Shown one piece after another: positions 1 through 29,643 of a stretch of 29,643 bases of DNA; the first letter of the stretch is position 1, and every line of letters starts with the position of its first letter. A program made the translations under genes and the position numbers. The stretch is from the IMG/VR virus record IMGVR_UViG_3300027749_000381, positions 1-29,643 of that record, one strand, 5' to 3'. The notes beneath the pieces were generated by a model. That model did not search any database. It worked only from the letters and a program-made list of their open reading frames with translations, and was not told where the DNA came from. Source of the stretch: a virus.

Positions 1-1
1 A

Positions 2-1456
2 TGGTTTGGTGATCTGCGTTCCTGTTCTCAGGGCGGGATTCGCAACGCTAGTTGCACTGTCTATTTTCCCATATGGCATTATCAGTTTGACGATTTGATT
101 GTATTAAAGAATAATCAAGGTACAGAAGAAACTAGAGTAAGACACTTAGACTATGCAGTAGTAATGAGTGCGTTCTTTTGGCGCAGATTTAAAAATAAAG
201 AAAACATCACTTTCTTTGACCCCAACGAAGTTCCGGACTTATATGAAGCCTTCTATAGCAGTATTGATAAATTTGAAGAGTTGTATGTAAAATATGAAAA
301 GCGCAAGGATTTACGTAAAAAGGTCATGAGTGCTGAAGAAGTGTTCAAGTCCGGTATTTTAAAAGAAAGAACAGATACTGGTCGCATTTATCTAATGTTT
401 ACTGATAATGTGCAGAGACAGGGTTCATTCGATCCTGTTACACATCCAATTTATCAAAGTAACCTTTGTGCGGAAATAGTTTTGCCTTCACGGCCCTTCA
501 AACGTTTAGACGATGATACCGGCCGTATATCCTTATGCACATTGGGTAGCATCAATTGGGGCGCATTTAGAAACCCCGAAGATATGCGTAGAGCCTGTAG
601 AATTCTACAGCGTAGCCTCAATAACATTCTTGACTATCAAGACTTTCTTTCCATTCAGTCTAAACTATCAAACGATGAAATCAGACCTCTTGGAATTGGA
701 GTCACTAATCTTGCCTACTGGCATGCTAAGCGAGGATATAAGTATGGTGAAAAAGATTCACTGCAAGATGTTAAAGTTTGGATGGAACATCAAGCATACT
801 ATCTTACTGAAGCAACAGTAGAACTCGCCAAAGAACGAGGGCCATGTTTAGACAGTGCCAAAACTAGATACGGTCAAGGTATTTTTCCATGGGAGTTAAG
901 AGCAAAGGGAGTTAACGAATTAGCAAACTTTGAGCCAGAGTTAGATTGGGAAACACTGCGTACTGATATGAAACAATATGGTGTTAGAAATGCAACATTG
1001 ATGGCAATCGCACCAGTAGAAAGTAGTAGCGTAGTAATCAACAGTACAAATGGCATTGAGATGCCAATGAGTTTGATTTCTGTTAAAGAAAGCAAAGCCG
1101 GTTCGCTCACACAAGTTGTTCCGGAGTATCATAAACTAAAATCAAAATATCAATTGATGTGGGAACAAAAAGATTGTTTGTCCTACATCAAGACCGCAGC
1201 AGTATTGGCGGCTTATGTAGATCAGGCTATATCTGTAAATACTTTTTATAACCCCAAACATTTTCCTGACAGAAAAGTTCCAACTACATTGATAGCAAAG
1301 AACTTGATGCAGGCACATTACTTTGGTATCAAGACCTTTTATTATTCACTTATTAATAAGGCTGGTAGCAAATCAGATGATGAAATTCCACCTGATATGC
1401 CACTTGAACCTATTAACTTTGATGATGAAGATGATTGCCTTTCCTGTAAATTATAA
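2..1456 (+). CDS. nrdA: Ribonucleoside-diphosphate reductase, large (alpha) subunit, 5'-truncated by window edge
   Basis: Catalytic subunit of class Ia ribonucleotide reductase, which reduces NDPs to dNDPs for phage DNA synthesis. The frame is open from base 2 and already reads the conserved SQGG...RNAS segment, so the start lies upstream; by comparison with the 761-residue E. coli protein roughly 280 N-terminal residues are missing. The catalytic motif SNLCAEI supplies Asn (461), the thiyl Cys (467) and Glu (473). The partner Cys is in SLCTLG (536). The radical-transfer Tyr-Tyr pair is at 1340-1345. The tail ends in DDCLSCKL, the mobile Cys pair re-reduced by glutaredoxin, whose gene lies 1.8 kb downstream. 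The stop TAA overlaps the next gene's ATG (TAATG). The family call is very secure. Confidence 0.97.
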   Translation, partial: WFGDLRSCSQGGIRNASCTVYFPIWHYQFDDLIVLKNNQGTEETRVRHLDYAVVMSAFFWRRFKNKENITFFDPNEVPDLYEAFYSSIDKFEELYVKYEKRKDLRKKVMSAEEVFKSGILKERTDTGRIYLMFTDNVQRQGSFDPVTHPIYQSNLCAEIVLPSRPFKRLDDDTGRISLCTLGSINWGAFRNPEDMRRACRILQRSLNNILDYQDFLSIQSKLSNDEIRPLGIGVTNLAYWHAKRGYKYGEKDSLQDVKVWMEHQAYYLTEATVELAKERGPCLDSAKTRYGQGIFPWELRAKGVNELANFEPELDWETLRTDMKQYGVRNATLMAIAPVESSSVVINSTNGIEMPMSLISVKESKAGSLTQVVPEYHKLKSKYQLMWEQKDCLSYIKTAAVLAAYVDQAISVNTFYNPKHFPDRKVPTTLIAKNLMQAHYFGIKTFYYSLINKAGSKSDDEIPPDMPLEPINFDDEDDCLSCKL

Positions 1457-2133
1457 TGAATTATAAAAAAATATATAATAATTTAATAAATCGTGAATTC
1501 ACACGAATAGGATATGTTGAAAAACATCATATCTTACCTCGTTGTTTGGGCGGAAAAGATGACAAAGAAAATATAGTTGAATTATATCCTGAGGAGCATT
1601 ATCTTGCTCATTTATTATTGTGTAAAATATATCCAAAAAATCAAAAGTTATTGTATGCCGCAATGAACATGACAACCGGTTCAATGATTAATAATGGTAA
1701 AAGAACTAACAAAGTCTATGGATGGTTACGTAGACAATATATAGAATCAATGTCTGGCGATAACAACCCAAATAGAAAAAACCCAGAGTTACAAAAGTTA
1801 GCAGCACTTAAAAGGACAGGCCAAACACGTACAGAAGAAACGAAAGCAAAAATGTCTATATCTCAAAAGGGGAGAACTTTTACCAATGCAACTAAATTGA
1901 AAATGGCAGAGGCTGCAAAAAATAGACCTCCTATTAGCGAAGAAACAAGAGAAAAACTAAAAAAACGTGTGCCAAATAGTTCTTGGACTGGTAAAAAAAT
2001 GTCAGATGAAATAAAATCTAAAATGTCAATTGCACGTAAGGGCAAAAAAATGTCAGAGGAAACAAAAGAAAAAATGAAAATAGCGGCAAGAAATAGAGAA
2101 GAAAATAAACGAAAACAGAAAGAATTAGCATAA
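1456..2133 (+). CDS. HNH homing endonuclease with NUMOD3 repeats, inserted between nrdA and nrdB
   Basis: Free-standing endonuclease of the Mob type that lodges between phage nrd genes. The HNH core is near residues 23-57 (EKHHILPRCLGG, then EN and EEHYLAHLLL), with the His-His pair, Asn and distal His. The C-terminal half (about 95-225) is lysine-rich and repeats the NUMOD3 DNA-binding pattern, such as SEETKEKMKIA, ending in basic residues. The gene is exactly fitted: nrdA-TAATG-HNH and HNH-TAATG-nrdB, so both neighbours keep translational coupling. T4-like phages are known to carry mob genes in this interval. Function is inferred from motifs; the target is probably the adjoining nrd sequence of uninfected relatives. 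Confidence 0.9.
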   Translation: MNYKKIYNNLINREFTRIGYVEKHHILPRCLGGKDDKENIVELYPEEHYLAHLLLCKIYPKNQKLLYAAMNMTTGSMINNGKRTNKVYGWLRRQYIESMSGDNNPNRKNPELQKLAALKRTGQTRTEETKAKMSISQKGRTFTNATKLKMAEAAKNRPPISEETREKLKKRVPNSSWTGKKMSDEIKSKMSIARKGKKMSEETKEKMKIAARNREENKRKQKELA

Positions 2134-3233
2134 TGTCACAAGCACAATATAACCTAACCACAAAAACAGATTATCTTAATCGCAAGATGTTTCTTGATCC
2201 TGCAGGACCGGTTACTGTACAAAGGTTTGAAGAAGTAAAGTATACCAAACTTCAAAAGTTTGAACAAACCGCTAGGGGATTTTTTTGGGTTCCAGAAGAA
2301 GTTTCGTTAACTAAAGATTCTAGTGATTTTAAAGATTCTAGTGATGCAGTTAAGCATATTTTTACTAGTAATCTGTTACGTCAAACTGCATTGGATAGTT
2401 TACAAGGTCGCGGGCCATCACAGATTTTTACTCCAGTCGTATCACTTCCCGAATTGGAAGCATTAATGTACAACTGGAGTTTTTTTGAAACAAATATTCA
2501 CTCCCGCTCTTATAGTCATATTATTAGAAATATTTATAATGTTCCAAAAGATATCTTTAATTCTATTCATAGTACAAAAGAAATTGTTGATATGGCTAGC
2601 AGTGTTGGTAAGTATTATGATTTACTACATAAAGTCAACTGTGAAGTTGAGTTAGAAGTGCCAGTAAAAGAATTTCAACATATTAAATCAATTTGGTTAG
2701 CTCTAAATGCTAGTTATGCATTAGAAGCATTTCGATTTATGGTTAGTTTTGCCACAAGCCTAGCAATGGTTGAAAATAGAATCTTTATTGGCAATGGTAA
2801 TATTATTAGTCTAATTCTGCAAGATGAGTTATTACATAAAGAATGGACTTCTTGGATCATCAACCAAGTTGTTAAAGAAGATTCCCGCTTTGCTAAAGCA
2901 AAAACTGAATGTGAACGAGAAGTATATGAATTGTACATGGACGTAATCAGAGAAGAAAAAGAGTGGGCGGATTATTTATTTAAGAAGGGTTCGGTAATTG
3001 GACTTAACGCAAATATTCTAAAAGACTTTGTGGACTTTACCGCAGCAGGCGCATTAAAAGAAATTGGCATTAAGTATCTTAATCCTGCACCCAAGACTAC
3101 ACCTATTCCGTGGTTTAATAAACACACCAATACTGCCAACAAGCAGTCGGCTCTCCAAGAAACAGAAAGCACTAATTATGTTTTGGGTGTAATGTCAGAA
3201 GTATTAAATTACGACGATCTGCCTGAACTGTAA
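2133..3233 (+). CDS. nrdB: Ribonucleoside-diphosphate reductase, small (beta) subunit
   Basis: Radical-generating di-iron subunit of class Ia RNR; 366 residues against 376 in E. coli. Aligned by eye, metal ligands are Asp88 (ALDSLQGR), Glu119, His123, Glu198 (ALEAFRF), Glu232 and His235 (DELLH); the radical tyrosine is Tyr127 in HSRSYSHIIRN. The spacings 88-119 and 198-232-235 match E. coli, but one extra residue (Asn) separates Glu119 from His123: the motif is E-T-N-I-H where E. coli has E-T-I-H. The C-terminus (NYDDLPEL) is acidic and hydrophobic as expected for docking on NrdA. The start overlaps the HNH stop as TAATG. Confidence 0.96.
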   Translation: MSQAQYNLTTKTDYLNRKMFLDPAGPVTVQRFEEVKYTKLQKFEQTARGFFWVPEEVSLTKDSSDFKDSSDAVKHIFTSNLLRQTALDSLQGRGPSQIFTPVVSLPELEALMYNWSFFETNIHSRSYSHIIRNIYNVPKDIFNSIHSTKEIVDMASSVGKYYDLLHKVNCEVELEVPVKEFQHIKSIWLALNASYALEAFRFMVSFATSLAMVENRIFIGNGNIISLILQDELLHKEWTSWIINQVVKEDSRFAKAKTECEREVYELYMDVIREEKEWADYLFKKGSVIGLNANILKDFVDFTAAGALKEIGIKYLNPAPKTTPIPWFNKHTNTANKQSALQETESTNYVLGVMSEVLNYDDLPEL

Positions 3234-3254
3234 ATATAAAACAAGGAGAACATT

Positions 3255-3485
3255 ATGACGGCTTTAGTATGGAGCAAAGATAACTGCCCTTATTGCGACC
3301 AGGCAAAATCATTGCTTACGCAAAAAGGCATTGCATTTGAAGAACGTAAGATAGGTCAGGGTTGGACTAGGGAACAGTTATTAGAATCAGTACCAACCGC
3401 AAGAACTGTACCACAGATATATCTAAATGGAGAATATGTGGGCGGATATACAGAATTGAAAGCAAAGTTTGATAAACAAGGATAA
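3255..3485 (+). CDS. Glutaredoxin
   Basis: Small thiol-disulfide oxidoreductase of 76 residues, the usual length for phage and bacterial glutaredoxins. It shows the dithiol site CPYC (Cys11, Cys14), the cis-Pro motif TVP (51-53) and the glutathione-binding GGY near residue 64. A strong Shine-Dalgarno (AAGGAG) precedes the ATG. Lying directly behind nrdB, it most likely supplies electrons to the NrdA C-terminal cysteines using host glutathione. The fold call is secure; the physiological partner is inferred from position. Confidence 0.95.
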   Translation: MTALVWSKDNCPYCDQAKSLLTQKGIAFEERKIGQGWTREQLLESVPTARTVPQIYLNGEYVGGYTELKAKFDKQG

Positions 3486-3488
3486 TTT

Positions 3489-3788
3489 ATGAATATAACA
3501 GTTGGTGAGATAATGACGTTGAAGCTTAATAGCGGTGAAGAATTAGTTACTAAGATTGTTGCTGTCGATGGCGATAATATTACCATCGTAGACCCGGTTT
3601 CTATTGCACCATCGCAGGGCGGGGTTGGACTTATTCCATCACTATTTACCAATAAAATGCACTCAAATGTACAGCTAAATACTACTAACGTAGTGTTAAT
3701 AGGTGATACTGATGAATCAGTTAAAACCAAATACATTGAGGCCACTACAGGTTTGAAAGTGCCGGATAAAAAAATGATTATGGGATAG
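3489..3788 (+). CDS. Sm-like (LSm-fold) phage protein
   Basis: A 99-residue protein whose first two thirds read as an Sm-type five-stranded barrel: VGEIMTLKLNSGEELVTKIV followed by a DNITIVDP strand and a VVLIG strand near residue 70. Similar small Sm-like proteins are known from T4-like marine and freshwater phages, but their role is not settled. It sits between glutaredoxin and the PAAR gene, 2 nt from the latter's start region, so it may belong to either the replication or the virion set. No RNA-binding residues can be assigned with confidence. The family call rests on the pattern of strands and the GEEL turn only. Confidence 0.6.
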   Translation: MNITVGEIMTLKLNSGEELVTKIVAVDGDNITIVDPVSIAPSQGGVGLIPSLFTNKMHSNVQLNTTNVVLIGDTDESVKTKYIEATTGLKVPDKKMIMG

Positions 3789-3791
3789 GAA

Positions 3792-4058
3792 ATGCCAGGA
3801 TTAAGCAGACTAAATGACCAAAATGATGCAGGCGGAGCAATTCAACAAGGTGCAAATACGGTTTTTTGCAACGGAATTGCTGTAGGTTTGCACGGTCCTA
3901 GTCAGCTTACTTCTCATAATTATAATCACACTAGTAATAAAACTACTGAAGGTAGTCCAACTGTATTTGCGGAAAACCTACCTGTATTGCGAATTGGTTC
4001 AGGAAACGACTGCGGACATCAAATTGTACAAGGTAGTGAGGACGTGTTTGTCCAATGA
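3792..4058 (+). CDS. PAAR-domain spike-tip protein
   Basis: An 88-residue PAAR-repeat protein. PAAR proteins form the sharp, metal-bound cone capping the tail-tube spike of contractile phages and type VI secretion systems (T4 gp5.4 class). Visible marks are the repeated short turn-and-strand pattern (GGAIQQGANTVFCNGIAVG, then GSPTVFAENLPVLRIG, then GSEDVFV) and His/Cys residues (HGP, SHNYNH, CGHQ) that could supply the metal ligands near the apex. The stop overlaps the next start (ATGA, 4055-4058), coupling it to the adhesin. This supports a contractile-tail (myovirus) assignment. Confidence 0.88.
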   Translation: MPGLSRLNDQNDAGGAIQQGANTVFCNGIAVGLHGPSQLTSHNYNHTSNKTTEGSPTVFAENLPVLRIGSGNDCGHQIVQGSEDVFVQ

Positions 4059-5449
4059 GCAGTACTAGCAATCAAAGTCCGTTGGGAGTCAATATAGTAA
4101 GTTCCTTATTGCAAAGTCAAGGTTTTACTATTAATCCAACTGCGGCAGGCTTAATGGGGTCAAGCACAACCAATGCAGCATATACGCCGGGAAGTATAGT
4201 AAATGATACTTGCTTATATTGGGTGACTTACGCAATCAATGCAGCATACCAACAGCTTGGTGTGCAAGTTTCTGATGCTACTTATAATAATTTAATATCG
4301 ATTGGGACTAACACTATTCCGGCGTTAGGTAATTCGTTGCCTCCCACTTATGGGGGCGAGATACTTAAAGTAGCAACTCCGACGTTTAGTCCTGATAGCG
4401 GAACCTATAGCTCAACACAATCAGTCACTATATCTACCTTAACCCCAGGAGCGTCCATTTATTATACAACAGACGGAAGTGTGCCCTCAAGTGCTTCTAC
4501 TTTATATACTACACCAGTTAGCATTAGTGTAAACACTACAATAAAAGCAATTGCTGAAGAAGTTGGGTATGTTAATAGTGATATAGGAACTGCAAATTAT
4601 GTGATTTCATCACCGGTAGTATATTCTGCAAGATACCTAGTTGTTGGTGGCGGAGGGGGAACTAGTTTTGCTGCAGGTGGAGGAGGAGCCGGCGGTTTCT
4701 TAGACAGCACAATTACCTTAGATTCTGGAATAACGTATACAATTACGGTTGGTGATGGTGGACTCACTTATGGTAACGCAAGTAGCAATGGGCAATGCTC
4801 TTCAATAATAGGCGGATCTGTCTCTATCATTGCTATTGGTGGAGGGGCATCGCGTGTCGGAGCCAGTGGGAATGCCGGTGGGTCAGGTGGCGGAGGAGGA
4901 GAGAATTACTCCGTAGGACAAATACATGCCGGTGGAACCGGAACACTCGGTCAAGGATTTTGCGGAGGAATTACTCCCGGACTTCCAAACAGCCCGGCTG
5001 GTGGCGGCGGAGGCGCAGGTGCTGTGGGAGGCAATGGTAGTGCAATTTATGGTGGTAGTGGCGGCGACGGTGGTATAGGATTGCCAAGCGATATTATCAC
5101 TACCGCACAAGCAACTTCTGCTAGTGTAGGACAGGTAGTTACTACGAATGTTTACTATGCAGGTGGAGGAGGAGCATCGGCTTACGGTGCCTATGGTGGA
5201 CAGGGCGGCCTTGGTGGCGGAGGCGCCGGCGGAGCTGGATTAGGTGGAGTAGGATCTTCGGGCAGTCCTAATACAGGTGGCGGTGCGGGTAGTGCTAATG
5301 GTGTAGGTTATACGGGGGGATCGGGTGTAGTAATTCTTTCTGTTCCCACTGTTAGTTATTCAGGGATATATACGGGAACCCCAGTGATATCGGTAGACGG
5401 GGCTAATACTGCGATCATATTCAAGCAGAGTGGCTCGTACACGGCTTAA
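4055..5449 (+). CDS. Tail adhesin-like protein: chitobiase C-terminal domain plus glycine-rich domain
   Basis: A 464-residue protein with three parts. Residues 1-105 are a low-complexity Ser/Thr/Asn-rich head. Residues about 108-185 are a chitobiase/beta-hexosaminidase C-terminal-type domain (FSPDSGTYSSTQSVTIST, then IYYTTDGSVPS, then TTIKAIA), an Ig-like fold frequent in exported and phage proteins. From about 195 to 430 the chain is very glycine-rich, with runs such as GGGGAGG and GGAGGAG separated by short variable loops. This resembles the polyglycine-II sandwich of phage S16-type receptor-binding tips, where the loops between Gly runs contact the receptor. The gene overlaps PAAR by 4 nt. 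The domain calls are firm; the role in host recognition is inferred. Confidence 0.8.
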   Translation: MSSTSNQSPLGVNIVSSLLQSQGFTINPTAAGLMGSSTTNAAYTPGSIVNDTCLYWVTYAINAAYQQLGVQVSDATYNNLISIGTNTIPALGNSLPPTYGGEILKVATPTFSPDSGTYSSTQSVTISTLTPGASIYYTTDGSVPSSASTLYTTPVSISVNTTIKAIAEEVGYVNSDIGTANYVISSPVVYSARYLVVGGGGGTSFAAGGGGAGGFLDSTITLDSGITYTITVGDGGLTYGNASSNGQCSSIIGGSVSIIAIGGGASRVGASGNAGGSGGGGGENYSVGQIHAGGTGTLGQGFCGGITPGLPNSPAGGGGGAGAVGGNGSAIYGGSGGDGGIGLPSDIITTAQATSASVGQVVTTNVYYAGGGGASAYGAYGGQGGLGGGGAGGAGLGGVGSSGSPNTGGGAGSANGVGYTGGSGVVILSVPTVSYSGIYTGTPVISVDGANTAIIFKQSGSYTA

Positions 5450-5467
5450 AGTTAATAAGGAAATACT

Positions 5468-7981
5468 ATGTCATACACTTGGACTGGTCCTGCAACATCT
5501 GGTTATCCCATATTAGGGAACACCGGTCAAGGGCAAAGTGCTACTTGGTTGCCTTGGTCAACCGTTAATCCAAATGTAGGTGTAACTCAGTGGGGATACA
5601 TTAGACTATTAGCATTACAAGCATGGAATGAGTTTAATTGGAATAGCGCAACTATAGTTACTGCTGGATCTTTTGTAGTGGGAACAACTTATACAATATC
5701 AACTGTGGGTACAACTAATTTTACATTGATAGGCGCAGCTTATAATATACTCGGAACTACATTCGTTGCATCCGGAGCAGGATCAGGCACAGGTACAGCA
5801 TCTTGTGTATCAAATACACCCTCTTACAAAGACTTTACCTCATCATTTTTAACCTGTCGTAATTTTGCTAACTATTCAAATAATCAAATTAACACAGTTA
5901 CTAACTCACTTACCTTTCAACAAGGTACATTTAGCAATCAAAATGATTTAATTACCGGTGATTTAGCCGGGGTAAGTTTGTCACTACAACAGTTTGGACA
6001 AGACTTGATTAATTTAGGTAAAGCACTTAACATATCACAAATAAGCAAATTTGGTCTACCTTCTACTCTGTTACAGTTGATTAATCAAAATAATGCTCAG
6101 ACTAGCAATTTAAGTTTAGCTTTATTATCAGTAGGATTAACAGCTAGTGTTGTTGAAGCTATTTCAAATGGGAGCGTAACTCCTACTCTTGCCCAAGAAC
6201 AGAAATTATATAGTGCATTTTCAGTAGTAAGAAGTACGGCTCTTACTCAAGTATTAGTCCCGTTATCGTGCAAGACAGCCGGTTTACGCTCACTAGCTGA
6301 CCTGTTAAATGTTAAATCACTGTTCCCATTATCATATTCAACATTAACAGTACCGTTGTATAATACAACTCCGGGCCCTACAAATAGTAAAACTTATTAT
6401 CTATTATTCTCGCAAGGACAACTTAGTTCACAACTTACTTCACCAGGAGTAATCGCACAGGTACCGCCAATTACGCCAGATGGCACGCCGGCTATTAGCA
6501 ACTCTACTACAGCACTTGGGTTTCAACCGCCCATTGGTGGGTTTGGCTCGTATTTGCAAGGAATACTGCCAGCAGATCAAGCAGTATTAGCAGGGGCTTT
6601 TTCCGCCTCTATGCAACAAATCAATAACATCAATAAAGTTGATTTACAAAGATTTGCACAGGTAGTTTTTTCAACAGAGACTACTGCAAATTTACCACTA
6701 ATTAGCGGAACCAATTTACCTACTGATACTCAGCTAGCATCAACTGGATTAGCTAATATAGCATTGGGAGGGGGAATAAATGGTACATACACGATGTCAA
6801 ATTTCTTTGGGTGTATGTCCGGACTCCCTTATCCTCTGCAAGAAGTTCAAAATGGTATAACTCAATTACAAACTGTAAAATTAACAAACATTTATCAACA
6901 ATTGTATTTGGCATGTACATGGCAAGGTGCAACAGCTACGGCAATCATAACTGGCACCGTCGGTAGTTATGCGCTTACTGGTTTTACAATTACTAATGCG
7001 GGCGGTGGCTACAGCAGAGGTACTGCCCCTGCGCCAACCGTTACTGTCACGGGTTCGGGCGGGTTTTTGGCGATTGCTACAGTTATCATAGGAACTGATC
7101 CTACTAATATTACAACATACGGTAAAGTAACAGGGTTTACTATCACCAATCCAGGTACTCAGTCGAGTGATCCAAATCCAGTTGTTGTACAAATTCAAGC
7201 ACCTCCTACAGACGCTCTTTCGGTCAACAGTAACGGCAGTATAGCAACTGGTGGAACAAATACAGCATACGGAACAACAGGATGGACCGGAGCCGGCACC
7301 GGGTTAGATTTAGTTGTGCAAATTTACGTTACTCAGGCCAACACTGAAATTGCTTACATAGCTACCGCTTCAACAAATAATATTAATGCTGCTAATACAC
7401 TAAACACTAATTATAGTGCTACTGGCACTGCACTTCAGCAAGAACAACGAGCAAGATATGCTGCCATACCACCTGTGCCAATTCCGTATAATCCAACTTT
7501 AAATGCATACCCTACTACATTGTATACATTTGGCGACTCTATTACTAGTTTTGCGGCAGAAACGCAGCCAAATATGACGGTGCAGACTTTAGAAAATATA
7601 ACCGATATGACGACCGTAGGCGGGCAAAGTGTAACTGGTGCAATGAGACAGGCTAGAAATCAAGCTAGATTGCAGCAGGTAGGTATTCCACTAACTAATA
7701 ATATTTCAAACGGACTAACTAGTTCGCAACTGGCAAATTTAATGCTGAGTACTAGCACTAGTGCTAATCAACCTGTGCCACCTGTTCCGATTGCATCATA
7801 TGATAACTGCGCTCCAAAATATGTAAATATACCCATTGTAAACGGATTGGCAGCAGCTAATACGATACCCATTCTGTTAAACACAGCATATACTTCAAGT
7901 ACTATCTCACCTTCATCGTATGGTGTTTCGGATGCTATTAATAATGTAATCACATGTAACTGTACTTGTTGGGTAATGTAA
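5468..7981 (+). CDS. Large virion structural protein (tail or fibre associated)
   Basis: An 837-residue, Thr/Asn/Gly/Ala-rich protein with no recognisable enzyme motif. Residues 67-112 hold a module seen in many phage structural proteins (GSFVVGTTYTISTVGTTNF and a GSGTGTAS end) that looks inserted into the host protein. Around 480-590 a second inserted-looking stretch carries two copies of a GFTITN turn motif with GGGYSRG and PTVTVTG, typical of Ig-like or beta-helical decorations. The C-terminus is Cys-rich (CNCTC). It follows the PAAR and adhesin genes with a good Shine-Dalgarno (AAGGA), and a 15-bp hairpin lies just behind its stop. Tail or baseplate location is inferred from neighbours. 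Confidence 0.65.
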   Translation: MSYTWTGPATSGYPILGNTGQGQSATWLPWSTVNPNVGVTQWGYIRLLALQAWNEFNWNSATIVTAGSFVVGTTYTISTVGTTNFTLIGAAYNILGTTFVASGAGSGTGTASCVSNTPSYKDFTSSFLTCRNFANYSNNQINTVTNSLTFQQGTFSNQNDLITGDLAGVSLSLQQFGQDLINLGKALNISQISKFGLPSTLLQLINQNNAQTSNLSLALLSVGLTASVVEAISNGSVTPTLAQEQKLYSAFSVVRSTALTQVLVPLSCKTAGLRSLADLLNVKSLFPLSYSTLTVPLYNTTPGPTNSKTYYLLFSQGQLSSQLTSPGVIAQVPPITPDGTPAISNSTTALGFQPPIGGFGSYLQGILPADQAVLAGAFSASMQQINNINKVDLQRFAQVVFSTETTANLPLISGTNLPTDTQLASTGLANIALGGGINGTYTMSNFFGCMSGLPYPLQEVQNGITQLQTVKLTNIYQQLYLACTWQGATATAIITGTVGSYALTGFTITNAGGGYSRGTAPAPTVTVTGSGGFLAIATVIIGTDPTNITTYGKVTGFTITNPGTQSSDPNPVVVQIQAPPTDALSVNSNGSIATGGTNTAYGTTGWTGAGTGLDLVVQIYVTQANTEIAYIATASTNNINAANTLNTNYSATGTALQQEQRARYAAIPPVPIPYNPTLNAYPTTLYTFGDSITSFAAETQPNMTVQTLENITDMTTVGGQSVTGAMRQARNQARLQQVGIPLTNNISNGLTSSQLANLMLSTSTSANQPVPPVPIASYDNCAPKYVNIPIVNGLAAANTIPILLNTAYTSSTISPSSYGVSDAINNVITCNCTCWVM

Positions 7982-7991
7982 ATACCGTATA

Positions 7992-8025
7992 CTATTTCAT
8001 TACATCGTAAGATGTGATAGAATAG
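7992..8025 (+). terminator. Hairpin after the structural gene
   Basis: A 15-position stem (7992-8006 with 8011-8025) around a GTAA loop, with one mismatch and two G-U pairs. It lies 11 nt after the stop at 7981. There is no long U tract (CTTTC follows), so it may be a processing or stability hairpin rather than an intrinsic terminator. Confidence 0.5.
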
Positions 8026-8065
8026 CTTTCACCTTAATTAATTTAAGATAACAAAGGAGAACAAA

Positions 8066-8629
8066 ATGGAAACATCATTAAAATGTCTATACTTTGTTTT
8101 AGGATTAGCGTTAGTTATAATGCTTACTAATGCAATAACTAGTTATAAGTTTTTGAAATTGCAAAATCAAAAATCTGTGACAGAACCCGCCAGTGCCGAA
8201 GTTGTTGAAAAGCAATTAGATTGTCTGGCAATGAACATATACAGGGAAGCGGGGTTTGAACCGTTTGAAGGAAAGGTAGCAGTAGCGCAAGTTACACTGA
8301 ATAGGGCAGCAGATACTTCAGGAAAATTTCCTAAAAAAGTTTGTGATGTAGTGTACCAAAAAAATAAATTTTTGGAAAAAATAGTGTGCCAGTTTAGTTG
8401 GTATTGTGACCACACCAAACCTTCTACTGTAAACAAAGAAGCATATGATGAAAGTTATGCAGTAGCTAAAAAGGTATTATTAGAAGGTTTCAGACTTGAT
8501 GGTTTACGCGGAGCATTATATTATCACGCAGATTATATTAATCCAAATTGGCATTTAAAAAGGATAATGAAAATTGGACAGCATATTTTTTATAAAGGAA
8601 ATGACGATGATGAAACTCATGCTAATTGA
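8066..8629 (+). CDS. Membrane-anchored SleB/CwlJ-type cell-wall hydrolase (lysin)
   Basis: A 187-residue Hydrolase_2 family protein. An N-terminal hydrophobic segment (about residues 7-27) acts as a signal anchor, suggesting export without holin help or a signal-arrest-release type endolysin. The catalytic domain starts at about residue 50 with LAMNIYREAGFEPFEGKVAV, where Glu61 matches the family's catalytic Glu, followed by AVAQVTLNR. FSWYCD and the GALYYHAD stretch near the end are also family-typical. It has a clear AAGGAG Shine-Dalgarno. A multi-pass membrane protein overlaps its 3' end, giving a lysis-cassette context. Confidence 0.88.
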   Translation: METSLKCLYFVLGLALVIMLTNAITSYKFLKLQNQKSVTEPASAEVVEKQLDCLAMNIYREAGFEPFEGKVAVAQVTLNRAADTSGKFPKKVCDVVYQKNKFLEKIVCQFSWYCDHTKPSTVNKEAYDESYAVAKKVLLEGFRLDGLRGALYYHADYINPNWHLKRIMKIGQHIFYKGNDDDETHAN

Positions 8630-8945
8630 TATAGCAAAGAAAATTGGATTATTTTTTGTAAACCTGTTCCTAGAGTTCAAATCTAAGATAAAGAATATAT
8701 CAATTAACGGTATTGAATGGACTGCAATCTTAGCACTACACGCAGTAACAATACCCACATTGTTAAGTCTAATGGCTGGGCTGTCAGATCGCACCCCTCC
8801 TATTGATATGATCATTATTATTTGGACTGCGTTGGGGCTATTGTTCATGAAATCACTAATGAAGCGTGATCTTATTTCTATTGCAGTGATTGGGTTTGGT
8901 TTTATGGGACAAGCAATATTGATGGCATTAATTTTCTTTAAGTAA
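8607..8945 (+). CDS. Small multi-pass membrane protein, holin candidate
   Basis: The frame is open from 8574, but AAAGGAA at 8594-8600 supports a start at 8607 (or 8610), giving about 112 residues. It has an amphipathic basic N-terminus, then three hydrophobic segments: WTAILALHAVTIPTLLSLMA, IIIIWTALGLLFM, and a final ISIAVIGFGFMGQAILMALI segment. It overlaps the lysin gene by 23 nt. Size, topology and position suit a holin, but holins share little sequence, so this is inference. Basic residues between the segments (MKSLMKRD) are consistent with a cytoplasmic loop. Confidence 0.5.
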   Translation: MMKLMLIDIAKKIGLFFVNLFLEFKSKIKNISINGIEWTAILALHAVTIPTLLSLMAGLSDRTPPIDMIIIIWTALGLLFMKSLMKRDLISIAVIGFGFMGQAILMALIFFK

Positions 8946-8946
8946 C

Positions 8947-9465
8947 ATGAATACTATATCTAAAAGCCCAAATCGTCATACTTTTCATTTAAATACTGCT
9001 AAAGAAAATGGTGATGAAGAAAAGATAAAAATTCAAGAAGAACTTTTTGAATTAACATTAGATTGGGAAAACAAAAAACTAGAAAGTTCAGAGTTTAAAA
9101 ACAGTATGGAACATGATCTGTTATCTACAGATTGGATTCTTAGAAAAGTTCGGGAAAGCACCAAATATTCACAAAATCTTTATGCAGCTATCTGTAATAA
9201 TGATTTCATAAAAAATGATGTTTGGCCTATCCTTAAGGAAGAAACTTGGAGTGCTAGTTGGCGGTATGCTGGGGGAATTGTTGCAGATATGCGTGAAGAA
9301 GGGGATTACATAGATTGGTACTGTTCTGGTATCGGCGGACCCCTGCTGGAGACGGATTGCGGAATTGACGGATATGTTAGTGAAGGTACTGTCACTGACG
9401 AAATAAAAGAAGACCTACTAAAGTTGGGTTGGGTAGTAGTGGAGAATACAGACTATGAGTATTAA
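8947..9465 (+). CDS. Conserved phage protein of unknown function
   Basis: A 172-residue soluble protein, acidic overall. The N-terminal 90 residues are helical and charged. The C-terminal half carries a compact motif (WSASWRYAGGIVADMR, then GDYIDWYCSGIGG, then EGTVTDEIKEDLLKLGW) of a kind I associate with small T4-like phage proteins of no known function. No catalytic motif is recognised. It starts 1 nt after the membrane protein's stop and overlaps the next small gene by 11 nt, so it is probably co-transcribed with the lysis genes without necessarily sharing their function. Confidence 0.7.
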   Translation: MNTISKSPNRHTFHLNTAKENGDEEKIKIQEELFELTLDWENKKLESSEFKNSMEHDLLSTDWILRKVRESTKYSQNLYAAICNNDFIKNDVWPILKEETWSASWRYAGGIVADMREEGDYIDWYCSGIGGPLLETDCGIDGYVSEGTVTDEIKEDLLKLGWVVVENTDYEY

Positions 9466-9595
9466 TCTAAATAAAAAGGATGCTGGCTTAAAACTAGTGA
9501 AAGAAGTAATGGCTAAAAAACTTACTAGACAGCGCGAGATTGAACAGTTAAGTAAATTAAAAAATCCTTATAACAAATTGACTAGACCTAAATGA
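9455..9595 (+). CDS. Small basic protein, 46 residues
   Basis: Short ORF overlapping the previous stop by 11 nt. It encodes a lysine-rich, probably helical peptide (starts MSINLNKKDAGLKLV, ends NPYNKLTRPK). GGAG at 9441-9444 lies about 10 nt before the ATG. It follows directly in the run of coding sequence and its codon use resembles its neighbours. No function can be assigned. Confidence 0.55.
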   Translation: MSINLNKKDAGLKLVKEVMAKKLTRQREIEQLSKLKNPYNKLTRPK

Positions 9596-9660
9596 TACGA
9601 TAAAATACTGTGCAATGCTGCATTGTATGTAAATATTTCATATAAACACAAGGAGAAGAT

Positions 9661-10200
9661 ATGAAGACCGTTGGTGATAGATTAGAAAGTTTTGTAATGA
9701 CAGGCGTGAAGCCTGGCCAGCCCGAAGATGCATTCTTTAAAATTGATGAGACTAGCTTTCCCGGTCAATGGAAAGTGATTGTGTATTATCCAAAAGACTT
9801 CACATTTGTTTGCCCCACAGAAATTGTAGCTTATGACAAGTTAAGTAAGGATTTTACCAACCGTAACGCAGTGTTGCTTACAGGGTCAACAGACAACGAG
9901 TTCTGTAAGATTGCTTGGCAGAAAGCACATATCGACTTGCAGAAAATTACTCATATACAGTTTGCTGATACTGCCCGTGATTCAACTAGTTTAGTCAATC
10001 AGCTTGGCATATTCTATTCACCGGCAGGAGCGGCGCTTAGAGCAACTTTTATCATTGATCCCGACAATGTTATTCAGCATGTTACTGTAAATAACCTAAG
10101 TGTTGGACGTAGTCCTGAAGAAACACTACGTGTTCTTGATGCAATTCAAACAGAAGAACTCTGCCCATGTAATCGTGGTATTGGCGGAGCAACACTTTAA
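9661..10200 (+). CDS. ahpC: 2-Cys peroxiredoxin (AhpC/Prx family)
   Basis: Thiol peroxidase that reduces hydrogen peroxide and organic hydroperoxides. It is 179 residues, close to the usual AhpC length. The active site PKDFTFVCPTEI gives Pro44, Thr48 and the peroxidatic Cys51 (PxxxTxxC). The resolving cysteine is Cys168 in EELCPCNRG, with an additional Cys170. An excellent Shine-Dalgarno (AAGGAG) lies 6 nt upstream. The stop overlaps the start of an AhpD-like gene (TAATG), reproducing the bacterial ahpC-ahpD operon, where AhpD recharges AhpC. This is unusual phage cargo, probably protecting the infected cell from oxidative stress. The family call is firm; recruitment from a bacterial host is inferred. 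Confidence 0.93.
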   Translation: MKTVGDRLESFVMTGVKPGQPEDAFFKIDETSFPGQWKVIVYYPKDFTFVCPTEIVAYDKLSKDFTNRNAVLLTGSTDNEFCKIAWQKAHIDLQKITHIQFADTARDSTSLVNQLGIFYSPAGAALRATFIIDPDNVIQHVTVNNLSVGRSPEETLRVLDAIQTEELCPCNRGIGGATL

Positions 10201-10721
10201 TGAATTGGATAGACATGATCAAAAACAGTATCCCAGATCATTCTACGGATATTAAATCAACTCTTGATAGTGTTATTAGTCATAGTGGGTTAGATGAAGT
10301 AGATGCCCATGCTTGCGCTTTGACTGCGGCGTTAAGTGCAAGCAACGGAGCTTTAGCATATCTAATTCAAAGTAGTGAAACATTAATAAATAAACCAGAA
10401 TGTGACGCAGCAAAAACTGCTGCATCACTTATGGGAATGACCAATGTCTATTATCCATTTGTTGAAATGACAGAAGATTTACAACTAGATGGGCTAGCAC
10501 CAGAGATGAATATGTTAGCATATGCTAATACTGCAGGGGTATCAAAGAAAAAGTTTGAAATGTATTCCTTGTGCGCCAGTATTGTCAATCAATGTGAGTT
10601 TAGCATTAGGTCACACTATTCTTCTTTAAAACAAACAGGAATGACCGTTACTGAGTTGCAATCAATTGGTAAAATTGCCGCTGTGATTAGTGCTATCGGT
10701 AAGGTAGCACCTCCGGGTTAA
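10200..10721 (+). CDS. ahpD: AhpD-like alkylhydroperoxidase, one catalytic Cys replaced
   Basis: A 173-residue AhpD/carboxymuconolactone decarboxylase-fold protein. It matches the mycobacterial AhpD layout throughout: MGMTNVYYPF, an APEMNMLAYAN stretch and KKKFEMYSLCASIVNQC. In that family Glu118, Cys130, Cys133 and His137 form the active site. Here Glu120, Cys132 and His139 are kept, but the position of the second Cys is Ser135 (C-E-F-S instead of C-x-x-C). The protein therefore cannot form the usual CXXC disulfide. It may work as a monothiol, use another Cys such as Cys125, or only bind AhpC. It is translationally coupled to ahpC by TAATG. A terminator-like hairpin follows. Confidence 0.82.
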   Translation: MNWIDMIKNSIPDHSTDIKSTLDSVISHSGLDEVDAHACALTAALSASNGALAYLIQSSETLINKPECDAAKTAASLMGMTNVYYPFVEMTEDLQLDGLAPEMNMLAYANTAGVSKKKFEMYSLCASIVNQCEFSIRSHYSSLKQTGMTVTELQSIGKIAAVISAIGKVAPPG

Positions 10722-10728
10722 CGGTAGT

Positions 10729-10752
10729 AAAATGTTGTGGCGCAACATTTTT
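10729..10752 (+). terminator. Intrinsic terminator after ahpCD
   Basis: A 9-bp stem (10729-10737 with 10743-10751) around a TGGCG loop, ending in a short T run. It lies 8 nt after the ahpD stop and just before a late-type promoter box, separating the two units. Confidence 0.65.
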
Positions 10753-10753
10753 G

Positions 10754-10761
10754 TATAAATA
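10754..10761 (+). promoter_or_regulatory. T4-late-type promoter box TATAAATA
   Basis: Perfect TATAAATA. In T4 this box occupies about -13 to -6. The predicted mRNA starts near 10767, a few nt before the AAGGAG Shine-Dalgarno of the gene at 10784. Confidence 0.75.
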
Positions 10762-10783
10762 CAATACACACAAGGAGCATTGT

Positions 10784-10975
10784 ATGTTTACGTTTGAATC
10801 TATGGTTGATCAGGGCGTTAAAACTTATAAGTCGGTTGCCGAGCATATTCCACATGTTACGCTAAGCCGTGAATTAAGTACATTAGCTGAAGCACATGGT
10901 GAATTTGTCAAGAGCCTTTACAGTTTTGGGATGAATGTTTCCAAAAGTTTAGTAGAATTGGGTAAAACTAAGTAA
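10784..10975 (+). CDS. Small helical protein, phasin-like appearance
   Basis: 63 residues. The frame is open upstream, but AAGGAG at 10772 fixes the ATG at 10784. It is mostly amphipathic helix (SMVDQGVKTYKSVAEHIPH, then LSTLAEAHGEFVKSLYSFG). The pattern recalls the short helical repeats of phasin-family proteins, which coat storage granules, but the match is weak and phasins are longer. It has its own late-type box, so abundant late expression is likely. Function unknown. Confidence 0.55.
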   Translation: MFTFESMVDQGVKTYKSVAEHIPHVTLSRELSTLAEAHGEFVKSLYSFGMNVSKSLVELGKTK

Positions 10976-10991
10976 TTTGGGTAAGACTGAA

Positions 10992-11020
10992 TTGACTATT
11001 ACTCAAAAGACATATATACT
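10992..11020 (+). promoter_or_regulatory. Strong sigma70-type promoter before the structured RNA
   Basis: TTGACT at 10992-10997, a 17-nt spacer and TATACT at 11015-11020. Predicted start near 11027. There is no Shine-Dalgarno or ORF for more than 400 nt, so its main product appears to be the structured RNA at 11027-11440. Confidence 0.75.
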
Positions 11021-11026
11021 GTATCT

Positions 11027-11440
11027 ATAGTTTTAGAAAGTATATAAGTTTTGAGAGTCCGAAAACGAGGTGTTTAACCAACTACCAGACCATCGTGGGA
11101 AATCTACTCTACTGCAAACCAAGGGCTGTGGTGGCCGGCTAACAGTAGAGAGCGATAATGCTCTTAAACGGAAATGATGGTACTCTTAATCTACTGTTAA
11201 AGAACGTTCCGTTGTCAACGGATAGCGTGACCCGCGCGATAAGAAGTAGAGTGACATCTACGGGTGGTTTGAGAACAACGTAGCCTCCGCAAGGATGAAC
11301 GTCAATGGTCTCCAGTAGAAATACTGCCGTCGAACCTAACGGGCGTTAGCAACACGAAAGTCTCTCTGTGTTGAGAAGCGGGTGGAAGGTAAGAGATTGA
11401 GAGTCACTTACTACAATTACCGCCAGCAGAGGGAATGCAT
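11027..11440 (+). ncRNA. Candidate large structured non-coding RNA, about 400 nt
   Basis: A gene-free stretch behind a strong promoter, GC-richer than its surroundings and packed with complementary segments. Helices read by eye: A, 11107-11114 with 11143-11150 (8 bp); B, 11140-11149 with 11190-11199 (10 bp); C, 11167-11173 with 11207-11213 (7 bp), interleaved with B as a pseudoknot. A and B compete for the same bases. Hairpins: 11246-11261; 11313-11326 (5 bp closed by a GAAA tetraloop); 11336-11349; 11350-11373. TTGAGAGTC occurs near both ends (11051-11059, 11397-11405). It does not look like tmRNA, RNase P RNA or a group I intron. Phage tRNA regions are known hosts of GOLLD and ROOL RNAs; membership cannot be decided by eye. 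Confidence 0.6.
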
Positions 11441-11462
11441 TAGTTTAACCCAAGGAGCTGAT

Positions 11463-11675
11463 ATGTCTAGAATATTGTCTGAACAACTGGAATACGTCTG
11501 TCAGCAACGTAATTTGACTTTGGCTAAGAACCATCTTAAAACAGTCAAAAATAAAAAAGATGTTACCGATGCAGAAATACAAACGGCTAAAGATAAATTA
11601 GAACGAGTAAAAATTAAAGCTAGCATCGCTACTGACGCACTACGACGAGCAGGACTTAGTAAAGGCGCAATGTAG
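11463..11675 (+). CDS. Small coiled-coil protein
   Basis: 70 residues. The frame is open upstream to a GTG at 11382, but AAGGAG ends 7 nt before the ATG at 11463, and the upstream part overlaps the structured RNA. It is a charged, almost entirely helical chain (EQLEYVCQQRNLTLAKNHL, then AEIQTAKDKLERVKIKAS) likely to form a coiled coil. No family is recognised. It would be read from the same strong promoter as the structured RNA unless a terminator separates them; none is obvious. Confidence 0.6.
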   Translation: MSRILSEQLEYVCQQRNLTLAKNHLKTVKNKKDVTDAEIQTAKDKLERVKIKASIATDALRRAGLSKGAM

Positions 11676-11715
11676 AAACGGCGCTCTACTAGACGCTACT
11701 TGTACTCGGCTGACT

Positions 11716-11723
11716 GATAAATA
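11716..11723 (+). promoter_or_regulatory. Late-type promoter box GATAAATA, 5 nt before ATG
   Basis: ATAAATA core followed by 5 nt (TTAAT) and the ATG at 11729. With T4 late geometry (box ending at -6) the mRNA would start on the A of the ATG. No Shine-Dalgarno is present. Confidence 0.6.
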
Positions 11724-11728
11724 TTAAT

Positions 11729-12361
11729 ATGAAAATCAGTCAAATCATCAACGAAGATGAGAAATCCAATCGGCTTAACCGTCGTGTGGTAAACAAGCAT
11801 CTCACTGACGCCGGATATCGTAAAATAGGTTCCGGTGGAGATTCCTTAGTCTACACTAAAGATAAGCAAAATGTAGTCAAAGTAATAGTTCCTAGATATG
11901 CTACACCTGCGCAGGCTGATAAGATTTATCAAAGTTGGTTAAGTTTTTGTGCAAAAGTTCAAAGAGGTAAATCTAATCCGCATTTACCAATGGTTACCCA
12001 ATTACCAAATCTTACAATTGACAATTTGGAATTCTCACAATACCAAATGCCTAAATATAGAGAAATTGACAAAATAGATTATGAAATAGTTGAACATATT
12101 CGTGATACTATAGTTAACGGATTAAATTATGAACAATATTTGCAAGAAATTGCCAGTAACCAATCAGATTATCCTTTAAGGGAAGTACAAATAGCAAAAA
12201 AATTAGAACCATTTTATAGAACGGCAACCGCAGTAATACAAATGTCTAAAAGACTAAATGTAATGAATGACTTTGGTTTAGCAAATGTTATGAAAGATAA
12301 TAACGGTGTTTATATAATAACCGATCCATGGGGAGTTCCATGGAGGGAAATAAACAAATGA
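11729..12361 (+). CDS. Protein kinase-like fold protein
   Basis: 210 residues with a reduced kinase/aminoglycoside-phosphotransferase pattern: a Gly-rich loop KIGSGGDSLVY (Gly34-Ser39), a strand VVKVIV with a candidate ATP-binding Lys51, a catalytic-loop-like NDFGLANVM (Asp181, Asn186) and ITDPW (Asp199) at the place of the DFG Asp. The chain ends soon after, so the C-lobe is minimal, a layout seen in small phage-encoded kinase-like proteins. Substrate unknown; protein phosphorylation is one possibility and an inactive scaffold another. It overlaps the next gene by 4 nt (ATGA). The start follows a late box by 5 nt without a Shine-Dalgarno. Confidence 0.6.
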   Translation: MKISQIINEDEKSNRLNRRVVNKHLTDAGYRKIGSGGDSLVYTKDKQNVVKVIVPRYATPAQADKIYQSWLSFCAKVQRGKSNPHLPMVTQLPNLTIDNLEFSQYQMPKYREIDKIDYEIVEHIRDTIVNGLNYEQYLQEIASNQSDYPLREVQIAKKLEPFYRTATAVIQMSKRLNVMNDFGLANVMKDNNGVYIITDPWGVPWREINK

Positions 12362-13026
12362 TTCGATATCTGATATTGGGTTTTATTTTCTTTGCTACTT
12401 CTGTCCGCTCTCAAGAATTATTTCAACTAAGTTTAAATGGATTACTTGTTCAAGGATCTGGCTCTACACTTAATGGTGCTGTCCAGTATGACGGTGTAGA
12501 AAATGTTTGGCAACAACATTATATAGGAGATTTCCTATATAAAAATACGAATGATTCACCAACTCATACTAATGCAGACATTGGTGTTAAACTAGATTAT
12601 AAACTAACTAATAGATACTACTTGCAAAGCGGGGTTAGGGGAGAATATGATAACCTTAGAGATGATCCATATTCAATCACCACAGAAGCCGGGATTGGGT
12701 ACAAATTCATACACACCAGCACGGTACGGTTAAGTGATGAATTAGGTTTGGGAACACACACAGATAAGCACGGTAGTTCTCCGATTGTTTCTAATAGTAT
12801 TTGGATTACTTGGAAAATTACAGGAAAATTAACATTTAGTAATAAACTGTTGATTGAACGGGGCTGGGGGGAAAATCATTTAGAAGATGATTACTATACT
12901 TCTAATATTACTGCTTTAGTTTATACGCTATCACCAAAAATAGATTTAAACGTTCAACAAAAGTATAAAAAAGAACGGACTGCTTATAGTAATATTACCC
13001 TGTTAGGCCTTGCATTGCATTTTTAA
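12358..13026 (+). CDS. Outer-membrane beta-barrel protein (DUF481/YdiY-like appearance)
   Basis: The frame is open from 12328, but the ATG at 12358 overlapping the kinase-like stop starts a clean signal peptide (MIRYLILGFIFFATSVRS, cleavage before Q). The mature chain of about 203 residues alternates strands and turns rich in aromatic and polar residues (LTNRYYLQSGVRGEYDNL, then SNSIWITWKITGKLTFSNK) and ends in LLGLALHF; a terminal Phe is the classic signal for the barrel-assembly machinery. The layout resembles salt-induced YdiY-type barrels. A phage-encoded outer-membrane protein could mask receptors or alter permeability; that role is inferred. Confidence 0.72.
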   Translation: MIRYLILGFIFFATSVRSQELFQLSLNGLLVQGSGSTLNGAVQYDGVENVWQQHYIGDFLYKNTNDSPTHTNADIGVKLDYKLTNRYYLQSGVRGEYDNLRDDPYSITTEAGIGYKFIHTSTVRLSDELGLGTHTDKHGSSPIVSNSIWITWKITGKLTFSNKLLIERGWGENHLEDDYYTSNITALVYTLSPKIDLNVQQKYKKERTAYSNITLLGLALHF

Positions 13027-13038
13027 AAATGCTAGAAT
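13010..13038 (+). promoter_or_regulatory. Sigma70-type promoter before tRNA-Ala
   Basis: TTGCAT at 13010-13015, a 17-nt spacer and TAGAAT at 13033-13038; predicted start near 13045, 15 nt before the tRNA. The spacer contains a 16-bp perfect palindrome (13017-13032) that also spans the end of the barrel gene and may act as a hairpin or operator. Confidence 0.55.
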
Positions 13039-13059
13039 AAGTCTATTAAATAGAAACGC

Positions 13060-13133
13060 GGGGGATTGATGTAATGGGAGCCTGGGACCTTTGCAAGGTC
13101 TTCGTGAGAGTTCGATTCTCTCATCCTCCACCA
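13060..13133 (+). tRNA. tRNA-Ala(UGC)
   Basis: Acceptor GGGGGAT pairs with ATCCTCC, the anticodon loop is TTTGCAA with UGC at 13092-13094, the T-loop is TTCGATT, and CCA is encoded. 74 nt. Confidence 0.93.
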
Positions 13134-13153
13134 TTTAACACAAGAGGAAATTT

Positions 13154-13423
13154 ATGAGAATTGGAGCAAGTCATATTTTGGTAGCTACACTAGATGAAGC
13201 AATGAATCTTAAGAAGCGAATCGCAGAAGGTATTAGTTTTGAAGAGTTGGCTGCTAAGCACAGCAAATGCCCAAGTGGCAAACAGGGTGGAAATTTAGGA
13301 TTGTTTGGTCCTGGTCAGATGGTTAAGCCATTTGATGATGCTGCCCGCGCTATGGAAGTTGGTAAGATAAGTGATCCAGTACAAACACAATTTGGCTATC
13401 ACTTAATCAAGCGCACCGCCTGA
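13154..13423 (+). CDS. Parvulin-type peptidyl-prolyl cis/trans isomerase
   Basis: An 89-residue single-domain PpiC rotamase (E. coli PpiC is 93). It shows the family order ASHILV near residue 5, EELAAKHSKCPSG in the middle, GGNLGLFGPGQMVKPFDDA, and FGYHLIKR at the end. No signal peptide, so it acts in the cytoplasm, probably helping fold phage or host proteins. AGAGGA precedes the ATG. It lies 20 nt after tRNA-Ala and converges with the CDGSH gene, overlapping its 3' end by 21 nt. The family call is secure. Confidence 0.92.
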   Translation: MRIGASHILVATLDEAMNLKKRIAEGISFEELAAKHSKCPSGKQGGNLGLFGPGQMVKPFDDAARAMEVGKISDPVQTQFGYHLIKRTA

Positions 13424-13669
13424 TCTAATTTTTTTAATGCGTTCTTTCATGTAATTCCTTTCTGATTCAGTTAGGAATTCATGAGAGCCATCGCATCTGT
13501 TTGCAGGGTTTTTAGTTTTACCACAATAACATTCGTTAGTAACTCTACCTCTTTTTCGGTTGGTTATTCGTGCTTTCATAGTAGCATATTGTTCGGGCGT
13601 GAGGGAGTGCGAACCATCACAATAGTTGTCTTTGTTTAAAGTTTTCCCACACCAACATTCTACTGACAT
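13403..13669 (-). CDS. Tandem CDGSH-type iron-sulfur protein
   Basis: 88 residues with two CDGSH cluster motifs: CWCGKTLNKDNYCDGSH near residues 5-21 and CYCGKTKNPANRCDGSH near 47-63, each supplying three Cys and one His for a 2Fe-2S cluster. Small two-motif CDGSH proteins are known in bacteria and are linked to redox and iron handling. This is the only gene on the - strand in the window and converges with the parvulin. On its own strand ACTAAATA followed by 5 nt precedes the ATG and there is no Shine-Dalgarno, so it probably has its own leaderless late-type transcript. The cluster call is firm; cellular role unknown. Confidence 0.85.
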   Translation of the reverse strand: MSVECWCGKTLNKDNYCDGSHSLTPEQYATMKARITNRKRGRVTNECYCGKTKNPANRCDGSHEFLTESERNYMKERIKKIRSGGALD

Positions 13670-13674
13670 TTACA

Positions 13675-13682
13675 TATTTAGT
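13675..13682 (-). promoter_or_regulatory. Late-type box ACTAAATA on the minus strand, 5 nt before ATG
   Basis: Read on the - strand: ACTAAATA, then TGTAA, then the ATG of the CDGSH gene. Same spacing as the + strand leaderless modules. It abuts the divergent sigma70-type promoter at 13682. Confidence 0.5.
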
Positions 13683-13709
13683 TGATATTTACACTAAATA
13701 GTGTATAAT
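13682..13709 (+). promoter_or_regulatory. Sigma70-type promoter for the gene at 13790
   Basis: TTGATA at 13682-13687, a 16-nt spacer and a perfect TATAAT at 13704-13709. Predicted start near 13716, leaving a leader of about 75 nt. Confidence 0.6.
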
Positions 13710-13789
13710 AGATTATATCAAATAGAAGCAGTAATGGTTCTGCAGGTATTGGGATAAAAGTTAAACAGTATATCAATTAGGGAAATAGT

Positions 13790-14020
13790 ATGTCAACAAT
13801 GTATAAGAATGAATCAACTGCTCCTAAGATAGAGTATAATAAACCAAACACAACAGAAAAAAAGATTGAGATGCTTGAATCAAAGCTAAATCGGTTATAT
13901 GATATGGTCACTGCCCTGCAGGCAGATATGATGATCAACAAAAAGGCCATGCGCCGACAAAATACAGATATTGGAAATCTTGGAACCGCACTTAGAAGTA
14001 CAATAAATAATAACTCCTAA
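13790..14020 (+). CDS. Small coiled-coil protein
   Basis: 76 residues. The central part (about 22-60) is a regular heptad helix (EKKIEMLESKLNRLYDMV, then ALQADMMINKKAM), predicting a coiled coil; both ends are Asn/Thr-rich and probably disordered. AGGGA precedes the ATG at a suitable distance. It lies behind a good sigma70-type promoter and directly before tRNA-Cys. No family recognised; oligomerisation is the only supported property. Confidence 0.6.
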   Translation: MSTMYKNESTAPKIEYNKPNTTEKKIEMLESKLNRLYDMVTALQADMMINKKAMRRQNTDIGNLGTALRSTINNNS

Positions 14021-14027
14021 ATTTTAC

Positions 14028-14105
14028 GTGGATGTGGCAGAGCAGTCCAATGCAAGAGTCTGCAAAACTCTAAAGCCGGGGGTGCAAATCCCTCCATCCA
14101 CTCCA
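14028..14105 (+). tRNA. tRNA-Cys(GCA)
   Basis: Acceptor GTGGATG pairs with CATCCAC, the anticodon arm is AGAGT-CTGCAAA-ACTCT, discriminator U, encoded CCA. The T-loop is TGCAAAT, with G where position 55 is normally U. 78 nt. Confidence 0.9.
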
Positions 14106-14121
14106 ATTAAGGAATTTGATT

Positions 14122-14589
14122 ATGAAATTATGCCCAGTTATTCTTTTATCAGTAATTGTTACGGCAAATGCTGCGGACTTACCACAAACACCAAACTCAA
14201 CTCTAACTCCCGGAGCAATTAACACATTAGCCACAAAGGCAATACTGTGTGTACCAAACTATACCAGTGGAAAAGATGCACAAGGTAGCAAAGTACGTGA
14301 TGTAAATCAATCTCTCAAAACAAGAGTGTTTGCGGAGTACAATATTAACCCTACTAGTAGTAAATTTGAAATAGATCATTTAGTTAGTTTAGAATTGGGC
14401 GGTAGTAACGATATTAGGAATTTATGGCCACAAAGCTATATCACTGCGCCCTATAATGCACATATGAAAGATGATTTAGAAAACAAGTTACATAAAATGG
14501 TATGTGCGGGTCAAATTGAGTTGTTAGAAGCACAAAAAGAAATTTCTACTGATTGGATTTCAGCATATAATAAGTATGTAACCAAATAA
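14122..14589 (+). CDS. Exported HNH-type nuclease
   Basis: 155 residues from the ATG at 14122 (AAGGA 8 nt upstream; the in-frame TTG at 14116 is unlikely). A signal peptide MKLCPVILLSVIVTANA is cleaved before Ala. The mature part holds a His-Asn nuclease pattern: KFEIDHLVSLELGGSNDIRN (Asp-His, Asn) and then PYNAHMKDDLENKLH (distal His), a layout of secreted HNH nucleases. Two Cys (LCVPNY and VCAG) could pair in the periplasm. A periplasmic nuclease made by a phage could destroy incoming DNA of competing phages or scavenge DNA; both are inference. It sits between tRNA-Cys and tRNA-Gly. Confidence 0.75.
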   Translation: MKLCPVILLSVIVTANAADLPQTPNSTLTPGAINTLATKAILCVPNYTSGKDAQGSKVRDVNQSLKTRVFAEYNINPTSSKFEIDHLVSLELGGSNDIRNLWPQSYITAPYNAHMKDDLENKLHKMVCAGQIELLEAQKEISTDWISAYNKYVTK

Positions 14590-14639
14590 AGTGATATATA
14601 AGTAACAATGTGTTATTGTTGACAGTGAAGATACAGTGA

Positions 14640-14715
14640 GCGGCGTTAGTTCAGTTGGTAGAACGCTATCCTTCCAAGTTAGAGGTCATCGGTTCGAGCC
14701 CGATACGCCGCTCCA
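14640..14715 (+). tRNA. tRNA-Gly(UCC)
   Basis: Acceptor GCGGCGT pairs with ACGCCGC, the anticodon loop is CTTCCAA (UCC) in a stem with one mismatch, the T-loop is TTCGAGC, CCA encoded. A 6-bp hairpin (14604-14620) lies just upstream. Confidence 0.92.
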
Positions 14716-14728
14716 ATTAAGAGGTTTT

Positions 14729-14971
14729 ATGAATAAGAATGTGTTGACAGGATTGATGAAAGAAGCAAACAAGTTAGGTAAAATTTCTAATATTTGTGTC
14801 AAAAATTTTAGTAATGAGGATATTACCGAAGAAGATGCTATAAAATTAGAAGACCAAATTGGAAAGCTACTTGCACACATCAGACTTGTTATAGAAGAGG
14901 GTAGACTAAGAGAAAATAGTATGATGCATCAAGCAGAAGATTCATATGCTGGGTTGATACGAACATTATAG
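14729..14971 (+). CDS. Small acidic helical protein
   Basis: 80 residues. The frame is open from 14636 through the tRNA, but GAGG at 14721 and the ATG at 14729 define the gene. It is mostly helical and charged (LTGLMKEANKLGKISNICV, then EDAIKLEDQIGKLLAHIRLV). No family recognised. Its stop TAG uses the first base of tRNA-Trp, so gene and tRNA are directly joined. Confidence 0.6.
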   Translation: MNKNVLTGLMKEANKLGKISNICVKNFSNEDITEEDAIKLEDQIGKLLAHIRLVIEEGRLRENSMMHQAEDSYAGLIRTL

Positions 14972-15046
14972 GGCCTATAGTGTATGCTGGTAACACCTCA
15001 GTCTCCAAAACTGAAAAGCGCGGATCGTCACCGTGTGGGCTCGCCA
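14971..15046 (+). tRNA. tRNA-Trp(CCA)
   Basis: Acceptor GGGCCTA pairs with TGGGCTC, the anticodon arm is TCAGT-CTCCAAA-ACTGA, discriminator G, CCA encoded. The T-loop is ATCGTCA: positions 54 and 58 are A and U instead of U and A. 76 nt. Confidence 0.9.
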
Positions 15047-15052
15047 GTTTAA

Positions 15053-15140
15053 GGATGGTTGGCAGAGTGGTTAATGCAAGAGTTTGCTAAACTCTCGTTC
15101 TGTAAAGGGCGCGTAGGTTCGAATCCTACACCATCCGCCA
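15053..15140 (+). tRNA. tRNA-Ser(GCU)
   Basis: Class II tRNA with a long variable arm. Acceptor GGATGGT pairs with ACCATCC, the anticodon arm is AGAGT-TTGCTAA-ACTCT, the T-loop is TTCGAAT, discriminator G, CCA encoded. 88 nt. Confidence 0.93.
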
Positions 15141-15167
15141 GTTTAAAAGTAATAAATACTTAAGAGC

Positions 15168-15175
15168 AATAAATA
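15168..15175 (+). promoter_or_regulatory. Late-type box AATAAATA, 5 nt before ATG
   Basis: ATAAATA core, 5 nt (TAAGA), then the ATG at 15181; no Shine-Dalgarno. A second similar box (TAATAAATA) lies at 15150-15158. Confidence 0.55.
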
Positions 15176-15180
15176 TAAGA

Positions 15181-16311
15181 ATGTTTTATAAAACTGAAAA
15201 ATTCGCTCAGGTCTGCAAGCAAATTGGTGAGCGTAGAACCGCCACTAATGAACTGCGGCGCGTACATCCGGATTCTATTAAAAATCTGCAGGATGCAGGA
15301 TTCTTCAAATTGCTGCTAAAAAAAGAGTATGGCGGACTAGAATCGGATCTCAAAACCTTTTTTCACAGCCAGCTAGAAATTTCTAAAGAATGTATGAGTA
15401 CTGCATGGGCAGGTGGTATTATTGCGGTACACGCTTATCAGATGGCACTAATGGATAAGCAAGCACAGGATGATGTTTATCTAAACAATCCACACGTACT
15501 TGTTGCTAGCGCATATGCACCTATGGGTAAGATTGAACCTGTAGATAATGGTTTTATGTTTAGCGGACATTGGGCTTGGAACTCTGGTGGCGATTATTGT
15601 GATTGGAGTTTTTTAGGGGGCATTGTTCCCGGTGAAGGATATCGTACATTTTTAGTTCCACGTAGCGATTATCGTATTAAAGATACTTGGCATAGTTTGG
15701 GCCTAAAAGGCACGGGCAGCAATGATGTTATTATCGATGAGCCCGTATTTGTTCCTAATTATCGTACTCATAAACAATTAGATGGTTTTACCGGTAATAA
15801 TCCAGGTAAAAGCTATACAAACAATTCGTTGTACTCTATTCCATGGGCGCAGTTATTTGTGCGCGTAGTTAATACTCCTGCTATTGGTGCACTGGATCGC
15901 GCAGTAAAATTGTTCATGAGCAATCTTACTAGCAGTAGCTTTGATCCCAGCAAAGGTGCCACAGATCCTGACACACTTCGACGTATTGCTCATGCAGCCA
16001 ATACTGTGGATGAGTTGATATGTGTGCTAGATCGTAATTTAGATGTAATGTCGTCGGGACAAGAACTAACTTTGGCAGACCGCATACGTTTTCGTTATCA
16101 AGCTAGTGTGGTAATTGACCGCTGCTGTGAATCTATGGACCTGCTAATGGATAGTGCAGGTGGGCGCAGTGTATATACAGGCAGCGAAATTCAACAAATT
16201 TTCTTAGATATACATACTGCAAGGGCGCATTTGGCTAATAATCCCACACAGTTTGGTAGAAATTATGCCAATAATCTATTAGGTGGCGAAAATAAGGATT
16301 TCTTTGTTTGA
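15181..16311 (+). CDS. Flavin-dependent monooxygenase of acyl-CoA dehydrogenase fold (HsaA / HPA 3-hydroxylase type)
   Basis: 376 residues along the full length of the acyl-CoA dehydrogenase-like fold. The pattern fits the two-component hydroxylase branch rather than true dehydrogenases: WAWNSGGDYCDWSFLGG (about 138-154), RTFLVPRSDYRIKDTWHSLG, LKGTGSNDVIIDEPVFVP (about 175-192) and SAGGRSVYTGS (about 323-333), followed by DIHTARAH. Such enzymes use reduced flavin from a separate reductase to hydroxylate aromatic or steroid rings. No reductase gene is visible in this window. Slightly shorter than HsaA (about 394 residues). The substrate cannot be read. It has its own late-type box and no Shine-Dalgarno. 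Confidence 0.78.
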   Translation: MFYKTEKFAQVCKQIGERRTATNELRRVHPDSIKNLQDAGFFKLLLKKEYGGLESDLKTFFHSQLEISKECMSTAWAGGIIAVHAYQMALMDKQAQDDVYLNNPHVLVASAYAPMGKIEPVDNGFMFSGHWAWNSGGDYCDWSFLGGIVPGEGYRTFLVPRSDYRIKDTWHSLGLKGTGSNDVIIDEPVFVPNYRTHKQLDGFTGNNPGKSYTNNSLYSIPWAQLFVRVVNTPAIGALDRAVKLFMSNLTSSSFDPSKGATDPDTLRRIAHAANTVDELICVLDRNLDVMSSGQELTLADRIRFRYQASVVIDRCCESMDLLMDSAGGRSVYTGSEIQQIFLDIHTARAHLANNPTQFGRNYANNLLGGENKDFFV

Positions 16312-16328
16312 TATACACATATAAGCAC

Positions 16329-16357
16329 TTGACTCTTATATCATAAAATAGTACAAT
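16329..16357 (+). promoter_or_regulatory. Sigma70-type promoter before tRNA-Gln
   Basis: TTGACT at 16329-16334, a 17-nt spacer and TACAAT at 16352-16357; predicted start near 16364, about 20 nt before the tRNA. Confidence 0.65.
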
Positions 16358-16384
16358 AAACTCAACAATTGAAGAATAGGCTAA

Positions 16385-16459
16385 TCACCTGTCGTCTAAC
16401 TGGTAGGACAAATGCCTTTGAAGCATTCAATCTTCGTTCGAACCGAAGCAGGTGATCCA
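16385..16459 (+). tRNA. tRNA-Gln(UUG)
   Basis: Acceptor TCACCTG pairs with CAGGTGA, the anticodon arm is AATGC-CTTTGAA-GCATT, the T-loop is TTCGAAC, CCA encoded. 75 nt. Confidence 0.93.
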
Positions 16460-16472
16460 ATTAAAATGAAAT

Positions 16473-16531
16473 GAGTTACGGAACGTCATCCAATATAAAA
16501 ATTTTAACAAAAAAAATTGGTGTTGTAACTC
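16473..16531 (+). repeat. Nested inverted repeat after tRNA-Gln
   Basis: GAGTTAC (16473-16479) pairs with GTAACTC (16525-16531), and inside it CCAAT (16490-16494) pairs with ATTGG (16516-16520), giving an interrupted hairpin with an A-rich loop. It may be a transcript end, a processing site or a leader element for the secreted proteins downstream. Confidence 0.5.
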
Positions 16532-16616
16532 TATCAGCTTAATTTGTAAACTTCATATGCTAAATAGTAATAGCATTGCAGAAAGTGATGTTAATACTAA
16601 CTTAAAGGAATGTTAT

Positions 16617-17003
16617 ATGAAGAAACTTATCTTAATTGCGGCCGCAATATTTTTTGCATCATATACAACAGTAAATGCAGCAACACCTACAGCAGTAGCA
16701 ACTTGGGTTGCTCCAACAGCGTATACAGATAGTACTGCACTTCCAGCAAGCCAAATTGCTCAATATACAGTGAGTTATGGCACTACTACTGGTGGTCCTT
16801 ATACTAATACTGTTAATGTATTACCAGTCAATGGAGTTGTGCCCACTACGGTGACTATTACCGGACTGACTGTGGGAACATGGTATTTTGTAGTTACAGC
16901 AACCGCAACAAATGGTATGGTATCTGCTAACAGTAATGAAGCATCTAAAAATATTGTTACTACTGCTGCGCCAAATCCGCCAACAATCTTAACTATACGA
17001 TAA
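16617..17003 (+). CDS. Secreted fibronectin type III domain protein
   Basis: The frame is open from 16557, but AAAGGA and the ATG at 16617 give a standard signal peptide (MKKLILIAAAIFFASYTTVNA, cleavage at AxA). The 128-residue precursor then holds one FnIII-like domain: a start like AVATWVAPT, a VSYGTTTGGPYTN strand pair, and the conserved ITGLTVGTWYFVVTAT end with SANSNEAS. Single FnIII domains mediate protein or sugar contacts on cell surfaces. It is coupled by TAATG to a second secreted protein, suggesting a periplasmic or surface pair. Function unknown. Confidence 0.75.
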   Translation: MKKLILIAAAIFFASYTTVNAATPTAVATWVAPTAYTDSTALPASQIAQYTVSYGTTTGGPYTNTVNVLPVNGVVPTTVTITGLTVGTWYFVVTATATNGMVSANSNEASKNIVTTAAPNPPTILTIR

Positions 17004-17524
17004 TGTTTAAGAAATTTACATATTTCTTGATATCAGTGCTATTATTAATAGTAGTGGTGGTATTTTCTACAGCCAACGCTCAAGTTTCTGAAAGAGATCC
17101 TCGATATGGGCATCGGATGTTTTCCAAAGCTACTATTACTTTAAAATTACCCACCACTGCTATGGATGGTACATCATTAGTTAATGACTATGCTTTAAAA
17201 AATGTAAATTTATATATTTCAGAAGTTTCTATATCTTGTAATACAACTGCCCTGCTATGTAATTTAATACCCAGTGTTATTTTATCATCGGGAAGTGTTG
17301 GTATACCAACCAGCTATACATATCTAGGAATTCCTGCTGGAGCAACAATTCATGTGAGGGCAGATGCTTGTAATGTCAACGGTTGCTCTTATCTTAGTGA
17401 CCAATTAACGGCTGTTAATAACATATATTCAATAACATTAACCAAACCAACCACTAAAGAAACATTCAGAACAAATGCACCTCCCGAGACTCCAGAAATA
17501 GTCATTACTATACAGCCAGAATAG
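17003..17524 (+). CDS. Secreted or periplasmic beta-rich protein
   Basis: 173 residues beginning with a signal peptide (hydrophobic ISVLLLIVVVVFSTANA, cleavage before Q). The mature part is Thr/Ser/Asn-rich and strand-rich, with four Cys (SISCNTTALLCN and ADACNVNGCS) that could form two disulfides in the periplasm. The segment NVNGCSYLSDQL looks FnIII-like, as in the gene upstream. Translation is coupled to that gene by TAATG, so the two are probably made together and may interact. No family is recognised with confidence. Confidence 0.62.
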   Translation: MFKKFTYFLISVLLLIVVVVFSTANAQVSERDPRYGHRMFSKATITLKLPTTAMDGTSLVNDYALKNVNLYISEVSISCNTTALLCNLIPSVILSSGSVGIPTSYTYLGIPAGATIHVRADACNVNGCSYLSDQLTAVNNIYSITLTKPTTKETFRTNAPPETPEIVITIQPE

Positions 17525-17553
17525 TTGATACTGATATAGTATATTGCTAATAT
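17525..17553 (+). promoter_or_regulatory. Sigma70-type promoter before tRNA-Ile
   Basis: TTGATA at 17525-17530, a 17-nt spacer and TAATAT at 17548-17553; predicted start near 17560, only about 3 nt before the tRNA. Confidence 0.55.
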
Positions 17554-17562
17554 AAGCAATAT

Positions 17563-17657
17563 GCCCCTGTAGTGTAATGGTTAGCACGCGAGTCTTATAC
17601 ACTCGATTTCCGCCAGATTAGCGGGTAGACTAGGTTCGAATCCTAGCAGGGGCACCA
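17563..17657 (+). tRNA. tRNA with UAU anticodon (Ile) and an unusually long variable arm
   Basis: Acceptor GCCCCTG pairs with CAGGGGC, the anticodon arm is CGAGT-CTTATAC-ACTCG, the T-loop is TTCGAAT, CCA encoded. The variable region is 24 nt with an internal CCGC/GCGG stem, making the gene 95 nt. Normal tRNA-Ile has a short variable loop, so identity is by anticodon only. Confidence 0.85.
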
Positions 17658-17665
17658 AAATTAAA

Positions 17666-17673
17666 ACTAAATA
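17666..17673 (+). promoter_or_regulatory. Late-type box ACTAAATA, 5 nt before ATG
   Basis: TAAATA core followed by ATAGT and the ATG at 17679; no Shine-Dalgarno. Same spacing as at 11716, 15168 and 23701. Confidence 0.5.
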
Positions 17674-17678
17674 ATAGT

Positions 17679-17864
17679 ATGCAACGTATACTTATTTGGT
17701 TATTAGTTTATCTAGTCGCACTCAGTGCCACAATTGGCAGTGTTTGCTATATTGATAATATTAGTTGCGGGAAAACAGGCGATACCCGTGAATGGGTTTT
17801 ACAGCTTGTTGCTGTAGTGGTTAGTTTACTAGCCGGCACTCACAGCAATGATGATAAAAATTAA
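17679..17864 (+). CDS. Small two-pass membrane protein
   Basis: 61 residues. Segment 1 (about 4-23, ILIWLLVYLVALSATIGSV) and segment 2 (about 40-53, VLQLVAVVVSLLAG) are hydrophobic, joined by a short loop with a Cys pair (CYIDNISC) and a charged part, and ending in an Asp/Lys tail. Class II holin size and topology fit, but so do many phage inner-membrane proteins. No lysin gene is adjacent. It has its own late-type box and no Shine-Dalgarno. Confidence 0.55.
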   Translation: MQRILIWLLVYLVALSATIGSVCYIDNISCGKTGDTREWVLQLVAVVVSLLAGTHSNDDKN

Positions 17865-17875
17865 TTGTAATATAC

Positions 17876-17904
17876 TTGACAAATTTGATGCAGTAAATTA
17901 GAAT
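17876..17904 (+). promoter_or_regulatory. Sigma70-type promoter for the HNH gene at 17939
   Basis: Perfect TTGACA at 17876-17881, a 17-nt spacer and TAGAAT at 17899-17904; predicted start near 17911 and a leader of about 28 nt. Confidence 0.65.
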
Positions 17905-17938
17905 ATATACTATTGATGATTACTAATAAGGTTTATTC

Positions 17939-18493
17939 GTGGAAGTTTTAGCACTAGATATTGCGGGAATTCCCCGGCAATGGGTATCTTTTAATACTGC
18001 AATCGTATACCATGCTAAACAGCAAGTTGTTTGGAGCCTAGGTGACACCATAGCTAAATATCGCGGTGGCACCCAAAAAGACGGCAAACAAAGCATTATC
18101 GAAACTCCTAGTATTATTGCCATCAGCGGCACAGGATTTAATCCTTCTATATATGGAAAGGTAACTCTGAACAACCGAACTCTATTTGGTCGTGACCGAC
18201 ATATGTGTGCATATTGTGGTGCTGTTCACAGTAGCGCAAAATCCCTGAGCCGTGATCATATTATGCCTAAAAGTCGCGGCGGAATAGATGACTGGATGAA
18301 TGTAGTTACCGCATGTCGCGGTTGTAATACCAGGAAGGACAACAAAACTCTTAAAGAAGCTAAGATGGAGTTATTGTATGTACCATATAGCCCAAACCAC
18401 TACGAAAATCTTCTGCTACAAAATAGAAGTATTCTAAAAGATCAAATGGAATATTTGTTGTCTGGTGTGCCCAAGCATAGTAGATTAAATTAA
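17939..18493 (+). CDS. HNH endonuclease of a bacterial-chromosome type
   Basis: 184 residues starting with GTG behind AAGG. The HNH/treble-clef core is near residues 88-125: MCAYCG, then SRDHIMPKSRGG, DDWMNVVTACRGCN, with four zinc Cys plus Asp-His-Ile and Asn. The flanking regions (LALDIAGIPRQWVSF at the start, LLYVPYSPNHYENLLLQNR near the end) match a family that I recognise from many proteobacterial chromosomes rather than the Mob or Seg homing types. Unlike the other endonuclease genes here it has its own sigma70-type promoter and is not fused to a tRNA end. It may be a host-derived nuclease acting early. Confidence 0.8.
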   Translation: MEVLALDIAGIPRQWVSFNTAIVYHAKQQVVWSLGDTIAKYRGGTQKDGKQSIIETPSIIAISGTGFNPSIYGKVTLNNRTLFGRDRHMCAYCGAVHSSAKSLSRDHIMPKSRGGIDDWMNVVTACRGCNTRKDNKTLKEAKMELLYVPYSPNHYENLLLQNRSILKDQMEYLLSGVPKHSRLN

Positions 18494-18525
18494 GACATAG
18501 TGTATAATGATTAAATAATTTTTAT

Positions 18526-18608
18526 GCTGGAGTCGCATAGCGGCAATTGCAACGGTTTTGTAAGCCGTCGGGAAACCTCCGTGAGTTCGAGTCTCACCTT
18601 CAGCACCA
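18526..18608 (+). tRNA. tRNA-Thr(UGU) with enlarged variable region
   Basis: Acceptor GCTGGAG pairs with CTTCAGC, the anticodon arm is ACGGT-TTTGTAA-GCCGT, the T-loop is TTCGAGT, CCA encoded. G1-C72 and C2-G71 suit Thr identity. The variable region is 12 nt with a GG-GAAA-CC mini-stem, so the gene is 83 nt. A TATAAT (18503-18508) lies upstream without a clear -35. Confidence 0.85.
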
Positions 18609-18613
18609 TTTTT

Positions 18614-19237
18614 ATGAAGATATGCCCTAAATGTCACAATCAACACAAAAAGCTAGGCAAGTTTTGCTCTAGGAGTTGTGCTAACAGCAGGAATTTTTCA
18701 GCAGAGGCTAAAAAGAAAAAATCTATTGCTAACATAAAATCTTGGGAGATTCACAAAGAAAAGAGAATTCATGCAGCAATTTCTCGCGCAAAAAAATTGA
18801 GAGAAAAAAACCAAACAAATAGTCATGAACGAACTTTATCTAAATATGAAAAACTTATGGATCGAGATTGGGATTCATTAGGTTATGATTATAAAAGATG
18901 GATTGTGATTTATCAACAGAATAATTGTTGTAATCGTTGTAAATTAAATTCTTGGTTAAATAATCCTCTGATTTTAGAAATTGACCACACAGATGGAGAT
19001 CGCTATAATAACAGCAGGCATAATCTAGAAGGTCTTTGTCCAAACTGTCATAGTCTGACTGACACTTGGAGAGGAAAACATAGAAAAAAGAAACTAAATT
19101 TGACTGACAAAGAAATTTATGATATATACATTAGAGAAGGTAACATAGCCAATACATTTAAAGCGTTAAGTCTTAGACCTTCAGGTAATGCTAGAAAGAG
19201 AATTTTGAAAGCAGTTCAAAGATTTATTGGCGAGTAG
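18614..19237 (+). CDS. HNH endonuclease with zinc finger, lodged between tRNA-Thr and tRNA-Asn
   Basis: 207 residues from the ATG at 18614, 5 nt after the tRNA-Thr CCA; no Shine-Dalgarno is visible. Order: an N-terminal zinc motif (CPKC ... FCSRSCAN, 4-24), a basic helical linker, the HNH core (NCCNRC, LEIDHTDGDRYNN, LCPNCH, near 96-145) and a C-terminal DNA-binding helix pair (GNIANTFKALSLRPSGN). It is clearly related to the HNH protein at 20215: both share the TWRG sequence after the last zinc Cys and the same C-terminal pattern. Its stop TAG is bases 8-10 of tRNA-Asn. A site-specific endonuclease of mobile type is the likely function. Confidence 0.85.
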   Translation: MKICPKCHNQHKKLGKFCSRSCANSRNFSAEAKKKKSIANIKSWEIHKEKRIHAAISRAKKLREKNQTNSHERTLSKYEKLMDRDWDSLGYDYKRWIVIYQQNNCCNRCKLNSWLNNPLILEIDHTDGDRYNNSRHNLEGLCPNCHSLTDTWRGKHRKKKLNLTDKEIYDIYIREGNIANTFKALSLRPSGNARKRILKAVQRFIGE

Positions 19238-19302
19238 CTCAGCGGCAGAGCCGACGCCTGTTAAGCGTCTGGTCGTTGGTTCGATCCCAACCTCGCCAGC
19301 CA
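19228..19302 (+). tRNA. tRNA-Asn(GUU)
   Basis: Acceptor TGGCGAG pairs with CTCGCCA, the anticodon arm is GACGC-CTGTTAA-GCGTC, the T-loop is TTCGATC, discriminator G, CCA encoded. Its first 10 bases are also the end of the HNH gene. Confidence 0.93.
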
Positions 19303-19322
19303 ATTTTTTATAGGTATTATAT

Positions 19323-20060
19323 ATGACTGAAAATGCATTTGCAAATGCTTTATTAAATTGGGTTAAAGGCCCAAACGCACATACCCAATTATCTATATTA
19401 CAACTAGAGCATAATAGTGAGATTCCTATTTTACTAGGAAAATTAGATCCAAAACTACTAGCACTACTTAAAGCCGATGTATTAAGTTTGGATACTAAAA
19501 AATCTGAGTTATGGAGTTCTAGACTAGCCGGAGCGATTAAAGAAGAATATAAGTATAACCCTAATAGGGATTTATGGTCCTTTATAATAAACACCATGTA
19601 TGTAAACTATTCTGCTAAGTTTAATTTTCATACAGGTAAGCGCCCATATCTAACTGATATGTGGGTTAATTTTCAAAAAAAATATGAATTTAATCCTGTT
19701 CACAATCATACCGGCGCTGTTAGTTTTGTTATATGGGTTCAAGTTCCGTATGATCTAGCAGAAGAAGCAAAGATAAGTCCAAGCGGCACTGCTAACGTAA
19801 CATCTCATTTTCAGTTTGTTTACAGGCAACTTAAAGAGCATGTTGCAACACATGATCTTCCAATCTCCAAAGATTGGGAAGGGGTTATATGTATGTTTCC
19901 CAGTTATCTGATGCACACTGTATACCCATTTTATACAAGTGATGATTATAGAATTAGTATTGCAGGTAATATTTTTGTATTAGGCGCAAATTATTCTGTT
20001 GATCCAAATGAAGATCCTGATAAATTTATTCGGGATTGGGAACAAAAAGATAACTATTAG
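19323..20060 (+). CDS. 2-oxoglutarate/Fe(II)-dependent oxygenase-like protein
   Basis: 245 residues resembling the 2OG-Fe(II) oxygenases common in T4-like phages of aquatic bacteria. The probable first iron-binding element is FNPVHNHTGAVSFVIWV (near 121-137); the second His and the 2OG-binding Arg are in FPSYLMHTVYPFYTSDDYR (near 197-215), followed by the ISIAGNI strand. The first motif reads H-N-H rather than the usual H-x-D/E, so the exact ligand set needs structural comparison. Substrate unknown; protein or nucleobase hydroxylation are options. It sits between tRNA-Asn and tRNA-Val and has only a weak AGG-type ribosome site. Confidence 0.72.
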   Translation: MTENAFANALLNWVKGPNAHTQLSILQLEHNSEIPILLGKLDPKLLALLKADVLSLDTKKSELWSSRLAGAIKEEYKYNPNRDLWSFIINTMYVNYSAKFNFHTGKRPYLTDMWVNFQKKYEFNPVHNHTGAVSFVIWVQVPYDLAEEAKISPSGTANVTSHFQFVYRQLKEHVATHDLPISKDWEGVICMFPSYLMHTVYPFYTSDDYRISIAGNIFVLGANYSVDPNEDPDKFIRDWEQKDNY

Positions 20061-20074
20061 AAAATATAAACAAT

Positions 20075-20150
20075 GCCCCGGTAGCTGAGAGGTTCAAGCG
20101 TCACGTTTACACCGTGAAGTATGTCAGTTCGAGTCTGACACGGGGTACCA
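20075..20150 (+). tRNA. tRNA-Val(UAC)
   Basis: Acceptor GCCCCGG pairs with ACGGGGT (a G-U first pair and a G-A last pair), the anticodon arm is TCACG-TTTACAC-CGTGA, the T-loop is TTCGAGT, CCA encoded. 76 nt. Confidence 0.92.
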
Positions 20151-20158
20151 ATTTTAAC

Positions 20159-20184
20159 TACACAATTTTAATTAAAATTGTGTA
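20159..20184. repeat. 26-bp perfect palindrome
   Basis: Each half reads TACACAATTTTAA, with no mismatch and no spacer. It lies 8 nt after tRNA-Val and 5 nt before a TATAAATA box. It could be a bidirectional terminator hairpin or an operator for the endonuclease promoter. Confidence 0.7.
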
Positions 20185-20189
20185 TACCA

Positions 20190-20197
20190 TATAAATA
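20190..20197 (+). promoter_or_regulatory. T4-late-type promoter box TATAAATA
   Basis: Perfect box; predicted start near 20203, giving a short leader with a GGGAG ribosome site before the ATG at 20215. Late control of a mobile endonuclease has a parallel in T4 I-TevI. Confidence 0.75.
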
Positions 20198-20214
20198 CAT
20201 CATGGGAGACTATT

Positions 20215-20817
20215 ATGTATTGTGATTATGGTTGCGGAAATACTGCATCTTTTACTCTTAAAAACGGTAAAAAATGTTGCTCTAAACGTCCTGCAGGATG
20301 TTCTGTTCTTAAAAAGGTAAATTCATCAAAGACAAAACAAGCATATGATTTGGGTAAAAGAGAACCTATGAAAACTCTATACCAAAATCTGCCGCAAGAA
20401 ACAAAAAATAAGATGAATTGGAATAAAGGAAATTATTCTTCTACTACTTTTGAGTATGCGGGAATTGGCAACCACAAAAAAGTGTTGCTCAATGAACGAG
20501 GACATAAATGCGAGGATTGTGGTTTAATGGAATGGAAATCTCAACCCATTCCATTAGAGTTAGAACATATTGACGGGGACAATAAAAACAACGTTAGAGA
20601 AAATTTAAAATTATTATGCTGCAATTGTCACGCACTTACTCCTACTTGGAGAGGAAGAAATATCAATTCAGGAAAAGCAAAAGTAAGTGACCAAACTTTA
20701 TTGACAACATATAAGAAATGTCGTAATATAAGACATACACTGTTAGAAGTCGGACTTGCTGCGAAAGGTGGCAACTATAACAGAGTAAAAAAGTTAATCG
20801 CCCGAATGGTGGAATAG
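20215..20817 (+). CDS. HNH endonuclease with zinc finger, upstream of the intron-bearing tRNA-Leu
   Basis: 200 residues. An N-terminal Cys cluster (CDYGCG, KKCCSKRPAGC; residues 3-29) is a likely zinc finger. The HNH core is near 100-145: CEDCG, LELEHIDGDNKNN, LKLLCCNCHALTPTWRG. The C-terminus (KKCRNIRHTLLEVGLAAKGG) is a DNA-binding helix pair like that of the HNH gene at 18614. The last 18 nt are the first 18 nt of tRNA-Leu, whose sequence supplies the TAG stop. A late-type box and GGGAG precede the ATG. The enzyme may drive homing of the adjoining group I intron or of its own gene; the sequence cannot separate these. Confidence 0.87.
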   Translation: MYCDYGCGNTASFTLKNGKKCCSKRPAGCSVLKKVNSSKTKQAYDLGKREPMKTLYQNLPQETKNKMNWNKGNYSSTTFEYAGIGNHKKVLLNERGHKCEDCGLMEWKSQPIPLELEHIDGDNKNNVRENLKLLCCNCHALTPTWRGRNINSGKAKVSDQTLLTTYKKCRNIRHTLLEVGLAAKGGNYNRVKKLIARMVE

Positions 20818-21086
20818 GTAGACACACCAGACTTAGAGAAATTTGAGCTTCTATTAGGAAACTTTTAGAATGTAACTTGTCAAATTCGGTGAAAGCTTTA
20901 ACATGCTAATACCGAGCCAAGCCCGAAAGGGGAAGGTGTAGAGACTAGACGGCAAGGACCTAAAACGAAAGTAATGGTCAAGGTATAGTCCAGACTACAA
21001 ACAGTGCAAACTGGCAGTGAAAGCTGTAGTAGTAAGAAAATCTGACGCCGATAGGCATGCCGGTTCGAGTCCGGCTCCGGGCACCA
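20800..21086 (+). tRNA. tRNA-Leu(UAA) interrupted by a group I intron
   Basis: Exon 1 is 20800-20834, the intron 20835-21036, exon 2 21037-21086. Joined, the anticodon loop reads CTTAAAA (UAA) in a CAGA/TCTG stem, with a long variable arm (GCC-GATA-GGC), T-arm GCCGG-TTCGAGT-CCGGC, acceptor GCCCGAA with TCCGGGC (one A-C mismatch) and encoded CCA. The long variable arm is normal for Leu. The spliced tRNA is 85 nt. Confidence 0.9.
20835..21036 (+). ncRNA. Group I intron (202 nt) in the tRNA-Leu(UAA) anticodon
   Basis: The exon ends in U and the intron in G, as group I splicing needs. Core elements in order: GAGCCAAGCCC, a GAAA-capped P6-like stem, GTGTAGAGACTAGACGGC (R region), P8-like GACC/GGTC (20957-20960 with 20976-20979) and AAGGTATAGTCC (S region). 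P7 pairs GACTA (20943-20947) with TAGTC (20986-20990). The site between U34 and A35 and the core sequence match the known cyanobacterial and plastid tRNA-Leu(UAA) intron class (IC3). It has no internal ORF. Confidence 0.9.
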
Positions 21087-21096
21087 GTTAGTTTGC

Positions 21097-21124
21097 GATG
21101 GTTCGAGTCCGGCTTTGGGCACCA
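21097..21124 (+). pseudogene. tRNA 3'-end fragment (T-arm, acceptor strand, CCA)
   Basis: Repeats the tRNA-Leu 3' end with few changes: the same GGTTCGAGTCCGGC core, then TTTGGGCACCA in place of TCCGGGCACCA. No 5' half precedes it, so it is a broken copy left 11 nt after the complete tRNA-Leu. Confidence 0.75.
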
Positions 21125-21139
21125 AATTATGAAAAAAAC

Positions 21140-21168
21140 TTGCAAGATATTACAAAAAATACTATAAT
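21140..21168 (+). promoter_or_regulatory. Sigma70-type promoter before tRNA-Met
   Basis: TTGCAA at 21140-21145, a 17-nt spacer and a perfect TATAAT at 21163-21168; predicted start near 21175, about 11 nt before the tRNA. It probably also serves the small-gene cluster that follows. Confidence 0.65.
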
Positions 21169-21185
21169 AGCTTTATATTGAAACT

Positions 21186-21262
21186 GGGCCTTTAGCTCAA
21201 TTGGTTAGAGCAGCAGACTCATAATCTGTTGGTTCAGGGTTCAAGTCCCTGAGGGCCCACCA
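21186..21262 (+). tRNA. tRNA-Met(CAU), elongator type (Ile2 not excluded)
   Basis: Acceptor GGGCCTT pairs with AGGGCCC, the anticodon arm is GCAGA-CTCATAA-TCTGT, the T-loop is TTCAAGT, CCA encoded. A CAU anticodon could be modified to lysidine and read AUA. 77 nt. Confidence 0.9.
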
Positions 21263-21278
21263 AAATTCGGGAGAATAG

Positions 21279-21461
21279 ATGATAGATTTGAGGATTATTT
21301 TAGATTGTGAGACAAACAAGCAATATCTACAATATAGAGAACTGGTTGGAAGTAAGGAAGCTGACGCCCGCATTAAATGGTGTACAGTTCCAATAGTTCT
21401 AGGTTCTAAGCCTAATGACATCGGTGATCCGGTATATGCAACTACTACGGATTTAACATGA
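21279..21461 (+). CDS. Small hypothetical protein
   Basis: 60 residues beginning MIDLRIILDCETN with a GGGAG ribosome site. It lies 16 nt after tRNA-Met and overlaps the next gene by 4 nt (ATGA), so it opens the run of nine coupled small genes ending at 23683. No domain is recognised; one Cys pair (Cys10, Cys35) and a short alpha/beta pattern are all that can be seen. Confidence 0.6.
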   Translation: MIDLRIILDCETNKQYLQYRELVGSKEADARIKWCTVPIVLGSKPNDIGDPVYATTTDLT

Positions 21462-21691
21462 AGAGTTCACAAGCAGGTTTTAAAGTTCCTAGTCTAGTAA
21501 TAGATAGGGATACCGCGGACAGCATTACTGAGGCTAATCTAAAAGATGTTTATGGTGTTTTGGTTAAAGAAGTTAAGATATGGAACAAGATCAAAAAGAC
21601 AAAACATCACCAACAGGAAGAATTGGATTATTATATTGCTATGAGAGATCATGTTAAAGCAGTTTTGGGTTATTTTGGAGTCGAGGTATGA
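21458..21691 (+). CDS. Small helical hypothetical protein
   Basis: 77 residues. After a short strand (VPSLVIDRD) the chain is mainly helical and basic: ANLKDVYGVLVKEVKIWNKI followed by a HHQQEELDYYIAMRDHV helix. It is coupled to its upstream neighbour through ATGA. It resembles the short helical proteins found in early clusters of T4-like phages, but no family is recognised. Confidence 0.6.
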   Translation: MKSSQAGFKVPSLVIDRDTADSITEANLKDVYGVLVKEVKIWNKIKKTKHHQQEELDYYIAMRDHVKAVLGYFGVEV

Positions 21692-21694
21692 GAC

Positions 21695-22309
21695 ATGACT
21701 CCTGAAAAAACTGAAAAACTTGTTTACAATTACCCCAAAATTTTCACTGTGATGACAAATCTAGGGGATCCGCCGCATTTTCCCATAAGTTTATTTAGCT
21801 TTGAATGTGGTGATGGTTGGTTCAATATTATTGATCAGTTCTGCCGTCAGGCTCAATGGCACATTGATCAAAAGATTGAGCGCAATCAACGTAACAAAGA
21901 ATACATAGATATGGTATCTGCGGCACGTGCTGGAGACTTCACCAAGTTTAATAATTATTTCGATTGGTGTCTAGATAAGTCAGAACAGTTGGAAAACTAT
22001 CGAAAAGAAGTTCTTGAAGAAGAAATTCTTGATTGGCGTAAGGCAGAAGATGAAATTCCACAAATCATTGCCACTCAAGTTAAAGAAAAGTTCGGCACAC
22101 TTCGTTTTTATTATGATGGCGGTGATGATTTTATTCGCGGTCTGTCAACAATGGCAGAATCAATGTCTGCTGTAACTTGTGAAGTATGCGGCAATCCTGG
22201 CAAAACTATTGGTGGTGGTTGGGTTCGTACTCTTTGTAGAACACACGCCGAAGAAGAACATAAAGAATGGATTGAGGATGATGAAGTTTTGGAGGATAAT
22301 GATGAGTAA
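21695..22309 (+). CDS. Conserved phage protein with zinc-ribbon end
   Basis: 204 residues. The N-terminus holds a FSFECGDGWFNIIDQFC motif; the middle (about 60-130) is helical and acidic. The end carries KFGTLRFYYDGGDDFIRG and a probable zinc site CEVCGNPG ... CRTHAEEEH (two Cys, then Cys and His). This combination recurs in tailed-phage proteins I have seen annotated only as hypothetical. Nucleic-acid or protein contact through the zinc ribbon is likely, but no activity can be given. The ATG follows the upstream stop by 3 nt. Confidence 0.7.
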   Translation: MTPEKTEKLVYNYPKIFTVMTNLGDPPHFPISLFSFECGDGWFNIIDQFCRQAQWHIDQKIERNQRNKEYIDMVSAARAGDFTKFNNYFDWCLDKSEQLENYRKEVLEEEILDWRKAEDEIPQIIATQVKEKFGTLRFYYDGGDDFIRGLSTMAESMSAVTCEVCGNPGKTIGGGWVRTLCRTHAEEEHKEWIEDDEVLEDNDE

Positions 22310-22481
22310 ACATATCGACTTAAATAAGATTCCGGATCCTAAATTGCATCAATTAATTAGTTTTATTAAAAGTGGGCTGCGTATTGGTGCTGGCACTACC
22401 CTAATTCAAGGCATGTTGGCGTCAGCCGGCGTGTTACTTATTTTAGCAGAAATATTAGGTGTAGTAGAAGAACTAGTATGA
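22302..22481 (+). CDS. Small single-pass membrane protein
   Basis: 59 residues. The frame is open upstream, but GGAGG at 22291-22295 places the start at 22302 (22299 is too close). A basic, soluble N-terminus (KHIDLNKIPDPKLHQ) is followed by a C-terminal hydrophobic helix (TLIQGMLASAGVLLILAEIL). It overlaps neighbours by 8 and 4 nt. Likely an inner-membrane protein with its N-terminus in the cytoplasm; function unknown. Confidence 0.6.
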   Translation: MSKHIDLNKIPDPKLHQLISFIKSGLRIGAGTTLIQGMLASAGVLLILAEILGVVEELV

Positions 22482-22693
22482 GTGATCCATACCAAGAAGG
22501 ATTTAAGCAAGGAAAACTAAGCCTTAAAACAACTAGTATGGGAAGAGTTAACCCATATTTAAATCCTCGTCCATACAAGGGTGACTATGCAAACTTCTTA
22601 GCATGGAATAAGGGGTACGATGATGCTGTAGCTAAAGGAACCGCAGTTCCTGAAAAGAAGGCGAAAAAGAAAGCTACGGTAAAAAAGAAATGA
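22478..22693 (+). CDS. RMF-like small protein with a lysine-rich tail
   Basis: 71 residues. The pattern DPYQEGFKQGKLS, then NPYLNPRP, then AWNKGYDDAVAKG copies that of ribosome modulation factor and the related CrpP family (Gly-rich helix, NPY, then W-xx-G-[FY]-xx-A). RMF binds and inactivates 70S ribosomes as dimers. The tail (PEKKAKKKATVKKK) is strongly basic and suits RNA binding. A phage version might idle host ribosomes or bind nucleic acid. Overlaps by 4 nt at both ends place it in the small-gene operon. The match is by pattern only. Confidence 0.55.
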   Translation: MSDPYQEGFKQGKLSLKTTSMGRVNPYLNPRPYKGDYANFLAWNKGYDDAVAKGTAVPEKKAKKKATVKKK

Positions 22694-22950
22694 GCGATAA
22701 TGATAAATTATGGCAAGTATTAACTAGATTGCCCTCTGATTATAAAGACTATGGTGGAGAAGTTGAACGATGGAAGGAGGTTGAAGGATACTATCCAGAC
22801 TGTAGCTGTGGATGTATTTTTTGGAAACCATTGCACGATACAGAAAATAACAAAGAAGATTTTGATTGGGGCGTATGCGTCAATCCAAATGGCCCCCGAA
22901 AGGGATTATTGACATGGGAACACCAAGCTGGTGTAGGATGTTTTAAATGA
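22690..22950 (+). CDS. Small Cys-rich protein, possible metal binder
   Basis: 86 residues with a Cys cluster CSCGCIFW near the middle, then DWGVCVNPNGPRKGLLTWEH and a final GVGCF. Five Cys plus His suggest zinc or iron-sulfur binding. The stretch from DWG to EHQ resembles a small family I recall from bacterial chromosomes without known role. It overlaps both neighbours by 4 nt. Confidence 0.6.
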   Translation: MSDNDKLWQVLTRLPSDYKDYGGEVERWKEVEGYYPDCSCGCIFWKPLHDTENNKEDFDWGVCVNPNGPRKGLLTWEHQAGVGCFK

Positions 22951-23129
22951 ATAGATATTTTATGATTAGTTACAAGGATCCAAGCGATCCCGCATTTCCT
23001 GCTCAAGATATGCAGCCATGTTCGACTCTAGAACAGGCTGAACGAAAAATAGCTGAGATGAAGGCTATTGGCCCACATAAAGAACTGGAATACTTTATAG
23101 AAGAACGAACATATCAGATTGCAGTTTAA
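22947..23129 (+). CDS. Small hypothetical protein
   Basis: 60 residues, an alpha/beta pattern: strand MNRYFMISYKD, a Pro-rich loop, helix TLEQAERKIAEMKA, strand EYFIEERTYQIAV. Coupled to its upstream neighbour by ATGA. No domain recognised. Confidence 0.58.
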   Translation: MNRYFMISYKDPSDPAFPAQDMQPCSTLEQAERKIAEMKAIGPHKELEYFIEERTYQIAV

Positions 23130-23150
23130 AGAAAATTTAGGAATAAAGTA

Positions 23151-23462
23151 ATGGCGGAATACACACCAGATTCATGGGTCATTGTTGAAATGACTTATAA
23201 AGGAAAGAAAGTACAAAAGGTACTAGCAGGGTGGTACGGTGGTTATCTTGGTGCTGACACATGGCGATTGAGTAGCGGCATTACTGTAGAAGTAGATAGC
23301 GGAGACTATTACGACTTTCACAATGAAAGCGGTAGTGTATACCATTGTAGCAAAAATACTCAACGATTTACTACATTAATGAGTAGTATGTTTGCCAATT
23401 GGCAAAAACAGATTACTGAAGATACTAATATTGAACACATACCATATGGAGAGAAAAAATGA
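23151..23462 (+). CDS. Hypothetical phage protein, beta-rich
   Basis: 103 residues. The strand-rich pattern SWVIVEMTYKGKKVQKVLAG, then GADTWRLSSGITVEV, then GSVYHCSKNTQRFT suggests a compact barrel or sandwich. A similar motif order occurs in short T4-like phage proteins of unknown role. It has a weak ribosome site, starts 21 nt after the previous stop, and overlaps the next gene by 4 nt. Confidence 0.6.
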   Translation: MAEYTPDSWVIVEMTYKGKKVQKVLAGWYGGYLGADTWRLSSGITVEVDSGDYYDFHNESGSVYHCSKNTQRFTTLMSSMFANWQKQITEDTNIEHIPYGEKK

Positions 23463-23683
23463 TTAAGGACGACGATTTACAAGAAGCTTATGATGCTTAT
23501 ACAAATTTAACTGCTGCACTGTTAGAAGAATTTTCACCAGTGGCGTTAGCCGGTGTTATGGCAGTACAAGCACTTAGCTTGTATAAGACTGTGCTAGAAC
23601 CAAATGAGTACGAAAGCATGGTAAATACTCTGTATGAATCAAGAGATCGGGTCAAAGTCATAAAAAGACCCAGTTTGCAATAG
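23459..23683 (+). CDS. Small acidic helical protein
   Basis: 74 residues, almost all helix: DDLQEAYDAYTNLTAALLEE, a hydrophobic middle ALAGVMAVQALSLYKTVL, then EYESMVNTLYESRDRV. The hydrophobic part is too polar at its ends to call a membrane segment with confidence. It is the last gene of the small-gene run, coupled by ATGA to the previous gene. No family recognised. Confidence 0.6.
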   Translation: MIKDDDLQEAYDAYTNLTAALLEEFSPVALAGVMAVQALSLYKTVLEPNEYESMVNTLYESRDRVKVIKRPSLQ

Positions 23684-23700
23684 AACTGTAATATTGCAGT

Positions 23701-23708
23701 ATTAAATA
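23701..23708 (+). promoter_or_regulatory. Late-type box ATTAAATA, 5 nt before ATG
   Basis: TAAATA core, then CTAAT and the ATG at 23714; no Shine-Dalgarno. Confidence 0.5.
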
Positions 23709-23713
23709 CTAAT

Positions 23714-24451
23714 ATGAAAAAATATAAAACAATATGCATTTCAGACGTACATTTGGGTACCCGCGGATGTAAAGCAGAATTGCTTTGTGATTTTCTAAAA
23801 AATAATACCTCAGAAAATCTATTTTTAGTGGGTGATATTATTGACGGTTGGAGATTAGAGCGTAGCTTTTACTGGCCGCAATCTCATACTAATGTTATAC
23901 GCAGAATCTTAACAGCAGCCAAACGAGATACTAATGTTATGTATATCGTTGGTAACCATGATGAAGCATTAAGAAAGTTCTTAAAGTTTGATATCACTAT
24001 TGGAAACATTTTAATAGAAAATCAGCATATGTATACTGGAATAGATGGCAAGCAGTATCTAATTGTTCACGGTGATATGTTTGATACTGCTATTCGCAAC
24101 AAACTAAAATGGATATATCATTTGGGTGATTTTCTATATGATATATTACTTAAATTAAATGTATTTGTTAATTTCTTTAGAAAGATGTTTGGTCTCAAGT
24201 ACTGGAGCCTAAGCAAATACCTTAAAGGTGTAACTAAAGAAGCAGTAGCTTATATGTCAGACTTTGAAGAATTGATTACTGATTACTGTAAAAAGCGAGA
24301 TGCTCAGGGTATCATTTGCGGCCATATTCATAAAGCTGACATCAAAGATATGAATGGTATTACTTATATGAATGATGGTGATTGGGTAGAAAGTTGCACG
24401 GCGTTAGTTGAACACTATGACGGCCGTTGGGAGATTATTCATTGCTTATAA
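23714..24451 (+). CDS. LpxH-like metallophosphoesterase (UDP-2,3-diacylglucosamine hydrolase family)
   Basis: 245 residues of the calcineurin-type fold. Motifs in order: SDVHLG (Asp11, His13), VGDIIDGW (Asp41), VGNHDE (Asn81, His82), VHGDMFD near 120 and CGHIH near 200, together a full two-metal site. LpxH removes UMP from UDP-diacylglucosamine in lipid A synthesis; close relatives paired with a glycosyltransferase are common in proteobacteria and may act on other lipid-linked nucleotides. Here too the next gene is a GT4 glycosyltransferase whose start overlaps this stop, so the pair seems taken as a unit. A role in remodelling the envelope is inferred. Confidence 0.82.
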   Translation: MKKYKTICISDVHLGTRGCKAELLCDFLKNNTSENLFLVGDIIDGWRLERSFYWPQSHTNVIRRILTAAKRDTNVMYIVGNHDEALRKFLKFDITIGNILIENQHMYTGIDGKQYLIVHGDMFDTAIRNKLKWIYHLGDFLYDILLKLNVFVNFFRKMFGLKYWSLSKYLKGVTKEAVAYMSDFEELITDYCKKRDAQGIICGHIHKADIKDMNGITYMNDGDWVESCTALVEHYDGRWEIIHCL

Positions 24452-25434
24452 AAAAGAAAATTGTAATCATTACCGATGCTTGGTATCCCCAAATCAATGG
24501 CGTGGTTACCACCTATACTAATCTCATACAAAATATTGATCGTGAAATGTATGAAGTAGAAGTTATCGAACCTTCACAGTTTTACAGAATACCCTTCCCT
24601 TTCTATAAAGAAATACAACTATCATTTTGTACTAGGTCGCAAATGAAAAATATTTTAAAAGGGTTGGATCCGGTATATCGATATCATATTGCTACTGAAG
24701 GCCCATTGGGCATAGCGGCAAAGTGTGTACTAGAAGATATGAAGGTAGATTATACTACCGCATATCATACAAAATTCCCCGATTACTTAAAAAAGATGTT
24801 CTTTTTTCCTAGACGTTTAACTCAACGATATATTGATTGGTTTCATAAAAAGTCACGATTTGTTTTTGTACCTTCGCAGTCTGTGGCAGAAGAAAATCCA
24901 AATTGGAATACAAAGATTCTTAGTAAGGGATACCATAAAGTATTTTATCCAGCCATTAAAAAATCTAATGAAACTAAAACGTTGCTTTATGTGGGCAGAG
25001 TAAGCAGAGAAAAAAACATTGAAGATTTTTGTAATATTTATATCCCAAACACACATAAAGTGGTAGTTGGTAACGGACCTGCAATAAAACGATTGAAAAA
25101 ACTTTATCCAAATATAGAGTTTGTAGGTTATAAATTTGGAAAAGATTTAGCAGAGTATTATCAAGATGCAGATGTGTTTGTTTTCCCAAGTAAAACGGAT
25201 ACTTTTGGTATAGTTATATTAGAAGCTATGGCGTGCGGGACTCCAGTAGCAGCTTACCCAGTTACTGGTCCTAAAGATCAGATCATCAACGGCGTAAATG
25301 GATATACTAATTATAGTTTATCAAATGCAGTACTAAAATGTTTTGCATTAGAGCGACATCTAGTATATAATACAGTTAAAGATGTTTCTTGGAAACTAAC
25401 CACAGACAAATTTATACAGGCGATTGAGGAATAA
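24442..25434 (+). CDS. GT4-family glycosyltransferase (SqdX/MgtA-like)
   Basis: About 330 residues. The best start is TTG at 24442, 8 nt after GGAG and overlapping the LpxH-like gene. GT-B fold signs: an N-terminal WYPQINGVVTTYTNL loop, an acceptor-side AYHTKFPDYLKK, the donor-domain start LLYVGRVSREKNIEDF, and the sugar-nucleotide site FPSKTDTFGIVILEAMACG. The TDTFG form of the E-x7-E motif is typical of glycosyltransferases making glycolipids such as sulfoquinovosyl or mannosyl lipids. With its neighbour it probably modifies host membrane or LPS sugars. The acceptor cannot be read. Confidence 0.83.
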   Translation: MLIKKKIVIITDAWYPQINGVVTTYTNLIQNIDREMYEVEVIEPSQFYRIPFPFYKEIQLSFCTRSQMKNILKGLDPVYRYHIATEGPLGIAAKCVLEDMKVDYTTAYHTKFPDYLKKMFFFPRRLTQRYIDWFHKKSRFVFVPSQSVAEENPNWNTKILSKGYHKVFYPAIKKSNETKTLLYVGRVSREKNIEDFCNIYIPNTHKVVVGNGPAIKRLKKLYPNIEFVGYKFGKDLAEYYQDADVFVFPSKTDTFGIVILEAMACGTPVAAYPVTGPKDQIINGVNGYTNYSLSNAVLKCFALERHLVYNTVKDVSWKLTTDKFIQAIEE

Positions 25435-25436
25435 AA

Positions 25437-25736
25437 ATGACGCATATTAACGCTGGCAGGCAAGCATATCTACAAGAACTTAGTAATAATATACACGCAA
25501 AAAATAAACCAAATATTTTACCTGTCGCATTATCACATACTGGATATAACTTTGGAGACTTGAGGGATCTTGGTTGGGCAGAATATCACACCCAAGAAGT
25601 TTCTACATCTACAGAAAATATATGGTGGACTTACACCGGACCCAATTCAATTATGTGCAATGGAGAAGAGTTGAATACCGGAGACAGTACTGATCCAGTA
25701 GAACAAGATGATGATTCTGATGAGGATATAAAGTAA
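25437..25736 (+). CDS. Hypothetical protein with acidic tail
   Basis: 99 residues. A helical start (NAGRQAYLQELSNNIHAKNK) leads into an aromatic-rich middle (DLGWAEYHTQE, ENIWWTYTGPN) and an acidic, likely disordered end (EQDDDSDEDIK). It starts 2 nt after the glycosyltransferase stop and ends 2 nt before thyX, so it is co-transcribed with both. No family recognised; phage origin is suggested by position only. Confidence 0.55.
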   Translation: MTHINAGRQAYLQELSNNIHAKNKPNILPVALSHTGYNFGDLRDLGWAEYHTQEVSTSTENIWWTYTGPNSIMCNGEELNTGDSTDPVEQDDDSDEDIK

Positions 25737-25738
25737 TT

Positions 25739-26398
25739 ATGAAAGTAAAATTAATATCGTATTCTAAACCTGTAGTTGAGGGCATTGATACTCCAACTGA
25801 TTTAGTAGCATTTTGTGCCAGAGTGTCTAATCCTAACAATCAATTTAATAATGACACCGCAGAAAAGTTAATCAAGTATTTGATTGATAATCAACATTGG
25901 TCCCCGTTAGAAATGTGTCACGCCACATTAGAAATTGAAACTACCCGAGATATCGCTAGACAGATTTTACGCCATCGTAGCTTTAGTTTTCAAGAATTCT
26001 CTCAGCGTTATGCCGATCCAACTAAGGAATTACAGTTTGTGACTAGGGGCGCAAGATTGCAAGATCCAAAGAATCGTCAAAATAGTATTACTGTAAATGA
26101 CCAAACTTTGCAAGATCATTGGGATATGAAACAAAAAGCTATTATTGCGGCCGCCAAAGAAACTTATCAGTGGGCCATAAATAATGGCATTGCCAAAGAA
26201 CAAGCAAGAACCGTATTACCTGAAGGCCTTACCCTATCACGCTTGTATATGGCCGGTTCTCTTAGGTCTTGGATTCATTATATTCAGTTGCGTAGTTCAA
26301 ACGGTACGCAATTAGAACACATGCACATTGCCAAAGAATGTGCTAAAGTTATAGCTGAGATATTCCCACTATCTGAATCTTTTGCAATAAATCGGTAA
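25739..26398 (+). CDS. thyX: Flavin-dependent thymidylate synthase
   Basis: 219 residues, the usual ThyX length. It makes dTMP from dUMP using FAD, NADPH and methylene-tetrahydrofolate. The signature RHRx7S is read as Arg78-His79-Arg80 ... Ser88 followed by QRY. Earlier parts (NQHWSPLEMCHATLEIE) and the later RTVLPEGLTLSRLYMAGSLR stretch with HIQLR and EH also match. ThyX genes are common in lytic phages with AT-rich genomes and complement the RNR genes at the window's start. Very secure. Confidence 0.96.
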   Translation: MKVKLISYSKPVVEGIDTPTDLVAFCARVSNPNNQFNNDTAEKLIKYLIDNQHWSPLEMCHATLEIETTRDIARQILRHRSFSFQEFSQRYADPTKELQFVTRGARLQDPKNRQNSITVNDQTLQDHWDMKQKAIIAAAKETYQWAINNGIAKEQARTVLPEGLTLSRLYMAGSLRSWIHYIQLRSSNGTQLEHMHIAKECAKVIAEIFPLSESFAINR

Positions 26399-26433
26399 TT
26401 TTTAATAATTATCTTTTTTACAGCCTGCAGAAT

Positions 26434-26441
26434 CATAAATA
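26434..26441 (+). promoter_or_regulatory. Late-type promoter box CATAAATA
   Basis: ATAAATA core; predicted start near 26447, at the foot of the 12-bp hairpin in the leader of the barrel gene. Confidence 0.55.
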
Positions 26442-26445
26442 TAGT

Positions 26446-26475
26446 ACAATCCATAGAGTTACATCTGTGGATTGT
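26446..26475 (+). promoter_or_regulatory. 5'-terminal hairpin in the leader of the outer-membrane gene
   Basis: 12-bp stem (26446-26457 with 26464-26475, one T-G pair) around a GTTACA loop. With the box at 26434-26441 the mRNA would begin within the stem foot. It lies just before the AAGGAG ribosome site and may protect the mRNA, as the ompA leader hairpins do. Confidence 0.6.
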
Positions 26476-26494
26476 TCATAAAGGAGAAAATGTA

Positions 26495-27052
26495 ATGAAG
26501 AAATTGTTAATCGTATTGGCCTGCACTTTGTTGAGCAGCGCCGCTTTAGCTGATGGTGTATCTTTAGAAGCCCGATTCGGAGATGTTTCACACAGCTTGG
26601 CACAGGGTAAAGTAGATTCTACAGAATATGATCTTGCCGTATCACATGATTTGGTAGGTGGATTAACTGCCGGAGTCGAACTACAAGATCGTCAAGCACA
26701 GGGTACTGTAACAGGTATCGCTGCTGCTAATCTTGGTCTTGGCTTTTCGGTTATTGGCTTAAGTGTTAAGCCATACGGAGAAGTTGGACGTGAAAGCGTA
26801 GAATCTGCAGCCACTAATTTTTGGGGCGCAGGCGTAAATGCTTCTTATCCAATTGTTGGTCCTCTTTCAGTTGAGGCAGGATATCGTCATCGCGCAGCCT
26901 TTAACGATACTACTCTTATGAAGGAAGATCGCGTAAGCGGCGGACTTGCATTGGCCCTTACTAAGAAAGATGCGCTTGCTTTAAGCTATCAGCACTACAC
27001 AGGTACATTGGTCCAAGACGTAGTAGGAGTCTCTTTGAGACATTCTTTCTGA
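26495..27052 (+). CDS. Outer-membrane beta-barrel protein
   Basis: 185 residues. A textbook signal peptide (MKKLLIVLACTLLSSAALA, cleavage before Asp-Gly) is followed by about 166 residues of alternating strands (YDLAVSHDLVGGLTAGVEL, FSVIGLSVKPYGEVG, LALTKKDALALSYQHY), probably eight, closing with GVSLRHSF; the last Phe is the barrel-assembly signal. Size and layout fit small barrels of the OmpX/Ail/Lom type, some of which prophages use to change the host surface. It has a late-type box, a protective-looking leader hairpin, a strong AAGGAG and a terminator: a self-contained, probably highly expressed unit. Confidence 0.75.
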   Translation: MKKLLIVLACTLLSSAALADGVSLEARFGDVSHSLAQGKVDSTEYDLAVSHDLVGGLTAGVELQDRQAQGTVTGIAAANLGLGFSVIGLSVKPYGEVGRESVESAATNFWGAGVNASYPIVGPLSVEAGYRHRAAFNDTTLMKEDRVSGGLALALTKKDALALSYQHYTGTLVQDVVGVSLRHSF

Positions 27053-27072
27053 TTTGATATATTAGCAAATAA

Positions 27073-27095
27073 CCTTCTTAGTAAGTTTAAGAAGG
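27073..27095 (+). repeat. Hairpin after the outer-membrane gene
   Basis: 8-bp perfect stem (27073-27080 with 27088-27095) and a 7-nt loop, with no T run. It probably protects the mRNA 3' end; the true terminator follows at 27131. Confidence 0.5.
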
Positions 27096-27130
27096 CGTGA
27101 TTAATAGAGCCGACAAAACGTAATCTTGTC

Positions 27131-27158
27131 CCCGCATAGGGTAAGCGGGTTTTCTTTT
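27131..27158 (+). terminator. Rho-independent terminator
   Basis: CCCGC (27131-27135) pairs with GCGGG (27145-27149) around a 9-nt loop, followed by TTTTCTTTT. It ends the outer-membrane unit before tRNA-Ser. Confidence 0.75.
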
Positions 27159-27184
27159 CAATATCAAACAATCAATAATATTAA

Positions 27185-27272
27185 GGAAAGTTGGCAGAGT
27201 GGTCTAATGCGTTCGCCTTGAAAGCGAAAGAGTGTAACAGCTCCGAGGGTTCGAATCCTTCACTTTCCGCCA
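27185..27272 (+). tRNA. tRNA-Ser(UGA)
   Basis: Class II. Acceptor GGAAAGT pairs with ACTTTCC, the anticodon arm is TTCGC-CTTGAAA-GCGAA, long variable arm, T-loop TTCGAAT, discriminator G, CCA encoded. 88 nt. Confidence 0.93.
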
Positions 27273-27309
27273 ATGTAATATAAGTTAAATCTTTATTTTT
27301 AAATGCTCA

Positions 27310-27317
27310 TATAAATA
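27310..27317 (+). promoter_or_regulatory. T4-late-type promoter box TATAAATA
   Basis: Perfect box 10 nt before the ATG at 27328. Predicted start near 27323 gives a leader of only about 5 nt with no Shine-Dalgarno. Confidence 0.7.
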
Positions 27318-27327
27318 AGTGCATATC

Positions 27328-28401
27328 ATGCCTAATAAAATTTTATTTATCCTAAAAAGAAAAGAGGATTACGATCATCACAAACATAGCTCCAAAGGAT
27401 TGAGTACAGGGCTATACAATTCAGCTAGTTTCGTAAACGATATGCTTAATGATTTAAGTATAGATTCATCATTGGAAATAGCAATTGATAATAATTGCAT
27501 AGACCGACTAGTAACTAAACACAAGCCAACTCATGTTATTATCGAAGCACTTTGGGTAGTACCTAGCAAATTTGAGGTACTAACTAGATTACATCCTAAC
27601 GTAAAATGGATTATACGCTTGCACAGTGAAATGCCATTTATGGCAATGGAAGGTATGGCGTTAGATTGGTTAGGGGATTATATCACTTATCCACAAATAG
27701 ATATTTCTTGTAATGCACCAAGAATGTTAGAAGATGTTAGAACATTTTTGAAAGTTAAAACAGATACGTCTATTAAAAAAATACAAAAACGTGTTTTCTA
27801 TCTACCTAATTATTATCCACAAGATTATAAAAAGAAGATCCTAACTAAGCACAAGCAACACATAGATATTGCTTGTTTTGGAGCTATTCGACCATTGAAG
27901 AATCAAATGCTTCAGGCTATCGCTGCTCTTAAATTTGCCGGTAAGATAGGTAAAAAATTGCACTTTCATATTAATGGAGATAGAATTGAAGGATTTGCAA
28001 GTCCGGTGTTGTCTAATCTTAAGGGAATGTTCCAGCAGTTAGTAGATCAAGATCATCAGTTAATACTGCACAATTGGGTTGTTAGAGAAGAATTTCTTAA
28101 GATTTGTGCTGATATGGATATTGGTATGCAATGTAATTTTTCAGAAACTTTTAATATAGTAAGTGCAGATTTAATTAGCCAGGGTGTCCCTATAATAGGA
28201 TCTAGTGAAATTCCTTGGAGTACATTTTTATTCAATGCCGATCCTACAAGTGCAGATAGTATGTGTGATGCATTAGAAAGAACATATGCGTATTATAAAA
28301 TTAACGTATGTAGAAACCAGTATAATCTAACTAAATATACAAACAAGACTGCGGATATTTGGTTAACATATTTTACAGGGAAACAACATGGCAAGTTTTA
28401 A
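27328..28401 (+). CDS. Glycosyltransferase-like protein (GT-B fold)
   Basis: 357 residues from the ATG at 27328 (an in-frame GTG at 27319 is less likely). The N-terminal half has a Rossmann-like pattern ending in VIIEALWVVPSKFEVLTR and VKWIIRLHSEMPF. The C-terminal half starts with IDIACFGAIRPLKNQMLQAI, the donor-domain opening of GT4-type enzymes, and has MQCNFSETFNIVSADLISQG followed by VPIIGSSEIPW, matching the nucleotide-sugar site. It is more diverged than the enzyme at 24442. Similar proteins occur in phages that decorate their own DNA, virion or the host surface; the acceptor is unknown. It overlaps the His-rich protein gene by 14 nt. Confidence 0.68.
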   Translation: MPNKILFILKRKEDYDHHKHSSKGLSTGLYNSASFVNDMLNDLSIDSSLEIAIDNNCIDRLVTKHKPTHVIIEALWVVPSKFEVLTRLHPNVKWIIRLHSEMPFMAMEGMALDWLGDYITYPQIDISCNAPRMLEDVRTFLKVKTDTSIKKIQKRVFYLPNYYPQDYKKKILTKHKQHIDIACFGAIRPLKNQMLQAIAALKFAGKIGKKLHFHINGDRIEGFASPVLSNLKGMFQQLVDQDHQLILHNWVVREEFLKICADMDIGMQCNFSETFNIVSADLISQGVPIIGSSEIPWSTFLFNADPTSADSMCDALERTYAYYKINVCRNQYNLTKYTNKTADIWLTYFTGKQHGKF

Positions 28402-28603
28402 AGTTAGAGTTTATATTTGGGAAAATGGAAATTTAAGCGTAGCAGACTACTTTTTTCATACCCAAACTGAAGCAATGACATTCATAGATACTACTACGGG
28501 TGACGCTTTTAAGATTTTTGACTCTTTTGGGCACGTAATCCATGAACGAAAAAAACATCACCACCATCACCACCACCACCATCATCATCACCATTATAGT
28601 TGA
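28388..28603 (+). CDS. Small protein with natural 13-histidine tail
   Basis: 71 residues. A compact alpha/beta part (FKVRVYIWENGNLSVADYFF, EAMTFIDTTTGDAFKIFDSF, HVIHERKK) is followed by thirteen consecutive His and a final Tyr-Ser. The His codons mix CAT and CAC, so this is not a simple single-codon repeat nor the usual six-His vector tag. Poly-His binds Ni, Zn, Cu or Co and could store or deliver metal or bind acidic surfaces. The ordered part is of a kind seen in small T4-like phage proteins. It overlaps the glycosyltransferase-like gene, so both share one transcript. Confidence 0.7.
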   Translation: MASFKVRVYIWENGNLSVADYFFHTQTEAMTFIDTTTGDAFKIFDSFGHVIHERKKHHHHHHHHHHHHHYS

Positions 28604-28667
28604 TATCTTAGTAGCTACTTGATATACTACTGATCTGTTTAGCAATTCTTTAAATATTTTTGTTTTT

Positions 28668-28694
28668 GGACCCGTCGTCTAACGGTTAGGACAT
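28668..28694 (+). pseudogene. tRNA-Glu 5'-half remnant
   Basis: 27 nt reading as the acceptor strand GGACCCG, then TC and a complete D-arm (GTCTAACGGTTAGGAC), very like bacterial tRNA-Glu. It breaks off where the anticodon arm should begin; the endonuclease unit follows. No 3' half pairs with GGACCCG nearby: the complete tRNA-Glu at 29412 has its own, different 5' half. Confidence 0.75.
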
Positions 28695-28708
28695 GAAAAA
28701 TCCTTTAG

Positions 28709-28716
28709 TATAAATA
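28709..28716 (+). promoter_or_regulatory. T4-late-type promoter box TATAAATA
   Basis: Perfect box 14 nt after the tRNA-Glu remnant; predicted start near 28722 at the AAGGAG ribosome site of the endonuclease gene. Confidence 0.72.
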
Positions 28717-28736
28717 CTTTTAAGGAGTGTTGTATT

Positions 28737-29411
28737 ATGGGAGGATATCGTGAACGATCCGGTAGGAGTAAATCGGGATATTATAAAGGTATATATTGCG
28801 GGTCAACCTACGAGTTGTGCTGGGCAATCTATCATCTAGATCATAACATACCTTTTACTAGGTTTCCTGGTAAACTAGAGTATAATGGTATAATATATTA
28901 TCCCGATTTTTTATTAGACGACGGAAAAACTATCATTGAAACGAAAGGATATGAATCTCAAGACTCTGTAAATAAAAAAACAGAAGTAGCAAAAAGATTA
29001 GGATATACTGTAAAAGTGCTACGAAAGGTAGACTTAGAGTTCACCTTTGAATACGTTAAACATAAGTACGGTACATCTAAGTTTCATACTTTATATGACG
29101 AATATAAACCTAAATTTTCATATACTTGTACAGAATGCAACGCAGTGTATCATTCTGAAAAAGTGTTAAAAACAGACACAAATTTTTGTAATAGAAGTTG
29201 TGCTGGAAAATATAGAAAAAAGTTTCGCAAATACAATTTGCTAAATGTAGAAAGCAAAAGGTATAAAAGAAGGCTTGACAAACAAACTGCTTTAGAGATA
29301 TACTACAAAAATGATAAATCATTGCAGGACTTAGCAGAAGAGTATAACCTTAGTAAGAATGCAATATGGTTTCTTAAAAATAAGAAATCTTATAAATGGA
29401 TTCATGAATGA
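28737..29411 (+). CDS. PD-(D/E)XK homing-type endonuclease, lodged at tRNA-Glu
   Basis: 224 residues. The nuclease domain spans about 15-105: YCGSTYELCWAIYHLD (Glu26), YYPDF (Asp57) and IIETKGY (Glu68, Lys70), a complete PD-(D/E)XK site, followed by a GYTVKVLRKVDLE strand. A zinc finger CTEC ... FCNRSCAGK comes next, whose second half resembles FCSRSCAN in the HNH protein at 18614. The end holds a helix-turn-helix (SLQDLAEEYNLSKNAIWFL). PD-(D/E)XK homing enzymes such as I-Ssp6803I are known from tRNA introns. It starts behind AAGGAG and ends exactly one base before tRNA-Glu. Site-specific cutting of tRNA-Glu genes is the natural inference. Confidence 0.85.
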   Translation: MGGYRERSGRSKSGYYKGIYCGSTYELCWAIYHLDHNIPFTRFPGKLEYNGIIYYPDFLLDDGKTIIETKGYESQDSVNKKTEVAKRLGYTVKVLRKVDLEFTFEYVKHKYGTSKFHTLYDEYKPKFSYTCTECNAVYHSEKVLKTDTNFCNRSCAGKYRKKFRKYNLLNVESKRYKRRLDKQTALEIYYKNDKSLQDLAEEYNLSKNAIWFLKNKKSYKWIHE

Positions 29412-29488
29412 GGACCCTTAGATAACGTTGGTTATATCACCACCCTTTCAAGGTGGAGTAACGGGATCGTCACCCGTAGGGTCTGCCA
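29412..29488 (+). tRNA. tRNA-Glu(UUC)
   Basis: Acceptor GGACCCT pairs with AGGGTCT, D-stem GATA/TATC, anticodon arm CCACC-CTTTCAA-GGTGG, discriminator G, CCA encoded. The T-loop is ATCGTCA, as in tRNA-Trp, with positions 54 and 58 swapped. 77 nt. Confidence 0.9.
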
Positions 29489-29504
29489 ATTCGAAGAAGT
29501 TTTT

Positions 29505-29578
29505 GGGTTCGTAACTTAAAAGTAAAGTAACTGGCCTTTAACCAGTAAAAGAAGGAGCATTACCTTCCGAGCCTACCA
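29505..29578 (+). tRNA. tRNA-Lys(UUU), structurally deviant
   Basis: Acceptor GGGTTCG pairs with CGAGCCT, D-stem ACTT/AAGT, anticodon arm ACTGG-CCTTTAA-CCAGT, T-stem GAAGG/CCTTC, CCA encoded. All stems close, but base 33 is C rather than U, the D-loop (AAAAGTA) lacks GG and the T-loop is AGCATTA. 74 nt. Confidence 0.8.
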
Positions 29579-29583
29579 AATAC

Positions 29584-29643
29584 GGCCTCGTAGCTCAGTC
29601 TGGATAGAGCAGTGGATTTCTACTCCACTTGTCGCAGGTTCGA
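29584..29643 (+). tRNA. tRNA-Arg(UCU), cut by window end
   Basis: Acceptor strand GGCCTCG, D-arm GCTCAGTCTGGATAGAGC, anticodon arm GTGGA-TTTCTAC-TCCAC; the T-arm begins with CAGGTTCGA at the window end. Confidence 0.85.

Follow-up and report, generated by a model that had tools for sequence, protein, structure and literature searches.

A conserved two-domain structured RNA near tRNA genes in uncultured phage genomes

The window analyzed here is the whole of a 29,643-nucleotide stretch (positions 1 to 29,643) of IMG/VR virus record IMGVR_UViG_3300027749_000381; its relatives, referred to below by L numbers, point to a freshwater phage. Positions 9661 to 10721 hold a peroxiredoxin (AhpC/TSA) gene and then a carboxymuconolactone-decarboxylase family (AhpD-like) gene, which are kept in L086. 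A promoter-like sequence follows, as reported in the first-pass annotation; promoter-like sites are no commoner than in shuffles. The same two hexamers and spacing occur in L002 (positions 3257 to 3285), upstream of the open reading frame (ORF) preceding the RNA described below, and L086 has TTGACT-17-TAAACT at positions 2005 to 2033. Farther downstream lie a 70-amino-acid ORF without a Pfam or PHROG family, a match to PHROG 15752 (protein kinase, inhibitor of host transcription; positions 11729 to 12358; E value, 1.5e-10), a tRNA array starting at position 13060, and a group I intron (positions 20825 to 21010; 64 bits) in a tRNA region.

Between the promoter-like sequence and the 70-amino-acid ORF, positions 11049 to 11440 of the plus strand hold a conserved structured noncoding RNA of ∼390 nucleotides with two domains, as established by comparison of eight phage lineages. 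The lack of a convincing ORF over ∼400 nucleotides was confirmed, as positions 11027 to 11440 contain none of at least 50 amino acids. All frames are interrupted by stops in four homologues, and no reading frame is kept. The single-sequence minimum free energy of positions 11030 to 11440 is no better than that of shuffled sequence (z = −0.45), and structure was therefore judged by comparison, with covariation as the evidence.

At least seven other uncultured phage lineages in IMG/VR carry the RNA in whole or in part, duplicates being counted once (L017 with L002; L087, L093, and L094 with L086; and L089 with L090). L002 was reached through its relative of the 70-amino-acid gene (77% identity), and the DNA before that gene aligns with the RNA. 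L086 and L087 were reached through the gene at position 12364, and patterns from conserved blocks led to L089/L090, L091, L096, L217, and L218. Domain A homologues are present in L002, L086, L096, L217, and L218, and L086 conserves the RNA at both of its ends. No homologue of either domain was found by blastn in the cultured phages of the collection, where short matches were rejected as chance, tRNA or, in one search, probably hammerhead sequence. Matches to 16-mer DNA patterns from domain A were almost all chance coding sequence, and a looser pattern returned just chance-like matches of 16 to 24 bases from genome contigs. Nor was domain A present in 399 genomes from the order to which a Rhodoferax metagenome-assembled genome belongs, a negative result of little weight.

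The helices of domain A were read off the sequences, and the six available sequences align well. Standard pairs are formed in 99.4% of cells (28 named pairs), and 21 of the 28 pairs show two-sided changes. The covariation score of 0.726 was reached by none of 500 shuffles (shuffle score, 0.312), and slid partners gave at most 0.19. When stretches able to pair in every one of the six sequences were exhaustively enumerated, P1, P2, P3, and P5 came out on top by two-sided changes, and RNAalifold independently returned the domain A helices. Model R1 scores the window at 156 bits, the window being one of the model's own sequences. P3 is the 8-bp helix of the first-pass annotation and is conserved with compensatory changes: seven inner pairs were counted (positions 11108 to 11114 with 11143 to 11149), five of them with two-sided changes. 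The UAACCA motif may contact the UGGU loop of P4; both sides are invariant, which places it beyond covariation testing.

Domain B is supported by an independent model. R2, built from L002, L086, and L217, matches three sequences outside the model: the window (85.9 bits; E value, 9e-23), L090 (67.3 bits), and the cut-off L091 (25.1 bits). After trimming of long variable inserts, 94.6% of cells are paired (34 pairs, five sequences), with two-sided changes in 20 of the 34 pairs and a covariation score of 0.618 versus 0.291 in shuffles. Misalignment of the window in Q1 and of other sequences in Q4 lowers the paired fraction; exact strings were verified in the source DNA. RNAalifold agrees largely with the domain B helices. 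Sequence comparison thus shows both domains and most of their helices. The hairpin with a GAAA loop noted previously is present in a lineage-specific extension and has GCAA instead in the near relative L091.

Table 1. Features of the RNA locus and of related records
Feature	Record	Position	Strand	Remarks
Promoter-like TTGACT-17-TATACT	Window	10992-11020	+	Hexamers and spacing
Domain A (model R1)	Window	11049-11190	+	Closed by P1; homologues and covariation
P1 5′ strand UUGAGAGU	Window	11051-11058	+	Pairs with 11182-11189; covaries in L217, L218
P1 3′ strand	Window	11182-11189	+	Pairs with 11051-11058
P2 5′ strand ACCAUC	Window	11089-11094	+	Pairs with 11176-11181; two-sided changes in 5/6 pairs
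P2 3′ strand GAUGGU	Window	11176-11181	+	Pairs with 11089-11094
P3 5′ strand CUCUACUG	Window	11107-11114	+	Pairs with 11143-11150
P3 3′ strand CAGUAGAG	Window	11143-11150	+	Pairs with 11107-11114
P4 hairpin GGC-UGUGGUG-GCC	Window	11124-11136	+	Pairs 11124-11126/11134-11136; loop UGGU invariant
P5 hairpin GAGC/GCUC	Window	11150-11163	+	Pairs 11150-11153/11160-11163; two-sided changes in 4/4 pairs
A-B linker	Window	11191-11202	+	12 nt; 8 in L002, 2 in L217, 558 in L086
Domain B (model R2)	Window	11203-11438	+	Independent model match and covariation
Q1 hairpin UCCGU/ACGGA	Window	11208-11222	+	Domain B alignment; window misaligned, hand-checked
Q2 hairpin GCGU/GCGC	Window	11225-11237	+	C-rich loop; domain B alignment
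Q3 hairpin GUAG/CUAC	Window	11246-11261	+	Domain B alignment
Lineage-specific extension	Window	11266-11336	+	Closed by GGUUUGA/UCGAACC; sequence; contains GAAA-loop hairpin 11313-11326
Q5 hairpin CGU-UAGCAAC-ACG	Window	11344-11356	+	CGC/GCG in L217
Q6 5′ strand UCUCUCUG	Window	11361-11368	+	Pairs with 11427-11434; two-sided changes in 7/9 pairs
Q6 3′ strand CAGAGGGA	Window	11427-11434	+	Pairs with 11361-11368
Q7 5′ strand GCGG	Window	11378-11381	+	Pairs with 11420-11423
Q7 3′ strand CCGC	Window	11420-11423	+	Pairs with 11378-11381
70-amino-acid ORF	Window	11463-11675	+	Downstream; only IMG/VR relative in L002 (77% identity), also behind RNA
Hammerhead-like	L091	170-275		Just behind domain B
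Hammerhead-like	L086	2560-2640		Between A and B
Hammerhead-like	L096	5325-5275	−	∼1.8 kb from domain A
PD-(D/E)XK endonuclease	L096	6643-7035	−	Between domain A and tRNA-Ser

A single domain was found in four relatives. Whole-record model searches did not find domain B in L096 and L218 or domain A in L089, L090, and L091; the records of the relatives are fragments (L091 begins within domain B), and a domain may have diverged too far for the models. The two domains may therefore be separable, or one may have been lost or have escaped detection. Because searches of the L096, L218, and L090 records yielded one domain each, adjacency of the domains shows a single two-domain molecule in just four lineages, and in an exhaustive pairing search no A-B contacts covaried convincingly.

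The first-pass annotation had further proposed that positions 11140 to 11150 pair either upstream, in P3, or downstream, in a 10-bp helix (positions 11140 to 11149 with 11190 to 11199) interleaved with another helix in a pseudoknot, and that the alternation might control the small gene at position 11463. The 10-bp helix is present in the window, where a pairing run that long turns up in 0.1% of local shuffles, but it is absent in five homologues, whose longest runs in this region (4 to 7) are no better than shuffles. Neither the switch nor the pseudoknot, which depends on the downstream helix, is therefore conserved. The structured RNA itself stands more firmly than a reader of the single sequence could have known.

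The RNA often lies inside clusters of tRNA genes and otherwise within a few kilobases of such genes. In L217 a compact A+B unit sits between tRNA-Ala (ending at position 11187) and tRNA-Gln (starting at position 11621); in L218 domain A ends three bases before tRNA-Met; and in L090 domain B follows tRNA-Met without a gap and stops two bases short of tRNA-Thr. The RNA does not lie between tRNAs in the window, L002, or L086. The downstream neighbor varies among lineages: the 70-amino-acid ORF, a DUF481 gene, tRNA-Gln, tRNA-Thr, or a hammerhead.

This variation bears on the proposal of a cis-acting leader or riboswitch of the 70-amino-acid gene that toggles the two helices of positions 11140 to 11150. 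A ribosome-binding-like AAGGAG and an ATG do come after domain B, the same gene also lies behind the RNA in L002, and local chance is a poor explanation of the 10-bp alternative helix. Nevertheless, that helix is missing in the five homologues, and the gene is missing behind the RNA in L086, L217, L090, and L091, so that the single kind of downstream gene expected of a riboswitch or cis-acting leader is not seen. Control of the small gene is accordingly disfavored, and we regard a leader as improbable. In the explanation we prefer, positions 11049 to 11440 are a noncoding RNA gene rather than a riboswitch. Slightly easier to entertain, yet still unlikely, are structured spacers without a function in trans that would shield or punctuate the transcript of the tRNA array. 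Domains fitted tightly between tRNAs, and also occurring singly, would suit such spacers, but the invariant unpaired motifs CCGANNRCGAGG, UAACCA, and CGAAA are more than a mere spacer requires, and in three lineages the RNA is not between tRNAs at all.

GOLLD and ROOL are large structured phage RNAs found near tRNA genes that form RNA-only cages. The new RNA is likewise encoded in phage genomes near tRNA islands. Its two domains and variable linker (2 to 558 nucleotides) resemble the arrangement in GOLLD, and its ornate character and variable linker resemble ROOL; the linker of L086 has a possible tRNA-like stretch, at only 17.6 bits in Rfam. In GOLLD, the 5′ and 3′ domains are apart and the variable linker can hold tRNAs, whereas the 5′ and 3′ regions of ROOL intertwine (PMC12286853). 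Domains A and B, in contrast to ROOL, each close on themselves. At ∼390 nucleotides, the new RNA is only about half as long as many GOLLDs, which often exceed 800 nucleotides. It differs further in that domains A and B are equally well conserved and that the domains are also found singly. Across the eight records, the GOLLD model (RF02032) gave no match at an E value of ≤10, and the ROOL model (RF03087) gave just 8.8 bits, outside the RNA, in the record of L217. The suggested distant membership in GOLLD or ROOL thus finds no support in the sequence-structure models, although the architecture resembles that of GOLLD, and a very diverged member of either family is highly improbable. An unrecognized ribozyme or intron-like mobile element, with A and B as its core and the linker as the site of an endonuclease gene, is given equally little weight. 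The L096 ORF after domain A (PF11645, E value of 1e-18; PHROG 5018) encodes a PD-(D/E)XK endonuclease, of a kind known from group I introns, and the range of linker lengths would fit. However, group I and group II intron models do not match the RNA (the same Rfam library does detect the group I intron in the window), the insertion points show no interrupted gene, and the linker contains no ORF in the window, L002, or L217.

In Rfam searches at E values up to 10, nothing credible was returned for the window, L090, or L217, and L086 gave only a hammerhead and weak linker matches; those to FMN (23.6 bits) and COG2908 (13.6 bits) were not accepted as domain identities. With seven further lineages and strong covariation, the alternative suggestion of a new phage RNA fared well: sequence comparison supports a new family without a credible Rfam match, for which a putative function is proposed below. 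The reading we favor, at a probability of roughly 0.65, is a stand-alone noncoding RNA that would act in trans rather than as the leader of the small gene. It is favored over a leader or riboswitch by the differing downstream neighbors and by the location in tRNA arrays; against it, the window and L002 both keep the small gene directly behind the RNA. The ∼390-nucleotide RNA, with its two independently folded domains, would have its own promoter in the window and be cotranscribed with tRNAs elsewhere. Because the domains abut tRNA ends, tRNA-end processing could excise the RNA in tRNA arrays, and the mature RNA would then act in trans during infection.

Within the stand-alone, trans-acting reading, we tentatively prefer, by analogy with GOLLD and ROOL and at less than even odds, an RNA that would associate with itself into a scaffold or compartment for handling tRNAs or components of translation; the variable linker would be its cargo site. 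A bolder and unlikely reading is a new class of ornate phage RNA in which two autonomous domains, encoded together or apart, are matured by hammerhead cleavage and tRNA processing and assemble in trans, perhaps as a third family of RNA compartments besides GOLLD and ROOL. A further, smaller family that is unrelated to both, has the same genomic address, and may be split into two separable domains would help in comparing why phages retain such RNAs and would offer a tractable target for structure determination.

Type I hammerhead-like sequences occur in three relatives, within the RNA or the tRNA array or close by (Table 1), outside domains A and B; none was found in the window. These putative ribozymes consist of CUGAUGA, stem II, GAAA, and a downstream GUGUC-AGACA cleavage site, and AGACA pairs with UGUCU before CUGAUGA in a shared stem I, which is the type I layout. 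The three stems form in minimum-energy folds of the L091 and L086 candidates, the latter scoring 34 bits against an Rfam cutoff of 48.5 for the type III model. Hammerheads are already known in phage genomes (PMC3088659). In L086 and L096, the hammerhead-like sequence is followed by a shared CAGCGRGYGACCUURUGGUGUAGC, which is similar to a portion of the COG2908 RNA motif. A long near-perfect helix (CCAUAUUAAAACAUA/UAUGUUUUAAUAUGG) closes another possible structured element, located in L090 (positions 4233 to 4345, between tRNA-Glu and tRNA-Met), which is not domain A by R1. The tRNA array of L217 contains a COG2908 RNA (positions 13723 to 13767; RF02939; 70.7 bits), a family typed in Rfam as cis-regulatory.
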